Made by a program: the position numbers and the translations under genes
Notes under the pieces: generated by a model
Database searches by the model: none
What the model saw: only the letters and a program-made list of their open reading frames with translations
Told to the model about the DNA's origin: nothing
In this document: one piece after another, positions 1 to 64,000 of the stretch
Numbering within the stretch: the first letter of the stretch is position 1
Layout of the letters: every line of letters starts with the position of its first letter
Assembly (NCBI RefSeq): GCF_036030735.1
Contig: NZ_CP107928.1
Coordinates: 3,410,001 to 3,474,000, forward strand
DNA: 64,000 bases
DNA from: Streptomyces sp. NBC_00425
Lineage (GTDB): Bacteria > Actinomycetota > Actinomycetes > Streptomycetales > Streptomycetaceae
Direction: 5' to 3'

Positions 1-213
1 GTGCGGGTGACGGGACTGCGCAATCCCTGCGCGCAGATCGACGCGTTCCGAAAGGGGCTGATGAAGCAGGTCGTCGGGCGGACCGCGGACGGCCGCCCGG
101 CCTTCAGGGCCGGGATCATGAGCGTCGTGCTGACCGGGGGCGTCGTGCGGCCCGGCGACCCGATCACGGTCGAGCTGCCGGACGGGCCGCACGTGCCCCT
201 CGAGATCGTCTGA
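1..213 (+). CDS. MOSC-domain protein, C-terminal part (5' end outside window)
   Basis: This is the last 70 residues of a MOSC (molybdenum cofactor sulfurase C-terminal) domain protein. The segment GLRNPCAQIDAF near residue 5 carries the conserved Asn-Pro-Cys found at the end of MOSC domains, and it is followed by the usual hydrophobic strands and a closing VRPGDPI turn. MOSC proteins carry activated sulfur or bind molybdenum cofactor. The frame is open to base 1; the GTG at base 1 is probably internal because stand-alone MOSC proteins are about 150 to 220 residues. The specific substrate cannot be told from this fragment. Confidence 0.75.
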   Translation: MRVTGLRNPCAQIDAFRKGLMKQVVGRTADGRPAFRAGIMSVVLTGGVVRPGDPITVELPDGPHVPLEIV

Positions 214-253
214 CCCCACCCTCGTCGGGCCGGACGAAAGCCGGGGGCGGCTC

Positions 254-916
254 CTAGCCGCGGAAGGCCTCCGGGCGTTCCGGGCTCGCGTCGGCCAGGG
301 CCTTGGCGACGGCCTCGACTCCGGCCTGCAGACCGTAGACCGGGGTGTCGGGCTGCTGGCGCCAGGAGTCGGCGATGCCGCCCGCGTCGACGGTGTCGAA
401 GCCGAGCTCGTCGATCAGGGCGCGCACCTTCGCCTTGGCCGCCTCGTCGTCGCCGGCGACCGGGAGCGCGATGCGGTCGGGGTGGCCGGCGGCCAGCGGA
501 CGGTCCAGGAGGTCCTGGGCGTAGGTGCCGTTGAAGGCCTTGACGACCGGGTGCCCGAGCTGCCGCTCGACCCAGCGGCTCTCGGTGAGGCCCTCGTCCT
601 CGATGGCCGCGATCCGCCCGTCGCGTTGGCGCGGGTAGTAGTTGTTGGTGTCGACGACGACCAGGCCGTCGGCCGCGCCGTCCAGGATGCCGGACGGCAG
701 GTCCGGAACGGCCTTCAGCGGGACGGTGATCACCACGATCTCGGCGCCGCGAGCCGCCTCCCCGACGGCGACGGGGGTGGCCCCCGTCTCCTCGGCGAGC
801 TCCGTGAGCGTGTGCGGGCCGCGGGAGTTCGCGACGGAGACGTCGTGGCCGAGGGCGGCGAGGCGCCGGGTGAGGTTGCCGCCGATGTTGCCCGCGCCGA
901 TGATGCCGATCTTCAT
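254..916 (-). CDS. NADPH-dependent F420 reductase-like dinucleotide-binding protein
   Basis: This 220-residue protein begins with a Rossmann fold, GIIGAGNIGGNLTRRL at residues 4 to 19, the fingerprint of the NADP oxidoreductase / F420-dependent reductase family. The middle contains VVDTNNYYPRQRDG and the C-terminal half has VKAFNGTY, both usual in the small NAD(P)-binding reductases often labelled NADPH-dependent F420 reductase. I chose the ATG at 916 because a purine-rich GGAAGGCAAGG lies just upstream and the glycine fingerprint follows at once; the reading frame is open 20 codons further upstream but without a good start. A 14-bp perfect palindrome lies 70 bases upstream and may be an operator. 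The true substrate is unknown; many such proteins use NADPH without F420. Confidence 0.8.
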   Translation of the reverse strand: MKIGIIGAGNIGGNLTRRLAALGHDVSVANSRGPHTLTELAEETGATPVAVGEAARGAEIVVITVPLKAVPDLPSGILDGAADGLVVVDTNNYYPRQRDGRIAAIEDEGLTESRWVERQLGHPVVKAFNGTYAQDLLDRPLAAGHPDRIALPVAGDDEAAKAKVRALIDELGFDTVDAGGIADSWRQQPDTPVYGLQAGVEAVAKALADASPERPEAFRG

Positions 917-986
917 GACAGGCCTTGCCTTCCAGGAATCGTGCTGGTCGATGAACACCGAATAATCAATGCACACGCATGCTTCT

Positions 987-1000
987 GGTTGACGTCAACC
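987..1000. promoter_or_regulatory. 14-bp perfect palindrome upstream of the reductase gene
   Basis: GGTTGACGTCAACC is a perfect dyad 70 bases upstream of the leftward reductase start at 916. It contains TTGACG, which could also act as a -35 element, so a protein bound here could block the promoter. The function is inferred from symmetry and position only. Confidence 0.45.
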
Positions 1001-1083
1001 CGGCCCGGCGGGGATCTATTCCGGTCCCCCACGACGAACTGCGGCCCCGAGGCCCTGCGGCACGAGGCCCCGAGGCACGACGA

Positions 1084-1107
1084 AGGGGGCGCCTCGCGGC
1101 GCCCCCT
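1084..1107 (-). terminator. hairpin terminator after the EF-hand gene
   Basis: AGGGGGCGCC and GGCGCCCCCT form a perfect 10-bp stem around a TCGC tetraloop, 14 bases past the stop codon of the EF-hand gene. There is no long T-run, which is usual for streptomycete terminators. Confidence 0.65.
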
Positions 1108-1120
1108 CTGCCGGTTCACG

Positions 1121-1333
1121 TCACTTGTTCAGGTGGGCCCAGAACTCGTCGAACGAGAGGACCTTGTCGCCGTTCAGGTCGCGGGACTTGATGATGGCCT
1201 CGGCGACCGACTCCGTGACGTTCCAGTCGCCCTCCTGAGCCAGGGCGGTCTTGAACTCGGCCGCGGTGATGAAGCCGTCGCCGTCCGTGTCGATCCGCTG
1301 GAAATGGTTGCGCGCTTCTTCGATGTCGGCCAC
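1121..1333 (-). CDS. small EF-hand calcium-binding protein
   Basis: This 70-residue protein has two EF-hand loops: DTDGDGFITAAE in the N-terminal half and DLNGDKVLSFDE in the C-terminal half. Both have acidic or polar ligands at positions 1, 3, 5 and a Glu at position 12, so both should bind calcium. There is no signal peptide, so it should be a cytoplasmic calcium sensor or buffer. The start is a GTG at 1333, preceded by GAGGGGCGG at good spacing; an in-frame ATG lies 7 codons upstream but would bury the ribosome site. Streptomycetes have several such small calmodulin-like proteins with poorly known partners. It has its own terminator hairpin. Confidence 0.88.
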   Translation of the reverse strand: MADIEEARNHFQRIDTDGDGFITAAEFKTALAQEGDWNVTESVAEAIIKSRDLNGDKVLSFDEFWAHLNK

Positions 1334-1441
1334 CGGTCCGCCCCTCTTCTTCATGCCTTGCGGGCACATGTGCTGTTCTGCTGTCCAACTGACGCAGGCC
1401 AGATTAACGGCCCCGCCGGACGCCGGACGCAGGACCTCCCG

Positions 1442-2629
1442 CTAGCGGAAGACGCCCGTGTGGCCGAGCGAGTAGCGGCCGGGCTGCGGATAGACGGCCA
1501 GGCCGTGCGGGCCTCCGCCGACCTTGATGCGGGCGATCTGGCGCCCGTCGGCGGTGTCGATCGCGTACACCTCGGAGTTGTACCGCCCGGACAGCCACAG
1601 GACCTTGCCGTCCGCCGAGACGCCGCCCATGTCGGGGCTGCCGCCGTCCGGGAGACGCCACTTCCTGGTGAGCTCGCCCTTGGTGAAGTCGAAGACGGAG
1701 ACGGTGCCCTCACCGCGGTTGGTGACGTACATCTCGCGGGAGTCGCGGCTGACGTACAGCCCGTGGCAGCCCTTGCCGGTGTGCAGGAACCGCGGCTTGT
1801 CGAAGGTGGCGCCGTCGACGATCCACATGCCGTGGGCCATCATGTCGGCGATGTAGAACAGCTTGCCGTCCGGCGAGACCTTCACGTCCTGCGGCATGGC
1901 GCCCTTGAGGGGCAGTTTCTGCTGGGCGACGACCTTCATCCGCTCGGTGTCGACCTTCAGCAGTTCTCCGCTGAACTCGCAGGACACGATGAAGTACTTC
2001 CCGTCCAGCGAGAAGTCGGCGTGGTTGACGCCGTAGCAGGTGACCGGTTCGGTCTTGATCCGCTTCATCGTGTGCGGGTCCCGGAAGACCAGCTCGCGGT
2101 CGAGGGAGGCCATGACGACGGCGTACTTGCCGTTGGGCGTGAAGTAGAGGTTGTAGGGGTCGTGCACCTCGACCGGCTTGCCCGCCTTCCCGGTCGCGGG
2201 GTCGATCGGGGTGAGGGTGTTCCCACGGTCGTTGTTGACCCACAGGGTCTTCAGGTCCCAGGAGGGGACGACGTGCTGGGGCTGGCGTCCGACGCGGATC
2301 GTCTCGATCACCCGGTACGTCTTCGGATCGATGACGGATACGGTGTCGGACTCGGTGTTGGGGACGTAAACCCGGGGCGGGAAGCCCTTGACCACCGGGG
2401 AGAGCCGGTTCGGGCGGTCGGCCGCGTAGACGTCCTTGGGGTCGAGCACGGGCGGCATGCCCGGCAGGCCGTCGACGACCGGTCTGGCGGGCTTCACGGG
2501 CGCGGGCACGGCCCGCTCGGTGGTCCGGCCCGTCCCGTCCGCGCCGCTGCGGGTATCGGTGCCGCAGGCGGCGAGGACGGCGAGGGCGGCGCCGGTGAGC
2601 AGGGCGCTTGTGGCGAGGTTGCGGTGCAT
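1442..2629 (-). CDS. YVTN/beta-propeller repeat lipoprotein
   Basis: This 395-residue protein starts with a signal peptide ending in a lipobox, LAVLAACG, so it should be lipid-anchored on the outer face of the membrane. The rest consists of repeated beta-propeller blades with phrases such as YVPNTESDTVSVIDPKT, VTNRGEGTVSVFDFTKG and LWLSGRYNSEVYAIDTADG, typical of YVTN-family and cytochrome d1-like propellers. No haem-binding or enzymatic motif is obvious. It overlaps the upstream polysaccharide-deacetylase-like lipoprotein gene by ATGA, so the two are translationally coupled and probably work together at the cell surface. The propeller is likely a binding scaffold; the ligand is unknown. Confidence 0.82.
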   Translation of the reverse strand: MHRNLATSALLTGAALAVLAACGTDTRSGADGTGRTTERAVPAPVKPARPVVDGLPGMPPVLDPKDVYAADRPNRLSPVVKGFPPRVYVPNTESDTVSVIDPKTYRVIETIRVGRQPQHVVPSWDLKTLWVNNDRGNTLTPIDPATGKAGKPVEVHDPYNLYFTPNGKYAVVMASLDRELVFRDPHTMKRIKTEPVTCYGVNHADFSLDGKYFIVSCEFSGELLKVDTERMKVVAQQKLPLKGAMPQDVKVSPDGKLFYIADMMAHGMWIVDGATFDKPRFLHTGKGCHGLYVSRDSREMYVTNRGEGTVSVFDFTKGELTRKWRLPDGGSPDMGGVSADGKVLWLSGRYNSEVYAIDTADGRQIARIKVGGGPHGLAVYPQPGRYSLGHTGVFR

Positions 2630-3435
2630 CAGCCGATCAGCTCCGTGGCAGTGACCGCGCGCAGTCCGCGGCGGTCGAGTTCGTCCAGCAGGGCGGGGAG
2701 TGCGGCGACCGTGTCCGCGTACCCGAAGTGCAGGCTCACGACGGACCCGTTGCGGACCTTGTCGAGGACGTTGCGGGCGACGGCGGGGGCGCCGGGGGAG
2801 GTGAAGTCGAGGGAGTCGACGTCGTAGGACAGGACGTGCGGGTAGCCGGCCCGCCGGGCCAGCGCGGCGACGAGCGGGGAGGCGCGGGAGGCGCGGGAGG
2901 GCCGGAACCAGGTGCCGACGGATCCGGTGAGCCGGCGCAGCCGCTGTGCGCACCCGGTGATCTCGGCCGTCGCCTCGGCCTCGGACATCGCGTTGACGTC
3001 CAGATGCCGCTGGGTGTGGTTGCCGAGGTCGTGGCCGCCGTCGAGGACCCGGCGGGCGACGTCGGGGTGTTCGTCGAGCCAGGTCCCGACGGCGAGGACG
3101 GTGACCCGGGCGCCGTGCCGTTCGGCTTCGCCGAGCAGGGCCCGGGCGACGGCGGGATCGCCCTGTCCGTGGAAGGTGAGGGCGACCTGGGGGCGGCCGC
3201 GGGGACCGTGCGTGATCTGGGCGGGCTGACCGGGGAAGGCGCGCGGAGCGGGGGCGGCCGGGGACCGGGCGGCGGAGGGCCGGGAGACGGGGGACCGGGA
3301 GACGGCGGCGGGCTGGACGGCGGCGCCGGAGGAGGGCACGGCGGGCGAGCACCCGGCCGCGAACGCACCCCCGGCGACGAGCCCGGCGCCCGCCCGCAGC
3401 GCGGAACGGCGGTCGGATGGGGTCACCCGCACCAT
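2629..3435 (-). CDS. NodB-fold (polysaccharide deacetylase-like) lipoprotein with altered metal site
   Basis: This 268-residue protein has a signal region with twin arginines (DRRSALRAG) and a lipobox (FAAGC), an Ala/Pro/Ser-rich linker and a NodB fold. The second NodB motif, HTQRH (metal-binding His pair), is intact. The first motif, normally TFDDG with catalytic and metal-binding Asp, reads TFHGQGD, and the late motif reads SLHFGYAD instead of the usual LHDG. It may therefore be a non-catalytic carbohydrate-binding member or have a shifted metal site. It is the first gene of a coupled pair with the beta-propeller lipoprotein (4-base overlap). I see no strong ribosome site at the ATG. Confidence 0.78.
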   Translation of the reverse strand: MVRVTPSDRRSALRAGAGLVAGGAFAAGCSPAVPSSGAAVQPAAVSRSPVSRPSAARSPAAPAPRAFPGQPAQITHGPRGRPQVALTFHGQGDPAVARALLGEAERHGARVTVLAVGTWLDEHPDVARRVLDGGHDLGNHTQRHLDVNAMSEAEATAEITGCAQRLRRLTGSVGTWFRPSRASRASPLVAALARRAGYPHVLSYDVDSLDFTSPGAPAVARNVLDKVRNGSVVSLHFGYADTVAALPALLDELDRRGLRAVTATELIG

Positions 3436-3510
3436 TTAAGGGGTGATATGTCGCGATTCCGGCCATTGACGCCTCGGCCGCGTCCGCCGGCCGGGCGCGG
3501 GACGGACCGG

Positions 3511-4014
3511 TCAGCGGTCGGCGACCCGCATCTCGAACCAGGTCGTCTTGCCGCGGGGCAGCAGGTCGACCCCCCACCGGTCGGACAGCTTGTCGACGAG
3601 GAAGAGGCCCCGCCCGCTGACGTCCATCTCCTGAACCGGCATCAGACAGGGCAGCCCGCGGGAGGGATCGCGGACCTCCACGCGGATCCAGCCGCGCCGG
3701 CGCCGCATCCGCAGGCCGAAGACGCGGGCGCCGGTGTGCCGCACGGCGTTGCCGACGAGTTCGGAGACGAGCAGCACCACGTCCTCGGTCGTCTTGGGGC
3801 CGAGCCCCCACTGGCGCAGGACCACGACCTGGGCCAGCCGGCGGGCCGCGGCGGCGGACTCGGGACGGGAGGGCAACGGAACCTCGCCCTCCGTCGGGTT
3901 GCCGAACAACTCCAGCGCTTTGAGCGCCCGTTCGTCCTCGACCGCAGGCGACCAGCGTGCCGCGGCCGCACGGCTGTGTCCCCGCGGCTGTTCGATGCCC
4001 TCCAGCCCCGCCAT
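3511..4014 (-). CDS. ATP-binding protein, anti-sigma-factor kinase type (HATPase_c)
   Basis: This 167-residue protein belongs to the RsbW-like group of small histidine-kinase-type ATPases that is very expanded in Streptomyces. The N box VSELVGNAVRHTGA and the later SGRGLFLVDKLSDRWGV segment (G box) mark the ATP site. Such proteins usually bind a sigma factor or an anti-anti-sigma factor and phosphorylate the latter. No partner gene lies next to it. I place the start at the ATG at 4014, where a GGGGG stretch precedes it; longer starts upstream add sequence unlike the family. Confidence 0.82.
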   Translation of the reverse strand: MAGLEGIEQPRGHSRAAAARWSPAVEDERALKALELFGNPTEGEVPLPSRPESAAAARRLAQVVVLRQWGLGPKTTEDVVLLVSELVGNAVRHTGARVFGLRMRRRRGWIRVEVRDPSRGLPCLMPVQEMDVSGRGLFLVDKLSDRWGVDLLPRGKTTWFEMRVADR

Positions 4015-4302
4015 GCCCCCATCATGGCCGCCCCGAGCCCCCTCCGGGGCCGTTCCTGTGGAATACGCCCCCCGGAATCCCCCGTTCCGATCGACCCGTT
4101 CGGCATATGCCAGCGGCAGCGCAGATGCCGACAAACCCTCCCTGACCTGCTGCGGACATCCGCCCCGAGGCAGGCGACGGGGACCCTCGACACAACAGGC
4201 TCAAGGTCGCCTCAAGGTTCCCGTAAACCGCCCCATCGGGGGACGCGGGTGAGACGCCCCGTCAAGAGCAAGTGCCGGCGACGCCCCCGAAAGAGACCTC
4301 AC

Positions 4303-5070
4303 TCACAGGAACTTGGCCTTGCCGGGCCCTTCCGCCACGAAGCTGCGCATGCCCGTCTCACGGTCGGCGGTGGCGAACAGACCGGCGAACCAGGTGCGTT
4401 CCACCGCCAGGCCCGTCTCGATGTCCGTCTCCAGACCGGTGTCGACCGCCTCCTTCGCGGCGCGCAGCGCGAGCGCCGGTCCCTGCGCCAGCTTCGCCGC
4501 CCAGGCGTGCGCCTCCGTGTACACGTCGGCGGCCGGCACCACCCGGTCCACCAGGCCGAGGGTCAGCGCCTCGTCCGCCTTGACCATCCGGCCCGTGAAG
4601 ATCAGGTCCTTCGCCCTGGAGGGGCCGATCAGCCGGGAGAGACGCTGAGTGCCGCCGGCCCCGGGGATCAGCCCGAGCAGGATCTCCGGCTGGCCCAGCT
4701 TCGCGCTGTCCCCGGCGATGCGGAAGTCCGCGCAGAGCGCGAGTTCACAGCCACCGCCCAGCGCGTACCCGGTCACGGCCGCCACGACCGGCTTGGGGAT
4801 GCGGGCCACCGCGGTGAAGGACTCCTGCAGGGCACGGGAGCGCAGCACCATCGCGGTGTGGTCCATGTCCTGCATCTCCTTGATGTCCGCGCCCGCCGCG
4901 AACACCTTCTCGCCGCCGTACAGGACGACCGCGCGGACGTCGCCGCGCCGGGTCGCCTCCTCGGCGAGCTCCTTGAGACGGTCCTGTGTGGCGACGTCCA
5001 GCGCGTTCATGGGCGGGCGGTCGAGGCGGATCGTGCCGACGCCTTCGGCGACTTCGAGATTCACGGTCAT
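4303..5070 (-). CDS. enoyl-CoA hydratase/isomerase (crotonase family)
   Basis: This 255-residue crotonase-fold protein should hydrate enoyl-CoA during fatty-acid or branched-chain acyl-CoA breakdown. The oxyanion-hole segment AAGADIKEM lies near residue 60. Both catalytic glutamates of true hydratases are present, in GGGCELALCADFRIA and GQPEILLGLIPGAGGTQRL. The size fits a single-domain hydratase. The gene stands alone downstream of the L,D-transpeptidase gene (40 bases apart, same strand), so co-transcription is possible. The exact acyl chain cannot be read from sequence. Confidence 0.88.
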   Translation of the reverse strand: MTVNLEVAEGVGTIRLDRPPMNALDVATQDRLKELAEEATRRGDVRAVVLYGGEKVFAAGADIKEMQDMDHTAMVLRSRALQESFTAVARIPKPVVAAVTGYALGGGCELALCADFRIAGDSAKLGQPEILLGLIPGAGGTQRLSRLIGPSRAKDLIFTGRMVKADEALTLGLVDRVVPAADVYTEAHAWAAKLAQGPALALRAAKEAVDTGLETDIETGLAVERTWFAGLFATADRETGMRSFVAEGPGKAKFL

Positions 5071-5110
5071 GGCAGCAGGTTAACCACCACTAACGCGGGC
5101 GGGGGGAACC

Positions 5111-6364
5111 CTACTTCTTCCAGTCCGCCCAGGAGATGTTCCAGCCGTTGAGGCCGTTGGACGGGTCGACCGTCGGGTCGGTGGAGTTCTTCACGACGAC
5201 CACGTCGCCGACCATCGACTGGTTGAAGAACCACGCGGCCGGCACGGAGCCGTCGTAGCCGCCGCGCACGTCCCGCAGGCCGATGCAGCCGTGGCTGGCG
5301 TTGTAGTTGCCGAAAGCGTCGCCGCCCCAGTAGTTGCCGTGCACGAAGGTGCCGGAGTTGGTCAGCCGCATGGCGTGCGGGACGTCCTTGATGTCGTACT
5401 CGCCGTCGTAGCCGACCGTGTCGCCGTTCATGCGGGTCACGGTGAACTTCTCGCTGATGACCATCTGGCCGTTCCAGGTGGCGTAGCCGGGCTTGCCGGT
5501 GGTGACCGGGACGGTCTTGACGACCTTGCCCTCCCGCATGACCTTCATCGTGTGCTTCTTGGCGTCCACGACGGTCACCTGGTCGCGGCCGATGGTGAAG
5601 GACAGCTTCTTGGACTGCTTGCCGTAGACGCCCTTGCGGCCCTCGACGCCGTCGAGGTTCAGCTCGACCGTCACCTTGGTGCCGGCCTTCCAGTACTTCT
5701 CCGGGCGGAAGTCCAGACGGTCGTTGCCGAACCAGTGGCCCTCGACCTCGACCGCCGGCACGGTCGTGATCCTGATGGCCTTCTCGACGTCCGCCGGCTT
5801 GGTGATGCCCCGGGTGAAACGGACCGAGAACGGCATGCCGACGCCGACCGTGGAGCCGTCCTCGGGCGTGAAGTTGCCGATGAAGGTGTTCTGCGGGCTC
5901 AGCGTGGTGAAGGCGGAGTCCTCGGCGGCCGTGCGGCCGGCGGAGTCCTTGGCGACCGCGTGCACCTGGTACGCGGTGGACGCGGCCAGGTGCGTGGCGG
6001 GCGTCCAGCCGGCGCCGTCCGCCGAGATCGCGCCGTCGATCTTCCTGCCCTTGGCGTCCTTGACGGTGACCTCGGTCAGCTTGCCCTTGGCCGCGGTGAC
6101 CTTGAGGGCGCCGCTGGTGTCCACGTCCTTCGCGCCGGTCTTCGGGGCGATGGTGACGACCGCCTCCGACTGCTTGCTCTCCACGGCGGCCGTGGACCCC
6201 TTGTCGCCGTCGGCCTTCGCGTCGGACCCGGAACCCGAGCCCTCACCGCCCCCGCCGCACGCCGTGACGGCGAGCAGCATCCCGCCCACGATCAGCGCCA
6301 GCCGTCTGTTGCGGCCCCGTGAGCGCCCGCCAACCGACGCCCCCGATATCGGTCGCACGTTCAA
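5111..6364 (-). CDS. L,D-transpeptidase lipoprotein (Ig-like domains plus YkuD)
   Basis: This 417-residue protein makes 3-3 crosslinks in peptidoglycan or attaches proteins to it. After a basic N-terminus comes a hydrophobic helix and a lipobox (LLAVTACGG), then an acidic/serine linker, two Ig-like modules (Big domain as in mycobacterial LdtB) and a C-terminal YkuD domain. The catalytic motif is HGNYWGG followed by ASHGCIGLRD, with the nucleophile Cys. I chose the TTG at 6364 because GAGGGGAG lies 6 bases upstream; a GTG two codons later is the alternative. A second paralogue follows directly upstream, so this is a tandem duplication. Confidence 0.9.
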   Translation of the reverse strand: MNVRPISGASVGGRSRGRNRRLALIVGGMLLAVTACGGGGEGSGSGSDAKADGDKGSTAAVESKQSEAVVTIAPKTGAKDVDTSGALKVTAAKGKLTEVTVKDAKGRKIDGAISADGAGWTPATHLAASTAYQVHAVAKDSAGRTAAEDSAFTTLSPQNTFIGNFTPEDGSTVGVGMPFSVRFTRGITKPADVEKAIRITTVPAVEVEGHWFGNDRLDFRPEKYWKAGTKVTVELNLDGVEGRKGVYGKQSKKLSFTIGRDQVTVVDAKKHTMKVMREGKVVKTVPVTTGKPGYATWNGQMVISEKFTVTRMNGDTVGYDGEYDIKDVPHAMRLTNSGTFVHGNYWGGDAFGNYNASHGCIGLRDVRGGYDGSVPAAWFFNQSMVGDVVVVKNSTDPTVDPSNGLNGWNISWADWKK

Positions 6365-6530
6365 GTCGTTCTCCCCTCGCAAGGCCCTGGTCAGGCCCCC
6401 ACCCCAGCGCTCCCGCGCGATCTCTGGCGCATATTAACCGTACGAATTTGAGCTTCGTGTCAGGCCAAGGTCACCGTTCCGTCCCAACTGGGACCACGCA
6501 ACGGCGGGGATGGTTGCACCGGGAGGAAGG

Positions 6531-7778
6531 TCAGTTCAGGGCGCTGCCCGCCGTCCACTCCCGCCAGGTCATGTTCCAGCCGCCGAGGCCGTTGTCCGGG
6601 GCGACCTGCTTGTCCTTGCTGTGGACCACCTCGACGACGTCGCCGACGAGCGAACGGTCGAAGAACCAGCCCGCGGGCGTGTCCGAGCCGCCGCCCTTCA
6701 CGTCCCGCAGACCCACGCAGCCGTGGCTGACGTTGGCCCTGCCGAAGACGTCCTGCGCCCAGTAGTTGCCGTGCAGGAAGGTGCCGGAACCGGTCAGCCG
6801 CATGGCGTGCGGAACATCCGGAATGTCGTACTCGCCCTTGCCGTTCGCCTTCTTGAAACCGACCGTGGCGCCGTTCATCCGGGTCAGCTCCAGCATCTCG
6901 CTCACCACCATCTTGCCGTTGTAGGTGGTGTTCTCGGGCGATCCGGCCGTGATCGGCACCGTGGCCAGCAGTTCGCCGTCCCGCCGCACCTGCATCGTGT
7001 GCTTCGCGGCGTCCACCAGGGACACCTGGCTGCGGCCGACGGTGAAGGAGAACGACTTGTCCTGGAGGCCGTAGACGCCGGGCGCCCCCTCGACGTCCCG
7101 CAGCGCGAGGTCGACCGTGACCTCGGTGCCCGGCCGCCAGTACTCCTCGGGGCGGAAGTCGAGCCGGGTGTCGCCGAACCAGTGCGCCCGGATCTCGGTG
7201 GCGGGCTCGGCCGTGACCCGGACGGCGCGTTCGACGGCCGCGCGGTCGCCGATCTCGCGGTTGAACTCCAGCGAGACGATCATCCCGGTGCCCACGGTGG
7301 CCCGGTTCTCGGGCGTGACGTACCCGATGAAGCGCTTCTCGGGGACGAAGGTGGTGAACGTGGTGTGCCGCGCCGAACGGTTGCCCTCCCCGTCCAGCGC
7401 CACCACGTCGACCGTGTAGCGGGCGGCGAGCCCGAGCCGGGCCTCGGCCGGCCGCCAGCTCAGACCGTCCGCGGCGATCCGCCCCTTCACCTCGCTCTCC
7501 CGCGCGTCCTGCGATCTGACGACCTTCACCGACTCCAGCCGTCCGTCCGGCACCCGCACCGACAGATCCGTCCCGGGCCGCACGCCCCGCGCGCCGTCCT
7601 GAGGGGTGACGCGGATGACGTCCTCGGGGGCGGGGGGCTTGCCCAGCATCCGGTCGAGTCCGCTGCGGCTGTCACCTCCGCCGGTACAGCCGGCGGCCCC
7701 GGCCAGCAGTCCTGCCCATGTCAGTACGGCGGCCAGTGCGATCCCCGCGCGCCGTGCGCGCCCATGTACATGCCTCAC
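6531..7778 (-). CDS. second L,D-transpeptidase lipoprotein (Ig-like domains plus YkuD)
   Basis: This 415-residue paralogue has the same architecture as its neighbour at 5111-6364: signal peptide with lipobox LLAGAAGC, Ig-like modules, then a YkuD domain with HGNYWAQDVFG and VSHGCVGLRD. Position-by-position similarity is clear, including the tail (GWNMTWREW against GWNISWADW), so the two arose by duplication and have since diverged. The start GTG at 7778 leads straight into a basic region and the hydrophobic helix; the open frame further upstream overlaps the divergent glgX promoter. Streptomycete cell walls are rich in 3-3 crosslinks, which fits keeping several copies. Confidence 0.88.
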   Translation of the reverse strand: MRHVHGRARRAGIALAAVLTWAGLLAGAAGCTGGGDSRSGLDRMLGKPPAPEDVIRVTPQDGARGVRPGTDLSVRVPDGRLESVKVVRSQDARESEVKGRIAADGLSWRPAEARLGLAARYTVDVVALDGEGNRSARHTTFTTFVPEKRFIGYVTPENRATVGTGMIVSLEFNREIGDRAAVERAVRVTAEPATEIRAHWFGDTRLDFRPEEYWRPGTEVTVDLALRDVEGAPGVYGLQDKSFSFTVGRSQVSLVDAAKHTMQVRRDGELLATVPITAGSPENTTYNGKMVVSEMLELTRMNGATVGFKKANGKGEYDIPDVPHAMRLTGSGTFLHGNYWAQDVFGRANVSHGCVGLRDVKGGGSDTPAGWFFDRSLVGDVVEVVHSKDKQVAPDNGLGGWNMTWREWTAGSALN

Positions 7779-7932
7779 GGGGTGTCCAACGACCGGGCAC
7801 GCTCCGGGGAAACGTGAGTGCGAGGGCCGCTCTGGGCAGACATGGGGGGAGGACGACGCGAAAGGGAGCCGCGGACGGGACACCGCGCGCTCCTCTCCCC
7901 CGTCGTCCCACGAGCCGCGGGAGGGCTAGACG

Positions 7933-10167
<2,235 letters not shown>

Positions 10168-10244
10168 GTCCGGCGGAGGCGAGCGGCGAACACCCGCGGA
10201 CGGAGGGCGGCGGGCCGGTGAGCGGCGGGCATGTGGGCGGCGGG

Positions 10245-10889
10245 TCAGCCGAGGATGCCCCGCTCGTACGCTCTCGCCACCGCGGCCGCGCGGTCGTTGA
10301 CGCCCAGCTTGGCGTACAGGTGGGTGAGGTGGGTCTTGACCGTGGCCTCGCTGATGAACAGGTCGCGGGCGATCTCACGGTTGGAGGCGCCCCTGGCGAC
10401 CAGGGCCAGCACCTCGCGCTCACGCGCGGAGAGCGGCTCCTCGCCGGGGCCGCGGGGGGCGCGGACCGCGGAGACCAGCCGGGTGGCCACGGCGGGCGAC
10501 AGGACCGTACGGCCCTGCGCCGCCGCGCGGACCGCCGTGAACAGCTCGTCTCGAGGGGCGTCCTTGAGGAGGTAGCCCGTCGCGCCGGCCTCGATCGCGG
10601 GGAGCGTGTCGGAGTCGGTGTCGTACGTCGTGAGGACGAGGACCCTGGCGCGGGCGCCGCCGCGGGTCAGCTCGCGGATGGCGTCCACTCCCCCGCCGCC
10701 GGGCATCCGCAGGTCCATCAGGATCACGTCGGGATCGAGTTCGCCCGCCTTCGCGACGGCCTCGACGCCGTTCGACGCCTCGCCGAGGACCGTGAAGCCG
10801 GGGGCCGACTCGAACATGCCGCGCAGGCCGTCCCGCACCACGGGATGGTCGTCGACGATCAGCAAGGAGACGCGCGGGTCATCTGTCAT
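10245..10889 (-). CDS. LuxR-type response regulator (NarL family)
   Basis: This 214-residue protein has an N-terminal receiver domain with phospho-acceptor Asp in VILMDLRMPGG, the acidic pair in LIVDDHPV, and the conserved Lys in LLKDA. The C-terminal LuxR helix-turn-helix reads LSAREREVLALVARGASN then REIARDLFISEATVKTHL. Its start overlaps the 3' end of the sensor kinase gene by 11 bases, so the two are a cognate pair. The ABC-2 exporter genes lie upstream in the same direction, which suggests the pair controls that exporter. Confidence 0.92.
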   Translation of the reverse strand: MTDDPRVSLLIVDDHPVVRDGLRGMFESAPGFTVLGEASNGVEAVAKAGELDPDVILMDLRMPGGGGVDAIRELTRGGARARVLVLTTYDTDSDTLPAIEAGATGYLLKDAPRDELFTAVRAAAQGRTVLSPAVATRLVSAVRAPRGPGEEPLSAREREVLALVARGASNREIARDLFISEATVKTHLTHLYAKLGVNDRAAAVARAYERGILG

Positions 10890-12138
10890 GGCGGACCAAC
10901 GGTACGCGAGCCGACAGTGCGCTTCCGTGTCCCGGCTCGGACTCCACGGCGAAGGAGCCCGCGATGCGTTCGGCGCGGGCCCGCATGCCGTCGAGGCCGA
11001 ACCCCCCGGCCGCGGAGCGGGCCGGCAGGGCGAGCGGGTCGAAACCGAGGCCGTCGTCGCGGATGTCGAGGATCACCTCGTCGCCCAGGAACGACAGGGT
11101 GACGCCGAGGCGCGAGGCCCAGGCGTGGCGGGCGGCGTTCGACAGAGCCTCCTGCGCGATGCGCAGCAGGGTGGCGGCGACCTCCTCGTGGAGCTGCTCC
11201 GCGGTGCCGGTGAGCGTGAACTCCGCTCGCACACCCGTGCGTTCGCCCCATTCGGCGACCGTCGTCTTCAAGGCCTCGGGCAGCCCGGCGTCCGCCAGCG
11301 CCACCGGGGCCAGATTGTGCACGGAGCGGCGGGCCTCGCCGAGGCTGTGCCGGGCCAGGTCGAAGGCGCGCTGGAGATGGGTGCGGGCGACGTCGGGGTC
11401 GGGGGTGTTCGTCACCACCTGAAGCTGGGCGATGATCCCGGTCAGGCCCTGGGCGAGGGTGTCGTGGATCTCGGCGGCGAGGCGGCGGCGTTCGTCGGCC
11501 ACCCCCGCCTCCCTGGCCTGGACGAGGAGTTGGGCGTGCAGCGCGGCGTTCTCGTCGAGGGCCCGCTGCAGGGCGGCGTTGGTGCGTTCGAGTTCGGCGA
11601 TGGTCGCGGTGCGCTCGTGGGCGCGCCGCGTCTCCTGCTCGGTGAGGTGTGCGACGACCATCTGCAGGCCGGAGTTGGCCACCAGAAGCCCGGCGAAGAC
11701 GATCCACTGCGTCAGGCCGTCGAAGGGCATCCCGCCGGCCTGCGCACCGGCCACGGTGACCGCGCTCATGAACAGTCCGAGCCGCTGCCACCGCTCCGGG
11801 AGGGTCTCGTCGGCGTCCATGTAGCCGGCGGCGGCGTAGAACGCGAAGAACGGGTTGAGCCAGGTGAGGGCGAAGGCGAGGCCCCAGCGGGCGACGTAGT
11901 AGGCGGCGCCGCCCGGGGACGGGGTGCGCATCCGGCCGGGGCGGCGCGTGCTGTGCCGGCACAGCTGGAGCACGACCGCGGCGCCGAGCAGTGACCAGGC
12001 GGTGTACCAGGTGTCCGGTGCGACGTGCGGGTCGGCGGAGGCGATCGCGAGAACGGCGCTGATGCCGAGCAGCCCGTAGGGCCCCCAGGTGTGCAGTTGC
12101 TCCCAGCGCCGGTCGATCCGGCTGTCCGCCGTGGTCAT
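10879..12138 (-). CDS. sensor histidine kinase (HisKA_3, NarL-partner type)
   Basis: This 419-residue membrane kinase has several N-terminal hydrophobic helices (residues about 15 to 150) with very short loops, so it likely senses membrane state rather than a large external ligand. The dimerization/phosphorylation helix contains the acceptor His in RRRLAAEIHDTLAQGLTG, and the ATPase domain has NAARHAWAS, DIRDDGLGFD and GGFGLDGMRARAE. The start is the ATG at 12138; the frame is open further upstream but the residues there do not look coding. It ends 11 bases inside the regulator gene and begins 30 bases after the exporter permease gene, giving a four-gene leftward operon. Confidence 0.9.
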   Translation of the reverse strand: MTTADSRIDRRWEQLHTWGPYGLLGISAVLAIASADPHVAPDTWYTAWSLLGAAVVLQLCRHSTRRPGRMRTPSPGGAAYYVARWGLAFALTWLNPFFAFYAAAGYMDADETLPERWQRLGLFMSAVTVAGAQAGGMPFDGLTQWIVFAGLLVANSGLQMVVAHLTEQETRRAHERTATIAELERTNAALQRALDENAALHAQLLVQAREAGVADERRRLAAEIHDTLAQGLTGIIAQLQVVTNTPDPDVARTHLQRAFDLARHSLGEARRSVHNLAPVALADAGLPEALKTTVAEWGERTGVRAEFTLTGTAEQLHEEVAATLLRIAQEALSNAARHAWASRLGVTLSFLGDEVILDIRDDGLGFDPLALPARSAAGGFGLDGMRARAERIAGSFAVESEPGHGSALSARVPLVRHDR

Positions 12139-12167
12139 GCCCACAGTCTGCACGGCCGCCCGCCCGC

Positions 12168-12902
12168 CTACTCCCAACGGAACCAGCGGGCCGCGGCGCC
12201 CGTCAGCAGCAGGATCCACATCGCCAGCACGCCCAGGTGGTCCCAGCCGGGCCAGTGACCGGCCGCCGCCTGGTTCAGGGCCTGCGCGGCCGCCCCGAAG
12301 GGGGTCCAGCCCACGACGCGGGCGAGGACGTCCGGCATGTTCTGCACCGGCACCCACACCCCGGCGCAGAACATCGACGGGAAGAACACGGCCGAGCCGA
12401 TCGCGCCGGCGATCTTCGTCGTGGGGGACAGGGCGGACACCACCGATCCGAGGGCGAGGGCGACCAGGACCGCCAGCAGCAGGGCGACGGCGTATCCGAG
12501 GGGCTGCTCGGGCAGGCGCACGTCGAAGCCGAGCCGTCCGACCGCCAGGACCAGCAGCGCCGACGCCAGGGAGGCCCCGCCGTAGACCAGCATCTGCGCG
12601 GACAGCAGGACGGCCGGGCGGACCGGTGTCACGGACATCCGGCGCAGGATGCCGCGCTCCCGGTATCCGGTGAGGGTCTGCGGCATCGACTGCAGGCCGC
12701 CGACGATCAGACCGAGCAACACGGCCACCGGGACGTAGACGTCGACGGTGCGCAGACCGCCGAGGTCGTCGCTCGGATGCCGGAAGGACGGGACGGACCC
12801 GAGGATCACCAGCAGCAGGGCCGGGAAGAGCAGGATCCAGAAGAGGGCGCCCGGTTCGCGGCGGAAGAGGCGGACCTCGGTGCGCAGTACGGCGGTGCTC
12901 AT
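12168..12902 (-). CDS. ABC-2 type transporter permease
   Basis: This 244-residue protein has about six hydrophobic segments and the ABC-2 permease layout of DrrB-type drug exporters: a cytoplasmic N-terminus, a segment GIL with arginines (RERGILRRMSVTPVRP) and a long run of C-terminal helices. Its start overlaps the stop of the ATPase gene as ATGA. Together with that ATPase it should export a drug, lipid or peptide. The two-component genes follow on the same strand. Confidence 0.87.
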   Translation of the reverse strand: MSTAVLRTEVRLFRREPGALFWILLFPALLLVILGSVPSFRHPSDDLGGLRTVDVYVPVAVLLGLIVGGLQSMPQTLTGYRERGILRRMSVTPVRPAVLLSAQMLVYGGASLASALLVLAVGRLGFDVRLPEQPLGYAVALLLAVLVALALGSVVSALSPTTKIAGAIGSAVFFPSMFCAGVWVPVQNMPDVLARVVGWTPFGAAAQALNQAAAGHWPGWDHLGVLAMWILLLTGAAARWFRWE

Positions 12903-13876
12903 GCCACGGCCTCCTTCGTGCCGCCGCTCGTGTCGTCGTGCGGGGCGTCGTGAGCGGTGTCGTGCGGGGCGCCGTGCGGGGCGTTCTTCGTCAGGTCGAG
13001 GAAGGCGTCGTCGAGGGTGGCGTCCAGGACGCGCAGCTGGTGGGCGGTGACGCGCCGGCGGGCGAGGAGGGTGATGACGGCGTTGACGGTCTCGTCGGTG
13101 CCGGACAGCGTGAGGCGGCCGTCCCGGTGCCGGACGGAGGCGAGCTCGGGCAGGGCGTTCAGGTCACGGTCGTCCAGCGGGGCGGACGGGGTGAAGCTGA
13201 TGACGGTGGCCCCCGCCGAGCGCCGGACGAGGTTCGCCGGGGTGTCCAGGGCGGCCACCCGGCCCCCGTCGATCACCGCGATCCGGTCGCACAGCCGCTG
13301 GGCCTCCTCCATGAAGTGGGTGACCAGCAGCACGGTGACGCCGTTCGCGCGCACGTCCTCGACGATCTGCCAGGTGTCCCGGCGGGCCCGCGGGTCGAGG
13401 CCGGTGGTCAGCTCGTCCAGGACGACGATCCTCGGGTCGCCGATCAGCGCGAGTGCGATGAACAGGCGCTGCTTCTGGCCGCCGGACAGTTTCGCGAACC
13501 GGGTGGTCAGCTTCGGGGCCAGGCCGAGGCGCTCCGCGAGCGGCCCCCAGTCGAGCGGCCGCGGATGGAAGGAGGCGTACAGCTCCAGGGCCTCGCGGAC
13601 GGTCAGCTTCGGCTGCAGCTCGCTCTGCTGGAGCTGGGCGCCGAGGATGCGGGCGACCTTCTCGTGGTCGGCGACGGGATCGAGGCCGGCCACCCGGACC
13701 CGGCCCCCGTCGGGCACCCGCAGGCCCTCGACGCACTCCACGGTGGTGGTCTTGCCGGCGCCGTTCGGACCGAGGACGCCGAAGATCTCCCCCTCCTCCA
13801 CGGCGAAGGAGACGCCGTCGACGACCGCACGGCCGTCATAGGTCTTGCGCAGGTCGGTGACTTCGATGACAGGCAT
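12899..13876 (-). CDS. ABC transporter ATP-binding protein (DrrA-like)
   Basis: This 325-residue ATPase has Walker A GPNGAGKTTT at about residues 36 to 45, signature LSGGQKQRL, and Walker B RIVVLDELTTGLD, followed by the His switch in LLVTHFMEEAQRLCD. A C-terminal extension of about 90 residues is typical of the DrrA/CcmA branch that partners ABC-2 permeases. The last 25 residues are unusually rich in Asp and His (repeats of the type HGAPHDTAHDAPHDD), which may be a flexible metal-binding tail. The ATG at 13876 is the first codon giving normal family sequence. It is the first gene of the exporter and two-component operon. Confidence 0.9.
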   Translation of the reverse strand: MPVIEVTDLRKTYDGRAVVDGVSFAVEEGEIFGVLGPNGAGKTTTVECVEGLRVPDGGRVRVAGLDPVADHEKVARILGAQLQQSELQPKLTVREALELYASFHPRPLDWGPLAERLGLAPKLTTRFAKLSGGQKQRLFIALALIGDPRIVVLDELTTGLDPRARRDTWQIVEDVRANGVTVLLVTHFMEEAQRLCDRIAVIDGGRVAALDTPANLVRRSAGATVISFTPSAPLDDRDLNALPELASVRHRDGRLTLSGTDETVNAVITLLARRRVTAHQLRVLDATLDDAFLDLTKNAPHGAPHDTAHDAPHDDTSGGTKEAVA

Positions 13877-14058
13877 GGCACCAGCGTCCCGGGCGGGGCC
13901 CGGCCGGCACATCGGCCGACTCGCTCGGACGGACATCGGCCGATCGGTCGACCCGGCCGTACGACTCCTCGAACACGCAGGTCGTAGGACCAGCGACGGA
14001 GCCCGGACGGACCGAAACTCGGTGGGCTCTGTCAGTGCCGGTCCGTAGGCTCGCGGTG

Positions 14059-15864
14059 ATGGCCGAGACACGTGCAACCACCCCCGACCGTTCCGCCGTA
14101 CGCTCCCTGCTGCGCCTGTGGCCGTACGTCAGACCCGTGCGGCTGCGGCTGTTCACGGCCGCCTTCGTCGCCGTGCTCGCCTCCTGTGCCGGGCTGGTGA
14201 TCCCCCTCGTCCTCAAGTGGATGGTGGACGGCCCGGTGGCCGACCGGGACACGGCCGGGGTCTGGCTGGGCTCGCTCTGCCTGCTGCTCCTCGGGTTCAC
14301 CGAGGCGCTGCTGTTCGGGATGCGGCGCTGGCTGGTGGCGCGTCCGCTGTCGCACGTCGAGGCGCAGATGCGGGCGGAGTTGTACGGGCGGCTCCAGCGG
14401 CTGCCGGTGGCGTTCCACGACCGGTGGGCGTCGGGCCAGCTGTTGTCCCGGGCGACGGCCGATCTGGGGATGGTGCGGATGTTCCTCGCCTTCCCCCTGA
14501 CGTTCCTGCTGGTCAACTCGGTCACGATCGTGTTCGGCGTCGTCATCATGCTGCTCCAGGACTGGCAGCTCGGGCTGGTCATCCTCGGACCGGCCATACC
14601 CGTCGTCGTGATGTGCGTGTACTTCGAGCACCGGTACGCCGTCGTGGCGCGCCGGGCACAGGACCAGGTCGGGGATCTGACGACCGTCGTCGAGGAGAGC
14701 GTCCTCGGGATCCGGATCGTGAAGGGCTTCGGCCGGCACCGCAGCCAGGCGCGCGCCTTCCGCGAACTGTCGTCGACCCTGCGCGGCACCGAACTGGCCA
14801 AGGCCCGGCTGCTGGCCACCATCTGGGCCGTCATCGTGACGCTGCCCGAGCTGGCGATCGGGGCCGCGCTGGTGCTGGGGGCGGTGCAGGTGGCGGACGG
14901 CGAACTGTCCGCGGGCACCCTGGTCGCCTTCCTGTCCACCGCGCTCGCGCTGCGCTGGCCGGTGGACTCCATCGGGTTCCTGCTGGCGATGAGCCAGGAG
15001 GCGGCGACGGCCACACAGCGGTACTTCGAGGTGATGGACGAGGAGCCGGAGCGGGACACCGTCGTCCGGGCGGAACCCGGTCGCGCGGGCGCGGAGTCGG
15101 ACGCGACGGCCGACGGCGGACTCCGCTTCGACGGCGTGACGTTCCGCTACCCGGACGCCGCCCCCGGCTCCCGGCCCACCCTCGACGGTGTCGACCTGCA
15201 CATCCGGCCCGGCGAGTCCATGGCCCTGGTCGGGTCGACCGGCAGCGGCAAGACCACCCTCACCGCCCTCGTCCCCCGGCTGCACGAGGTGACGGCGGGG
15301 CGCATCACCCTGGACGGCGAGGACGTCACCGCGATGCCCCGCGAGGAGCTGCGCGCGCGGGTCGCCGTGGCCTTCGAGGAACCGACCCTGTTCTCCGCGA
15401 GCGTCGGCGAGAACGTGCTCATGGGCGCGGACGACCGGGCGGGCGCCGTCGAGCTGGCACGGGCGCTGGACGTGGCGCAGGCCGGGTTCGTGCACACGCT
15501 GCCGCAGGGCGTCGACACCCAGGTCGGCGAGCAGGGGCTCAGCCTCTCCGGCGGACAGCGGCAGCGGCTCGCACTGGCCAGGGCCGTCGTCGGCCGGCCC
15601 CGCTTCCTCGTCCTGGACGACCCGCTCTCCGCGCTGGACGTGCACACCGAGGCGGCCGTGGAGGCCGCGCTGCGGCAGGTCCTCGCCGACACCACCGCGC
15701 TGATCGTCGCCCACCGCCCGTCCACCGTGCTCCTCGCCGACCGGGTGGCGCTGCTGTCCGACGGCCGGATCGCCGCGGTGGGCACCCACCAGGAACTGCT
15801 GCGCGACAACCCCGAGTACGCCCACCTCATGTCAGGAACCGGCCGCCAGGAGGACGACCGATGA
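14059..15864 (+). CDS. ABC exporter half-transporter, pair 1 subunit A (non-catalytic ATP site)
   Basis: This 601-residue protein joins a six-helix exporter domain to a C-terminal ATPase domain. Walker A is GSTGSGKTT with Lys398, the signature is a perfect LSGGQ at 496 to 500, but Walker B ends Asp520-Asp521 (FLVLDDPLSALD), so the catalytic Glu is an Asp. The H-loop His is present in IVAHRPST. The next gene has the complementary pattern, so the two should form a heterodimer with one weak and one working ATP site. A TAGGCT -10-like box at 14046-14051 lies 7 bases before the ATG, so the transcript may be leaderless. The substrate is unknown. Confidence 0.9.
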   Translation: MAETRATTPDRSAVRSLLRLWPYVRPVRLRLFTAAFVAVLASCAGLVIPLVLKWMVDGPVADRDTAGVWLGSLCLLLLGFTEALLFGMRRWLVARPLSHVEAQMRAELYGRLQRLPVAFHDRWASGQLLSRATADLGMVRMFLAFPLTFLLVNSVTIVFGVVIMLLQDWQLGLVILGPAIPVVVMCVYFEHRYAVVARRAQDQVGDLTTVVEESVLGIRIVKGFGRHRSQARAFRELSSTLRGTELAKARLLATIWAVIVTLPELAIGAALVLGAVQVADGELSAGTLVAFLSTALALRWPVDSIGFLLAMSQEAATATQRYFEVMDEEPERDTVVRAEPGRAGAESDATADGGLRFDGVTFRYPDAAPGSRPTLDGVDLHIRPGESMALVGSTGSGKTTLTALVPRLHEVTAGRITLDGEDVTAMPREELRARVAVAFEEPTLFSASVGENVLMGADDRAGAVELARALDVAQAGFVHTLPQGVDTQVGEQGLSLSGGQRQRLALARAVVGRPRFLVLDDPLSALDVHTEAAVEAALRQVLADTTALIVAHRPSTVLLADRVALLSDGRIAAVGTHQELLRDNPEYAHLMSGTGRQEDDR

Positions 15865-17723
15865 GCGCCCCCACGACGTCGTCCCCCACGACCGACGACG
15901 ACACACCGCGGGACTCGGGCCCGCGGGCCGCGCAGGACCCCTTCGACAAGGACGTCCTGCCCACCGTGCCCGGCGCCACCGGCGCGCTGCTGCGTTCCCT
16001 GCTGGCCCCGATGCGGGCGCGCGTCGCCCTCACCACGCTTCTGCTGCTGCTCCAGCAGGCGGCCGTGCAGGCGGGTCCGCTGCTGGTGGCGTACGCCATC
16101 GACCGCGCCGTGCCGGCGCTGCGGGCCGACGACCACGGGCCGCTGGTCGCGGTGGGCGCCGGCTACCTGCTGTGCGCGGTGGCGTCCGGCGGCCTGCAGT
16201 ACGCGTTCCTGCTCGCCTCCGCCCGCGTCAACCAGGACGTGCTGCTCGACCTGCGCGGCCGGATCTTCCGGCACGCGCAGGCGCTGAGCCTCGACTTCCA
16301 CGAGCGCTACACGTCGGGCCGTCTGATCTCCCGCTCCACGAGCGACGTGGAGGCCCTGCGCGAGCTCCTCAACGAGGGGCTGCAGGAACTCGTGACGGTC
16401 GTGCTGTCCTTCCTGTTCATCTCCGCGATGCTGCTCTGGCTGGACCTCGGCCTGGGCGCCGTCGCGGTCGCGTCGTTCGTGCCGCTGTACGGCCTCGTCC
16501 GGGTCTACCAGCGGCGCGCGGGCCGGGTGTTCACGGCCCGCTCGACCGCGATCGCGGCCGTGATCGTGAAGTTCGTGGAGACGATGAACGGCATCCGGCC
16601 GGTGCGCGCCTTCCGGCGTGAGGCCGTCAACGAGGCCGGTTTCCGGGTCCTCAACCGGCGGCACGAACGCAGGAACGGCGACGCGCTGCTGGAGATGGCG
16701 CGGTACGTCGTCGGATCGCGGCTGGTCGCCAACACGGCGGTCGCTGCGATCGTGCTGTGGGGCGCCATGCGGGTCGCGGACGGTTCGCTGGAGCTCGGTG
16801 TGCTGGCGGCGGCGGTGCTGTACCTGCGGCGGCTGTACGACCCGATCGACCGGCTCGGCATGTTCCTCAACTCCTACCAGTCGGCGGCCGCGTCCCTGGA
16901 GAAGATCGCGGGGCTGCTCGCGCAGAAGCCGTCCGTGCCGGAGCCGTCGGCGCCGCGGGAGCTGCCCGCCCTGCGCGGCGAACTCCCCGGCAGGGAGGTC
17001 GTCTTCGACGGGGTCTCCTTCGGCTACCGCACGGGCGGCGAGGTCCTGCCCCGCTTCGACCTGGCCCTTCCCGCCGGGCAGACGGTCGCCGTGGTCGGCT
17101 CGACCGGCGCCGGCAAGTCCACGCTGGCCAAGCTGCTCGCCCGCTTCTACGACCCCTCCGAGGGCCGGGTGCTGCTGGACGGGGTGGACCTGCGCGAGCT
17201 GGCCGTGCCCGAACTGCGGCGCGGTGTGGTGATGGTGACGCAGGAGGCGTTCCTGTTCTCCGGCACGGTCGCCGAGAACATCGCCATCGGGCGGCCGGAC
17301 GCGTCGCGGGAGGAGATCGAGCGGGCGGCGAAGGCGATCGGCGCGCACGAGTTCATCAGCGCCCTGCCCGACGGGTACGACACCGACGTGCGCAAGCGCG
17401 GCGGCCGGATCTCCGCGGGCCAGCGCCAACTCGTCGCGTTCGCAAGGGCGTTGCTCGCCGACCCCGCGGTGCTGATCCTCGACGAGGCGACGAGTTCGCT
17501 GGACGTCCCGGGTGAGCGGGCCGTGCAGGCGGCGATGGCGACGGTGCTGAAGGGCCGTACGGCGGTGGTGATCGCGCACCGGCTGTCCACCGTGGAGATC
17601 GCCGACCGGGTGCTCGTCATGGAGCACGGCCGGATCGTCGAGGACGGCGGACCGGCCGAACTCATCGCGGGCACCGGCCGGTTCGCGGACCTGCACCGGG
17701 CCTGGCGGGACAGCCTGGCGTGA
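15861..17723 (+). CDS. ABC exporter half-transporter, pair 1 subunit B (catalytic ATP site)
   Basis: This 620-residue partner has an N-terminal cytoplasmic tail of about 45 polar residues, six membrane helices and an ATPase domain. Walker A is GSTGAGKST with Lys419, Walker B ends Asp541-Glu542 (LILDEATSSLD) and the His switch is in VIAHRLST. The signature is altered to ISAGQ at 517 to 521. Paired with the upstream subunit, its Walker motifs would face a perfect LSGGQ, forming the hydrolytic site. It overlaps the upstream gene as ATGA. The pattern matches heterodimeric exporters of the TM287/288 type. Confidence 0.9.
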   Translation: MSAPTTSSPTTDDDTPRDSGPRAAQDPFDKDVLPTVPGATGALLRSLLAPMRARVALTTLLLLLQQAAVQAGPLLVAYAIDRAVPALRADDHGPLVAVGAGYLLCAVASGGLQYAFLLASARVNQDVLLDLRGRIFRHAQALSLDFHERYTSGRLISRSTSDVEALRELLNEGLQELVTVVLSFLFISAMLLWLDLGLGAVAVASFVPLYGLVRVYQRRAGRVFTARSTAIAAVIVKFVETMNGIRPVRAFRREAVNEAGFRVLNRRHERRNGDALLEMARYVVGSRLVANTAVAAIVLWGAMRVADGSLELGVLAAAVLYLRRLYDPIDRLGMFLNSYQSAAASLEKIAGLLAQKPSVPEPSAPRELPALRGELPGREVVFDGVSFGYRTGGEVLPRFDLALPAGQTVAVVGSTGAGKSTLAKLLARFYDPSEGRVLLDGVDLRELAVPELRRGVVMVTQEAFLFSGTVAENIAIGRPDASREEIERAAKAIGAHEFISALPDGYDTDVRKRGGRISAGQRQLVAFARALLADPAVLILDEATSSLDVPGERAVQAAMATVLKGRTAVVIAHRLSTVEIADRVLVMEHGRIVEDGGPAELIAGTGRFADLHRAWRDSLA

Positions 17724-17781
17724 GCGGTCGGCGGGCGGCGGGGGCCGGTCAGAGGGCGGCGAGGGCCGGAAGGACGAGTGG

Positions 17782-19497
17782 ATGATCGACGCGTACGAGG
17801 ATCCCGGCACGCCCGACAGCCGCGGCGGCTGGGCGTATCTGGCCTGGCTGGTGCGCTGCCAGCCGTGGCGGTCGGCGGCCGGAGCGCTGCTGGCCAGCCT
17901 CTGGATGGTGCTGGCGGCGATCGCGCCGTACCTGCTGTCACGGGCGGTGGACGACGGGCTGGAACCCGGTGACACGGCCGCACTCGCGGGCTGGACGGCC
18001 GCGCTGCTCGCGGTGGGCGCGCTCAACGCGTGGGTGAGCATCATGCGGCACCGCACGATGACCCGGGTGCGCATGGACGCCTACTTCCGCACCACCAAGG
18101 TCGTCGTCGGGCACGCGGCCCGGCTGGGCGCCGCGCTGCCGCGCCGGGTGGGGGCCGGGGAGGTCGTCACCATCGGGGTGGGCGACGTGCACACCATCGC
18201 GGGTTCGCTGACGGTGGTCGGGCCCGGCGTGGGCTCGATCGTGGTGTACGTCTTCGTCGCCGGGCTCCTGCTGTCCGTGTCGCCGACGCTGGCGGCGGTC
18301 GTGCTGCTGGGGATGCCGGTGATCGCGGTGCTGGTCGGGCCGCTGATGGCGCGGCTGCAGGGCACGGAGGCGGAGTACCGGGAGCACCAGGGGGTGCTGA
18401 CCGCGCGGATCGGCGACCTCGCGGGCGGGCTCAGGGTGCTCAACGGGCTGGGCGGCAAAGGGCTGTTCGCGGACTCCTTCGCCCGGGACTCGCAGCGGCT
18501 GCGGGCGCAGGGCTACCGGGTCGGCGCGGTCACCAGCTGGATGCAGGCACTCGGGGTGGGCCTGCCCACCCTGTTCCTCGCCGTCGTGACCTGGCTCGCG
18601 GCCCGGCTGGCCGCCCAGGGCGAGCTGACCGTGGGCGAGCTGGTGTCGGTGTACGGCTATGTCGCCGTCCTGGTCGGCCCGGTGGCGTTCCTCGTCGACA
18701 TGGGCTACCAGCTGAGCCGGGGCGTGGTGGCCGCCCGGCGCGTCGTACGGCTGCTGCGCACGGAGCCCGAGCCGGACACCGGGACCGGCGACGCACCCGC
18801 CGAGCCGTCGGTGCTGCACGACCCCGACTCGGGTGTGCGGGTGGTCCCGGGCCGGCTGACCGCGCTGGCCGGGGGACGCCACTCGGACGTGACGGCCGTC
18901 GTGGACCGGCTCGGCCGGTACGGCCCCTCGGACGTCACCTGGGGCGGACGGCGGCTGGACGACCTGCCGTTGGAGCAGGTCAGGGCCCGCATCCTGGTCG
19001 CCGACCACGAGGCCGACCTGTTCGCCGGAACCCTGCGCGAGGCGGTCGGCGGACGGGGTGCGCCCTCGGCGGCGGAGGTCGCGCGGGCGGTGCGGGCGGC
19101 CGCGGCCGACGACATCGTGCAGGGTCTGCCCGAGGGGCTCGACTCGCCCGTGACCGCGCAGGGCCGCAGCCTCTCCGGCGGTCAGCGGCAGCGGGTACGG
19201 CTGGTGCGGGCCCTGCTCGCCGACCCCGAGGTGCTGCTGGCCGTGGAGCCGACGTCGGCGCTGGACGCGCACACGGAGGCGTCGGTCGCGGAGCGGCTGC
19301 ACGCGTACCGTGCGGGCCGGACCACGCTCGTCACCAGCACCTCGCCGCTGGTCCTCGACCGCGCGGAGACGGTCCACTACCTGGTCGACGGGAAGGTCGC
19401 CGCGACCGGCCGCCACCGCGACCTGCTGCAACGGGAGCCGGGCTACCGCGCACTGGTGACCCGCGACGCCGACGACGCGGAGGAGGCCGTCCGATGA
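17782..19497 (+). CDS. ABC exporter half-transporter, pair 2 subunit A (degenerate ATPase)
   Basis: This 571-residue exporter subunit has a normal six-helix domain but a strongly degenerate ATPase domain. Where Walker A should stand, residues 363 to 371 read AGGRHSDVT, with no Lys-Ser/Thr. Walker B reads VLLAVEPTSALD (Val488 replaces Asp, Glu489 kept) and the switch His is missing (VTSTSPL). The signature LSGGQ at 464 to 468 is perfect. It probably cannot hydrolyse ATP itself but supplies the signature to its partner encoded just downstream. It starts 58 bases after pair 1, preceded by GGAAGGA, so all four genes may be one transcript. Confidence 0.87.
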   Translation: MIDAYEDPGTPDSRGGWAYLAWLVRCQPWRSAAGALLASLWMVLAAIAPYLLSRAVDDGLEPGDTAALAGWTAALLAVGALNAWVSIMRHRTMTRVRMDAYFRTTKVVVGHAARLGAALPRRVGAGEVVTIGVGDVHTIAGSLTVVGPGVGSIVVYVFVAGLLLSVSPTLAAVVLLGMPVIAVLVGPLMARLQGTEAEYREHQGVLTARIGDLAGGLRVLNGLGGKGLFADSFARDSQRLRAQGYRVGAVTSWMQALGVGLPTLFLAVVTWLAARLAAQGELTVGELVSVYGYVAVLVGPVAFLVDMGYQLSRGVVAARRVVRLLRTEPEPDTGTGDAPAEPSVLHDPDSGVRVVPGRLTALAGGRHSDVTAVVDRLGRYGPSDVTWGGRRLDDLPLEQVRARILVADHEADLFAGTLREAVGGRGAPSAAEVARAVRAAAADDIVQGLPEGLDSPVTAQGRSLSGGQRQRVRLVRALLADPEVLLAVEPTSALDAHTEASVAERLHAYRAGRTTLVTSTSPLVLDRAETVHYLVDGKVAATGRHRDLLQREPGYRALVTRDADDAEEAVR

Positions 19498-19531
19498 CGA
19501 CCGTGACCGGGAACGAGAGGGCGGCAGCCCG

Positions 19532-21322
19532 ATGACGACGACCACGGCAGTCGACGACGGCGCCCCCGCGGGCCGGCTGCCCGTCGCCGGCCGCGCCGAC
19601 GTGCGGCGTGCGGCGCTGCGGCTGGTACGGGCAGACCGGCGGGCGTTCGCCGGCGCGCTCGCCCTGAACGTGCTCGCCGCCGGGGCCGGCCTGGCCGGAC
19701 CATGGCTGCTGGGGCGGATCATCGACGAGGTGCGGGCCGGGCGCGGCGTCGCGCCCGTCGACCGGCTGGCGGCGGCGATCCTGGTGTGCGCGGCGGCGCA
19801 GCTGCTGCTGGCGCGCTGGGCGCGGTACGCGGGGCACCGGTTCGGCGAGCGCACGCTGGCTCGGGTCCGGGAGGAGTTCGTCGGGCGGGCGCTCGCGCTG
19901 CCGGCGTCGGTCGTGGAGCGGGCCGGCGCCGGCGATCTGACCACCCGCGGCACCGCCGACGTGGCGGCCGTGGGCACGACCCTGCGGGACGCCGGGCCCG
20001 AGCTGCTGGTGTGCACGGTCCAGGCGCTGTTCACGCTCGGCGCGGTGTTCGTGATCGACCCGCTGCTGGGCGTCGTCGGGGTGCTGGCGCTGACGCCGAT
20101 CTGGTTCGCGCTGCGCTGGTATCTGCGGCGGGCACGGGCCGGCTATCTGGCGCAGGGCGCGGCGGACTCCGAGGTCGCCGAGATCGTCGCGGCGACGGCG
20201 TCCGGGGCGCGGACGGTGGAGGCGTTCCGGCTCGAGCGGCGGCGCACGGCGGCGAACCGTGACGCGCTGGAGATCTCCCGGCGCGCCCGCTTCCACACGC
20301 TCTACCTGCGCACGGTGTTCTTCCCGGTGGTCGAGACGTCGTACTCGCTGCCGGTGGCGGGGGTGCTGCTGCTGGGTGGCGCGCTGCACGCGCGCGGGGC
20401 GATGAGTCTGGGCGCGGTGGTGGCGGCCACGCTGTATCTGCGGCAGTTCACCGAGCCGCTCGACCAGATCCTGGTGCGCGTCGAGCAACTGCAGAGCAGC
20501 GGGGCCTCGTTCGCCCGGGTGGAGGGCCTGGCCGGGGCGCCGCGGTCGGAGCACGAGGGCGGGACGGCGCCGGTCCCGGTGGACGACCGGATCGACGTGA
20601 CGGGGGTGCGGTACGCCTACGAGCGCGGCGGCGAGGTGCTGCGCGGGGTCGACCTGACGGTGCGGCCCGGGGAGCGGCTGGCGGTCGTGGGTCCGTCGGG
20701 CGCGGGCAAGACCACGCTCAGCAGGCTGCTGGCGGGCGTGGACGCGCCGAGCGCGGGCTCGGTGACGGTGGGCGGGGCGCCGGTCGCCGAGCTGGCGCCC
20801 GAGACGTTGCGTCGGCAGGTCGTGCTGGTCACGCAGGAGCATCACGTCTTCATCGGCACGGTCCGCGACAACCTGCTGATCGCCGAACCCACGGCGGCCG
20901 ACGCGCGGTTGTGGGCGGCGCTGGCCACGGTCGGGGCCGCCGACTGGGTGCGGGAACTGCCGGGCGGTCTGGACGCCGAGCTGGGCCGGGGCGGGGGCGG
21001 TGGCCGCACGACGGACGGCTCGCAGGCACAGCAGCTCGCCCTGGCCCGGGTGGTGCTGGCGGACCCGCACACGCTGATCCTGGACGAGGCGACCGCGCTG
21101 CTGGACCCGACGACGGCCCGGCACACCGAGCGGGCTCTGGCGGCGGTGCTCCGCGGGCGGACGGTCATCGCCATCGCCCACCGGCTGCACACCGCCCACG
21201 ACGCGGACCGGGTCGCCGTGATGGTGGACGGTCGTCTCACCGAACTCGGCACGCACGAGGCGCTGGTGGCGGACGGCGGCGCGTACGCGGCGCTGTGGCG
21301 GACCTGGCACGGAGGGCCGTGA
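19532..21322 (+). CDS. ABC exporter half-transporter, pair 2 subunit B (catalytic ATPase)
   Basis: This 596-residue subunit has six membrane helices and a complete nucleotide site: Walker A GPSGAGKTT with Lys393, Walker B Asp518-Glu519 in LILDEATALLD, and His550 in IAIAHRLHT. Its signature is lost: the region reads TDGSQ at 494 to 498, after a glycine run (GRGGGGG). That is the mirror image of the upstream subunit, so an obligate heterodimer is expected. A ribosome site GAGGGCGG lies before the ATG at 19532. The substrate cannot be told; nearby genes do not point to an antibiotic cluster. Confidence 0.88.
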   Translation: MTTTTAVDDGAPAGRLPVAGRADVRRAALRLVRADRRAFAGALALNVLAAGAGLAGPWLLGRIIDEVRAGRGVAPVDRLAAAILVCAAAQLLLARWARYAGHRFGERTLARVREEFVGRALALPASVVERAGAGDLTTRGTADVAAVGTTLRDAGPELLVCTVQALFTLGAVFVIDPLLGVVGVLALTPIWFALRWYLRRARAGYLAQGAADSEVAEIVAATASGARTVEAFRLERRRTAANRDALEISRRARFHTLYLRTVFFPVVETSYSLPVAGVLLLGGALHARGAMSLGAVVAATLYLRQFTEPLDQILVRVEQLQSSGASFARVEGLAGAPRSEHEGGTAPVPVDDRIDVTGVRYAYERGGEVLRGVDLTVRPGERLAVVGPSGAGKTTLSRLLAGVDAPSAGSVTVGGAPVAELAPETLRRQVVLVTQEHHVFIGTVRDNLLIAEPTAADARLWAALATVGAADWVRELPGGLDAELGRGGGGGRTTDGSQAQQLALARVVLADPHTLILDEATALLDPTTARHTERALAAVLRGRTVIAIAHRLHTAHDADRVAVMVDGRLTELGTHEALVADGGAYAALWRTWHGGP

Positions 21323-21615
21323 GCGCGCACGGCCCCGGGAAACGGGTGAGGGCGGAGCGGCGGATGCGACGACTCCGTATATCGAACACCGAATACCGGA
21401 CAACGGACCTCTTCCGGCCAAATTTCTGACGCGCTCCTGACAGACAGCGCAATCCACTGCCACTCTTCCCTCTGCTGGTTCACAGCAACCCCACAGTTAC
21501 GCGCACGCTCCACGTTCCGCCTTTGTTCTGCGTACCGCCTTTGTCGTGCCCGTCCGGCCCACCCGCCGTTCGGGTCTCCCTGGCCGCGTGATCCGCGGCC
21601 GCGCAGAAGGAGTCA
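21323..21615. other. gene-free region before the first M4 protease
   Basis: No coding sequence is supported here. The stretch is less GC-rich than its surroundings around 21375-21480, as expected for a promoter. A direct repeat CCGCCTTTGT occurs at 21517-21526 and 21535-21544, 18 bases apart, and could be a regulator site for the protease gene. AGAAGGAGT at 21604-21612 is the ribosome site. Confidence 0.5.
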
Positions 21616-23667
21616 GTGTTGAGCAGCAGTCCCTCTCGCAGACGCACCCCCCACAGCCCCTCCCGTCGTGCCGCGGCCGTCGCCCTCGTCGGCGTCTCCG
21701 CGCTCATAGCCGCCGCCGTGCAGTCCGGCGCCGCGAACGCCGCCCCGGAGAAGGCACCGCAGGCGGCGGGCAAGGCCGACCCGGCCCACACGGCCCTCGC
21801 GCTCTCCCCGTCCCAGCGCACCGAGCTGATCCGCGCCGCGGAGGCCTCCCGGGCGCAGACCGCAGCGGCCCTCGGCCTCGGCTCGCAGGAGAAGCTGGCC
21901 GTCAAGGACGTCGTCAAGGACGCCGACGGCACCCTGCACACCCGCTACGAGCGCACCTACGCGGGCCTCCCGGTCCTCGGCGGCGACCTGATCGTCGACA
22001 CCGCCGCGTCCGGCGCCGCCAAGGGCGTCATCAAGGCGACGAACGCCACCATCAAGGTCCCCGGGCTCAGTCCGAGCGTCACCGCGGCGGCCGCCGAGCA
22101 GCAGGCGGTCAAGCGCGCCAAGGCCCTCGGCAGCACCAGCTCCACGGCCGACTCCGCGCCCCGCAAGGTGATCTGGGCGGCGAGCGGCAAGCCCGCCCTG
22201 GCGTACGAGACCGTCGTCGGCGGCTTCCAGGACGACGGCACGCCGAACCAGCTGCACGTCATCACGGACGCGGCCACCGGCGCGAAGCTCTTCGAGTACC
22301 AGGGTGTCAGCACGGGCGTCGGCAACACCCAGTACAGCGGCCAGGTCACGCTCGGCACGACCCAGTCGGGTTCGAACTTCACGCTGAACGACGGCGCGCG
22401 CGGCAACCACAAGACGTACAACCTCAACCGCGGTTCGTCCGGCACCGGCACGCTGTTCTCGCAGACCAGCGACACCTGGGGCAACGGCACCACGTCGAAC
22501 GCCGCCACCGCGGGCGCCGACGCGCACTACGGCGCCGCGGCCACCTGGGACTTCTACAAGACGTCCTTCGGCCGCAGCGGCATCAAGAACGACGGCGTGG
22601 GCGCGTACTCGCGGGTGCACTACGGCAACGCGTACGTGAACGCGTTCTGGGACGACAACTGCTTCTGCATGACGTACGGCGACGGCTCCGGCAACGCCAA
22701 TCCGCTGACCTCCCTCGACGTCGCCGGGCACGAGATGAGCCACGGCGTCACCTCCGTCACCGCCAAGCTGAACTACAGCAACGAGGCCGGCGGCCTCAAC
22801 GAGGGGACCTCGGACATCTTCGGCACGGGGGTGGAGTTCTTCGCGGCCAACTCCTCCGACGTGGGCGACTACCTCATCGGCGAGAAGATCAACATCAACG
22901 GCAACGGCACCCCGCTGCGCTACATGGACAAGCCCAGCAAGGACGGCGCGTCCCGGGACAACTGGTCGTCCAGCGTGGGCGGCCTCGACCCGCACTACTC
23001 GTCCGGCCCCGCCAACCACTTCTTCTACCTGCTGAGCGAGGGCAGCGGCGCCAAGGTCATCAACGGCGTCAGCTACAACTCGCCCACCGCGGACGGGCTT
23101 CCGGTCACCGGCATAGGCCGCGACAAGGCACTGCAGATCTGGTACCGCGCACTGACGACGAAGTTCACCTCCAACACGACCTACGCGGGCGCCCGCACCG
23201 GCACCCTCGCGGCGACGGGTGAGCTGTACGGCACCACCTCCGCCGAGTACAAGGCGGTGCAGGACGCGTGGGCGGGCATCGCGGTGGGCGCGCGTTCGGG
23301 CGGCGGCGGGGGTGGCGGCACCTCCTTCGAGAACACGGCCGACGTATCGATTCCGGACAACGGAGCGGCGGTCAACTCGTCGATCACCGTCTCCGGCCGC
23401 ACCGGCAACGCGCCGTCGAACCTCGCGGTGGCGGTCGACATCGTGCACACCTACATCGGCGACCTCCGGGTGCAGCTGATCGCCCCCGACGGCACCGCCT
23501 ACACGCTGAAGGCGTACGGCACCGGCGGCAGCACGGACAACCTCAACACCACGTACACGGTCGACGCCTCGTCCGAGGTAGCCAACGGTGTCTGGCAGTT
23601 GAGGGTCCAGGACAACGCGGCCCAGGACACCGGCTACATCAACAGCTGGAAGCTCACCTTCCCGTAG
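21616..23667 (+). CDS. secreted M4 (thermolysin-family) metalloprotease with P-domain
   Basis: This 683-residue extracellular zinc protease has a signal peptide ending near ANA-AP, an FTP/PepSY-type propeptide (residues about 50 to 215), an M4 catalytic domain and a C-terminal P-domain. Zinc ligands are in GHEMSHGVTS (HEMSH) and the Glu of GGLNEGTSDIFG; the second catalytic His is in DPHYSSGPANHFFYLL. The P-domain begins after a Gly linker and contains IPDNGAAVNSSITV and DLRVQLIAPDGT, as in proprotein convertases and many secreted streptomycete proteases. The GTG start at 21616 has AAGGAG 5 bases upstream. A paralogue without the P-domain follows. Confidence 0.93.
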   Translation: MLSSSPSRRRTPHSPSRRAAAVALVGVSALIAAAVQSGAANAAPEKAPQAAGKADPAHTALALSPSQRTELIRAAEASRAQTAAALGLGSQEKLAVKDVVKDADGTLHTRYERTYAGLPVLGGDLIVDTAASGAAKGVIKATNATIKVPGLSPSVTAAAAEQQAVKRAKALGSTSSTADSAPRKVIWAASGKPALAYETVVGGFQDDGTPNQLHVITDAATGAKLFEYQGVSTGVGNTQYSGQVTLGTTQSGSNFTLNDGARGNHKTYNLNRGSSGTGTLFSQTSDTWGNGTTSNAATAGADAHYGAAATWDFYKTSFGRSGIKNDGVGAYSRVHYGNAYVNAFWDDNCFCMTYGDGSGNANPLTSLDVAGHEMSHGVTSVTAKLNYSNEAGGLNEGTSDIFGTGVEFFAANSSDVGDYLIGEKININGNGTPLRYMDKPSKDGASRDNWSSSVGGLDPHYSSGPANHFFYLLSEGSGAKVINGVSYNSPTADGLPVTGIGRDKALQIWYRALTTKFTSNTTYAGARTGTLAATGELYGTTSAEYKAVQDAWAGIAVGARSGGGGGGGTSFENTADVSIPDNGAAVNSSITVSGRTGNAPSNLAVAVDIVHTYIGDLRVQLIAPDGTAYTLKAYGTGGSTDNLNTTYTVDASSEVANGVWQLRVQDNAAQDTGYINSWKLTFP

Positions 23668-23984
23668 GCCGCGGGGCCCGCACGGGCCACGCGAAGCAGC
23701 CTGACAGGCACCGCACAGGGCGCCGCCCCGGAGGCACCACCTCCCCGGGGCGGCGTCCCCTTTTTGCCCTCCCCTTACCCACGTCCTGTTGGCGCTTTAC
23801 CACAGCCCAACTCGGTTTACGTGCCTGCAATGTTCACCGGACAGTCGATTTTCGGCCAACATCACTTCGGGGTCCTGACATGTACGCGCCCGGATGTCAG
23901 TCTTCGTTCACCCGCCGCACAACTTCACACCCGTCACGGGCGGCCGCCCCACGCCGCCCGGACCCCCCACATGAAGGAGCTTGT
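23668..23984. other. gene-free region between the two M4 proteases
   Basis: It holds a terminator hairpin at 23721-23755 and the promoter region of the second protease. Between 23768 and 23900 the composition is lower in GC. The AAGGAG ribosome site at 23974-23979 precedes the GTG start of the next gene. Confidence 0.55.
23721..23766 (+). terminator. hairpin terminator with T-tract after the first M4 protease
   Basis: CGCCGCCCCGG and CCGGGGCGGCG form a perfect 11-bp stem with a 13-base loop, followed by TCCCCTTTTT. This is a classical intrinsic terminator for the rightward protease gene. Confidence 0.85.
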
Positions 23985-25649
23985 GTGACCTCCCTCTACG
24001 CGCGTCACAAGCGCACCACTCTGGCCATCGCCACCGCTGTCGCGGCCGGAGCCCTGGTCACCACCGGCCTGACCACCGGTAGCGCCGCCGCCCAGACCTC
24101 GGCGGACTCCGGCGCACGGGCAGCCCTGCAGGGCGCCCCGGTCCAGCTGTCCTCCGCAGCCCGCACCACGCTGATCCAGCAGCAGCAGTCCGACGCGTCC
24201 GCGACCGCCAAGTCCATAGGCCTCGGCGCCCAGGAGAAGCTGGTCGTCAAGGACGTCGTCAAGGACGTCGACGGCACCGTCCACACCCGCTACGAGCGCA
24301 CCTACGCGGGCCTGCCGGTCCTCGGCGGCGACCTGGTCGTGCACGAGTCCGCGAGCGGCACCGCCAAGGGCGTCACCAAGGCCAACGCGGCGACCATCAA
24401 GGTGGCCACGCTGACCCCCAAGGTCGCCGTCGCCAAGGCCGAGACGCAGGCCCTGACCGCCGCCAAGGCAGCGGGCTCCGAGTCCACCTCGGCCGACCAG
24501 GCCCCCCGCAAGGTGATCTGGGCCGCGGGCGGCACCCCGGTCCTCGCCTTCGAGACGGTCGTCGGCGGGCTGCAGGACGACGGCACCCCGAGCGAGCTGC
24601 ACGTCATCACCGACGCGGCCACCGGCAAGAAGCTCTACGAGTACCAGGGCATCGAGACCGGCACCGGCAAGAGCCTCTACTCGGGCACCGTCACGCTCGG
24701 CACGACCAAGTCGGGCACGACGTACAACCTGACGGACGGCACCCGCGGCGGCCACAAGACGTACAACAAGTCACACGGCACGTCCTCGTCGGCGGGCACC
24801 CTGTTCACCGACGCGGACGACACGTGGGGCACCGGCGCGGCCTCCAGCTCCACCACGGACCAGACCGCCGCCGTGGACGCCGCCTACGGCGCTCAGGTCA
24901 CCTGGGACTTCTACAAGTCCACGTTCGGCCGCAGCGGCATCAAGAACAACGGCGTCGCCGCCTACTCCCGCGTCCACTACGGCAACGCGTACGTCAACGC
25001 GTTCTGGGACGACAGCTGCTTCTGCATGACCTACGGCGACGGCGACGGCAACACCCACCCGCTGACCTCGCTGGACGTGGCCGGCCACGAGATGAGCCAC
25101 GGCGTCACCTCGAACACGGCCGGACTGAACTACTCCGGCGAGTCCGGCGGCCTCAACGAGGCCACCTCGGACATCTTCGGCACCGGCGTCGAGTTCTACG
25201 CCAACAACGCCAATGACAAGGGCGACTACCTCATCGGCGAGAAGATCGACATCAACGGCGACGGCACCCCGCTGCGCTACATGGACAAGCCCAGCAAGGA
25301 CGGCGGCTCGGCGGACTCCTGGTCCTCCTCCGTCGGCAGCAAGGACGTCCACTACTCGTCCGGCGTCGCGAACCACTTCTTCTACCTCCTGAGCGAGGGC
25401 AGTGGTTCGAAGACGATCAACGGCGTGTCCTACAACTCGCCGACGTCCAACGGCTCCACGGTCACCGGCATCGGCCGCGACAAGGCGCTGCAGATCTGGT
25501 ACAAGGCGCTGACGACGTACTTCACGTCGACGACGAACTACAAGGCGGCCCGCACCGGCACCCTGTCGGCGGCCTCCGCCCTGTACGGCTCGACCAGCAC
25601 CGAGTACAAGGCGGTCGCGGCTGCCTGGTCGGCCGTCAACGTCAGCTGA
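23985..25649 (+). CDS. secreted M4 (thermolysin-family) metalloprotease
   Basis: This 554-residue zinc protease is a close paralogue of the one at 21616. It has a Tat-like or Sec signal peptide ending near SAAAQT, an inhibitory propeptide with the same KVIWAAGGTPVLAFETVV core, and the catalytic motifs GHEMSHGVTS, GGLNEATSDIFG and KDVHYSSGVANHFFYLL. It stops at the end of the M4 domain and lacks the P-domain. The GTG at 23985 has AAGGAG 5 bases upstream; the open frame upstream of it is not coding. Both copies should be made as inactive precursors and matured outside the cell. Confidence 0.93.
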   Translation: MTSLYARHKRTTLAIATAVAAGALVTTGLTTGSAAAQTSADSGARAALQGAPVQLSSAARTTLIQQQQSDASATAKSIGLGAQEKLVVKDVVKDVDGTVHTRYERTYAGLPVLGGDLVVHESASGTAKGVTKANAATIKVATLTPKVAVAKAETQALTAAKAAGSESTSADQAPRKVIWAAGGTPVLAFETVVGGLQDDGTPSELHVITDAATGKKLYEYQGIETGTGKSLYSGTVTLGTTKSGTTYNLTDGTRGGHKTYNKSHGTSSSAGTLFTDADDTWGTGAASSSTTDQTAAVDAAYGAQVTWDFYKSTFGRSGIKNNGVAAYSRVHYGNAYVNAFWDDSCFCMTYGDGDGNTHPLTSLDVAGHEMSHGVTSNTAGLNYSGESGGLNEATSDIFGTGVEFYANNANDKGDYLIGEKIDINGDGTPLRYMDKPSKDGGSADSWSSSVGSKDVHYSSGVANHFFYLLSEGSGSKTINGVSYNSPTSNGSTVTGIGRDKALQIWYKALTTYFTSTTNYKAARTGTLSAASALYGSTSTEYKAVAAAWSAVNVS

Positions 25650-25668
25650 CCCTGCCGTAAGCGCGCTG

Positions 25669-25707
25669 GGGCGGCACCCGGGACGAAGGCGGTCCCGGGT
25701 GCCGCCC
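25669..25707 (+). terminator. strong 16-bp hairpin terminator after the second M4 protease
   Basis: GGGCGGCACCCGGGAC and GTCCCGGGTGCCGCCC form a perfect 16-bp stem with a 7-base loop, 20 bases past the protease stop. The DUF1990 gene starts only 15 bases later, so its promoter must overlap or lie inside this hairpin. Confidence 0.85.
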
Positions 25708-25721
25708 TACTCTTGGCTCCC

Positions 25722-26243
25722 ATGTCTTCGAAGGACTTCACGTACGACGACGTCGGCGCCACGCGCGACCGCCCCGGCTCCTGCCCCGCCGGCTTCCACC
25801 CGCTCCACGTCCGCGCACGCCTCGGCGAGGGCCACGACGTCTTCCGGCGCGCGGCGGACGCCGTCATGACGTGGGAGATGCACCGCGCCCTGGGCGTCGG
25901 CATCGACGCCACGGCAGACCGCGCGGCCCCCGACGTCGACGTCACCGTCACCCTGGCCGGCGTCGTCAAGGCTCCCTGCCGCGTGGTCTGGACGGTGGAC
26001 GAACCCCGGCGCGCCGGCTGGGCCTACGGCACCCTGCCCGGCCACCCCGAACGCGGCGAGGAGTCCTTCGTCGTCGACCGCACGGGAGACGGCACGGTCT
26101 GGCTGACGGTGACAGCATTCAGCCGCCCCGCGAAGTGGTACACCATTGCCGCCGGCCCGGCGACCAGAGGCCTTCAACAGGCCTACGCCCGCCGCTGCGG
26201 CAAGGTCTTGCGCGAGCTGTCCGGGGGCGGGGACGACGCGTAG
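25722..26243 (+). CDS. DUF1990 family protein
   Basis: This 173-residue protein matches the DUF1990 family by features such as FTYDDVGATR near the start, a central WTVDEPRRAGWAYGTLPGHP and GEESFVVDRTGDGTVWLTV, ending in GLQQAYARRCGKVLREL. The biochemical role of the family is not known; the fold is thought to be small-ligand binding. No signal peptide or membrane helix is present. The ATG at 25722 is preceded by TACTCT 8 bases upstream, which may be a -10 box of a nearly leaderless transcript. It is a single gene between the protease terminator and a degenerate region. Confidence 0.75.
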   Translation: MSSKDFTYDDVGATRDRPGSCPAGFHPLHVRARLGEGHDVFRRAADAVMTWEMHRALGVGIDATADRAAPDVDVTVTLAGVVKAPCRVVWTVDEPRRAGWAYGTLPGHPERGEESFVVDRTGDGTVWLTVTAFSRPAKWYTIAAGPATRGLQQAYARRCGKVLRELSGGGDDA

Positions 26244-26359
26244 CCGCCCTCCCGGGCGGCGGGGCGGACGGGCCACTCATCCGAAGGCCCCGAGCCGTCG
26301 GCTTCGAGCACACGGGAGCCGACGGTAGGACGTACGCGCCCCGTCACGGCTTCCCACCG

Positions 26360-26629
26360 TCAGCCCGGGTAAGCGCGGACCTTGGGATCGGATCCGGGCA
26401 CATCGCTCGGCAGACCGCGCCGCTCGATGCTTCCGTCAATGATCCCGACGAGGAACGAAAGCGCACCACCGTCGCATTCCCACCATTCCAGGTTGCGACT
26501 GTTCACGACGACGGGCCAGCTTTCGGGGTCACTCCCCGTCACGCGCCAGTAGAAGACGTCGCCGGACAGCGACTCACTCCACGGAATCAGGCCCCCGGGC
26601 TCCGGGTGTGCGACATATCCGTCGGCCAT
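26360..26629 (-). pseudogene. SMI1/KNR4 (SUKH) immunity protein, C-terminal remnant
   Basis: The leftward frame encodes about 89 residues with the hallmarks of a SUKH-family C-terminal half: GGLIPWSESLSGDVFYWRVT, then WPVVVNSRNLEWWECD, then SFLVGIIDG and RGLPSD. Whole SUKH proteins are about 140 to 200 residues, so the N-terminal half is missing. The frame can be opened at ATG 26629 with a weak AGAAAGAAG upstream, but the encoded piece lacks the start of the domain. Local GC is lower than in neighbours. It directly abuts an RHS-repeat remnant, matching the toxin-immunity order of RHS loci. Confidence 0.6.
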
Positions 26630-26649
26630 GTCTTCTTTCTGGAGATCCC

Positions 26650-26835
26650 TCAACACGAGCCTTCCGTCAGCGGACGGTCGCGGGCATCGAAGGTCGCCGT
26701 CGTCGCGCCCGCCTTCGTACGGTTGCCTGCGGCGTCCCACTCGTACGACGTCGGCGCCGTGCCGTCCTTCGCCGACGTAGCTATCGACGCCGTCGCGGTG
26801 ACCGGCTCCGTCTGGGTCGTCATGCGACCCAGGGC
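26650..26835 (-). pseudogene. RHS-repeat protein remnant
   Basis: About 60 residues in the leftward frame read like RHS/YD repeats: ALGRMTTQTEP, YEWDAAGNRTKAGATTATF and DARDRPLTEG. Real RHS proteins exceed 1000 residues, so this is a fragment. The frame stops at 26650, where the sequence passes into the SUKH remnant, as if an internal deletion had joined the two. Its 5' side runs into the 3' end of the VWA gene in a different frame, so the boundary of the VWA gene may be a recombination joint. Confidence 0.6.
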
Positions 26836-28211
26836 GTGCCTCCCATCGTCCCGATCTCCACCACCCGGGCCCAGGCGGGCGGGGTGTCGGGGACGTAGTC
26901 GGGGTTCGTCTCGTCGTAGCCGGTGCGGCCGCGGGGGAACAGGCCGATCACCGTGCGGCAGGACGGGCGGGTTTCGGGCCAGGGGGTCTGACCGTCGGTG
27001 AGGACGACGATCGCGTCGGGGCGGGGGCTGGTCCGCAGGGCCTTGGCGAAGCCGGTGCGCAGGTCGGTGCCGCCGCCGCCCACCAGGGGGATGCCCTCGG
27101 CGCGGCACAGGGTGTGCACCGTGCCGGCCGACGCGTCGCACGGCATCACGGAGACCAGGTCACGGCGGCCGCCCACGGCACGGGAGATGGCCGCGACCTC
27201 GAGGAGCGCGCTGCCCAGTTCGGCGTCGCTGACCGAACCGGACGTGTCGATGACGACGCATACCCGGGGCGGCCGGCGTCGCAGGCTCGGCAGGACGACG
27301 CCGGGCAGGCAGGCCGAGCGGCGCGCGGGACGGCCGTAGCTGTAGTCCTCCCCCGCGCCCGGACCGGAGGCCGCCGAGCGGACCGCAGCGCCGAGCAGTT
27401 CCCGCCAGGGCTGCGGCGGGTGGAAGGCCTCCTCCGCCCACCGCTTCCACTGTTTCGGCGCCGACCCCGGCCTCCCCTTGATGCCCTGCGCCACCCGGAA
27501 CCGGACGGCGTCGCGTTGCTGCTCGCTGAGGCCGTCCGCGCCGTCGGGGCCCAGTTCCCACTCCCGTTCCCGCCCGTCCGCGCCGCTGCCGCAGTCCAGC
27601 CAGGACAGGCGCTGCGTGCGCGGCCCGAGCCGGAACTGCCGCAGGTAGTCCTCCATGAGCTCGCCCGGGTGCAGTCCCAGCGAGGCCGGTGTCACGGCCC
27701 CGGCGGGTTCGACGAGCCCGTCGCCGTACGCGTCGTCGTTGATCTCGCAGTCCGCGGCGATGTTCATCCGCAGCCGCTCCCCCGGCCCGGTCAGGCCGCG
27801 TTCCCTCGCGAGCCGGTCGCTGCGGCCGTGATGGTCGCGCAGCAGGTGCGACACCTCGTGCACCCACACACCCGCCAGATCCTCGACCGGCATCCGGTCG
27901 ACGAACCCCGGTGAGACGTAGCACCGCCAGTACCGGTCCACGCCCATCGTCGGCACCCGCCGTGACTCCACGACGTTCAGGGCGAACAGTGCCGTCGCCA
28001 GGTAGGGACGGGCCCGGGCGGCGTACAGCCGGGCCGCGAGCAGCTTGTCCATGTCCAACGGCGTGCCGGCCGCAGTGCCGGCCGCAACCCGCGCGGACAA
28101 CGGCACGCCGGCCGCCAGGGCCGCCGGACTCCGCACCCCCGCCGGCACACCCGGCCCCGCGCCGGCCGACCCCCCGCCGGGCCCCGGGCCCGCCGAACCC
28201 GCCGTGCTCAT
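26820..28211 (-). CDS. VWA-like and HExxH metallopeptidase-like protein (DUF2201)
   Basis: This 463-residue protein has two parts. Residues about 50 to 330 form a metallopeptidase-like domain with WVHEVSHLLRDHHGR (HExxH), and residues about 335 to 460 form a von Willebrand A-like domain with the metal site VVIDTSGSVSD and VLTDGQ. The pair is known as DUF2201 and is often next to a MoxR-type AAA ATPase, as here: the upstream gene overlaps by ATGA. The unit resembles MoxR-VWA chaperone or conflict systems, in which the ATPase loads the VWA partner. The final residues (GTMGGTPWVA) may have been altered by the adjacent RHS scar. Confidence 0.85.
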   Translation of the reverse strand: MSTAGSAGPGPGGGSAGAGPGVPAGVRSPAALAAGVPLSARVAAGTAAGTPLDMDKLLAARLYAARARPYLATALFALNVVESRRVPTMGVDRYWRCYVSPGFVDRMPVEDLAGVWVHEVSHLLRDHHGRSDRLARERGLTGPGERLRMNIAADCEINDDAYGDGLVEPAGAVTPASLGLHPGELMEDYLRQFRLGPRTQRLSWLDCGSGADGREREWELGPDGADGLSEQQRDAVRFRVAQGIKGRPGSAPKQWKRWAEEAFHPPQPWRELLGAAVRSAASGPGAGEDYSYGRPARRSACLPGVVLPSLRRRPPRVCVVIDTSGSVSDAELGSALLEVAAISRAVGGRRDLVSVMPCDASAGTVHTLCRAEGIPLVGGGGTDLRTGFAKALRTSPRPDAIVVLTDGQTPWPETRPSCRTVIGLFPRGRTGYDETNPDYVPDTPPAWARVVEIGTMGGTPWVA

Positions 28212-29533
28212 CGGGTCGCCTTCGTCGTGTCGGCGTGACGTGCCTTCGTGCGGGCCGCCGCCCGGTCCGCGCGCCGGGACAGGGCCACCGCGCCGCCGAG
28301 GCCCTCGATGGACGCGGGGACGTCCCAGTCGTCCTGGCGCAGCGCGGCGAGGGTGGTCGCCGGGACCACCACCAGGTCGGGGGCCCCGGTCTCGACCGCC
28401 CGCACCAGCAGCGCCCACGCCGCGTCCCAGCGGGACCGGTCCGGGCGGGACCGGACCGCCGCCACCACCGCGTCCAGCGCCGCCTGGCGCAGATCCCCCC
28501 GCTGGGGCAGCTCGGCGCCGGCCGGATCGGCGAGCAGGTGCTCGGGGTCCGGCAGGTCCATCCGGTCCAGGCCGGCGAGCAGTTCGAGCCCCGGCCCGTC
28601 GCCGACCGCGCCCCGCACCAGCAGCGAGAGCACATCCCGGGAGGAGCCCGCCGCCGTGGCGAAGGCGATCAGGCTCAGGGCCATCTCCCAGCTGCGCGGC
28701 GACGGCCATGCGCCGCCGCGGCGGGTCTCGCCGCTGGGCAGCCGGTGGACGAGCGTGGGGCGGGCGGCCAGCAGGCCGCACACCGCGCGGCGCGCGAGGT
28801 CGACGGCCTCGGGCAGCTTCGCCGGGTCGAGCCGCGGCAGGGTCGCCCGGGGCCAGGTCCCGCCGAGGCCGCGGACGACGACCTCGTGGTCGTGGGTCCA
28901 CTGCAGATGGACGAACCGGTTGGCCAGCGGCGGGCTCAGCTCCCAGCCGTCGGCCGCCGAGGACCGGGGGTTGGCTGCGGCGACGATCCGCACGCCGGGC
29001 GGCAGCCGCAGGGCGCCGATCCGCCGCTCGAGCACCAGCCGCAGCAGCGCGGCCTGCACGGCGGGCGGCGCGGTGGACAGTTCGTCGAGGAACAGCAGTC
29101 CGCGGCCGGCCCGCACCAGTCGTACCGCCCAGTCCGGCGGGGCCATCGGAACGCCCTGCGTCTCGGGGTCGTCGCCGAGGACCGGCAGCCCCGAGAAGTC
29201 GGACGGCTCGTGCACGCTGGCGATCACGGTGGTCAGCGGAAGGTCGAGAGCGGCGGCCAGCTGGGTCAGCGCGGCGGTCTTGCCGATGCCCGGCTCGCCC
29301 CACAGCAGCACGGGCAGGTCGGCCGCCACGGCCAGGGTCAGGGCCTCCAGCTGGGTGTCGGGGCGCGGTTCGGTGGTGACGTCGCGCAGCAGGGCCAGGA
29401 GGTCCGCGGCGACGTCGAGTCGGGCGGCCGGGGCGTCGGGCGGGGTCAGGACGTCCGACGGCGGGGCGCTGTCCGGTGGGGACGGGGCGTCGGCGGCGGC
29501 GTCGACGAGGGCGAGCGGGGCGCATGCGGGCAT
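28208..29533 (-). CDS. MoxR-type AAA ATPase
   Basis: This 441-residue protein has an AAA core with Walker A LLWGEPGIGKTAAL, Walker B GLLFLDELSTAPP and sensor region VAAANPRS. After a Pro/Asp-rich N-terminus of about 50 residues, the ATPase spans about 50 to 330, and a C-terminal helical part follows. MoxR ATPases remodel or load metal into partner proteins that carry VWA domains; the partner here is encoded next and overlaps by 4 bases. The ATG at 29533 has AAAGGTG 7 bases upstream. The gene further upstream (29791-31230) lies on the same strand with a 257-base gap rich in tandem repeats. Confidence 0.9.
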   Translation of the reverse strand: MPACAPLALVDAAADAPSPPDSAPPSDVLTPPDAPAARLDVAADLLALLRDVTTEPRPDTQLEALTLAVAADLPVLLWGEPGIGKTAALTQLAAALDLPLTTVIASVHEPSDFSGLPVLGDDPETQGVPMAPPDWAVRLVRAGRGLLFLDELSTAPPAVQAALLRLVLERRIGALRLPPGVRIVAAANPRSSAADGWELSPPLANRFVHLQWTHDHEVVVRGLGGTWPRATLPRLDPAKLPEAVDLARRAVCGLLAARPTLVHRLPSGETRRGGAWPSPRSWEMALSLIAFATAAGSSRDVLSLLVRGAVGDGPGLELLAGLDRMDLPDPEHLLADPAGAELPQRGDLRQAALDAVVAAVRSRPDRSRWDAAWALLVRAVETGAPDLVVVPATTLAALRQDDWDVPASIEGLGGAVALSRRADRAAARTKARHADTTKATR

Positions 29534-29627
29534 GGTGATCACCTTTGGGTTCGCGAGGGCGGGTCATGAGGGGCCGTGCGGGATCGTCAGCGGCGGGGAG
29601 GCCTTGCGCAGTCGTGCGAGGCGGAGT

Positions 29628-29697
29628 GGGGACGGATGGACCGGGCGGCGACGGGCGGGGACGGATGAGGCCGGGCGGCGGCGGGCGCGGACGGGCG
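29628..29697. repeat. 29-bp tandem repeat, about 2.4 copies
   Basis: Two near-identical copies beginning GGGGACGGATG at 29628 and 29657, and a third partial copy near 29686, lie in the gap between the unknown gene and the MoxR gene. The units are GC-rich and contain no reading frame of interest. A slippage repeat is the simplest view. Confidence 0.55.
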
Positions 29698-29790
29698 AAG
29701 TCCCGCGAGGTCGTGCGGCAGCAGGCGATGGGACGTTGGGGGAGGGACGTCAAATTGGGTGACGGCGAGCCGGATGCGTGCGGATCGCGT

Positions 29791-31230
29791 TCAGCGGTCT
29801 GACATGTGACGCGGACGCGAGCGGATGCCGGCCGGACGGGGCTCGCGCGGCGGAACGCGGGCCGGCGCGGGTCCGGTCAGGCCGGCTCGGTACAGCCCGT
29901 AGGTGATCCGCCGTCGGGCGGCCGCCTCGAGTTCCTCCCGCAGCGCGCCGTCGCGCAGCAGCGCCTCGGGGCCGAGCAGCCCTTCGACGACGGCCAGCGC
30001 GCCGGCGATGTCGCCGTGGACGAGGCGTTCGCGGACGCCGGTGAGACAGTCCGGGCGGCGATGGGCCTCGTCGACGGCCCGCAGACACGGCAACGGGGTT
30101 CCGCTCAACGCGACCAGGAGTTCCTCCCGCCGGAGTTCGGCCGGATCGTGGTCCAACGGGACGAGCACCCCGTCGACCGGACCGATCCGGTGACGGGCTC
30201 CCCGGCACTCCACGAAACGCGGCTGCCCCGGCCGGTCGGCGGCCTCAGGACGGTCCTTCGGCCGCCCGCCTGGGACCAGAGCCGCCGCGACCAGCGGGTG
30301 CAGCCGGTCGGCGTCGATCGCGCCGGCGCGCAGCAGTTCCAGGTCGGGCGGCGTCCAGGTGGCGGCGTCGGGCAGCACGGGCAGCGCCGGACCGGTTCTC
30401 GGGACGGCGCCGGCTCCTCCGCGGGCGGGCGCGACGCGCGGTGCGGGCGGTCCGACACCGTCGTCCCCCTCCCTCTCCAGGACCAGCCGGTGCCGTCCGC
30501 CGAGCCGCACCAGGACGGCGCCGCCGGGCCGTCCCTCAGCCCGGAGCAGGAGGTCCGCCTCGGCCGCCCATCGGTCGACGGCGCCGGTACGGCCGTCGGG
30601 CACCGCACCCGGCGGCAATGTGAGGCGCGGCGTCCGCTCGTCGTCCTGCGGTGCACCCGGCGTCCGCGCCGCCGTCGCCCCGGACCGCGTCCGCAGCTCG
30701 TCCGTGCGGCGCGCGTCCCACAGATGCCGGTGCAGGTCTAGACGGAACCGCCGGCTGGGGTGGGGGTGGGGGTGCGGATGGCCGGGGCCGGCGCCGCGGC
30801 CCGCGCGGAAGCCCTCCCACAGCGTCAGACTGATCCGCTGGCCCGCGTCCGCCCAGGAGGGCGGCGTCCGTACCACCAGATGCACCGGCCGCCCGCCTCG
30901 CCCCGCGCCGTCGTACCGCGCGAGGGCGACGGTCATGCCGGGCCGCAGCAGCCCGTCGGGGGCGATTCTCGGCAGATGCCAGCGCAGCAGGTCGGGAGCC
31001 AGATGCCGCAGGTCGCAGCGGAGCCGGGAGGCGAACTCCCGGCCGAGGCCGATCGTCAGGGTCCGCAGGTCCAGATCGACGTCGACGCCCGCCGCGGCGC
31101 AGGCACCCGCCCAGTCGCCGACCCGGCGGCGAGCCGTCGCGGTCTCGATCATGGAGGCCGGCACGGCGAACTCGCGCACGCGCGGCCAGAAGGAAAGCCG
31201 GGAATCCTCGTTCACGAGGTGAGTCGTCAT
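29791..31230 (-). CDS. unknown protein upstream of MoxR-VWA genes
   Basis: I do not recognise this 479-residue protein. It has no signal peptide or membrane helix. The N-terminal 150 residues are well structured and contain LRCDLRHLAPDLLRWHLP; a His/Pro run (HPHPHPHP) sits near residue 155; the middle third is Arg/Ala/Gly-rich; the last 130 residues contain helices such as LVHGDIAGALAVVEGLLG. The start ATG at 31230 has AAGGTGAG 5 bases upstream, a strong ribosome site. Same strand and close position suggest it belongs with the MoxR and DUF2201 genes. It could be a target or adaptor of the ATPase. Confidence 0.7.
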   Translation of the reverse strand: MTTHLVNEDSRLSFWPRVREFAVPASMIETATARRRVGDWAGACAAAGVDVDLDLRTLTIGLGREFASRLRCDLRHLAPDLLRWHLPRIAPDGLLRPGMTVALARYDGAGRGGRPVHLVVRTPPSWADAGQRISLTLWEGFRAGRGAGPGHPHPHPHPSRRFRLDLHRHLWDARRTDELRTRSGATAARTPGAPQDDERTPRLTLPPGAVPDGRTGAVDRWAAEADLLLRAEGRPGGAVLVRLGGRHRLVLEREGDDGVGPPAPRVAPARGGAGAVPRTGPALPVLPDAATWTPPDLELLRAGAIDADRLHPLVAAALVPGGRPKDRPEAADRPGQPRFVECRGARHRIGPVDGVLVPLDHDPAELRREELLVALSGTPLPCLRAVDEAHRRPDCLTGVRERLVHGDIAGALAVVEGLLGPEALLRDGALREELEAAARRRITYGLYRAGLTGPAPARVPPREPRPAGIRSRPRHMSDR

Positions 31231-31585
31231 CAGCACTCACCTTGCGCGGACGGGTCCCCCGATCTGTCGTCAGAAGAAGTAGTCATCGCCGGGAGCGTAA
31301 CGCCCCGCCCGCGGTCCGGCCAGGGATTTTCGCCGCCCCGGACGGACCGGGGGCGACGGACGGACCGGGGGCGAACTGGCTGCGGGCGCACGGACGGCGG
31401 AGGGGCCGCGCGCGGACGGCCGGCGGACGGAGCGCACCGGAGGGTGGCCGCCCGCCCCGTCCGCCCGCCGGGTGCGGCGAGCGGACGGCGGCGCGGGGCC
31501 CGACGGTCGGCGCCCCCGCCGGGTCACGTGCTCCTCCGGGCAGGCCTCTTCCGGGTCGGCCTCTGCCGTTCGGTCTCCTTCCGGG
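31231..31585. other. gene-free region between glgP 3' end and the unknown gene
   Basis: No gene is supported. It must hold the promoter of the leftward unknown gene and the terminator region of glgP. A 16-bp direct repeat GACGGACCGGGGGCGA is present at 31341-31356 and 31359-31374. The rest is GC-rich without a clear hairpin and T-run. Confidence 0.5.
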
Positions 31586-34210
31586 TCAGCGCAGCAGGAC
31601 GCCCGCCCCTTCGACCGTCTCCTCGGACGGCGCCTCCAGCAGACCCAGTTCGGCGCCGGACGCCAGCAGGCGGTGGGCCGGGAGGATGCGGACCGTGTAC
31701 CCGAAGGGGCCGGTGCGGTCCAGCGACAGCGGGCCCTCGTAGACCCACCTGCCCTCCAGGTCCGGGCCGCCCGCCGGTTTCAGCGGGACCGTGGCCGCGT
31801 CCGTGATGCTGTCCTCCTCGTCGACTCGGCCCGAGACCGCCTGCACCTCGACGTCGTCGGGGGTGAGGTCGCCGAGGCGCACCCGCACCCGCAGGGCGAG
31901 GGTCGTGCCGAGTTCGGCCGAGACGGTGGCCGCCGACGTCTCCACGTGGTCGACCGCCACCGCGTGCCAGGCCGAGCGCACCCGCTGCTTCCAGCCGGCG
32001 AGCTCACGCGCCGTGCCGGGGACCATCGTCCGGTGCGCGTGGGCGGCCGGGGTGTAGAGCCGCTCCACGTACTCGCGCACCATGCGTCCGGCCAGCACCT
32101 TCGGGCCGAGCAGGGTGAGGGTCTGGCGGACCATCTCGATCCAGCGGTCGGGCAGTCCCGCCCGGCCCCGCTCGTAGAAGCGCGGTGTGATGCGCTGTTC
32201 CAGGAGGTCGTACAGGGCCGTCGCCTCGATGTCGTCCCGGCGGTCCGGGTCGGTTCCGGCGCCGTCAGCGGTGGGGATGGCCCAGCCGAAGTCCGGCTGG
32301 AACCACTCGTCCCACCAGCCGTCCAGGACGGACAGGTTGAGGCAGCCGTTGAGCGCGGCCTTCATTCCGGACGTGCCGCAGGCCTCCAGCGGGCGGAGCG
32401 GGTTGTTGAGCCAGATGTCGCAGCCGGGGTACAGCTTCTGCGCCATGGCCATGCCGTAGTCGGGCAGGAACACGATGCGGTGCCGGACCCGCGGGTCGTC
32501 GGTGAACCGGACGAGTTCCTGCACCAGGCGTTTCCCGCCGTCGTCCGCCGGATGCGCCTTGCCCGCGACGACGATCTGGATCGGCCGCTCGGGGTGCAGC
32601 AGCAGGTCCATCAGCCGGTCCCGGTCGCGCAGCATCAGCGTCAGACGCTTGTACGACGGGACCCGGCGGGCGAAGCCGATGGTCAGGACGTCGGGGTCCA
32701 GGACGCCGTCGATCCACCCCAACTCGGCGCTCGCCGCCCCTCGTTGACGCCAGGAGGCGCGCAGTCGCCGCCGCGCCTCCAGCACCAGTTGCTCGCGCAG
32801 CTCGCGGCGCAGCTCCCAGATGTCCAGGTCGGGGATGTCGGCGACGGAGTCCCAGCGGTCGGAGCCGCCGACGCTGAGGGCGTCCTCGGCGCGTTCGGCG
32901 CCGATCTGCCGGGCGCCGAGGCGCAGCACCTCGGGGGCGACCCAGGTCGGGGCGTGCACGCCGTTGGTCACGGAGGTGATCGGCACCTCCTCCGGGTCGA
33001 AGCCCGGCCACAGCCCGGAGAACATTCCGCGGCTGACCTGACCGTGCAGCAGCGACACCCCGTTCGCGCGCTGCGCCAGTCGCAGTCCCATGACGGCCAT
33101 GTTGAAGAGGTTCGGCTCGCCGCCGGGGTACGTCTCCATGCCCAGCCGCAGGATGCGGTCGACGTCCATTCGGGGCAGCTCGGCGTCGGGGCCGAAGTGC
33201 CGGGCGACCAGATCCCGGTCGAAGCGGTCGATGCCGGCCGGGACGGGCGTGTGCGTGGTGAAGACCGTCCCGGCCCGGACGGCTTCCAGCGCCGCGTCGA
33301 AGTCCAGCCCCGCGTCGCCGAGTTCGGCGATGCGCTCCAGGCCGAGGAAGCCGGCGTGCCCCTCGTTGGTGTGGAAGACCTCGGGTTCGGCGTGACCGGT
33401 CAGCCGGCAGTACGTGCGTACCGCCCGGACACCTCCTATGCCGAGCAGCATCTCCTGCAGCAGCCGGTGCTCGCTGCCGCCGCCGTAGAGCCGGTCGGTC
33501 ACCCCGCGCTCGCCGAGGTCGTTGTCCTCGACGTCGGAGTCGAGCATGAGCAGCGGGACCCGGCCGACCTGCGCCAGCCACACGCGGGCGTGCAGCTGCT
33601 TGCCCGCGGGGAGCGCGAGGGAGATCCGGGCCGGCGTGCCGTCCGCCTCCTTCAGGAGGGTCACCGGCAGCTCGTTGGGGTCCAGGACGGGGTAGTGCTC
33701 CTGCTGCCAGCCGTCCCGCGAGAGGGTCTGCCGGAAGTAGCCGTGCCGGTAGAGCAGGCCCACTCCGATCAGCGGCACCCCCAGGTCGCTGGCCGCCTTC
33801 AGATGGTCGCCGGCGAGGATGCCCAGGCCGCCGGAGTACTGGGGCAGTGCGGCCGTGATGCCGAACTCGGGGGAGAAGTAGGCGACGGCGGCCGGGAGTC
33901 CGGCGGAGGCGGGCTGCGCCTGGTACCAGCGGTCGCCGCTCACATAGTCGTGCAGGTCTCCGGCGGCCGCGGCGAGCCGGCGCAGGAAGCGGCGGTCCTC
34001 GGCGAGTTCGAGGAGGCGTGCCGGGGGCACGCCGCCGAGCAGTCTCACCGGGTCGCCGTCCGAGCGGGCCCAGCGCTCGGGGTCGACGGAACGGAAGAGG
34101 TCGCGGGTCTCCGCATGCCAGGACCAGCGCAGGTTGCGGGCCAGGTCGCTGAGCGGCAGGAGAGGTTCGGGGAGGAGGGGTCGGACGGTGAGTCGACGGA
34201 TCGCCTTCAC
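31586..34210 (-). CDS. glgP: alpha-glucan (glycogen) phosphorylase
   Basis: This 874-residue GT35 enzyme releases glucose 1-phosphate from alpha-1,4-glucan using pyridoxal phosphate. It begins with the DUF3417 N-terminal domain typical of actinobacterial enzymes (LARNLRWSWHAETRDLF), followed by the substrate region YFSPEFGITAALPQYSGGLG and the cofactor-lysine motif ACGTSGMKAALNG. The start is GTG 34210 with GAGGTGG upstream. It is divergent from glgE, with about 360 bases between starts, so the two may share control. Alternative names in the literature include maltodextrin phosphorylase. Confidence 0.93.
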   Translation of the reverse strand: MKAIRRLTVRPLLPEPLLPLSDLARNLRWSWHAETRDLFRSVDPERWARSDGDPVRLLGGVPPARLLELAEDRRFLRRLAAAAGDLHDYVSGDRWYQAQPASAGLPAAVAYFSPEFGITAALPQYSGGLGILAGDHLKAASDLGVPLIGVGLLYRHGYFRQTLSRDGWQQEHYPVLDPNELPVTLLKEADGTPARISLALPAGKQLHARVWLAQVGRVPLLMLDSDVEDNDLGERGVTDRLYGGGSEHRLLQEMLLGIGGVRAVRTYCRLTGHAEPEVFHTNEGHAGFLGLERIAELGDAGLDFDAALEAVRAGTVFTTHTPVPAGIDRFDRDLVARHFGPDAELPRMDVDRILRLGMETYPGGEPNLFNMAVMGLRLAQRANGVSLLHGQVSRGMFSGLWPGFDPEEVPITSVTNGVHAPTWVAPEVLRLGARQIGAERAEDALSVGGSDRWDSVADIPDLDIWELRRELREQLVLEARRRLRASWRQRGAASAELGWIDGVLDPDVLTIGFARRVPSYKRLTLMLRDRDRLMDLLLHPERPIQIVVAGKAHPADDGGKRLVQELVRFTDDPRVRHRIVFLPDYGMAMAQKLYPGCDIWLNNPLRPLEACGTSGMKAALNGCLNLSVLDGWWDEWFQPDFGWAIPTADGAGTDPDRRDDIEATALYDLLEQRITPRFYERGRAGLPDRWIEMVRQTLTLLGPKVLAGRMVREYVERLYTPAAHAHRTMVPGTARELAGWKQRVRSAWHAVAVDHVETSAATVSAELGTTLALRVRVRLGDLTPDDVEVQAVSGRVDEEDSITDAATVPLKPAGGPDLEGRWVYEGPLSLDRTGPFGYTVRILPAHRLLASGAELGLLEAPSEETVEGAGVLLR

Positions 34211-34570
34211 ATTCCACCTCGGCGTTGCGCGTTCGCTTGATGGGCGCACGGCAGTGTGCGTCCACGTCTGCTACGACGGTACCGGCGTCGGCGCCGGCCT
34301 TGCCGGGGGCTGGCCGGAGCCCTGCGGCGAAGGGCCGAAAATCCCGCTTTCACTCCCCTGGGCCACCTTGTGGGGCTTCGCCCCGCGCGAGAGGGTGCCA
34401 GTGGTGCGTCCGACGACGCCGGCGCACCGAGTCGGATATCGACGTGAGGAGTTAACAACGGGCCGGATTGCTCACCCGTACAGGGTGGAAGGCTCCTCCG
34501 GTACTCCCTCGCAGGACCCCCTCCCACCACATCCATCCGCCCACCCCCCTTGATGCGGACAGGAGCGGTC
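34211..34570. promoter_or_regulatory. divergent promoter region, glgP / glgE operon
   Basis: This region separates two oppositely directed glucan genes and must hold both promoters. An inverted repeat CCGGCG-TCGG-CGCCGG lies at 34282-34297 and a small hairpin GGGGC-TTC-GCCCC at 34372-34384. The part from 34430 to 34460 is lower in GC and includes GTTAAC. I cannot assign -35 and -10 boxes with confidence. AGGAG before ATG 34571 is the glgE ribosome site. Confidence 0.5.
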
Positions 34571-36867
34571 ATGCCGGCCAGGCACCACCCCTCGACACCC
34601 CCCAGGAAAACCCCCAAGGACGTCAAGGCCTCCAAGGACGCCAAGGGTTCCCAAGAGGCCATGGACTCCGAAGACGTCAAGGACGCCAAGGAGCCGAAGA
34701 GCGCGAAGAGCGCGAAGAGCGCCAAGAGCGCCAAGAGCCCGAAGCCGGCGAAGAACGCCGAGCCCGTGCAGTCCACCGGGCACACCGATGCCACCGGGCG
34801 CGGTGAAGCCGCCGGGGCCGCCGCGCCGACCACGACCACAACCACGACCACCGCGGACGCAGCGGACGCAGCGGCCACCGCCGTCGGGCGCATTCCCGTT
34901 CTCGACGTCCGTCCGCTGGTCCAGCAGGGACGCCGGCCGGCCAAGGCGGTCGTCGGCGAGACGTTCGAGGTCTCGGCGACCGTGTTCCGCGAAGGGCACG
35001 ACTCCGTCGCGGCCAACGTCGTACTGAGGGATCCGGACGGCGAGCCGGGGCCGTGGACGCCGATGCGCGAACTCGCCCCGGGCACCGACCGCTGGGGCGC
35101 GGACGTCACCCCGGACGCGACCGGCCGCTGGACGTACACCGTGGAGGCGTGGGGGGACCCCGTCGCCACGTGGCGGCACCACGCCGGCGTGAAGATCCCC
35201 GCCGGGATGGACACGGAGTCGGTCCTGGAGGAGGGCGCCCGTCTGTACGAGCGGGCTGCGGACGGCGTGCCGAGCGGCCCGGAGCGCAAGGCGGTGCTGA
35301 TCGCCGTCGACGCGCTGCGCGACGGGAGCCGTCCCCCCGTGTCCCGGCTGGCCGCGGCGTTGACGCCGGAGGTGGACGCCGTGCTGGCGCGGTTTCCGCT
35401 GCGGGAGCTGGTGACCGCATCGGAAGCGCTGCCCCTGCTGGTGGAACGCGAACGGGCCCTGTACGGCTCCTGGTACGAGTTCTTCCCCCGCTCCGAGGGC
35501 ACCCCGCAGCAGCCGCACGGCACCTTCCGCACCGCCGCCCGCAGACTCCCCGCGATCGCCGCGATGGGCTTCGACGTCGTCTACCTCCCCCCGATCCACC
35601 CCATCGGCGCCACCTTCCGCAAAGGCCGCAACAACACCCTCGACCCACGGCCCGACGACGTCGGCGTGCCCTGGGCGATCGGCTCCCCCGAAGGCGGCCA
35701 CGACGCCGTCCACCCCGCACTGGGCACCCTGGAGGACTTCACCTGGTTCGTGGAGCGGGCCCGCTCCCTCGGCCTGGAGATCGCCCTCGACTTCGCCCTG
35801 CAGTGCTCCCCCGACCACCCCTGGGTCCACAAACACCCCGAGTGGTTCCACCACCGCCCCGACGGCACCATCGCCCACGCCGAGAACCCGCCGAAGAAGT
35901 ACCAGGACATCTACCCCGTCGCCTTCGACGCCGACATGAAGGGCCTCATCGCCGAGACCGTGCGCCTGCTGCGGCACTGGACCGGCCACGGCGTGCGGAT
36001 CTTCCGCGTCGACAACCCCCACACCAAACCCGTGGTGTTCTGGGAACGCGTCATCGCCGAGGTCAACCGCACCGACCCCGACGTGATCTTCCTGGCCGAG
36101 GCGTTCACCCGGCCCGCGATGATGCACACCCTCGCCCAGATCGGCTTCCAGCAGTCCTACACCTACTTCACCTGGCGTACCACCAAGGACGAGCTGACCG
36201 ACTACCTCACCGAGCTGTCCGGGCAGGCCGCCTCGTACATGCGGCCCAACTTCTTCGCCAACACCCCCGACATCCTGCCCGCCCACCTCCAGCACGGCGG
36301 CCGGGCCGCCTTCGAGGCCCGCGCCGTCCTCGCCGCCACCCTCTCGCCCACCTGGGGCATCTACAGCGGCTACGAACTCTGCGAGAACACCCCCCTGCGC
36401 GAGGGCGGCGAGGAATACCTCGACTCCGAGAAATACCAGCTCACCCCCCGCGACTGGGACACCGCCGAACGCGAGGGCCGCACCATCGCCCCCCTCATCA
36501 CCCGCCTCAACGACATCCGACGCGCCAACCCCGCCCTGCACCGACTGCGCAACCTGCACTTCCACCCCACCGACAAGGAAGCGGTGATCGCCTACTCGAA
36601 GACGAGCTCGGACAGCAGCGGATCGAACACGGTTCTGGTGGTCGTCAACCTCGACCCCCACCACACCCAGGAGGCCACGGTCTCGTTGGACATGCCGCAA
36701 CTCGGCCTGGACTGGCACGAGTCGGCGCCGGTGCGCGACGAGCTCACCGGCGAGACCTACCACTGGGGCAGGGCCACCTACGTGCGCCTCGAACCGGGCA
36801 TCCGGCCCGCGCACGTATGCACCGTCCTGCGACCGTCCTACCCGCAGAGCGGAGGGTCACCCACATC

Positions 36868-36871
<4 letters not shown>
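34571..36871 (+). CDS. glgE: maltosyltransferase GlgE (alpha-1,4-glucan:maltose-1-phosphate)
   Basis: This 766-residue GH13_3 enzyme extends alpha-1,4-glucan with maltosyl units from maltose 1-phosphate. The nucleophile is Asp481 in FRVDNPHTK and the acid Glu510 in FLAEAFTRP; their spacing of 29 equals that of Asp394 and Glu423 in the S. coelicolor enzyme. The N-terminus carries about 90 extra residues: a Lys-rich part with five KSA-type units at 34697-34741 and a run of eight Thr at 34829-34852. The ATG at 34571 follows AGGAG. It overlaps treS as ATGA, so glgE, treS, pep2 and glgB form one operon. Confidence 0.95.
34697..34741 (+). repeat. 9-bp tandem repeat inside glgE N-terminus
   Basis: Five head-to-tail units of AAGAGCGCN (last unit AAGAGCCCG) encode a Lys-Ser-Ala tract in the extension of GlgE. 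Such a repeat is prone to length change between strains and gives a positively charged, disordered tail. Confidence 0.8.
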
Positions 36872-38568
<1,697 letters not shown>

Positions 38569-38654
38569 AACCCCGCAGCGGGGCGGTTTCCTCTGCCCCG
38601 CCCGGGGCACGCATCAGTAACACCCCGACCCCCCGGGGAAAGGAATGTGACGCA

Positions 38655-40043
38655 ATGGCGGAAACTGTCACACTCTCCGGCAAGACGAGCGCCGGCCTCC
38701 TCGCGTCCCTGGACCCCCTGCTGCGCGAGTGGCTGCCCCGGCAGCGCTGGTTCGCCGGCAAGGGGCGTCCGGTCACCGGGTTCTCGCTGGTGGCGGCCAC
38801 CGAACTGCTGCCGGCCGGAGCCAGGCTCGGCCTGTACCACCTGCTGGTGCGCGCCCGGCAGGGCGCGGCGCCGGGCGACTGCTACCAACTGCTGATCGGC
38901 GTCCGCGCGACCCTGCCGCCCCGGCTGGCCCCCGCGCTGATCGGGCACGTGACCGAGGGGCCGCTGACCGGGCGGACCGTCTTCGACGCGCTGTACGACA
39001 CCCGGCCGGCCGAGCTGCTGCTGGAGGCGCTGCGCACCGGGACGCGGATCGGCGCGCTGCGCTGCGAACGCGACCCGGAGCAGGAGATCCGGTCGGGACT
39101 GGTCCCGCGCCGGCTGACGGGCGAGCAGTCGAACTCGTCCGTGATCTATGGAGATACGTTCATCCTGAAGCTGTTGCGCCGGGTCGTGCCCGGCGTCAAC
39201 CCGGACCTCGAGCTGCCGCTGGCGCTGGCCCGCGAGGGCTGCCCCCGGGTGCCCGCGCCGACCGCGTGGATGCACGCGGACCTCGGCGGCGACGGCAGCG
39301 GGGACGAGTCGTACGTCCTGGCCGTGCTCCAGCCGTATGTGCAGGGCGCGGCGGACGGCTGGGAGCTGGCGCTGCGGGAACTGGCCAAGGGCGAGGACTT
39401 CGCCGCCGAGGCGCGGGCGCTGGGCCGGGCCACGGCCGAGGTGCACGGGGCGCTGGCCCGGGCGCTGCCCACGGCGACACTGGGGCAGGCGCAGATGGGG
39501 CCTACAGTGCACGGCATGACCGAGCGGCTCGACGCGGCCGCGCAGGCGGTGCCCGCGCTGCGTCCGTACGCGCCTGCGCTGCGCACCGCCTTCACCGCGC
39601 TCGCGGACCTCGCGGCGGAGGGCCGCACCTGGACCGCCCAGCGCGTCCACGGCGACCTGCACCTCGGACAGTGTCTGCGCGCCGCCTCGGGCGAGTGGTC
39701 GCTGATCGACTTCGAGGGCGAGCCGGCCAGACCGCTGGGCGAGCGCCGGATGCCACAGCCGGCGGTGCGGGACGTGGCGGGCATGCTGCGCTCCTTCGAC
39801 TACGCCGCCCACTCCGCCGACCCGCCGGCCCCGGGCTGGGCGCACGCCTGCCGGGCGGCCTACTGCTCGGGGTACGCCGAGGCGGCGGGCGTCGACCCGC
39901 GGACCGACCCCGTGCTGCTGCGGGCCTACGAGACGGACAAGGCGATCTACGAGGTCGTCTACGAGGCCCGGCACCGGCCGGACTGGCTTCCCGTCCCCCT
40001 GTCCGCGATACGACGCCTCGCCGAACCCCCCGACCTGCCTTGA
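38655..40043 (+). CDS. pep2: maltokinase Pep2 (Mak)
   Basis: This 462-residue kinase phosphorylates maltose to maltose 1-phosphate with ATP, the donor for GlgE. The N-terminal lobe begins with [15 protein letters not shown], typical of maltokinases. The catalytic loop is [10 protein letters not shown] and the metal-binding motif [11 protein letters not shown], followed by [10 protein letters not shown]. The ATG at 38655 is chosen because AAAGGAA lies about 11 bases upstream and the family N-terminus follows. It is the third gene of the glgE operon and is 13 bases from glgB. The 86-base gap from treS holds a small stem GCGGGGC/GCCCCGC. Confidence 0.92.
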
Positions 40044-40056
40044 GGAGGCTCCGCAC

Positions 40057-42687
40057 GTGACCCCGAAGAAGGTCGAGAAGGCCGCCACACAGAACAGCAG
40101 GTCCCCCGTCCCGCCACCGACGCCCCCCTCCGCCCCGGAGGCGCACCGCTCCCCTCCGGCTGCCCGCCCACCGGAGACAACCGCCTCACCACAGACGGAT
40201 CCCCTGCCGCAGGCAGCCCCCTCAGCACCGGCAGACCCCCTGCCGGAGGCAGCCCCCTCAGCAGAGCGACTGCCGCAGGCGCACCCCCTGCCGGAGGCAC
40301 TCCCCTCCACGCAGGCAGACCCCTTGCCAGAGGCAGCCTCGTCAGGGCAGGCGGGCCCCCCGCCGGAGGCAGCCCCCGCAGTGAAGGTGGTCCCCCTGCC
40401 GGAGGCGCATCTGCAGGCGGAGGCGGACCCTTCGTCCGGGGCGGTCCCGGAGTCCTGGAGTGCCCCCGACGCCGCCCCCTCGCCGGAGGCGGTCGAGGAG
40501 TTCCGGAGTGCTCCGGACGCCGCCGACCGTGCGCGTCTGCTGGAGGGCACGCATCACGACCCGCACTCGGTGCTGGGCGCGCACCCCGCGCCGGGCGGGG
40601 TGGTTTTCCGGGTGCTGCGCCCGTACGCGCGGTCGGTGGAGGTGGTCGCCGGCGAACTGCGCGCCGTGCTCCACGACGACGGCGACGGCTTCTTCTCCGG
40701 TCTGCTGCCGCTCACCCGGCCCCCGGACTACCGGCTCCTCGTGACGTACGAGGACGCGACCGTGGAGACGGAGGACTCCTACAGCTTCGGGCCCACCCTG
40801 GGCGAGCTGGACCTGCATCTGATCGGCGAGGGCCGGCACGAGCAGCTGTGGACGGTGCTCGGCGCTCACCCGAGGACCCACCAGGGCGTGAGCGGCACGG
40901 GCTTCGCCGTATGGGCCCCGAACGCGCGCGGCGTCCGGCTGGCGGGCACGTTCAACTACTGGGACGGCACCGGGTGTCCGATGCGGTCCCTCGGCTCGTC
41001 CGGGGTGTGGGAGCTGTTCGTGCCGGGGGTCGGCGAGGGCGCGCTGTACAAGTTCGACATCACCCGCCCCGACGGCTCGCACACACTGCGCGCCGACCCG
41101 ATGGCGCGGCGCACGGAGGTCCCGCCGGCCACCTCGTCGGTCGTGGACGCCTCCCGGTACGAGTGGGGCGACGCCGAGTGGTTGGCCCGGCGCGCCGAGA
41201 TACCCGTCCACGAGGCTCCGTTCTCCGTGTACGAGCTTCATCTGGCTTCCTGGCGGCCAGGCTTGACGTACCGTCAGCTTGCTGAGCAGCTGCCCGCCTA
41301 TGTGAAGGACCTCGGCTTCACGCACGTCGAGCTGATGCCGGTCGCGGAGCACCCGTTCGGCGGGTCCTGGGGCTATCAGGTCACCGGCTTCTACGCGCCG
41401 ACCGCCCGCCTCGGCACCCCGGACGACTTCAGGTACCTGGTGGACGCCCTGCACCGGGCCGGCATCGGGGTCCTGATGGACTGGGTGCCGGCGCACTTCC
41501 CGCGCGACGAGTGGGCCCTCGCCGAGTTCGACGGGCGGCCGCTGTACGAGCACGCGGACCCGTTGCGCGCCGCCCACCCCGACTGGGGGACGCTGGAGTT
41601 CGACTTCGGCCGGCGTGAGGTGCGCAACTTCCTCGTGGCGAACGCCAGTTACTGGTGCGAGGAGTTCCACATCGACGGCCTGCGGGTGGACGCCGTCGCC
41701 TCCATGCTCTACCTGGACTACTCGCGCGAGTCCGGCCAGTGGACGCCGAACGAGCACGGCGGCCGGGAGAACCTGGACGCGGTGGCCTTTTTGCAGGAGA
41801 TGAACGCCACGGTGTACCGCCGCAACCCGGGCGTCGTGACCATCGCCGAGGAGTCCACCGCCTGGGACGGCGTGACCCGCGCCACGCACCACTCGGGCCC
41901 CAGCGGCTTCGGCGGGCTCGGTTTCGGGCTGAAGTGGAACATGGGCTGGATGCACGACTCGCTCGCGTACATGAGCCATGAGCCGGTGCACCGCAGGTAT
42001 CACCACCACGAGATGACGTTCTCGATGGTGTACGCGTACAGCGAGAACTACGTGCTGCCGATCTCCCACGACGAGGTCGTGCACGGCAAGCGGTCGCTGG
42101 TGTCGAAGATGCCGGGCGACTGGTGGCGGCAGCGCGCCGACCTGCGGGCGTACCTGGCGTACATGTGGGCCCATCCCGGCAAGCAACTCCTCTTCATGGG
42201 GCAGGAGTTCGCGCAGGGCGCGGAGTGGTCCGAGGCGCACGGCCCGGACTGGTGGCTGCTGGACCCGGCGTACGGGGCGGAGGCCGACCACCGGGGTGTG
42301 CGGGACCTGGTCCGCGACCTCAACGCCGTCTACCGGGCGGTCCCCGCCCTCTGGCAGCGGGACACCGATCCGGCGGGCTTCGAGTGGGTGGCCGGGGACG
42401 CGGCCGAGGACAACGTCTTCGCCTTCCTGCGGCGCGACGCCGAGGGCTCCTTGCTGCTGTCCGTGTCCAACCTGTCCCCCGTCGTCCGCCAGGACTACCG
42501 GCTGGGCGTCCCGGACGACGTCCCGGCCTGGCACGAGGCCCTCAACACCGACGCCGAACGGTACGGCGGCAGCGGCGTCGGCCACCCCGACCCGGTCAAG
42601 CCGGAGCCGCAGGGCTCGCACGGCCGGCCGGCGAGCATCCGGCTGACGCTTCCCCCGCTGGCGACCGTGTGGCTGCGGCCCGCTTGA
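40057..42687 (+). CDS. glgB: 1,4-alpha-glucan branching enzyme
   Basis: This 876-residue GH13_9 enzyme makes alpha-1,6 branches in the glucan built by GlgE. The nucleophile is Asp545 in [16 protein letters not shown], the acid Glu598 in [12 protein letters not shown], and the third acid lies in [13 protein letters not shown]. Bacterial GlgB is usually 630 to 760 residues; the extra length is a Pro/Ala/Glu-rich N-terminal tract of about 150 residues with DPLPEA-type repeats before the first CBM48 domain (from about 165). The GTG at 40057 has GGAGG 8 bases upstream. It is the last gene of the operon and faces the helicase gene, with a terminator between. Confidence 0.95.
40198..40410 (+). repeat. 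imperfect DPLPEA-encoding repeats in glgB
   Basis: The DNA repeats a unit like CCCCTGCCGGAGGCAGCC with variable spacing, coding for PLPEA, PLPQA and PPPEA segments six to eight times. It makes a proline-rich, probably disordered N-terminal tail on GlgB. Confidence 0.7.
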
Positions 42688-42780
42688 ACCGGCACGCGCG
42701 CGTTCCGTCCCGCGGGCCGGTGCGGCGGGGTGCGGACGGCCGTCCCGCCGCACGCCCACCGCACCGGCCGCGACGGCCCG

Positions 42781-42803
42781 GGGCCCGGGAGCGACCCGGG
42801 CCC
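42781..42803. terminator. bidirectional hairpin between glgB and the helicase gene
   Basis: GGGCCCGGG and CCCGGGCCC form a perfect 9-bp stem around AGCGA, between two converging genes. A second possible stem, TGCGGCGGG with CCCGCCGCA, lies at 42721-42752. Either or both can stop transcription from both sides. Confidence 0.7.
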
Positions 42804-42808
42804 GGGTG

Positions 42809-45070
42809 TCACGCCGAGCCGGTCCCGGGCGCTGCCAACGCCTCGGCCAGCGCCTTCGGCAGGGGACGGCTGTGCACTACGCCGAGCCGTTGCGTCGCGC
42901 GGGTCAGCGCCACGTACAGGTCGCTGGTGCCGTACCGGGACGGCTCCACCACGAGGACGGAGTCGAACTCGAGCCCCTTGGACTGGCGGGGGTCCAGCAG
43001 GACGACGGTCCGCGTGAGGTCGGGCTCCGCGCCCGCCGTCACGCCGTCCAGCCGGGCCGCGAGCCGCCGGTGCAGGCCGCGCGGGGCGATGACCGCGAGC
43101 CGGCCCTCGGCCGGCGTCAGCTCCCGGGCCGCCTCGGCCACCGCGCCCGGCAGGTCGTCGGTCGCGCGCGCCCACGGCCGCACGCCGGTGGACCGGACCG
43201 AGCTCGGCGGTGCGAAGTCCGGGCGCTCGGCGCGCACCACCGACGCCGCCACCTCCATGATCTCGGCCGGGGTGCGGTAGTTGACGCCGAGGCGGGTGTG
43301 CTCCCAGCGGCCTTGCACATAGGGCTCGAGGATGTCCGCCCACGATCCGACGCCGGCCGCCTCGGCGGTCTGCGCGGGGTCGCCGACCAGCGTCATCGAG
43401 CGGGTCGGGCAGCGCCGCATGAGCAGCCGCCACGCCATCGGCGACAGCTCCTGCGCCTCGTCGACGATGATGTGGCCGAACGCCCAGGTGCGGTCGGCCG
43501 CCGCGCGTTCGGCGGCGCTGCGGTGGTCGTCCTCCTCGTGCCGCTCGGCGAACCGCTCGGCGTCGATGATGTCGTGCGCGGACAGGACCTCGGAGTCCTC
43601 CTCCTTGTCGTCGAACTCGTAGGTGCGGGAGGCGTACGAGACGTCCAGGACGCCCTGCGCGTAGGCGATCTGCGTCTCGCGTTCCCGTTCCGCCCGGGCC
43701 CGTGTCACCCGGTCGTCCTCGCCGAGGAGTTCGGCGGCCTCGTCGAGGAGCGGCACGTCGGCCACCGTCCAGGCGCGGGTCACCGGGCGGCGGATGACGG
43801 CCGCGTCGTCGTCGGAGACGTAGCCCACCGGGTCGGCGAGGAAGTCCGCGACCAGGCGCTGCGGGGTCAGTCGCGGCCACAGCTGGTCGACGGCTGCCCA
43901 CACCTCGGGGTTCTCGGCGAGTTCGTCGCGGATCTGGGTGACGTCGCTCGGGTCGAGGAGGTTGCCGCCGTCGAAGGGGTCGGTGCCGAGGCGCTCGGCG
44001 ACCATGTCGGTGAGCGTGTTGAGGATGTGGCCCTCGAAGTGCTCGCGGGCCGCGTTGTGCGGCAGCCCGGCGGCCCGGGTGCGTTCGCGGGCCACCTGCA
44101 CGAGACCGTCGTCGAGCATGAGGATCTCGCGGTCGTGCTCGATCGCGATCACCGGGTCGGGCAGCGCCTGCCAGTCGCGTACGACGTCGGCGAGGACGTC
44201 CGCCATGTCGGCGCGGCCCTTGACCGCGGCGGCCTCGCGGGTGTCGGCGGCCGCCGCCCGCACGCCGGGGAACAGCTCGCCGACCGTCGCGAGGAGCACG
44301 CCCGTCTCGCCGAGCGCGGGCAGCACCTCGCCGATGTAGCCGAGGAAGGCGGGGTTGGGGCCGACGATCAGGACGGCCCGTTTGGCGAGCAGCTGCCGGT
44401 GCTCGTAGAGGAGGTAGGCGGCGCGGTGCAGGGCGGCGGCCGTCTTGCCGGTGCCGGGACCGCCCTCGACCACCAGCACCCCTCGGTGGGGGGCGCGGAT
44501 GATCTCGTCCTGCTCGGCCTGGATGGTCTGCACGATGTCGTGCATACGGCCGGTGCGCGCCGAGTCGAGTGCCGCGAGGAGGACGGCGTCACCGGTCGGG
44601 TCCTCGTGGCCGGTGCGGGTGGTGTCGCCGATGTCGAGGATCTCGTCGTGCAGGGCGGTGACCCGGCGGCCCTCGCTGGTCAGGTGCCGTCTCCTGCGCA
44701 GCCCCATCGGAGTGTGGCCGGTGGCGAGGTAGAACGGGCGGGCGACCTCGGCCCGCCAGTCGATCAGGACCGGGGTGCGGTCGGCGTCGCCGGCGCGCAG
44801 GCCGATGCGGCCGATGTGGTGGTGGACTCCGGAGGCGAGGTCGATGCGGCCGAAGCACAGGGAGCCGTCGACCGCGTTCAGCGCGGCGAGCAGACCCGAG
44901 CGCTCGGCGACGAGGATGTCCCGTTCGAGCCGGGCCTGCATGGGGGTGTCGCCCTGGGCGAGCGCGTCCGTGACGGAGGCCTCGGTGTCGCCGCGCAAGG
45001 CGTCCACGCGCGCGTACAGATCGTCGATGAATTCCTGCTCGCGCTGCAATTCAAAATCGGCGTTTGACAA
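42809..45070 (-). CDS. HelD-like UvrD/Rep family helicase, RNA polymerase-associated type
   Basis: This 753-residue superfamily 1 ATPase has Walker A EGGPGTGKT at 202 to 210, Walker B IIVDEAQELSP, and later motifs LVGDPAQTAE, VNYRTPAEIMEV, SKGLEFDSVLVVEP and YVALTRATQRL. The long coiled N-terminal arm before Walker A (residues 1 to 110) is the mark of HelD-type proteins, which pull stalled RNA polymerase off DNA; the rifampicin-resistance helicase HelR is one of them. The start is TTG 45070 with GGGAGC 5 to 6 bases upstream. An 8-bp inverted repeat at 45114-45135 lies upstream. I did not see the rifamycin-associated element. Confidence 0.87.
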   Translation of the reverse strand: MSNADFELQREQEFIDDLYARVDALRGDTEASVTDALAQGDTPMQARLERDILVAERSGLLAALNAVDGSLCFGRIDLASGVHHHIGRIGLRAGDADRTPVLIDWRAEVARPFYLATGHTPMGLRRRRHLTSEGRRVTALHDEILDIGDTTRTGHEDPTGDAVLLAALDSARTGRMHDIVQTIQAEQDEIIRAPHRGVLVVEGGPGTGKTAAALHRAAYLLYEHRQLLAKRAVLIVGPNPAFLGYIGEVLPALGETGVLLATVGELFPGVRAAAADTREAAAVKGRADMADVLADVVRDWQALPDPVIAIEHDREILMLDDGLVQVARERTRAAGLPHNAAREHFEGHILNTLTDMVAERLGTDPFDGGNLLDPSDVTQIRDELAENPEVWAAVDQLWPRLTPQRLVADFLADPVGYVSDDDAAVIRRPVTRAWTVADVPLLDEAAELLGEDDRVTRARAERERETQIAYAQGVLDVSYASRTYEFDDKEEDSEVLSAHDIIDAERFAERHEEDDHRSAAERAAADRTWAFGHIIVDEAQELSPMAWRLLMRRCPTRSMTLVGDPAQTAEAAGVGSWADILEPYVQGRWEHTRLGVNYRTPAEIMEVAASVVRAERPDFAPPSSVRSTGVRPWARATDDLPGAVAEAARELTPAEGRLAVIAPRGLHRRLAARLDGVTAGAEPDLTRTVVLLDPRQSKGLEFDSVLVVEPSRYGTSDLYVALTRATQRLGVVHSRPLPKALAEALAAPGTGSA

Positions 45071-45113
45071 TTCAGCTCCCGCCCGGATATGATGCCTTCA
45101 GTGAACCGCATTA

Positions 45114-45135
45114 CGACTTCACTCAAATGAAGTCG
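45114..45135. promoter_or_regulatory. inverted repeat CGACTTCA-N6-TGAAGTCG upstream of the helicase
   Basis: Two perfect 8-base arms separated by CTCAAA lie 44 bases upstream of the TTG start, in an unusually AT-rich patch. This could be an operator for the helicase gene. A short hairpin in RNA is the other possibility. Confidence 0.5.
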
Positions 45136-45158
45136 CGAATCACTCAATATACGCCGAG

Positions 45159-45190
45159 AAATCCCCCGGGCACAATTGCCCGGGGGATTT
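45159..45190 (-). terminator. strong hairpin terminator after the thioredoxin gene
   Basis: AAATCCCCCGGGCA and TGCCCGGGGGATTT form a perfect 14-bp stem with a four-base loop CAAT. It stands 29 bases past the stop of the leftward MerR-thioredoxin operon and isolates it from the helicase gene. Confidence 0.85.
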
Positions 45191-45218
45191 CTTCGTATGC
45201 GACGCCTGTCCGGTCGGG

Positions 45219-45551
45219 TCAGAGCACGTCGGCGATTTCCTCCATCAGCCGGCGCCTGGGCCGGGCCCCCACCATCGACCGCACGGGCTCACCGCCCCGG
45301 AACACCATGAGGGTGGGCGTCGACAGCACGTGGTACGCGATCGCGGTCCGCGGATTGCGGTCCACGTCCAGCTGGACGACCTTCAGCCGCTCGCCCTCCT
45401 CCTCGGCGATGCTGCCCAGCACCGGGCCCAGCTGCCGGCAGGGTCCGCACCACTCGGCCGTGAACTGCACGAGCACCGGCAGTTCCGCCGCCAGCACCTC
45501 CGCCCCGAAATCGTCGTCCGTCACCTCGGTCACGCCGTCCGCCTTGATCAC
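45219..45551 (-). CDS. thioredoxin
   Basis: This 110-residue thioredoxin has the active site FTAEWCGPCRQL at about residues 30 to 41 and the cis-proline in LSTPTLMVFRGG. It reduces protein disulfides in the cytoplasm. The GTG at 45551 has GGGAGGGCGG upstream and overlaps the stop of the MerR gene as GTGA, so regulator and thioredoxin are coupled. This suggests the MerR protein senses redox or thiol stress. No thioredoxin reductase gene is near. Confidence 0.9.
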   Translation of the reverse strand: MIKADGVTEVTDDDFGAEVLAAELPVLVQFTAEWCGPCRQLGPVLGSIAEEEGERLKVVQLDVDRNPRTAIAYHVLSTPTLMVFRGGEPVRSMVGARPRRRLMEEIADVL

Positions 45552-45976
45552 AGTTCCCGCCCTCCCAGTTCGCACCCCGGCTCCGGACCCCCCGGAACCA
45601 GCGCCTCGGCCGCCAGCTCGTCCCGCGCCCGTTCGGCCCGTGCGAGCTGTCCGGCGACCGTCTCGCGGACCGCCCCCAGCTCGCCGATGAGCGCGTCCAG
45701 CTCGTCGAGCTTGCGGCGGTAGACCACGAGCGACGCCGGACACGAGTCGCCCTGCGGGTGCCCGGCCCGCAGACACTCCACGAAGGGCCGGGTCTCCTCC
45801 AGGTCGAACCCGAAGTCCTGGAGCGTCCTGATCTGCCGCAGCAGCCGCAGATCGCCCTCGTCGTACGTCCGGTACCCGTTGTCGCCGCGCCGCGCGGGCA
45901 GCAGCCCGCGCGACTCGTAGTACCGCAGCGTCCGGGTCGTCGTCCCGGCCCGCGCGGCCAGCTCTCCGATGCGCAT
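45548..45976 (-). CDS. MerR-family regulator controlling the thioredoxin gene
   Basis: This 142-residue regulator has the MerR winged helix at the N-terminus (IGELAARAGTTTRTLRYYES then GLLPARRGDNGYRTYDEGDL), a dimerization coiled coil (LDELDALIGELGAVRETVAG) and a Cys at GDSCPASL that could sense metal or thiols. A second Cys lies near the C-terminus (GPEPGCELGG) and one more in FVECLRAG. The ATG at 45976 follows a MerR-type promoter by 7 bases, so the mRNA may be leaderless. It heads the operon with thioredoxin. Confidence 0.88.
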   Translation of the reverse strand: MRIGELAARAGTTTRTLRYYESRGLLPARRGDNGYRTYDEGDLRLLRQIRTLQDFGFDLEETRPFVECLRAGHPQGDSCPASLVVYRRKLDELDALIGELGAVRETVAGQLARAERARDELAAEALVPGGPEPGCELGGREL

Positions 45977-45983
45977 GTCCACG

Positions 45984-46014
45984 ACCGTAAGCCTTGACGC
46001 CGACGTCAGGGCAA
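45984..46014 (-). promoter_or_regulatory. MerR-type promoter with 19-bp spacer and internal dyad
   Basis: Reading leftward, TTGCCC (-35, 46009-46014) and TACGGT (-10, 45984-45989) are separated by exactly 19 bases, and the spacer contains the dyad TGACG-TCGG-CGTCA (45995-46008). Overlong 19-bp spacers with a central dyad are the hallmark of promoters that MerR proteins untwist and activate. The -10 box ends 7 bases before the ATG. Confidence 0.75.
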
Positions 46015-46096
46015 GAGGTCCGCCCGGGGGCGGCGGAGGCGGGGGCGGGGAGAACAAAAAGGACCGGGCGACCGAGCCACGGGGGAGTGCTCGGCC

Positions 46097-46137
46097 GCCC
46101 GGAGACGGTGGGGCCCCGCCCGGAGACGGTGGGGCCC
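46097..46137. repeat. 20-bp direct repeat, two perfect copies
   Basis: Two identical copies of a 20-base unit beginning GCCCGGAGACGG lie at 46097-46116 and 46118-46137, with one base between. They sit between the MerR promoter and the dctA terminator. No function is evident. Confidence 0.7.
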
Positions 46138-46160
46138 GGTGACGGCGGGGAGGGGGTCGG

Positions 46161-46201
46161 CCGGATGTCCGGCCCCGGTTCAGGCGGGGCCGGACATCCG
46201 G
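46161..46201 (-). terminator. 16-bp hairpin terminator after dctA
   Basis: CCGGATGTCCGGCCCC and GGGGCCGGACATCCGG form a perfect 16-bp stem with a 9-base loop, 15 bases past the dctA stop. There is no T-run. Confidence 0.8.
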
Positions 46202-46215
46202 AGTCCGTGGGGCCG

Positions 46216-47616
46216 TCAGGCCTTGGCGAGTTCCTTCTCGCCCTCTTCGCGCTGCTCGGGCAGGTCCGCCGCGACGACGTCGTCCTGGTCGTCGTGGTCG
46301 AGGAGGGTCTTCTCGTCGAACGGCAGCCCGCCGGCCAGCACCAGCTGGACGCGCTCCTTGTCGATCTCCTTGGTCCAGGTGCCGATGAGGACCGTGGCGA
46401 CGGCGTTGCCGGCGAAGTTGGTGAGGGCGCGGGCCTCGCTCATGAAGCGGTCGATGCCGACGATGAGGCCCATGCCGTCCACCAGGGCGGGCTTGTGCGA
46501 CTGCAGACCGCCGGCCAGGGTCGCCATGCCGGCGCCGGTGACGCCGGCCGCTCCCTTGGAGGCGACGAACAGGAAGAGCAGCAGCGGGATCTGCTCGCCG
46601 ATCGACATCGGGGTGCCCATGGCGTCGGCGATGAACAGGGACGCCATGGTCATGTAGATCATGGTGCCGTCGAGGTTGAAGGAGTAGCCGGTCGGGACGG
46701 TGATGCCGACGACGGGCTTGCTGACGCCCAGGTGCTCCATCTTCGCGATGAGGCGCGGGAGCGCGGACTCGGAGGAGGAGGTGGACAGGATCAGCAGGAA
46801 CTCACGGGCGAGGTACTTGAAGAACGTCAGGATGTTCAGGCCCGTGAAGATCCTCAGCAGCGCGCCGAGCACGATGAAGACGAACAGGAAGCACGTGGTG
46901 TAGAAGCCGAGCATCAGGACCGCGAGGCTCTTGAGCGCGTCCACGCCCGCCGAGCCGACGACCGCGGCCATCGCGCCGAACGCGCCGATCGGGGCGACCC
47001 ACATGACCATCGCGAGGATGCGGAAGACGAGCCGCTGGATGTGCTCGACGCCGCGCAGGATCGGCCGTCCGGCCTTGCCCATGCCCTGCAGGGCGAAGCC
47101 GCAGAGCAGCGCGACGAGCAGGGTCTGCAGGACGTCCGGCTGGGTGAACGCGGAGAGGATCGTGGTGGGGATGATGCCGAGCAGGAACTCGGTGGTGTCC
47201 TTGGCCTCGGCCGAGACCTGCGCCTGGCCGGTCTCCTTCACGGCGTCGGTGATGTGGAGGCCGCTGCCGGGCTCCAGGATGTTGCCGACGACCAGGCCGA
47301 TGGTGAGCGCCACGAGCGACATGACCACGAAGTAGCCGAGCGCGATACCGCCGACCTTGCCGACCTTGGCGGCCTGCCGTACGGATCCGATGCCGAGAAC
47401 GATCGTGCAGAAGATGATCGGCGAGATCATCATCTTGATCAGGTTCACGAAGCCGGTGCCGATGGGCTTCAGCTCGACGGCGAAGTCGGGGGCGGCGAGA
47501 CCCACGGCGATGCCGATGGCGACCGCGACGATCACCGCGATGTACAGGTAGTGGGTGCGGTCCCGCTTCACGGCGGGTGCGGCAGGTGCCGTATCGGGGG
47601 TGCTGCTGGCGGCCAC
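46216..47616 (-). CDS. dctA: C4-dicarboxylate:cation symporter DctA
   Basis: This 466-residue membrane protein of the DAACS family takes up succinate, fumarate or malate (some members take glutamate). About eight membrane helices plus two re-entrant hairpins are seen; the substrate hairpin carries ILSTSSSESALPRLI and the later one VTGAGMATLAGG, with NLDGTMIYM in between. The frame is open 39 codons further up, but GTG 47616 has a perfect AAGGAGG 6 bases upstream, so I start there. It is divergent from a DcuS/CitA-type two-component system, which probably controls it. Confidence 0.92.
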   Translation of the reverse strand: MAASSTPDTAPAAPAVKRDRTHYLYIAVIVAVAIGIAVGLAAPDFAVELKPIGTGFVNLIKMMISPIIFCTIVLGIGSVRQAAKVGKVGGIALGYFVVMSLVALTIGLVVGNILEPGSGLHITDAVKETGQAQVSAEAKDTTEFLLGIIPTTILSAFTQPDVLQTLLVALLCGFALQGMGKAGRPILRGVEHIQRLVFRILAMVMWVAPIGAFGAMAAVVGSAGVDALKSLAVLMLGFYTTCFLFVFIVLGALLRIFTGLNILTFFKYLAREFLLILSTSSSESALPRLIAKMEHLGVSKPVVGITVPTGYSFNLDGTMIYMTMASLFIADAMGTPMSIGEQIPLLLFLFVASKGAAGVTGAGMATLAGGLQSHKPALVDGMGLIVGIDRFMSEARALTNFAGNAVATVLIGTWTKEIDKERVQLVLAGGLPFDEKTLLDHDDQDDVVAADLPEQREEGEKELAKA

Positions 47617-47727
47617 GGCTGCCCTCCTTGACGTCTTCGTCGGCATCACCGGCGTGCGGCTCACGTCCGGGGAGTTGTGGGGGATGCCGTGACTATCCCG
47701 TGCTGCTGTGAGCGCGGTCACCCTTCC

Positions 47728-47742
47728 GTTCATTTAGTTCAC
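47728..47742. promoter_or_regulatory. GTTCA direct repeat in the dctA / sensor kinase intergenic region
   Basis: GTTCATTTAGTTCAC contains two GTTCA units nine bases apart in an AT-rich patch, between the divergent starts at 47616 and 47770. It is a candidate binding site for the response regulator encoded at 49416. The evidence is position and repetition only. Confidence 0.4.
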
Positions 47743-47769
47743 GCTCGACCTCGGGGGCACACTGACGGC

Positions 47770-49419
47770 ATGCGCATCCCCGTCCTCCCCCGCCCCCGCA
47801 GCCTGGCGGGCCAGCTGTTCGCCATGCAGGCGGTGCTGATAGCGGTCGTCGTGGCGGGATACGCGCTGTTCACGTACGTCAGCGACGGCCGGCAGGCCGA
47901 GGAGGCCGCGGGCCGCCAGGCCACGGCGGTGGCCCGCTCGGTGGCCGACTCCCCCTCGGTCCGGGCGGCGATCCACACCGCGAACCCCACGGCCGAGCTC
48001 CAGCCGTACGCCCACCGCGTCATGCTCGACACGGACGTCGACTTCGTGACGATCATGAACACCGCGGGCATCCGCTGGACCCACCCGGACGAGGAGCAGA
48101 TCGGCCAGCGCTTCCGCGGCAACACGGCGAAGGCGCTGGCGGGCCACACGTTCACCGAGACCTACACCGGCACCCTCGGCGCGTCGGTCCGCGCGGTCAC
48201 CCCCATCAGGGACGACGACCAGCGGATCATCGGCATGGTCAGCGCCGGCATCCGGGTCGAGGCGATCAGCGAGCGGGTCCAGGACCAGGTGACGGCCCTG
48301 TTCGCGTGGGCGGTCGGCGCGCTCACGCTCGGCGCGATCGGCACGTACGTCATCAACGCGTCCCTGCGCCGCCACACCCACGGGATGAACGCGACCGAGC
48401 TGAGCCGGATGCACGACTACCACCAGGCCGCGCTGCACGCCGTCCGTGAGGGGCTGCTGATGCTGGACGGACAGTACAAGGTGGCCCTGATCAACGACGG
48501 GGGCCGCGAGCTGCTGGGCGTCTCGGGAGACGTGGTCGGCACGTCCGTGGCGGAGCTCGGCCTGCCGGCCCCGCTGACGGGTGCGCTGCTCGCCTCGGAG
48601 CCCCGGGTGGACGAGGTGCACCTGACGGCGGACCGGGTACTGGTGGTGAACACCTCCCCGGTGTCCGGCGGCGAACGGCGCGGGACGGTGGCAACCCTGC
48701 GAGACGTCACGGAACTCCAGTCCCTGATGGGTGAGTTGGACTCCGAACGCGGCTTCACCCAGGCTCTGCGCTCGCAGGCCCACGAGGCGGCCAACCGTCT
48801 CCACACGGTCGTCTCGCTGATCGAGCTGGGGCGCGCCGAGGAAGCCGTGGACTTCGCGACGGCGGAACTGGAACTGGCGCAGGCCCTGACGGACCAGGTG
48901 GTCGCGGCCGTCAGCGAGCCGGTCCTGGCGGCCCTGCTGCTGGGCAAGACGGCGCAGGCGAACGAGCGGGGCGTGGAGCTGGTGGTCTCGCAGGAGAGCA
49001 CCCTGGACGACGGTCTGCTGCCGGAGACCCTGCCCGCCCGGGATCTGGTGACGATCCTGGGCAACCTCATCGACAACGCGGTGGACGCCGCCCAGGGCAG
49101 CGTCCGGGCGAAGGTGACGGTGACGGCGTCCACGGAGGGCTCCGAGCTGCTGCTCCGGGTCGCCGACACGGGTGCGGGCGTAGATCCGGCGCACGCCTCC
49201 CAGGTCTTCGAGCGCGGCTTCTCCACGAAACCGGCCGGGCCGGGCGGGCGGGGCCTCGGGCTGGCCCTGGCCCGGCAGGCCGTGCAGCGGCACGAGGGAA
49301 CGCTGTCGGTGGCGGAGGCGGCGGGCGGCGGGGCCGAGTTCGCGGTGCGCCTGCCGTTGCGTAGGAAGGCCGCATCCGGTGCCGCCGGATCCGTGCCTGG
49401 ACCGGGAGGCGGAGGATGA
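47770..49419 (+). CDS. sensor histidine kinase, DcuS/CitA type
   Basis: This 549-residue kinase has a membrane helix at about 20 to 40, an extracytoplasmic PAS-like (CACHE) domain, with the FVTIMNTAGIRWTHPD and GTLGASVRAVTPIRD segments typical of citrate and C4-dicarboxylate sensors, a second helix, a cytoplasmic PAS domain and the kinase core. The phospho-acceptor His is in LRSQAHEAANRLHTV, and the ATPase boxes are ILGNLIDNAVDAA, VADTGAGVD and GGRGLGLALAR. It overlaps the regulator gene by ATGA and is divergent from dctA. Confidence 0.92.
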   Translation: MRIPVLPRPRSLAGQLFAMQAVLIAVVVAGYALFTYVSDGRQAEEAAGRQATAVARSVADSPSVRAAIHTANPTAELQPYAHRVMLDTDVDFVTIMNTAGIRWTHPDEEQIGQRFRGNTAKALAGHTFTETYTGTLGASVRAVTPIRDDDQRIIGMVSAGIRVEAISERVQDQVTALFAWAVGALTLGAIGTYVINASLRRHTHGMNATELSRMHDYHQAALHAVREGLLMLDGQYKVALINDGGRELLGVSGDVVGTSVAELGLPAPLTGALLASEPRVDEVHLTADRVLVVNTSPVSGGERRGTVATLRDVTELQSLMGELDSERGFTQALRSQAHEAANRLHTVVSLIELGRAEEAVDFATAELELAQALTDQVVAAVSEPVLAALLLGKTAQANERGVELVVSQESTLDDGLLPETLPARDLVTILGNLIDNAVDAAQGSVRAKVTVTASTEGSELLLRVADTGAGVDPAHASQVFERGFSTKPAGPGGRGLGLALARQAVQRHEGTLSVAEAAGGGAEFAVRLPLRRKAASGAAGSVPGPGGGG

Positions 49420-50111
49420 GCGAGGAACCGATCAGAGTGCTGGTCGTGGAGGACGACCCGGTCGCCGCGGACGCCCATGTGATGTACGTCGGACGGGTGC
49501 CGGGGTTCGTCGCCGTGGGCAAGGCGCACACCGGGGCGGAGGCCCGGCGGCTGCTGGACCGCACGCCGGTGGACCTGCTCCTGCTGGACCTGCACCTCCC
49601 CGACGCGCACGGGCTGCAGCTGGCCCGCTCGCTGCGGGCGGCGGGGTACCACGCGGACGTGATCGCGGTGACGTCGGCGCGGGACCTCACCGTGGTCCGG
49701 GAGGGCGTCTCACTGGGCGTCGTCCAGTACGTGCTGAAGCCGTTCACCTTCGCGACCCTGCGGGACCGGCTCGTCCGGTACGCCGAGTTCCGCGGCGCGG
49801 CGGGCGAGGCCAGCGGTCAGGACGAGGTCGACCGGGCGCTGGCCGCCCTGCGCGCCCCCGGCCCGGCCGCCCTCCCCAAGGGCCTGAGCGCCCCGACCCT
49901 GGAGCGCGTCACGGTGACGATGCGGGAGACGCAGCAGGGGCTGACGGCGGCCGGGGTGGCCGAGGCGGTGGGCATCTCCCGGATCACGGCCCGGCGCTAT
50001 CTGGAGCATCTGGTGGAGTCGGGCCGGGCCGAGCGCAAGCCGCTGTACGGGCAGGTGGGACGCCCCGAGCTGGTCTACCGGTGGGTCAGGGGGGCCGCGA
50101 AGGGCCGCTGA
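49416..50111 (+). CDS. response regulator, DcuR/CitB type
   Basis: This 231-residue protein has a receiver domain with acidic pair VVEDDPVA, acceptor Asp in LLLLDLHLPD and Lys in VLKPF. The C-terminal domain has the winged helix of the CitB/DcuR family, with AVGISRITARRYLEHLVESG and YGQVGRPELVYRW. It is the partner of the kinase encoded just upstream and probably acts on the dctA promoter. Its start overlaps the kinase stop. Confidence 0.92.
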   Translation: MSEEPIRVLVVEDDPVAADAHVMYVGRVPGFVAVGKAHTGAEARRLLDRTPVDLLLLDLHLPDAHGLQLARSLRAAGYHADVIAVTSARDLTVVREGVSLGVVQYVLKPFTFATLRDRLVRYAEFRGAAGEASGQDEVDRALAALRAPGPAALPKGLSAPTLERVTVTMRETQQGLTAAGVAEAVGISRITARRYLEHLVESGRAERKPLYGQVGRPELVYRWVRGAAKGR

Positions 50112-50142
50112 CCGGTGAGGCCCGCGGGCCTGCCGCACGCCT

Positions 50143-50169
50143 GCCGTCGAGGCCGTCGAGGCCGTCGAG
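50143..50169. repeat. 9-bp tandem repeat, three copies
   Basis: Three perfect head-to-tail copies of GCCGTCGAG follow the response regulator gene. The 229-base gap has no gene. Slippage is likely; no role is evident. Confidence 0.6.
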
Positions 50170-50328
50170 GGGCCCGCGGGAGAGCGGGGGAAGGTTGTCG
50201 GAAGGCCTCGGGAGAGCGGGAGAGGTCGACGGGAGGGTCGTCCGACGGCCGGTGGGCGCGCCGGTCGTGGCTTCTGCCAACCGGTGACTGTGTCCGAACC
50301 CCCGGTAGTCAGCGTCCGTCCCACGCCC

Positions 50329-50334
50329 TAGCTT
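50329..50334 (+). promoter_or_regulatory. -10 box TAGCTT of a leaderless gene
   Basis: TAGCTT lies exactly 6 bases before the GTG at 50341 and no ribosome site is seen, so transcription should start at or next to the first base of the start codon. Confidence 0.55.
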
Positions 50335-50340
50335 GTCCCC

Positions 50341-51060
50341 GTGCCCAGACCCCCGGCCCGTGCCCACCGCAGTCAGCCAGGTCCTCCCTTCGACGCGCCC
50401 GCCGCCCGCAGGCTGCGCGCCGCGCTCGGCATGACGCCCGAGCACGTCGCGCACAGCCTGCGCGCCTCCTACGACCTCCCGCACGCCACCGGGGCGCTGG
50501 TCAGCGCCTGGGAACGCGGGACGCTCACCCCCGCGTACGCCGAGCTCACCGCGCTGTCCGGGGTGCTGTGGTGCTCGCCGGCCGAGCTGATCGGCCCGCC
50601 GCGCACCCTGCGCGAGCACCGCGTCGCGCGGCGTCTGGCCGCCGACGACGTCGCACGGGCGGTGGGGCACGAACTCCCGGCGTACACGCGCATGGAGGAG
50701 AGCGGGCAGTGGCACGGCACGGACCGGCAGTCCGCCGCGCTCGCCGAGCTGCTCGGCCTCTCACTGCCCGACTTCGTGACCGTCACCGGCCGCGAGGCCG
50801 CGCTCGCCGACCTGCTGCGCTCCGCCGCCCGCACACGCTGGCAGGCCTATGTGAAGCCGGTGGAGCGGATCGTGCCCCTGGACCGGCGGCTCCTCGAGGC
50901 CGCGCTGCGGGAGCTGCACGGGCACTACCAGGGCCAGATGGTCGCGACCCTCAGCTGGGGCGAAGGCGGCGCGGCCGGCGAGGCGAGCGACGCCGGCCGG
51001 GACTTCCTCGACCGGATCGTCGACCGCTTCTGGACGTGCGTCGCGAACCGGACCGCCTGA
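50341..51060 (+). CDS. XRE-like helix-turn-helix protein with two HTH segments
   Basis: This 239-residue protein contains two helix-turn-helix-like parts: RRLRAALGMTPEHVAHSL and, about 70 residues later, RRLAADDVARAVGHELPAYTR, each followed by a loop and a short helix as in XRE repressors. A 70-residue helical tail ends the protein. It is probably a DNA-binding regulator; such proteins often sit alone in Streptomyces. It faces pfkA, which ends at 51189. Its mRNA is likely leaderless. Confidence 0.75.
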   Translation: MPRPPARAHRSQPGPPFDAPAARRLRAALGMTPEHVAHSLRASYDLPHATGALVSAWERGTLTPAYAELTALSGVLWCSPAELIGPPRTLREHRVARRLAADDVARAVGHELPAYTRMEESGQWHGTDRQSAALAELLGLSLPDFVTVTGREAALADLLRSAARTRWQAYVKPVERIVPLDRRLLEAALRELHGHYQGQMVATLSWGEGGAAGEASDAGRDFLDRIVDRFWTCVANRTA

Positions 51061-51155
51061 GGAGGCGCGGACGACGGGAAACCCCCCGGACCGCCTGAGG
51101 AAGCGGGCGGCCCGGAGGCTGTCGAACCCGGAGGCTGTCCGGCCCATCGGGCTGT

Positions 51156-51186
51156 CAGGCCCGGCGGGCCCGGCGGGGCGGGCCTG
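51156..51186. terminator. possible terminator between the HTH gene and pfkA
   Basis: CAGGCCCG and CGGGCCTG form an 8-bp stem with a 15-base GC-rich loop between the two converging genes. It is weaker than the other hairpins in the window. Confidence 0.4.
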
Positions 51187-51188
51187 TC

Positions 51189-52214
51189 CTAGAAGACCGA
51201 CTCGGCCTCGGTGATCCGGTCCTTCGGGACCGTCTTCAGCTCGGTGACCGCCTCGGCCAGCGGCACCATCACCACGTCCGTGCCGCGCAGCGCCGTCATC
51301 CGCCCGAACTGGCCGCGGTGCGCGGCCTCCACCGCGTGCCAGCCGAAGCGGGTCGCGAGGACACGGTCGTACGCCGTCGGCACGCCGCCGCGCTGGACGT
51401 GGCCGAGGATGACCGGGCGGGCCTCCTTGCCGAGCCGTCGTTCCAGCTCGTAGGCCAGGGCGGTGCCGATGCCCTGGAAGCGCTCGTGGCCGAACTGGTC
51501 GATCGCGCCCTTGCTGTAGTCCATGGTGCCGTCGGCCGGGTGCGCGCCCTCGGCGACGCAGATCACCGCGAACTTCTTGCCGCGGGCGAACCGCTCCTCG
51601 ACCATCTTCACCAGGTCGGCGGGATCGAAGGGGCGCTCGGGCAGACAGATGCCGTGCGCGCCCGCCGCCATGCCGCTCTCCAGCGCGATCCAGCCCGCGT
51701 GGCGGCCCATGACCTCGACGACCATGACCCGCTGGTGGGACTCGGCGGTCGTCTTCAGACGGTCCATCGCCTCGGTGGCGACGCCGACGGCCGTGTCGAA
51801 GCCGAAGGTGCGGTCGGTGGAGGAGATGTCGTTGTCGATCGTCTTGGGCACGCCCACCACCGGCAGGCCGGCGTCCGACAGCATCCGCGCCGCCGTCAGC
51901 GTGCCCTCGCCGCCGATCGGGATGAGCGCGTCGATGCCGAAGTCGTGGATCATGTCGGAGGCGCTCTCGCAGGCCTCGCGCAGCCGGTCGCGCTCCAGTC
52001 GGGAGGAGCCGAGGATGGTGCCGCCGCGGGCCAGGATGCCGCTCACCGCGTTGAGGTCGAGCGCCCGGTAACGGCCGTCGAGGAGCCCGGCGTAGCCGTC
52101 CTCGAAGCCGATGACCTCGTCGCCGTAATGGTCGACGGCGCGGTGCACGACCGACCGGATCACTGCGTTCAGGCCGGGGCAGTCGCCGCCTGCCGTGAGG
52201 ACTCCGATGCGCAT
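51189..52214 (-). CDS. pfkA: 6-phosphofructokinase, ATP-dependent
   Basis: This 341-residue enzyme phosphorylates fructose 6-phosphate. The N-terminal phosphate loop is TAGGDCPGLNAVIRS, the cofactor region IPIGGEGTLTAARML, the catalytic base in VPKTIDNDISSTD, and the sugar site VMGRHAGWIAL. A Gly at the position equal to E. coli Gly104 (in GGEGT) indicates ATP use, while the Lys of PKTIDND is the residue of pyrophosphate enzymes; this mixed pattern is typical of actinobacterial group III enzymes. The ATG at 52214 starts the phosphate-loop strand. It is divergent from pta. Confidence 0.93.
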   Translation of the reverse strand: MRIGVLTAGGDCPGLNAVIRSVVHRAVDHYGDEVIGFEDGYAGLLDGRYRALDLNAVSGILARGGTILGSSRLERDRLREACESASDMIHDFGIDALIPIGGEGTLTAARMLSDAGLPVVGVPKTIDNDISSTDRTFGFDTAVGVATEAMDRLKTTAESHQRVMVVEVMGRHAGWIALESGMAAGAHGICLPERPFDPADLVKMVEERFARGKKFAVICVAEGAHPADGTMDYSKGAIDQFGHERFQGIGTALAYELERRLGKEARPVILGHVQRGGVPTAYDRVLATRFGWHAVEAAHRGQFGRMTALRGTDVVMVPLAEAVTELKTVPKDRITEAESVF

Positions 52215-52299
52215 CGTGCTGTGTCTCCTGCTCGCTGTCGTTGCCGGTGAGCCGGATCCGATTGTTTCACGCCGCCGAGCACACTGTCTCTTGACGGGC

Positions 52300-52328
52300 G
52301 CCTTAACCACGGGCGGGGGTATTGTCAA
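52300..52328 (-). promoter_or_regulatory. candidate pfkA promoter, TTGACA-N17-TAAGGC
   Basis: Reading leftward, TTGACA (52323-52328) and TAAGGC (52300-52305) are 17 bases apart, close to the vegetative consensus at -35. Transcription would start near 52293, about 80 bases before the pfkA ATG. Arms CTCTTGAC (52288-52295) and GTCAAGAG (52324-52331) form an inverted repeat around it. Confidence 0.55.
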
Positions 52329-52340
52329 GAGGGATCTGCT

Positions 52341-52350
52341 CACCTAGGTG
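52341..52350. promoter_or_regulatory. 10-bp palindrome CACCTAGGTG before pta
   Basis: This perfect dyad lies 39 bases before the pta start and close to the pfkA promoter, so one bound protein could affect both genes. The function is inferred from symmetry and position. Confidence 0.4.
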
Positions 52351-52388
52351 GGCGATTTTTGTGTCCCGGAACGAAACGGAGAGCTGGC

Positions 52389-54512
52389 GTGACCCGCAGC
52401 GTGTACGTGACCGGTATCGACCGCGGAGACGGCCGCCAGGTCGTCGAACTGGGGGTCATGGAGCTCCTGACCCGGCAGGTCGACCGGGTGGGCGTGTTCC
52501 GTCCCCTCGTCCACGACGGGCCCGACCGGCTCTTCGAACTGCTGCGTGCGCGCTACCGGCTGGCGCAGGATCCGGCCACGGTCTACGGCATGGACTACCA
52601 CGAGGCGTCCGCCCTCCAGGCGGACCAGGGCGCCGACGAACTGGTCTCCACCCTCGTGGAGCGCTTCCACCGCGTCGCGCGCGCCTACGACGTCGTCCTC
52701 GTGCTGGGCACCGACTACGCCGACACCCAGTTCCCGGACGAACTCGCCCTCAACGCGCGCCTGGCCAACGAGTTCGGCGCGTCCGTGATCCCGGTCGTCG
52801 GCGGCCGCAGACAGACGGTGGAGTCCGTGCTCGCCGAGACCCGCAACGCCTACCGGGCGTACCAGGGCCTCGGTTGCGACGTCCTCGCCATGGTGACCAA
52901 CCGGGTCGACCGGGAGGACCGGGACGAGATCGCCTCCCTGCTCGCCACCCGGGTGCCCGTGCCGTGTTACGTGCTGCCCGACGAGCCCGCGCTCTCCGCG
53001 CCGACCGTCTCGCAGATCAGTCACGCCCTCGGCGCGACGGTGCTCCTCGGCGACGACTCCGGGCTGGCCCGCGACGCTCTCGACTTCGTCTTCGGCGGGG
53101 CGATGCTGCCGAACTTCCTCGAGGCGCTGACCCCGGGCTGTCTGGTCGTCACCCCGGGCGACCGGGCGGACCTGGTGATCGGCTCGCTGGCCGCGCACAG
53201 CGCCGGCACCCCTCCGATCGCCGGTCTGCTGCTCACCCTGGGCGAGGTCCCGACGGGGCAGATCCTGACGCTCGCCGCCCGCCTCGCCCCCGGCACTCCG
53301 GTCGTCTCGGTGCCGGGCAACAGCTTCCTCACCGCCGAGCAGCTGTTCTCCCTGGAGGGCAAGCTGAACGCGGCCACGCCGCGCAAGGCGGAGACCGCGC
53401 TCGGACTGTTCGAGCGGCACGTGGACACGGGTGACCTGCTCCGGCGGGTCTCCGCGCCCAGCACCGACCGCGTCACGCCGATGATGTTCGAGCACAAGCT
53501 CCTCGAACAGGCCCGCTCCGACAAGCGCCGGGTCGTGCTGCCGGAGGGGACCGAGGAGCGGGTGCTGCACGCGGCCGAGGTGCTGCTGCGCCGCGGCGTG
53601 TGCGACCTCACCCTGCTCGGGCCGGTGGACCAGATCCGCAAGAAGGCCGCCGACCTGGGCATCGACCTCGGCGAATGCCGGATCGTCGACCCGGCGACCA
53701 GCGAACTGCGTGACGCCTTCGCCGAGAAGTACGCGGCGCTGCGCGCCCATCGGGGCGTCACCGTCGAGCTGGCCTACGACGTCGTCTCCGACGTGAACTA
53801 CTTCGGCACGCTCATGGTGCAGGAGGGCCTCGCCGACGGCATGGTCTCCGGGTCCGTGCACTCGACGGCGGCCACCATCCGGCCGGCGTTCGAGATCATC
53901 AAGACCAAGCCGGACGCCGACATCGTGTCGTCGGTGTTCTTCATGTGCCTCGCCGACAAGGTCCTGGTCTACGGCGACTGCGCGGTGAACCCCGACCCGG
54001 ACGCCGAGCAGCTCGCCGACATCGCCGTCCAGGCGGCCGCCACCGCCGCGCAGTTCGGGGTGGAGCCGCGGATCGCGATGCTGTCGTACTCCACCGGCGC
54101 CTCCGGCTCGGGCGCGGACGTCGACAAGGTGCGGGAGGCGACGGAGCTGGTGCGCGAGCGGCGTCCCGACCTGAAGATCGAGGGCCCCATCCAGTACGAC
54201 GCCGCCGTCGAGCCGACGGTCGCCGCCACCAAGCTGCCGGGGTCCGAAGTCGCGGGCCAGGCCAGCGTGTTGATCTTCCCGGACCTCAACACCGGCAACA
54301 ACACCTACAAGGCGGTCCAGCGTTCGGCCGGCGCGATCGCGGTGGGGCCGGTGCTGCAGGGGCTGCGCAAGCCGGTGAACGACCTGTCCCGGGGCGCTCT
54401 CGTCCAGGACATCGTCAACACCGTCGCCATCACGGCCATCCAGGCCCAGATCCCGTCCCAGACCGGCCGGACGTCCGCCCGGCCCTCCAGCGAGAAGGCG
54501 ACCGACCTGTGA
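52389..54512 (+). CDS. pta: phosphate acetyltransferase (long type)
   Basis: This 707-residue enzyme interconverts acetyl-CoA and acetyl phosphate. It is the long form: an N-terminal P-loop-like domain (residues 1 to about 215, with VYVTGIDRGDGRQ in place of a classical Walker A), a DRTGG domain, and a C-terminal catalytic domain with RRVVLPEGTEERVLHAAE, MVQEGLADGMVSGSVHSTA and FPDLNTGNNTYKAVQR. The GTG at 52389 follows GGAGAG. It overlaps ackA as GTGA, so the two acetate-pathway genes are coupled. Confidence 0.95.
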   Translation: MTRSVYVTGIDRGDGRQVVELGVMELLTRQVDRVGVFRPLVHDGPDRLFELLRARYRLAQDPATVYGMDYHEASALQADQGADELVSTLVERFHRVARAYDVVLVLGTDYADTQFPDELALNARLANEFGASVIPVVGGRRQTVESVLAETRNAYRAYQGLGCDVLAMVTNRVDREDRDEIASLLATRVPVPCYVLPDEPALSAPTVSQISHALGATVLLGDDSGLARDALDFVFGGAMLPNFLEALTPGCLVVTPGDRADLVIGSLAAHSAGTPPIAGLLLTLGEVPTGQILTLAARLAPGTPVVSVPGNSFLTAEQLFSLEGKLNAATPRKAETALGLFERHVDTGDLLRRVSAPSTDRVTPMMFEHKLLEQARSDKRRVVLPEGTEERVLHAAEVLLRRGVCDLTLLGPVDQIRKKAADLGIDLGECRIVDPATSELRDAFAEKYAALRAHRGVTVELAYDVVSDVNYFGTLMVQEGLADGMVSGSVHSTAATIRPAFEIIKTKPDADIVSSVFFMCLADKVLVYGDCAVNPDPDAEQLADIAVQAAATAAQFGVEPRIAMLSYSTGASGSGADVDKVREATELVRERRPDLKIEGPIQYDAAVEPTVAATKLPGSEVAGQASVLIFPDLNTGNNTYKAVQRSAGAIAVGPVLQGLRKPVNDLSRGALVQDIVNTVAITAIQAQIPSQTGRTSARPSSEKATDL

Positions 54513-55714
54513 GCGCGACCCGCGTCCTCGTCCTCAACTCCGGCTCCTCGTCGGTGAAGTACCAGCTGCTCGACATGCGGGACAGCAGCCGCTTGGCGAG
54601 CGGGCTCGTCGAGCGCATCGGCGAGCGGACCTCCCGGCTGAAGCACTCCCCGCTCGCCGCCGGCGGCGGGCCCCGTGAGCAGAGCGGGCCGTTCGCCGAC
54701 CACGACGCGGCGCTGAAGGCCGTCGCGGAGGAGCTGGCCAGGGACGGCCTCGGGCTGGACTCCCCCGAGCTCGCCGCGATCGGGCACCGGGTCGTGCACG
54801 GCGGAAGGCACTTCACCCGGCCGACCGTGGTCGACGACGCCGTGCTCGCCGAGATCGAACGGCTGATCCCGGTCGCTCCGCTGCACAACCCGGCGAACCT
54901 GACCGGCATCCTCACGGCGACGGCCCTGCGGCCGGACCTGCCGCAGGTCGCCGTGTTCGACACGGCCTTCCACACGACGATGCCGGAATCGGCGGCCCGC
55001 TACGCGATCGACGTCGAGACCGCCGACGCGCACCGGGTGCGGCGTTACGGCTTCCACGGGACGTCGCACGCGTACGTCTCCCGGGCGACGGCGAAGCTGC
55101 TGGGCAGGTCCCCCGAGGAGGTGAACGTCATCGTGCTGCACCTCGGCAACGGGGCGTCGGCGTCGGCCGTCGAGAGGGGCCGCTGCGTGGACACCTCGAT
55201 GGGGCTGACTCCCCTGGAAGGTCTCGTCATGGGCACCCGCTCGGGAGACGTCGACCCGGCCGTCATCTTCCATTTGGCTCGTGTCGGTGGAATGTCCATC
55301 GACGAAATCGATGCTCTTCTCAACAAGAAGAGCGGCCTCGTCGGGCTGTGCGGGGACAACGACATGCGGGAGATCCGCCGGCGGGTCGACGAGGGCGACG
55401 AGCGGGCGAAGCTCGCGTTCGACATCTACATTCACCGGCTGAAGAAGTACGTCGGCGCCTATTACGCCGTGCTCGGGCACGTGGACGCGGTGGCGTTCAC
55501 CGCCGGGGTCGGGGAGAACGCCGCGCCGGTACGGGAGGCGGCGCTCGCGGGCCTGGGTTCCCTGGGCCTGGCGGTGGACGACGAGCTGAACGCGGTACGC
55601 GGTGACGAGCCGCGGCTGATCTCGCCCGCCGGCGCGCGGGTGGCGGTCGCCGTGGTGCCGACGGACGAGGAACTGGAGATCGCGGCACAGACCTACGCAC
55701 TGGTGAAGCGGTAA
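54509..55714 (+). CDS. ackA: acetate kinase
   Basis: This 401-residue enzyme makes ATP and acetate from acetyl phosphate, or the reverse. Conserved parts are VLNSGSSSVKYQL at the N-terminus, AAIGHRVVHGG, VFDTAFHTTMP, RRYGFHGTSH, LHLGNGASASA, and VAFTAGVGENA near the end. The start GTG lies in the stop of pta (GTGA). Together they let the cell export or use acetate, right next to pyk and pfkA. Confidence 0.96.
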   Translation: MSATRVLVLNSGSSSVKYQLLDMRDSSRLASGLVERIGERTSRLKHSPLAAGGGPREQSGPFADHDAALKAVAEELARDGLGLDSPELAAIGHRVVHGGRHFTRPTVVDDAVLAEIERLIPVAPLHNPANLTGILTATALRPDLPQVAVFDTAFHTTMPESAARYAIDVETADAHRVRRYGFHGTSHAYVSRATAKLLGRSPEEVNVIVLHLGNGASASAVERGRCVDTSMGLTPLEGLVMGTRSGDVDPAVIFHLARVGGMSIDEIDALLNKKSGLVGLCGDNDMREIRRRVDEGDERAKLAFDIYIHRLKKYVGAYYAVLGHVDAVAFTAGVGENAAPVREAALAGLGSLGLAVDDELNAVRGDEPRLISPAGARVAVAVVPTDEELEIAAQTYALVKR

Positions 55715-55735
55715 TCATTTGTGGCTCTGCCGGGG

Positions 55736-55762
55736 GCAACTGAGCAGGAAAGCAACTGAGCA
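55736..55762. repeat. 11-bp direct repeat GCAACTGAGCA upstream of pyk
   Basis: Two perfect copies, at 55736-55746 and 55752-55762, stand 16 bases apart in the 118-base gap between ackA and pyk. They may be regulator sites, or a chance duplication. Confidence 0.45.
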
Positions 55763-55792
55763 CACTCCTTCTCATTTGTATCTTCCGCCAGA

Positions 55793-55826
55793 CGGAATAT
55801 TCCGATGCGAAACAAACCGATAGGAT
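55793..55826 (+). promoter_or_regulatory. pyk promoter: palindrome CGGAATATTCCG and -10 TAGGAT
   Basis: A perfect 12-bp palindrome (55793-55804) is centred about 34 bases before the ATG, at the -35 position. TAGGAT (55821-55826) stands 6 bases before the ATG, so the transcript may be leaderless; AGGA inside the same box could instead act as a ribosome site. The palindrome is AT-rich in its centre, unusual in this genome. Confidence 0.55.
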
Positions 55827-55832
55827 CGCCCC

Positions 55833-57263
55833 ATGCGCCGTTCGAAAATCGTCTGTACTCTCGGCCCCGCGGTCGACTCCCACGAAATGCTCGTGTCGCT
55901 GATCGAGGCCGGCATGAACGTGGCCCGTTTCAACTTCAGCCACGGCTCCCACGCCGAGCACCAGGGCCGGTACGACCGTGTCCGTGCCGCCGCCAAGGAG
56001 ACCGGCCGGGCCATCGGCGTCCTCGCCGACCTCCAGGGCCCCAAGATCCGCCTCGAGACCTTCGCCGAGGGCCCCGTCGAGCTGGTGCGGGGTGACGAGT
56101 TCACCATCACCACCGACGACGTCCCCGGCGACAAGACGATCTGCGGCACGACCTACAAGGGCCTGCCCGGCGACGTCTCGCGCGGCGACCAGGTCCTCAT
56201 CAACGACGGCAACGTCGAACTCAAGGTCCTCGACGTCGAGGGCCCGCGGGTGCGGACGATCGTCATCGAGGGCGGGGTCATCTCCGACCACAAGGGCATC
56301 AACCTGCCCGGCACGGCCGTCAACGTGCCCGCGCTGAGCGAGAAGGACATCGAGGACCTGCGGTTCGCGCTGCGCATGGGCGCGGACCTGGTCGCACTGT
56401 CCTTCGTCCGGGACGCCAAGGACGTCGCCGACGTCCACCGGGTCATGGACGAGGAGGGCCGCCGGGTCCCCGTCATCGCCAAGGTGGAGAAGCCGCAGGC
56501 GGTGGAGAACATGGAGGACGTCGTGATGGCGTTCGACGGTGTGATGGTCGCCCGTGGCGACCTCGCCGTCGAGTACCCGCTGGAGCGGGTCCCCATGGTG
56601 CAGAAGCGCCTGATCGAGCTGTGCCGGCGCAACGCCAAGCCGGTGATCGTGGCGACCCAGATGATGGAGTCGATGATCACCAACTCCCGTCCGACCCGCG
56701 CCGAGGCCTCCGACGTGGCCAACGCGATCCTGGACGGCGCGGACGCGGTCATGCTGTCGGCGGAGTCGAGCGTGGGCGCGTATCCGATCGAGACCGTGAA
56801 GACGATGTCCAAGATCGTCACCGCGGCCGAGCAGGAGCTGCTCAGCAAGGGGCTGCAGCCTCTCGTGCCGGGCAAGAAGCCGCGCACGCAGGGCGGTTCG
56901 ATCGCGCGCGCCGCGTGCGAGATCTCCGACTTCCTCGGCGGCCGGGGCCTGGTGGCGTTCACCCAGTCCGGCGACACCGCCCGCCGGCTCTCGCGCTACC
57001 GCGCGACCCAGCCGATCATCGCCTTCACCACCGACGAGGACACCCGCAACCAGCTGACGCTCAGCTGGGGCGTCGAGTCGCACATCGTGCCGTTCGTGAA
57101 CACCACGGACGAGATGGTGGACATGGTCGACCAGCAGATCGCCAAGATCAACCGCTTCAACCCGGGCGACGTCGTCATCATCACCGCCGGCTCGCCCCCC
57201 GGTGTCCCCGGCACCACCAACATGCTCCGGGTGCACCACCTCGGCGGCGGCTCCCGCGACTGA
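55833..57263 (+). CDS. pyk: pyruvate kinase
   Basis: This 476-residue glycolytic enzyme converts phosphoenolpyruvate and ADP to pyruvate and ATP. Motifs include RSKIVCTLGPAVDS, GMNVARFNFSHGSH (substrate Arg and Asn), DLQGPKIRLE, VIAKVEKPQAVEN with the catalytic Lys, and VARGDLAVEYPLE then VATQMMESMI. It is monocistronic, with a palindrome in its promoter and a strong terminator at 57295. It completes the pfkA, pta, ackA and pyk group. Confidence 0.96.
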   Translation: MRRSKIVCTLGPAVDSHEMLVSLIEAGMNVARFNFSHGSHAEHQGRYDRVRAAAKETGRAIGVLADLQGPKIRLETFAEGPVELVRGDEFTITTDDVPGDKTICGTTYKGLPGDVSRGDQVLINDGNVELKVLDVEGPRVRTIVIEGGVISDHKGINLPGTAVNVPALSEKDIEDLRFALRMGADLVALSFVRDAKDVADVHRVMDEEGRRVPVIAKVEKPQAVENMEDVVMAFDGVMVARGDLAVEYPLERVPMVQKRLIELCRRNAKPVIVATQMMESMITNSRPTRAEASDVANAILDGADAVMLSAESSVGAYPIETVKTMSKIVTAAEQELLSKGLQPLVPGKKPRTQGGSIARAACEISDFLGGRGLVAFTQSGDTARRLSRYRATQPIIAFTTDEDTRNQLTLSWGVESHIVPFVNTTDEMVDMVDQQIAKINRFNPGDVVIITAGSPPGVPGTTNMLRVHHLGGGSRD

Positions 57264-57294
57264 GTGAGCGGCGGCCCGTGAAGGGCCCTGTACG

Positions 57295-57339
57295 CGCCTG
57301 AGGGCGCCTCCTGTGACACACAGGGGGCGCCCTCAGGCG
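57295..57339. terminator. 21-bp hairpin terminator after pyk
   Basis: Arms at 57295-57315 and 57319-57339 pair at 20 of 21 positions around a 3-base loop. The hairpin stands between converging genes (pyk and the Ser/Asp-rich protein) and can serve both. Confidence 0.85.
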
Positions 57340-57384
57340 TTGTGCGGCTCCCGGACGGGCTCGTGGGCTCGCGCGGCGCTCGGC

Positions 57385-58797
57385 TCAGCCGGCGGTCGTG
57401 AACTGGTGCAGTCCGGGCACGGTCAGCGTGCCGCCGAACTGGCCGGCCTGCTGGACCTTCGCGTTGGTGAAGTAGATCAGCGGGATGTTCAGCGGCGGCG
57501 GGCTCTTCGGGCTGAACGTCACCGGTATCAGGCCGAACAGGTTCCCGGAGATGCTCTCCGTGTACATGATCGTGTCGCCGTCGCGGATGGTGGACGTCGT
57601 GCCCTTGCCGGCCTGCACGTGGTACGTCTTGCCGGACTGCTTGTCCTTCACCGTCTGGTGCAGGTCGCCGATGTCGGTGCCGCCGGAGATGACGTACTTC
57701 AGCACTTCCTTGACCGTGCCGTTGGCCGTCCTCACCTTCACGACGCCCTGGTAGTCGGCGCCCTTGAGCAGCAGCGAACTCGCGTTCAGGTACCAGGGGT
57801 CGTCGGGCAGCGCGACCTTGCCGTTGTCGACCCCGCCCTCGTCGTCGGTGGCGACGGGGCAGTCGTCGGCCTTCGCGGTCGCGTCCTTGGAGGCGCTCGG
57901 CGAGGCCGTGGCGTCGGCGGCGGTGTCCTTGGCGTCCTTCGCCGTCTTCGCCGCCTTGTCGGCGGTGTCCCCGGCGGTGTCCTTCGCCTTGTCGGTGACG
58001 GTGTCGGCGGTGTCCTTCGCCGTGCCCGAGGACGTCTTCCCGGAGGAGGTCTTGCCGGACGACGCGTCCGTGCCGGACGAGCCCGAGCCGGAGGCGTCCT
58101 TGGAGCCGGAGCCCGACGTCGAGTCGCCGGCCGCGGCGGACGCCGACGGCGAGGGGTCCGCCTCGGTCGTCGCGTCGGAGTCCTTGCCGTCGAACAGGCC
58201 CGTGATGGCGTCGCCGATGGTCTCCAGGACGTTCTTGCCCGTCTCGGTGTCCGTCGGGGTCGTCGTCGTGGTGTCGGCGGACGTCGCGGACTTCTCGGGG
58301 GAAGAGGACGCCGACGGGGAGGGGGTCGCCGCGTCGTCGGAACCTGAACCCGACGAAGTGGAGCCGCCCTTGCCGGAGTCGCCCGCCGTGCCCTTCGAGT
58401 CGTCCTTGGAGCCGCCCGAGGAGTCGTCCTTGGAATCGTCCTTGGAGTCGTCCTTCGCGTCGCCCTCGGCGTCGTCGGCGGACTCGCTCGCGGAGGCGGA
58501 CGGCGAGGGCGAGGCCGACGCGGAGGCGTCCGTCTCCTCCAGGGCCGCCACGCAGTCCTTGTACTCGTCGATCGTGAGGCTCTTGGACGCCGGCTGGCCC
58601 TCGGCGTTGGCGAGGGTGGGCGTGAAGCCCATCCCCATCAGAACCGCCGTCGGCATGGCCGCCAGGGCTATCGCCTTGCCGGCCGGCATGTGGAACCTGG
58701 TGATCAGCGGCTTCTTGGGTGCCGCGTGCCGCGGCCCGGTGCTTCTCACGCGGGCAGCGTCCACATCGCTCCCGGTGGAAACCTCGTCAGCCGGCAC
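57385..58797 (-). CDS. secreted/surface protein with long Ser/Asp/Lys-rich region
   Basis: I do not recognise a named family with certainty for this 470-residue protein. It has a long signal region (hydrophobic stretch about 40 to 65, ending near LANAEG), then about 250 residues of low complexity rich in Ser, Asp, Thr, Ala and Lys (SKDDSKDDS, KTSSGKTSSGT), then a compact C-terminal domain from about 325 to 470 with YVISGGTDIGDLHQTV and YTESISGNLFGLIPVTF. The GTG at 58797 has GGGAGG with 4-base spacing and overlaps the upstream DUF6114 gene by 11 bases. The low-complexity part probably spans the cell wall. Confidence 0.75.
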   Translation of the reverse strand: MPADEVSTGSDVDAARVRSTGPRHAAPKKPLITRFHMPAGKAIALAAMPTAVLMGMGFTPTLANAEGQPASKSLTIDEYKDCVAALEETDASASASPSPSASASESADDAEGDAKDDSKDDSKDDSSGGSKDDSKGTAGDSGKGGSTSSGSGSDDAATPSPSASSSPEKSATSADTTTTTPTDTETGKNVLETIGDAITGLFDGKDSDATTEADPSPSASAAAGDSTSGSGSKDASGSGSSGTDASSGKTSSGKTSSGTAKDTADTVTDKAKDTAGDTADKAAKTAKDAKDTAADATASPSASKDATAKADDCPVATDDEGGVDNGKVALPDDPWYLNASSLLLKGADYQGVVKVRTANGTVKEVLKYVISGGTDIGDLHQTVKDKQSGKTYHVQAGKGTTSTIRDGDTIMYTESISGNLFGLIPVTFSPKSPPPLNIPLIYFTNAKVQQAGQFGGTLTVPGLHQFTTAG

Positions 58798-59434
58798 TGT
58801 GCCTCCCGTTCGCCCCGTTCGCCGGGCTCGTTCCTGACAGATCGTGCAGGTCGTGCAGATCGTGCGGCTCGCCCGGTCCGTCGGCGTCCTTCGTGAAGGA
58901 CGGCCCGCCGGTCCGGTCCGGGCCCGTGCTGTACGGGTTCGCGGTGAGGTCGCCCGTCTTCGCGGGGCCCTCGGGGAACGCGCCTTCGGGAGCTCCTCCG
59001 GCGTCCGCGGACGCCCCCGGGCCCGCGGCGGGCGCGGGCGGCGTGCCGGGCGCCCACGACACGGCCATCGCCCCGCCGATCAGCGCGAAGAAGAAGCCGA
59101 TGAGGAAGCCGCCGAGGTTGGACACCGGGATGGACACCAGGCCGAGCAGGATCGCCGCGACGCCCGCGAAGACCTGAACGTGCTTCTGGAACCACAGACT
59201 GATGCCCAGCACGCCCAGCAGAACGCCGATGATCAGCGACCCCGCGCCCGCCGTGGTCGCCATCGCCAGAGTCAGGTGGCCCACCTGGAGGTGGGCGTAG
59301 GGGAAGTAGGCGATGGGGAAGCCGGCGAGAAGGACGAACAGGCCCGCCCAGAACGGCCTGGTCCCCCGCCAGGCGCGGAACTGCTGCCTCCGGCGGGTGA
59401 ACTGGCCGGGGGCGTCAGGGGTCTCGGCGCTCAT
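58787..59434 (-). CDS. DUF6114-type membrane protein
   Basis: This 215-residue protein has four hydrophobic helices between about 27 and 130 (FWAGLFVLLAGFPIAYF, AGSLIIGVLLGVLGISLWF, VFAGVAAILLGLVSIPV, GFLIGFFFALIGGAMAV) and a polar Pro/Gly/Asp-rich tail ending in a HDL-HDL-HDL repeat. It matches what I recall as DUF6114, which in streptomycetes sits beside DUF6230 secreted proteins, as here. The function is unknown; a membrane partner for the two exported neighbours is plausible. The ATG at 59434 has GGGAG upstream. Confidence 0.75.
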   Translation of the reverse strand: MSAETPDAPGQFTRRRQQFRAWRGTRPFWAGLFVLLAGFPIAYFPYAHLQVGHLTLAMATTAGAGSLIIGVLLGVLGISLWFQKHVQVFAGVAAILLGLVSIPVSNLGGFLIGFFFALIGGAMAVSWAPGTPPAPAAGPGASADAGGAPEGAFPEGPAKTGDLTANPYSTGPDRTGGPSFTKDADGPGEPHDLHDLHDLSGTSPANGANGRHSAG

Positions 59435-59552
59435 GGAAAACAGCTCCCTGGTGCGGCTTTGCTGTGGTGGTGAGTCGTACGACTGGTGAAGCCCCGGGCT
59501 TCAGACTGGACGGGCGGGGGCGCCACCGGCTCCCCCGCCCGTCAGAGAGTGC

Positions 59553-60182
59553 TTAGTAGCACTCCTTGACGCCCGACGACAGCGACATCTTCAGGCCGCT
59601 GAGCTTGAAGGTTCCGGCGGTGGTGGCCCACGCCGTCTGCTTCACGTCGGTCAGGGTGGCCTTGTCGGCGTCCTGACCGAAGCCGAACGGGTTGGCGGCG
59701 TCACCGCTCTTGATGCCGGGACCCTTGAGGTCCTTGCCGGCGACGCCGATCCGGATGTTCTCGAACGTCGCGTCGGCGCTGAGGTCCTCGACGTCGATGT
59801 AGAGGTTGTCGGCCTCGACCGGCTTGCCGCCGCCGCCCGCCTTCAGCGTCAGGCTCACCGAGCCGAGCAGCGGGATGTTCGGCGTGACCACGGACTGGCA
59901 CATGTTCGTGATCTCGGCCTTGGTGAAGGACGAGACCGCGACCGCGTGAGCAGTCTTGCTGCCGTCGAGGTTGTACCCCGAGTCGATGGCTCCGTACTGC
60001 GCGAAGCCGGTACCGACGAGCTTGTCGGCGGTGACCTTGAACGACTGCCCCGAAACACTGAACGACGCGGCCAGTGCACCCTGCGCGAGGGCGACACCTA
60101 TACACGCCGTAGCGGCGACGCTGGGCACCATGACCACAGCGAAGCGCTTCCATCTGGTCCCGCCACGCACCTGGGACTCCAT
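59553..60182 (-). CDS. DUF6230-type secreted protein
   Basis: This 209-residue protein has an N-terminal signal (RWKRFAVVMVPSVAATACIG, then a cut after GALA-AS) and a compact beta-rich domain containing SFSVSGQSFKVTADKLVGTG and LYIDVEDLSADATFENIRIG. The ATG at 60182 has a near-perfect GAAGGAGG at 4 to 5 bases. It is sometimes labelled cholesterol esterase in databases, without support in the sequence: no GxSxG or other lipase motif is present. It is the first gene of a three-gene operon. Confidence 0.78.
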   Translation of the reverse strand: MESQVRGGTRWKRFAVVMVPSVAATACIGVALAQGALAASFSVSGQSFKVTADKLVGTGFAQYGAIDSGYNLDGSKTAHAVAVSSFTKAEITNMCQSVVTPNIPLLGSVSLTLKAGGGGKPVEADNLYIDVEDLSADATFENIRIGVAGKDLKGPGIKSGDAANPFGFGQDADKATLTDVKQTAWATTAGTFKLSGLKMSLSSGVKECY

Positions 60183-60523
60183 ATTTCCTCCTTCTCGGAC
60201 GTACATCTCCTGGCTCCGGCTCGCCTCCGATGAGGGCGAGTCAGCCGGCCAGGGATGGGAGAAGTGCTACGTCCTCGGGAAGGGGAGCGCCTGTTGTCGG
60301 AGGCGCGAACCGCGCACCGATCACCGGCGATCACCCCCGAGCGACAACCACTGGTCGCGCCTGACACGCATCACGCACAACCTTGCCGGACAGGCTCCGC
60401 CTCGGCGAAGACCCCCCTGTCCGAGGGCCGACGTCACTGTCGCCGGACCTGCTCGGTGGGGACCCAGGAGAACCCGTTCGCCCAACCGGCTGTCGGGGTA
60501 CGGGATTGGACCGAGCGTGGCCG

Positions 60524-60552
60524 ATCCTGTTGCATTCTCGCCGCCCGCACAA
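60524..60552 (-). promoter_or_regulatory. candidate promoter of the DUF6230 operon, TTGTGC-N17-CAGGAT
   Basis: Reading leftward, TTGTGC (60547-60552) and CAGGAT (60524-60529) are 17 bases apart. Transcription would start near 60517. The GTTACT palindrome begins 8 bases further upstream, a place from which an activator or repressor could act. Confidence 0.45.
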
Positions 60553-60560
60553 GGGGGTTC

Positions 60561-60576
60561 GTTACTGGCTAGTAAC
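60561..60576. promoter_or_regulatory. palindrome GTTACT-GGCT-AGTAAC
   Basis: Perfect 6-base arms with a 4-base spacer lie just upstream of the candidate -35 box of the DUF6230 operon. A related copy with a 3-base spacer lies at 60692-60704, so a regulator binding TTACT/AGTAA half-sites is likely. Confidence 0.6.
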
Positions 60577-60691
60577 GGCCGGATAACCGAACAACGACCC
60601 ATAGGTCTCGACCGGCAACGCAGGGTGTCCTTCATGCCCAGGACAAAACTATTGACCGATGGACAGAAACAGACAGACCGGCGGCCTGGTC

Positions 60692-60704
60692 TTACTCCTA
60701 GTAA
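60692..60704. promoter_or_regulatory. second palindrome TTACT-CCT-AGTAA
   Basis: The same half-sites as at 60561-60576, with a 3-base spacer, recur about 130 bases further upstream of the DUF6230 operon. Confidence 0.5.
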
Positions 60705-60827
60705 CAGCGGCCGCGATTACCAAGATTTGGTAAAGCGCGGCCGCTGGGGAACCACTTCGACGGAATTTTCACTCCGACACCACCGGCCCTGACGTTTAGC
60801 GACTGGTCAGAACCGGGGCCGGGCGGG

Positions 60828-61802
60828 TCAGAACAGCGCGCGCGCCAGCGCCCGCCGCGCCGCCGCCACCCGCGGGTCCTCGGAGCCGACCACGTCGAAC
60901 AGTTCGAGCAACCGCACCCGCGCGGCGTCCCGGTCGTCGCCGGCCGTGCGACGCACGGTGTCGATGAGCCTGCCGAAGGCGTCCTCGACATGACCGCCCA
61001 CCAGGTCCAGGTCGGCCGCGGCGATCTGGGCCGTCACGTCCGTGGGACGTTCGGCCGCGTCCTTGCGCACCTGCTGCGGATCCATGCCGCCGACACGCTG
61101 GAGCAACTCGGCCTGAGCCAGACCGAGTTGGGCTTCGGGATTACCGGGGTCGTCGGCCAGCACGTTCTTGTAGGCCTGTACCGCGCCGCCGAAGTCGCCC
61201 GCGTCCAGGGCCTGTACGGCGGCTTCGAGGAGGGCGTCGTACGGTCCGACGGCCTCGGCCGGGGCCGCTCGGACGTCGCCCGGCTCGGCGTCGGGGTCGA
61301 CGGTCAGGCCGGTCAGCCCGAACCGCTCCTCTGCCACCTGCACCAGCTGGTCGAGGGTCTGGCGGATCTGCGCCTCGCCGGCGGCGCCCTGGAAGAGCGG
61401 CAGCGCCTGCCCGGCGACGACGGCGAACACGGCCGGAATGCCCTGTACCCCGAACTGCTGCATCAGCATCTGGTTGGCGTCGACGTCGATCTTGGCGAGC
61501 AGGAAGCGGCCGGCGTACTCGACGGCGAGCCGCTCCAGGACCGGGCTCAGCTGTTTGCACGGCTGACACCACTCGGCCCAGAAGTCGATGACGACGGGCA
61601 CCTCGGCGGACCGCTGCAGGACCTCCTGCTCGAAACCCGCCTCGTCGACGTCGATCACGAGGTCGGCCGGGGAGACGGCTCCGACGCCGCCCTGCCGTGC
61701 CGCTTCGGCGCGCGTCTGCTCCGCCTTGGCCTTGGCCTCCTGGGCCGCCTTCACCGCGGCGAGGTCGACGACTCCGCTCATGGACATGTTCCGTGGCTGC
61801 AT
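60828..61802 (-). CDS. thioredoxin-fold plus TPR protein (CnoX/YbbN type)
   Basis: This 324-residue protein has a thioredoxin domain at about 50 to 165 with active site FWAEWCQPCKQL and cis-proline in VQGIPAVFAVV, followed by a TPR-like helical part with AVQALDAGDFGGAVQAYKNV and LGLAQAELL. E. coli CnoX has the same layout and works as a chaperone under oxidative stress; both Cys are kept here, so it may also reduce disulfides. The ATG at 61802 follows GGAGG by 8 bases. It is divergent from a TetR regulator, with a perfect operator-like dyad between them. Confidence 0.88.
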   Translation of the reverse strand: MQPRNMSMSGVVDLAAVKAAQEAKAKAEQTRAEAARQGGVGAVSPADLVIDVDEAGFEQEVLQRSAEVPVVIDFWAEWCQPCKQLSPVLERLAVEYAGRFLLAKIDVDANQMLMQQFGVQGIPAVFAVVAGQALPLFQGAAGEAQIRQTLDQLVQVAEERFGLTGLTVDPDAEPGDVRAAPAEAVGPYDALLEAAVQALDAGDFGGAVQAYKNVLADDPGNPEAQLGLAQAELLQRVGGMDPQQVRKDAAERPTDVTAQIAAADLDLVGGHVEDAFGRLIDTVRRTAGDDRDAARVRLLELFDVVGSEDPRVAAARRALARALF

Positions 61803-61935
61803 GCGTCTATCCTCCCCCGTCCGCGCGCCTGCGTGAAAAGCGATCCGAATACTGCCGAACATCCCGGGCACGGGCGCTCGGGTCCCCACCCCGCGCCGTG
61901 CCGGGTCCGGCTCGCGTACGTCCGTCGCGAGCTTT

Positions 61936-61952
61936 CGCTACGAGTCGTAGCG
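61936..61952. promoter_or_regulatory. operator-like dyad CGCTACGA-G-TCGTAGCG
   Basis: Two perfect 8-base arms around a single G lie between the divergent thioredoxin-TPR gene (start 61802) and TetR gene (start 62040). Size and symmetry are those of a TetR-family operator. It probably controls one or both genes. Confidence 0.65.
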
Positions 61953-62027
61953 TAATGGCACCGAGTGCCCTCGCACCAAGTGCCCCCCAGTGATCTGCCT
62001 CACGGACGCAGCGGAAAAACCTGCGGT

Positions 62028-62033
62028 TATGGT
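62028..62033 (+). promoter_or_regulatory. -10 box TATGGT of the TetR gene
   Basis: TATGGT lies exactly 6 bases before the ATG at 62040, so this mRNA is probably leaderless, although GGAGA just before the ATG could help ribosome binding. Confidence 0.5.
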
Positions 62034-62039
62034 CGGAGA

Positions 62040-62672
62040 ATGCAGAGCCGCCCGCCCGCCGCCCGCACGGGCCGTCCGCGCAGCGCCGCCGCGGACGCCG
62101 CGATCCTGGCCGCGACGCGTGCGGCACTGGTCGAACTGGGCTGGTCGAAACTGACCCTGGGCGACGTGGCGACACGCGCCGGCGTCGCCAAGACGACGCT
62201 CTACCGCCGCTGGGCCGGCAAGAACGAACTGGTCGTCGACGCGGTCGCGGAACTGTTCGACGAGCTCGAACTCCCCGACCGCGGCAGCCTCGCCGCCGAC
62301 ATCGAGGGCGTGGTCCTGCAGTTCGCGGCGATCCTGGCCCGGCCGGAGGCCAAGAGCGGCCTGATGGCGGTCGTCGCCGAGTCCACCCGCGACGACGCGC
62401 TGCGCGAGCGCATCCGCGCCTCCATCGTCGACCCGCAGAAGGATCTGGTCCTGGAGGGCCGCTCCCGGGCCCAGGTCCGCGGTGAGCTCCCCCCGGAGTC
62501 CGACCCGGCCGAGGCCGCGCGCACCGTCGACCTCATCTTCGACGTGGTGGCCGGCGCGGTGGTGCACCGCACCCTGGTCAGCGCGGAACCCGCGGACGAG
62601 GAATGGGTGCACGGCTTCACCCGGGTCCTGCTGCTGGGCCTGGCGTCGGCCTCCGGGCAGGCCGGGACCTGA
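62040..62672 (+). CDS. TetR-family regulator
   Basis: This 210-residue protein has the TetR DNA-binding domain at about 10 to 60 (LTLGDVATRAGVAKTTLYRR with the conserved WAGKNELV next) and a helical ligand domain of the TetR_C type (AAILARPEAKSGLMAVVAES). The ATG at 62040 gives the normal family N-terminus. A likely operator lies at 61936-61952. Its ligand is unknown; divergent position suggests it regulates the thioredoxin-TPR gene and itself. Confidence 0.9.
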   Translation: MQSRPPAARTGRPRSAAADAAILAATRAALVELGWSKLTLGDVATRAGVAKTTLYRRWAGKNELVVDAVAELFDELELPDRGSLAADIEGVVLQFAAILARPEAKSGLMAVVAESTRDDALRERIRASIVDPQKDLVLEGRSRAQVRGELPPESDPAEAARTVDLIFDVVAGAVVHRTLVSAEPADEEWVHGFTRVLLLGLASASGQAGT

Positions 62673-62730
62673 CGGCAGCCGGCCCCCGCGCCGCAGCACG
62701 GCCGGCGTCTGCCGACCCGGGCATGAAGGA

Positions 62731-62769
62731 GGGGCGGCGCCGGACCGTCAGCCGGTCCCGCGCCGCCCC
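62731..62769. terminator. 16-bp hairpin between TetR gene and mutase gene
   Basis: Arms at 62731-62746 and 62754-62769 pair at 15 of 16 positions around a 7-base loop. It lies between two converging genes and should act in both directions. Confidence 0.8.
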
Positions 62770-62783
62770 GCCGCCACCGCTGC

Positions 62784-62850
62784 CGCTCGTGCCTTCGGCG
62801 CGCCTTCGGTGCCCTTGATGTCTTCGGTGCCTTCGGCGCCTTCGGTGCTC
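62784..62850. repeat. imperfect repeats of a TTCGGTGCC-like unit
   Basis: Several copies of CCTTCGGTGC or CCTTCGGCGC run head to tail up to the last codon of the mutase gene. No reading frame or hairpin of note is present. Confidence 0.5.
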
Positions 62851-64000
62851 AGAAGCCGGGCGGCTCCGTGTACACGCCCCACTCGTCCCGCAGCACGTCG
62901 CAGATCTCGCCCAGGGTGGCCTCGGCGCGCACCGCGTCCAGCATGGGACCGATCATGTTGGCCCCGTCACGGGCGGCCGTCAGCATCGCCGCGAGGGCGC
63001 TCCGCACGGCCGGCTCGTCCCGGGCGGCCCTGCGTGCCCCGAGGGCCCGCACCTGCTCCCGCTCCACCTCGTGGCTGACCCGCAGGATCTCCAGGTCCCC
63101 GGTCACCGACCCGGTGTGCGCGTTGACGCCGACGACCCGCTTGTCCCCCTTCTCCAGGGCCTGCTGGTACTGGAAGGCCGACTCCGCGATCTCCCCGGTG
63201 AACCAGCCGTCCTCGATGCCCCGCAGGATGCCGGAGGTGATCGGACCGATCGGGTGCCGTCCGTCGGGGTGCGCCCGCAGCCCGCGCTCTCTGATCTGCT
63301 CGAAGATCTTCTCCGCGTCGGCCTCGATCCGGTCCGTCAGCTGCTCGACGAACCACGAGCCGCCCAGCGGGTCCGCCACGTTGGCGACGCCGGTCTCCTC
63401 CATGAGCACCTGCTGGGTGCGCAGCGCGATCTCGGCCGCCTGCTCGCTCGGCAGCGCGAGGGTCTCGTCGAGGGCGTTGGTGTGCAGCGAGTTGGTGCCG
63501 CCGAGCACCGCCGCTAGCGCCTCGACGGCCGTGCGCACCACGTTGTTGTACGGCTGCTGGGCGGTCAGCGAGACGCCGGCGGTCTGGGTGTGGAAGCGCA
63601 GCCACTGGGCCTTCTCGCTCCTGGCCCCGTAGACGTCCCGCATCCAGCGCGCCCAGATCCTGCGCGCCGCGCGGAACTTGGCGATCTCCTCGAAGAAGTC
63701 GACGTGCGCGTCGAAGAAGAAGGACAGCCCGGGCGCGAACACGTCGACGTCCAGCCCGCGGCTGAGCCCCAGTTCCACGTACCCGAAGCCGTCCGCCAGC
63801 GTGTAGGCGAGCTCCTGCGCGGCCGTCGCGCCGGCCTCACGGATGTGGTACCCGGAGACGGACAGCGGCTTGTAGGCGGGGATGCCGGCCGCGCAGTACT
63901 CCATCAGGTCGCCGATGAGGCGCAGGTGCGGCTCGGGCGGGAAGAGCCACTCCTTCTGGGCGATGTACTCCTTGAAGATGTCCGTCTGGAGCGTGCCGTT
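62849..64000 (-). CDS. icmA: isobutyryl/methylmalonyl-CoA mutase large subunit, C-terminal part (5' end outside window)
   Basis: The last 383 residues of a B12-dependent acyl-CoA mutase catalytic subunit are seen. Motifs include [18 protein letters not shown], then [46 protein letters not shown] and [17 protein letters not shown]. The protein ends at [11 protein letters not shown] without a B12-binding domain, the mark of the isobutyryl-CoA mutase large subunit, whose cobalamin domain is a separate small protein. The frame runs open to base 64000. The symbol rests on that missing domain and on family memory; a methylmalonyl-CoA mutase-like paralogue is the alternative. Confidence 0.8.

Follow-up and report, generated by a model that had tools for sequence, protein, structure and literature searches.

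A conserved actinobacterial pair of ABC half-exporters in which one subunit has lost Walker A and may serve its partner as a signature donor

Four genes for ABC half-exporters, here called ABC1 to ABC4, lie head to tail on the chromosome of Streptomyces sp. NBC_00425, and in one of them nearly every element that normally holds ATP has disappeared. Does an exporter built with such a subunit still use two nucleotides, or does it run on one? The role of the degenerate site, and the need for the ATP bound there, is described as an open question in the field (PMC12038006). We analysed the locus within a 64,000-nucleotide stretch of the chromosome (the window), in which DrrA/B-type, two-component and M4 genes flank it. 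All four products (571-620 aa) have a PF00664 transmembrane domain (TMD) followed by a PF00005 nucleotide-binding domain (NBD), both above the curated Pfam cut-off, which defines them as type I ABC half-exporters. The genes form two pairs in the same orientation, the first gene being the signature donor and the second the catalytic subunit. The mirror image of the original prediction thus holds inside each pair and does not extend across the two pairs. The predicted coordinates and motif states are correct, and the Pfam start positions agree with them independently.

The features of pair 1 are as follows (motif reading unless another basis is given).
14059..15864, + strand: ABC1, the signature-donor half-exporter of pair 1 (ORF, motifs, Pfam PF00664 and PF00005)
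15232-15255, + strand: ABC1 Walker A GSTGSGKT, kept
15544-15558, + strand: ABC1 signature LSGGQ
15604-15624, + strand: ABC1 degenerate Walker B FLVLDDP (LDD), Asp521 replacing the catalytic Glu
15706-15717, + strand: ABC1 switch His, kept
15861..17723, + strand: ABC2, catalytic subunit of pair 1 (ORF, motifs, Pfam), sharing 4 bases with ABC1
17097-17120, + strand: ABC2 Walker A GSTGAGKS
17409-17423, + strand: ABC2 degenerate signature ISAGQ
17469-17489, + strand: ABC2 Walker B VLILDEA (LDE)
17571-17582, + strand: ABC2 switch His, kept

This is the arrangement of TM287/288, TmrAB, BmrCD, MsRv1273c/72c and OmrDE, tandem half-exporters in which the donor combines a good signature with a weak Walker B and the partner shows the reverse. 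We assigned a pair to the TM287/288 kind when the donor has LSGGQ and a non-Glu Walker B, the partner has Glu and a changed signature, and both have Walker A. This pattern was found in 53 of 54 ABC1-type sequences (the remaining one is cut) and in 58/58 of the ABC2 type. ABC1 also has Glu instead of Gln in the Q-loop, as do 53/53 uncut orthologues (1 cut). We read ABC1 and ABC2 as a separate, ordinary degenerate-site exporter like TM287/288, whose weak site probably still binds ATP.

In pair 2 the signature and the catalytic motifs are divided between the subunits in the same complementary way, and the division goes much further.
17782..19497, + strand: ABC3, signature donor of pair 2, the usual elements for nucleotide binding missing (motifs, relatives, model)
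18868..18897, + strand: ABC3, AGGRHSDVTA in the former place of Walker A (motif reading; Lys absent in 481/481 uncut ABC3-type sequences)
19171..19185, + strand: ABC3 signature LSGGQ, intact, expected to serve the ABC4 site (SGG kept in 235/237 clusters, the other 2 cut)
19231..19251, + strand: ABC3 Walker B VLLAVEP, Asp changed to Val, next Glu (E489) kept (motif reading)
19333..19347, + strand: ABC3 switch TSTSP, His lost, S521-P522 conserved instead (motifs, conservation)
19532..21322, + strand: ABC4, catalytic subunit of pair 2 (ORF, motifs)
20690-20713, + strand: ABC4 Walker A GPSGAGKT (motif reading)
21011..21025, + strand: ABC4 lost signature TDGSQ (intact SGG in 0/106 ABC4-type clusters, 3 cut)
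21071-21091, + strand: ABC4 Walker B TLILDEA (LDE) (motif reading)
21173-21184, + strand: ABC4 switch His, kept (motif reading)

Pair 2 departs from the TM287/288 kind at Walker A, since GxxxxGK[ST] occurs after residue 300 in 0/483 ABC3-type sequences (2 cut). The A-loop Tyr and the Q-loop Gln are missing from ABC3 as well, losses that the original prediction did not list, while its D-loop is intact alongside the perfect signature. ABC4 retains A-loop Tyr, Q-loop Gln, Walker A, Walker B Asp and switch His and has no signature. Motif loss and dead site coincide nearly, not wholly: the catalytic carboxylate of ABC3 and the D-loop Asp of ABC4 remain. The ABC3 NBD scores 38.2 bits against a PF00005 cut-off of 25, and its ABC_tran match begins at profile position 41 of 137, compared to positions 1, 4 and 1 for ABC1, ABC2 and ABC4. 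The structure model of ABC3 retains the NBD fold, with strand 359-364 leading almost directly into helix 367-377, and its best Foldseek matches include TM287/288 and MsRv1273c/72c.

Most loci, and the three database searches, were picked by similarity to ABC3, so the sample favours finding the same motif state; within it each of the 481 uncut sequences of the ABC3 type (2 more are cut) lacks the Walker A Lys and the switch His and keeps SGG. Among 106 clusters of the ABC4 type, 105 have the Lys, 105 the Gln, 103 the His, 102 the Asp-Glu and 0 an intact signature (3 are cut). The split is also present in families outside the class. Orthologues thus keep it, and the counts give no sign of restored motifs in single subunits, the outcome by which the original prediction proposed to be judged. 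Its claim that each pair can form one complete and one incomplete composite site is likewise supported by the complementary split and its retention in relatives. With conservation counts of this kind in both pairs, chance does not account for the motif pattern.

We next compared how strongly individual columns are conserved, using a percentile measure that favours rare residues. The ABC3-type Walker A columns drift (percentiles 69, 52, 25 and 3), as do the ABC4-type signature columns (27, 39 and 28), whereas most Walker A and signature columns of the opposite subunit lie at 77-100. The signature and D-loop are among the more conserved ABC3-type columns. At the Q-loop the ABC3 type has a fixed column, chiefly Asn or His (percentile 93); the carboxylate of Walker B reaches percentile 91, with E or D at the catalytic position in 120/120 uncut ABC3-type locus sequences, and Ser-Pro is fixed at the switch. 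Since new residues have become fixed at these positions, the ABC3 half-site may have a structural role. The earlier proposal of a structural or regulatory element therefore gains from the Q-loop, carboxylate and Ser-Pro, while the drift of Walker A and of the partner signature speaks against nucleotide sensing.

A sister subfamily (14 loci) has lost the donor Walker A Lys in 14/14 and changed the partner D-loop Asp to Gly in 14/14; although its Walker A residues are gone, the Pfam match to its NBD still begins at the profile start. In the main family the D-loop Asp of the ABC4 type, which should serve the dead site, is kept in 47/47, and in the clade of locus L164 Walker B is still whole. Ordinary pair 1, the sister subfamily, the L164 clade and ABC3, where nearly all is gone, can be read as stages in the dismantling of a site, in an order that we infer.

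In TMD-only trees of 45 and 69 rows (16 of 64 and 27 of 64 donor rows, respectively), a single branch sets off the Walker-A-less donors and another the partners, with support of 100/100 each in the smaller tree and 100 and 99 in the larger. One change suffices for the pair 2 split on both trees; several independent Walker A losses are not needed. ABC1 groups with donors and ABC2 with partners at weak support in the 69-row tree (83 and 87). The free 45-row tree splits the donor side that includes ABC1, and holding it together costs 0.97 log-likelihood (p-AU 0.468). That the asymmetries of both pairs go back to one old event is neither shown nor rejected by these sequences.

ABC4 lies directly downstream of ABC3 in 78/78 loci with enough flank, and ABC3-type and ABC4-type distances correlate (r = 0.904 over 46 loci, leaving out L107, L286 and L288, whose partner is cut or missing), a high value partly expected from shared descent. 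An M4 peptidase gene flanks 69/72 Streptomyces loci. The two pairs stand in tandem on the same strand in 58/70 loci and on opposite strands in 3 more. The tandem is less notable than originally claimed, because asymmetric pairs are common in the host genome (also at L159, L164, L166 and L171). SCO5451 is listed as an ABC transporter in the WblC regulon (PMC7157823; PMC6637917). By synteny it is a putative orthologue, and a link of the locus to that regulon is conceivable.

The best reading of these sequences is an old actinobacterial exporter family that would have one ATP site per dimer, with ABC3 as signature donor. We infer the pairing, the empty second site, the single-ATP cycle and the direction of export, and hold it probable that ABC3 assembles with ABC4 into an obligate heterodimer, a type I ABC exporter possessing one ATP site. 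The live site would consist of Walker A, A-loop, Q-loop, Walker B and switch His from ABC4 and of signature and D-loop from ABC3. The opposite site, with neither P-loop nor signature, should hold no nucleotide. A single ATP would close the dimer of NBDs along one edge until ABC4, by hydrolysing that ATP, opens it again. The parts for which ABC3 would be retained are the membrane half, the dimer surface of the NBD, the signature and the D-loop.

Conceivably, nucleotide binding at the dead site persists in an unusual form, for example with adenine alone or with ADP as glue; pair 2 would then be a degenerate-site exporter with two nucleotides, extreme but of the ordinary sort. Two degenerate exporters of known structure do keep ATP there, MsRv1273c/72c (PMC12038006) and Pdr5 (PMC8421411), and the kept carboxylate and the refixed Q-loop column of ABC3 would fit such a role. 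We nevertheless regard it as unlikely, since P-loop, A-loop Tyr, Q-loop Gln and partner signature are all missing, the Walker A columns are unconserved and the sister subfamily has lost the partner D-loop Asp as well. Alternatively the complex could be an ATP-gated or regulatory membrane assembly, a sensor or channel that pumps nothing. SUR and CFTR are non-pump examples among ABC proteins, and the extreme asymmetry of pair 2 and its constant M4 neighbour in Streptomyces would suit this idea; it seems rather improbable given that the live site is complete, including catalytic Glu and His, so that ATP turnover is expected, and that both subunits have exporter TMDs and the ABC3 fold matches exporters.

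Mixing of subunits across pairs, for instance ABC3 with ABC2, would let four genes yield more than two pumps. The frequent tandem would allow it and ABC2 could in principle use the ABC3 signature, but we give it little credence: of 100 loci with an ABC3-type gene, 99 have an ABC4-type gene in the stretch examined and only 54 and 58 an ABC1-type and ABC2-type gene, and ABC3 co-diverges with ABC4. Decay of ABC3 is hardly credible, and for the family it is already refuted by conservation. The ABC3 NBD does evolve faster than that of ABC4 (dN/dS 0.28-0.34 vs 0.11-0.15), relative L111 is interrupted and locus L183 is broken. Both ratios, however, indicate purifying selection (leaving out ABC1 of L002, L003, L031, L032, L004 and L124 and ABC2 of L031 and L124, where a paralogue was matched and the gene is missing at the locus), ABC3 is open in nearly all relatives, many families show the same pattern, including ones outside the class, and signature and D-loop stay conserved. 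Some orthologues are matched no further than residue about 430 or 345; for those fetched, truncation is rejected because the ORFs run through, except in L111.

How does the proposed single-site ABC3/ABC4 exporter compare with known systems? TM287/288, TmrAB and BmrCD keep Walker A at the degenerate site. ABC3 has none, unlike MsRv1273c, whose Walker A binds ATP at that site (PMC12038006), and unlike both subunits of the actinobacterial degenerate-site heterodimer OmrDE, where Walker A is described as conserved (PMC11109279). Pdr5, a yeast PDR exporter that has one live site, as proposed for pair 2, is one of the largest deviations: Cys replaces the Walker A Lys, Asn the Glu and Tyr the His, and the partner signature is LNVEQ (PMC7756269). 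Its deviant site holds ATP, and the account of it names only single residues as changed (PMC8421411). It is the most degenerate published case we found, and by analogy the dead site of pair 2 could bind nucleotide weakly. Pdr5 is, however, full-length with the NBD before the TMD (PMC7756269), an architecture that none of ABC1-ABC4 shares; pair 2 consists of bacterial TMD-NBD half-exporters, and ABC3 has no recognisable Walker A loop. ABCG5/G8, termed a type II exporter, also has a changed Walker A Lys at its degenerate site, but conservatively, to Arg (PMC7756269).

Within the host genome, L166 and L171 are asymmetric tandem pairs like pair 2, beside class III lanthipeptide genes (a LANC-like plus kinase gene and a short precursor-like ORF). 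The L171 donor has Thr for the Walker A Lys and Arg for the His; the Walker A loop itself is present in both pairs and absent in ABC3. Their subunits stand apart from ABC3-type donors in the 69-row tree, and L166_1 lies beside the donors on a very long, unsure branch (80/97) in the 45-row tree. These two are the ram-like loci of the genome, and we presume their exporters to be of the RamA/RamB type. A paralogue of 40% identity was rejected as the SapB exporter RamAB; its neighbours, named by eye from translations, are helicase-like, symporter-like and MarR-like. Neither a lanthipeptide precursor nor a LANC/kinase gene accompanies pair 1 or pair 2 within the window.

Taken together, the motifs point to ABC3/ABC4 as a probable variant of the heterodimeric degenerate-site exporter with the Walker A loop gone, next to an ordinary pair 1. 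The open-licence papers searched yielded no exporter with the whole Walker A loop missing. We hold it somewhat more likely than not that, across actinobacteria, exporters of this family work with one ATP bound to each NBD dimer and leave the second site empty at all times. The pair 2 family, its dead site dismantled, lends itself to a direct test, since transport on one nucleotide would show the second to be dispensable. If the family does run on one ATP, asymmetric ABC exporters do not in general depend on ATP as glue at the degenerate site, and evolution can turn an NBD into a pure signature donor.

The window carries four consecutive ABC half-exporter genes, identified from ORFs and motifs:

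14059-21322, + strand: ABC1-ABC4, four ABC half-exporter genes head to tail

Each encodes a PF00664 transmembrane domain and a PF00005 nucleotide-binding domain (NBD) according to Pfam, and none of the best 25 NCBIfam families listed per protein reached its curated cut-off. ABC1 and ABC2 overlap by 4 bases, and gaps of 58 and 34 bases separate ABC2 from ABC3 and ABC3 from ABC4. Re-reading the motifs confirmed the states given in the original prediction: in pair 1 (ABC1/ABC2) and pair 2 (ABC3/ABC4) alike, the first subunit is the donor of a good signature and the second is the catalytic partner. ABC4 elements together with the signature and D-loop of ABC3 make a complete composite site, and the other site has neither a recognisable P-loop nor a signature; these motif states agree with the predicted combination of one complete and one incomplete ATP site in pair 2. 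A substitution absent from the original prediction, Q-loop Gln to Glu, occurs in ABC1 (residues 440-442) and in 53/53 uncut orthologues. Adjoining ABC1 are a DrrA/DrrB-type ABC pair in divergent orientation and the genes of a NarL-type two-component system (window 10245-14077, - strand), and after ABC4 come two genes for M4 (thermolysin-like) peptidases (window 21616-25649).

The occurrence of two degenerate pairs in tandem had been considered notable, a view that the rest of the genome does not sustain. PF00664 matches this genome (9.8 Mb in one contig) 26 times, with 25 matches above the cut-off. Our survey covered 13 fetched stretches and took a single NBD from each ORF, so that L161, L165 and L167, long ORFs that are probably fusions, enter it without their first NBDs. 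Among the NBDs read, asymmetric pairs are common (loci L159, L164, L166 and L171), so two adjacent degenerate pairs are unremarkable in themselves and ABC3 is the remarkable one. Walker A is wholly absent only in ABC3 and the L164 donor, among these NBDs plus the window's four. The L171 donor has Thr for the Walker A Lys and Arg for the switch His, and the motif pattern of the L159 pair resembles that reported for MsRv1273c/72c. L164 holds a second pair of the ABC3/ABC4 type, recognised by motifs:

L164:3881-7530 (own genome 8437717-8440508), - strand: second ABC3/ABC4-type pair

Its donor lacks Walker A and the switch His with the Walker B Asp-Glu intact, its partner has the signature LTPAQ, and by these motifs the pair looks like an earlier stage of the same loss. 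Matches to ABC3 at about 40 % identity were listed in many Streptomyces genomes in the genus search. Another locus, L169:2576-3598 (own genome near 9021519), encodes an ABC3-like membrane domain for which no NBD could be read and may be a broken remnant. Two asymmetric exporter pairs lie in lanthipeptide-like loci: L166:1-5972 is a class III-kind cluster whose gene has a LANC-like match and a kinase match below its cut-off, with a 38-aa precursor-like ORF at 1779-1895, and L171:2366-6352 has a 41-aa precursor-like ORF.

ABC3 matches were found in 174/199 genus genomes (E 1e-60 or better), 146/293 order genomes (1e-100), 152/197 class genomes (1e-28) and 20/396 phylum genomes (1e-55), thresholds that admit several paralogous clades and, for the class, ordinary exporters too; among the matches listed, the best class match was 1e-74 or better in 73/197 genomes. 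We fetched 100 loci from the genus and order searches, then 20, then 40. The first 100 hold relatives of ABC1 in 54, of ABC2 in 58, of ABC3 in 100 and of ABC4 in 99. Adding 22 further rows, the 120 top-ranked proteins from each of three database searches (360 in all) and the window's own copy gave 483 ABC3-type sequences; 21 further rows joined the 99 ABC4-type sequences.

Orthologues retain the same split, as the original prediction had proposed to check: the Walker A Lys and switch His are absent and the signature SGG present in all 481 uncut ABC3-type sequences, versus 0/106 ABC4-type clusters with an intact SGG (3 cut). GxxxxGK[ST] was not found after residue 300 in any of the 483, two of which are cut (L111 and a piece of L183). 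Clustering at 90 % leaves 237 clusters, of which 2 are cut and 235 lack Lys and His with the signature intact; the Walker B Asp is lost in 204/237. At 70 %, Lys is lost in 43 of 44 clusters, the remaining one being cut. Lys, A-loop Tyr and Gln are each retained in 105 of the 106 ABC4-type clusters, His in 103 and Asp-Glu in 102 (with an ambiguous base in one more); the single exception for Lys is a fragment of the broken locus L183. At L111 the ABC3 copy is interrupted in one genome, and ABC4 was not found in the stretch examined.

The genes are also linked. A scan of named genomes gave the best 80 of 174 loci, all labelled Streptomyces except L202 (Actinobacteria bacterium). Wherever 1.5 kb of flank is available, ABC4 is immediately downstream of ABC3 (78/78). 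Among loci with 4.5 kb of flank, the ABC1 and ABC2 genes are found upstream in the same orientation in 58/70 and on the opposite strand in 3/70, and the flank includes an M4 peptidase gene in 69/72 having 5.5 kb downstream. ABC3 and ABC4 distances correlate at 0.904 (46 loci). A plasmid search at 1e-40 matched 9/72,556 records, all actinobacterial by name.

Because the first ABC3-type set was found by likeness to ABC3, we examined the next-nearest relatives from the class search. In the upper tier the donor is in the ABC3-type state in 20/20 fetched loci, with two partners incomplete (L286, missing at a contig end; L288, cut). The 20 lower-tier loci comprise five that belong to the upper tier after all (L298, L303, L304, L307, L316), one ordinary pair whose two subunits both have Walker A (L315) and 14 members of a sister subfamily (L301, L305, L308, L311, L314 and nine others). 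Sister donors have lost the Walker A Lys and switch His and kept the signature (14/14), with His (12/14) or Gln (2/14) at the Walker B Asp position. Their partners keep Lys, Gln, Asp-Glu and His in 14/14, have an intact signature in 0/14 and carry Gly for the D-loop Asp in 14/14; main-family partners retain this Asp in 47/47. According to PMC12038006, the D-loop of a subunit lies in the ATP site carried by its partner. Since each D-loop serves the opposite site, the Asp loss in sister partners is the same logic carried further.

Conservation, expressed as percentiles among NBD columns, follows the split. In ABC3-type sequences the signature Ser (96), Gly (88 and 88) and Gln (98) and the D-loop Asp (95) rank high, and the Walker A columns rank lower, at 69 and 52 for the Gly positions, 25 for Lys and 3 for Ser/Thr. 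The ABC4-type Walker A Lys (100) and switch His (96) are accompanied by signature columns at 27 (Ser), 39 and 28 (Gly). The degenerate ABC3-type half is conserved at the Q-loop column (93; Asn 24/50), the Walker B carboxylate (91; Glu 39/50) and a Ser-Pro in the switch His region (S521 50/50, P522 49/50 rows); sister donors have His at the Q-loop column in 14/14. These fixed columns argue against simple free drift and suggest that parts of the dead half-site have become fixed for different residues, which may have a structural role. Mean NBD distance is greater for the ABC3 type (0.52) than for the ABC4 type (0.38), with similar membrane-domain distances (0.60, 0.59), and dN/dS is 0.28-0.34 for the ABC3 NBD (ten comparisons, seven genomes) and 0.11-0.15 for that of ABC4 (five comparisons). 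By these ratios the ABC3 NBD is under constraint, though less than a catalytic NBD.

To avoid circularity, trees were built from the membrane domain alone, with subsets of the 64 donor rows (27 in a 69-row quick tree, 16 in a 45-row careful tree with bootstraps). In both trees the Walker-A-less subunits lie together to one side of a single branch, and a second branch likewise has their partners together, with support of 100 and 99 in the 69-row tree and 100/100 each in the 45-row tree. The donor/partner split is most simply read as old and inherited. In the 45-row tree the long-branched L166_1, from an exporter we take to be Ram-like, stands beside the donors in a placement flagged unsure by the program, and holding the donor side together, as a possible shared descent of the pair 1 asymmetry would need, gave a p-AU of 0.468.

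Literature searches limited to open-licence papers found no exporter with the entire Walker A loop missing. Pdr5 is named among the largest deviations in a review of degenerate sites (PMC7756269), and ATP is retained in its deviant site (PMC8421411). Both sites of MsRv1273c/72c are described as binding ATP (PMC12038006), and the actinobacterial OmrDE is described as keeping Walker A in both subunits (PMC11109279), whereas ABC3 has none. Overall, the observation behind the original prediction stands, as the motif states hold, and its interpretation is partly supported. We propose that ABC3 pairs with ABC4 and that the second site would be empty. In the most likely cycle, the NBD dimer would close around one ATP, which ABC4 would hydrolyse before the dimer reopens, and the pair would probably act as an exporter.
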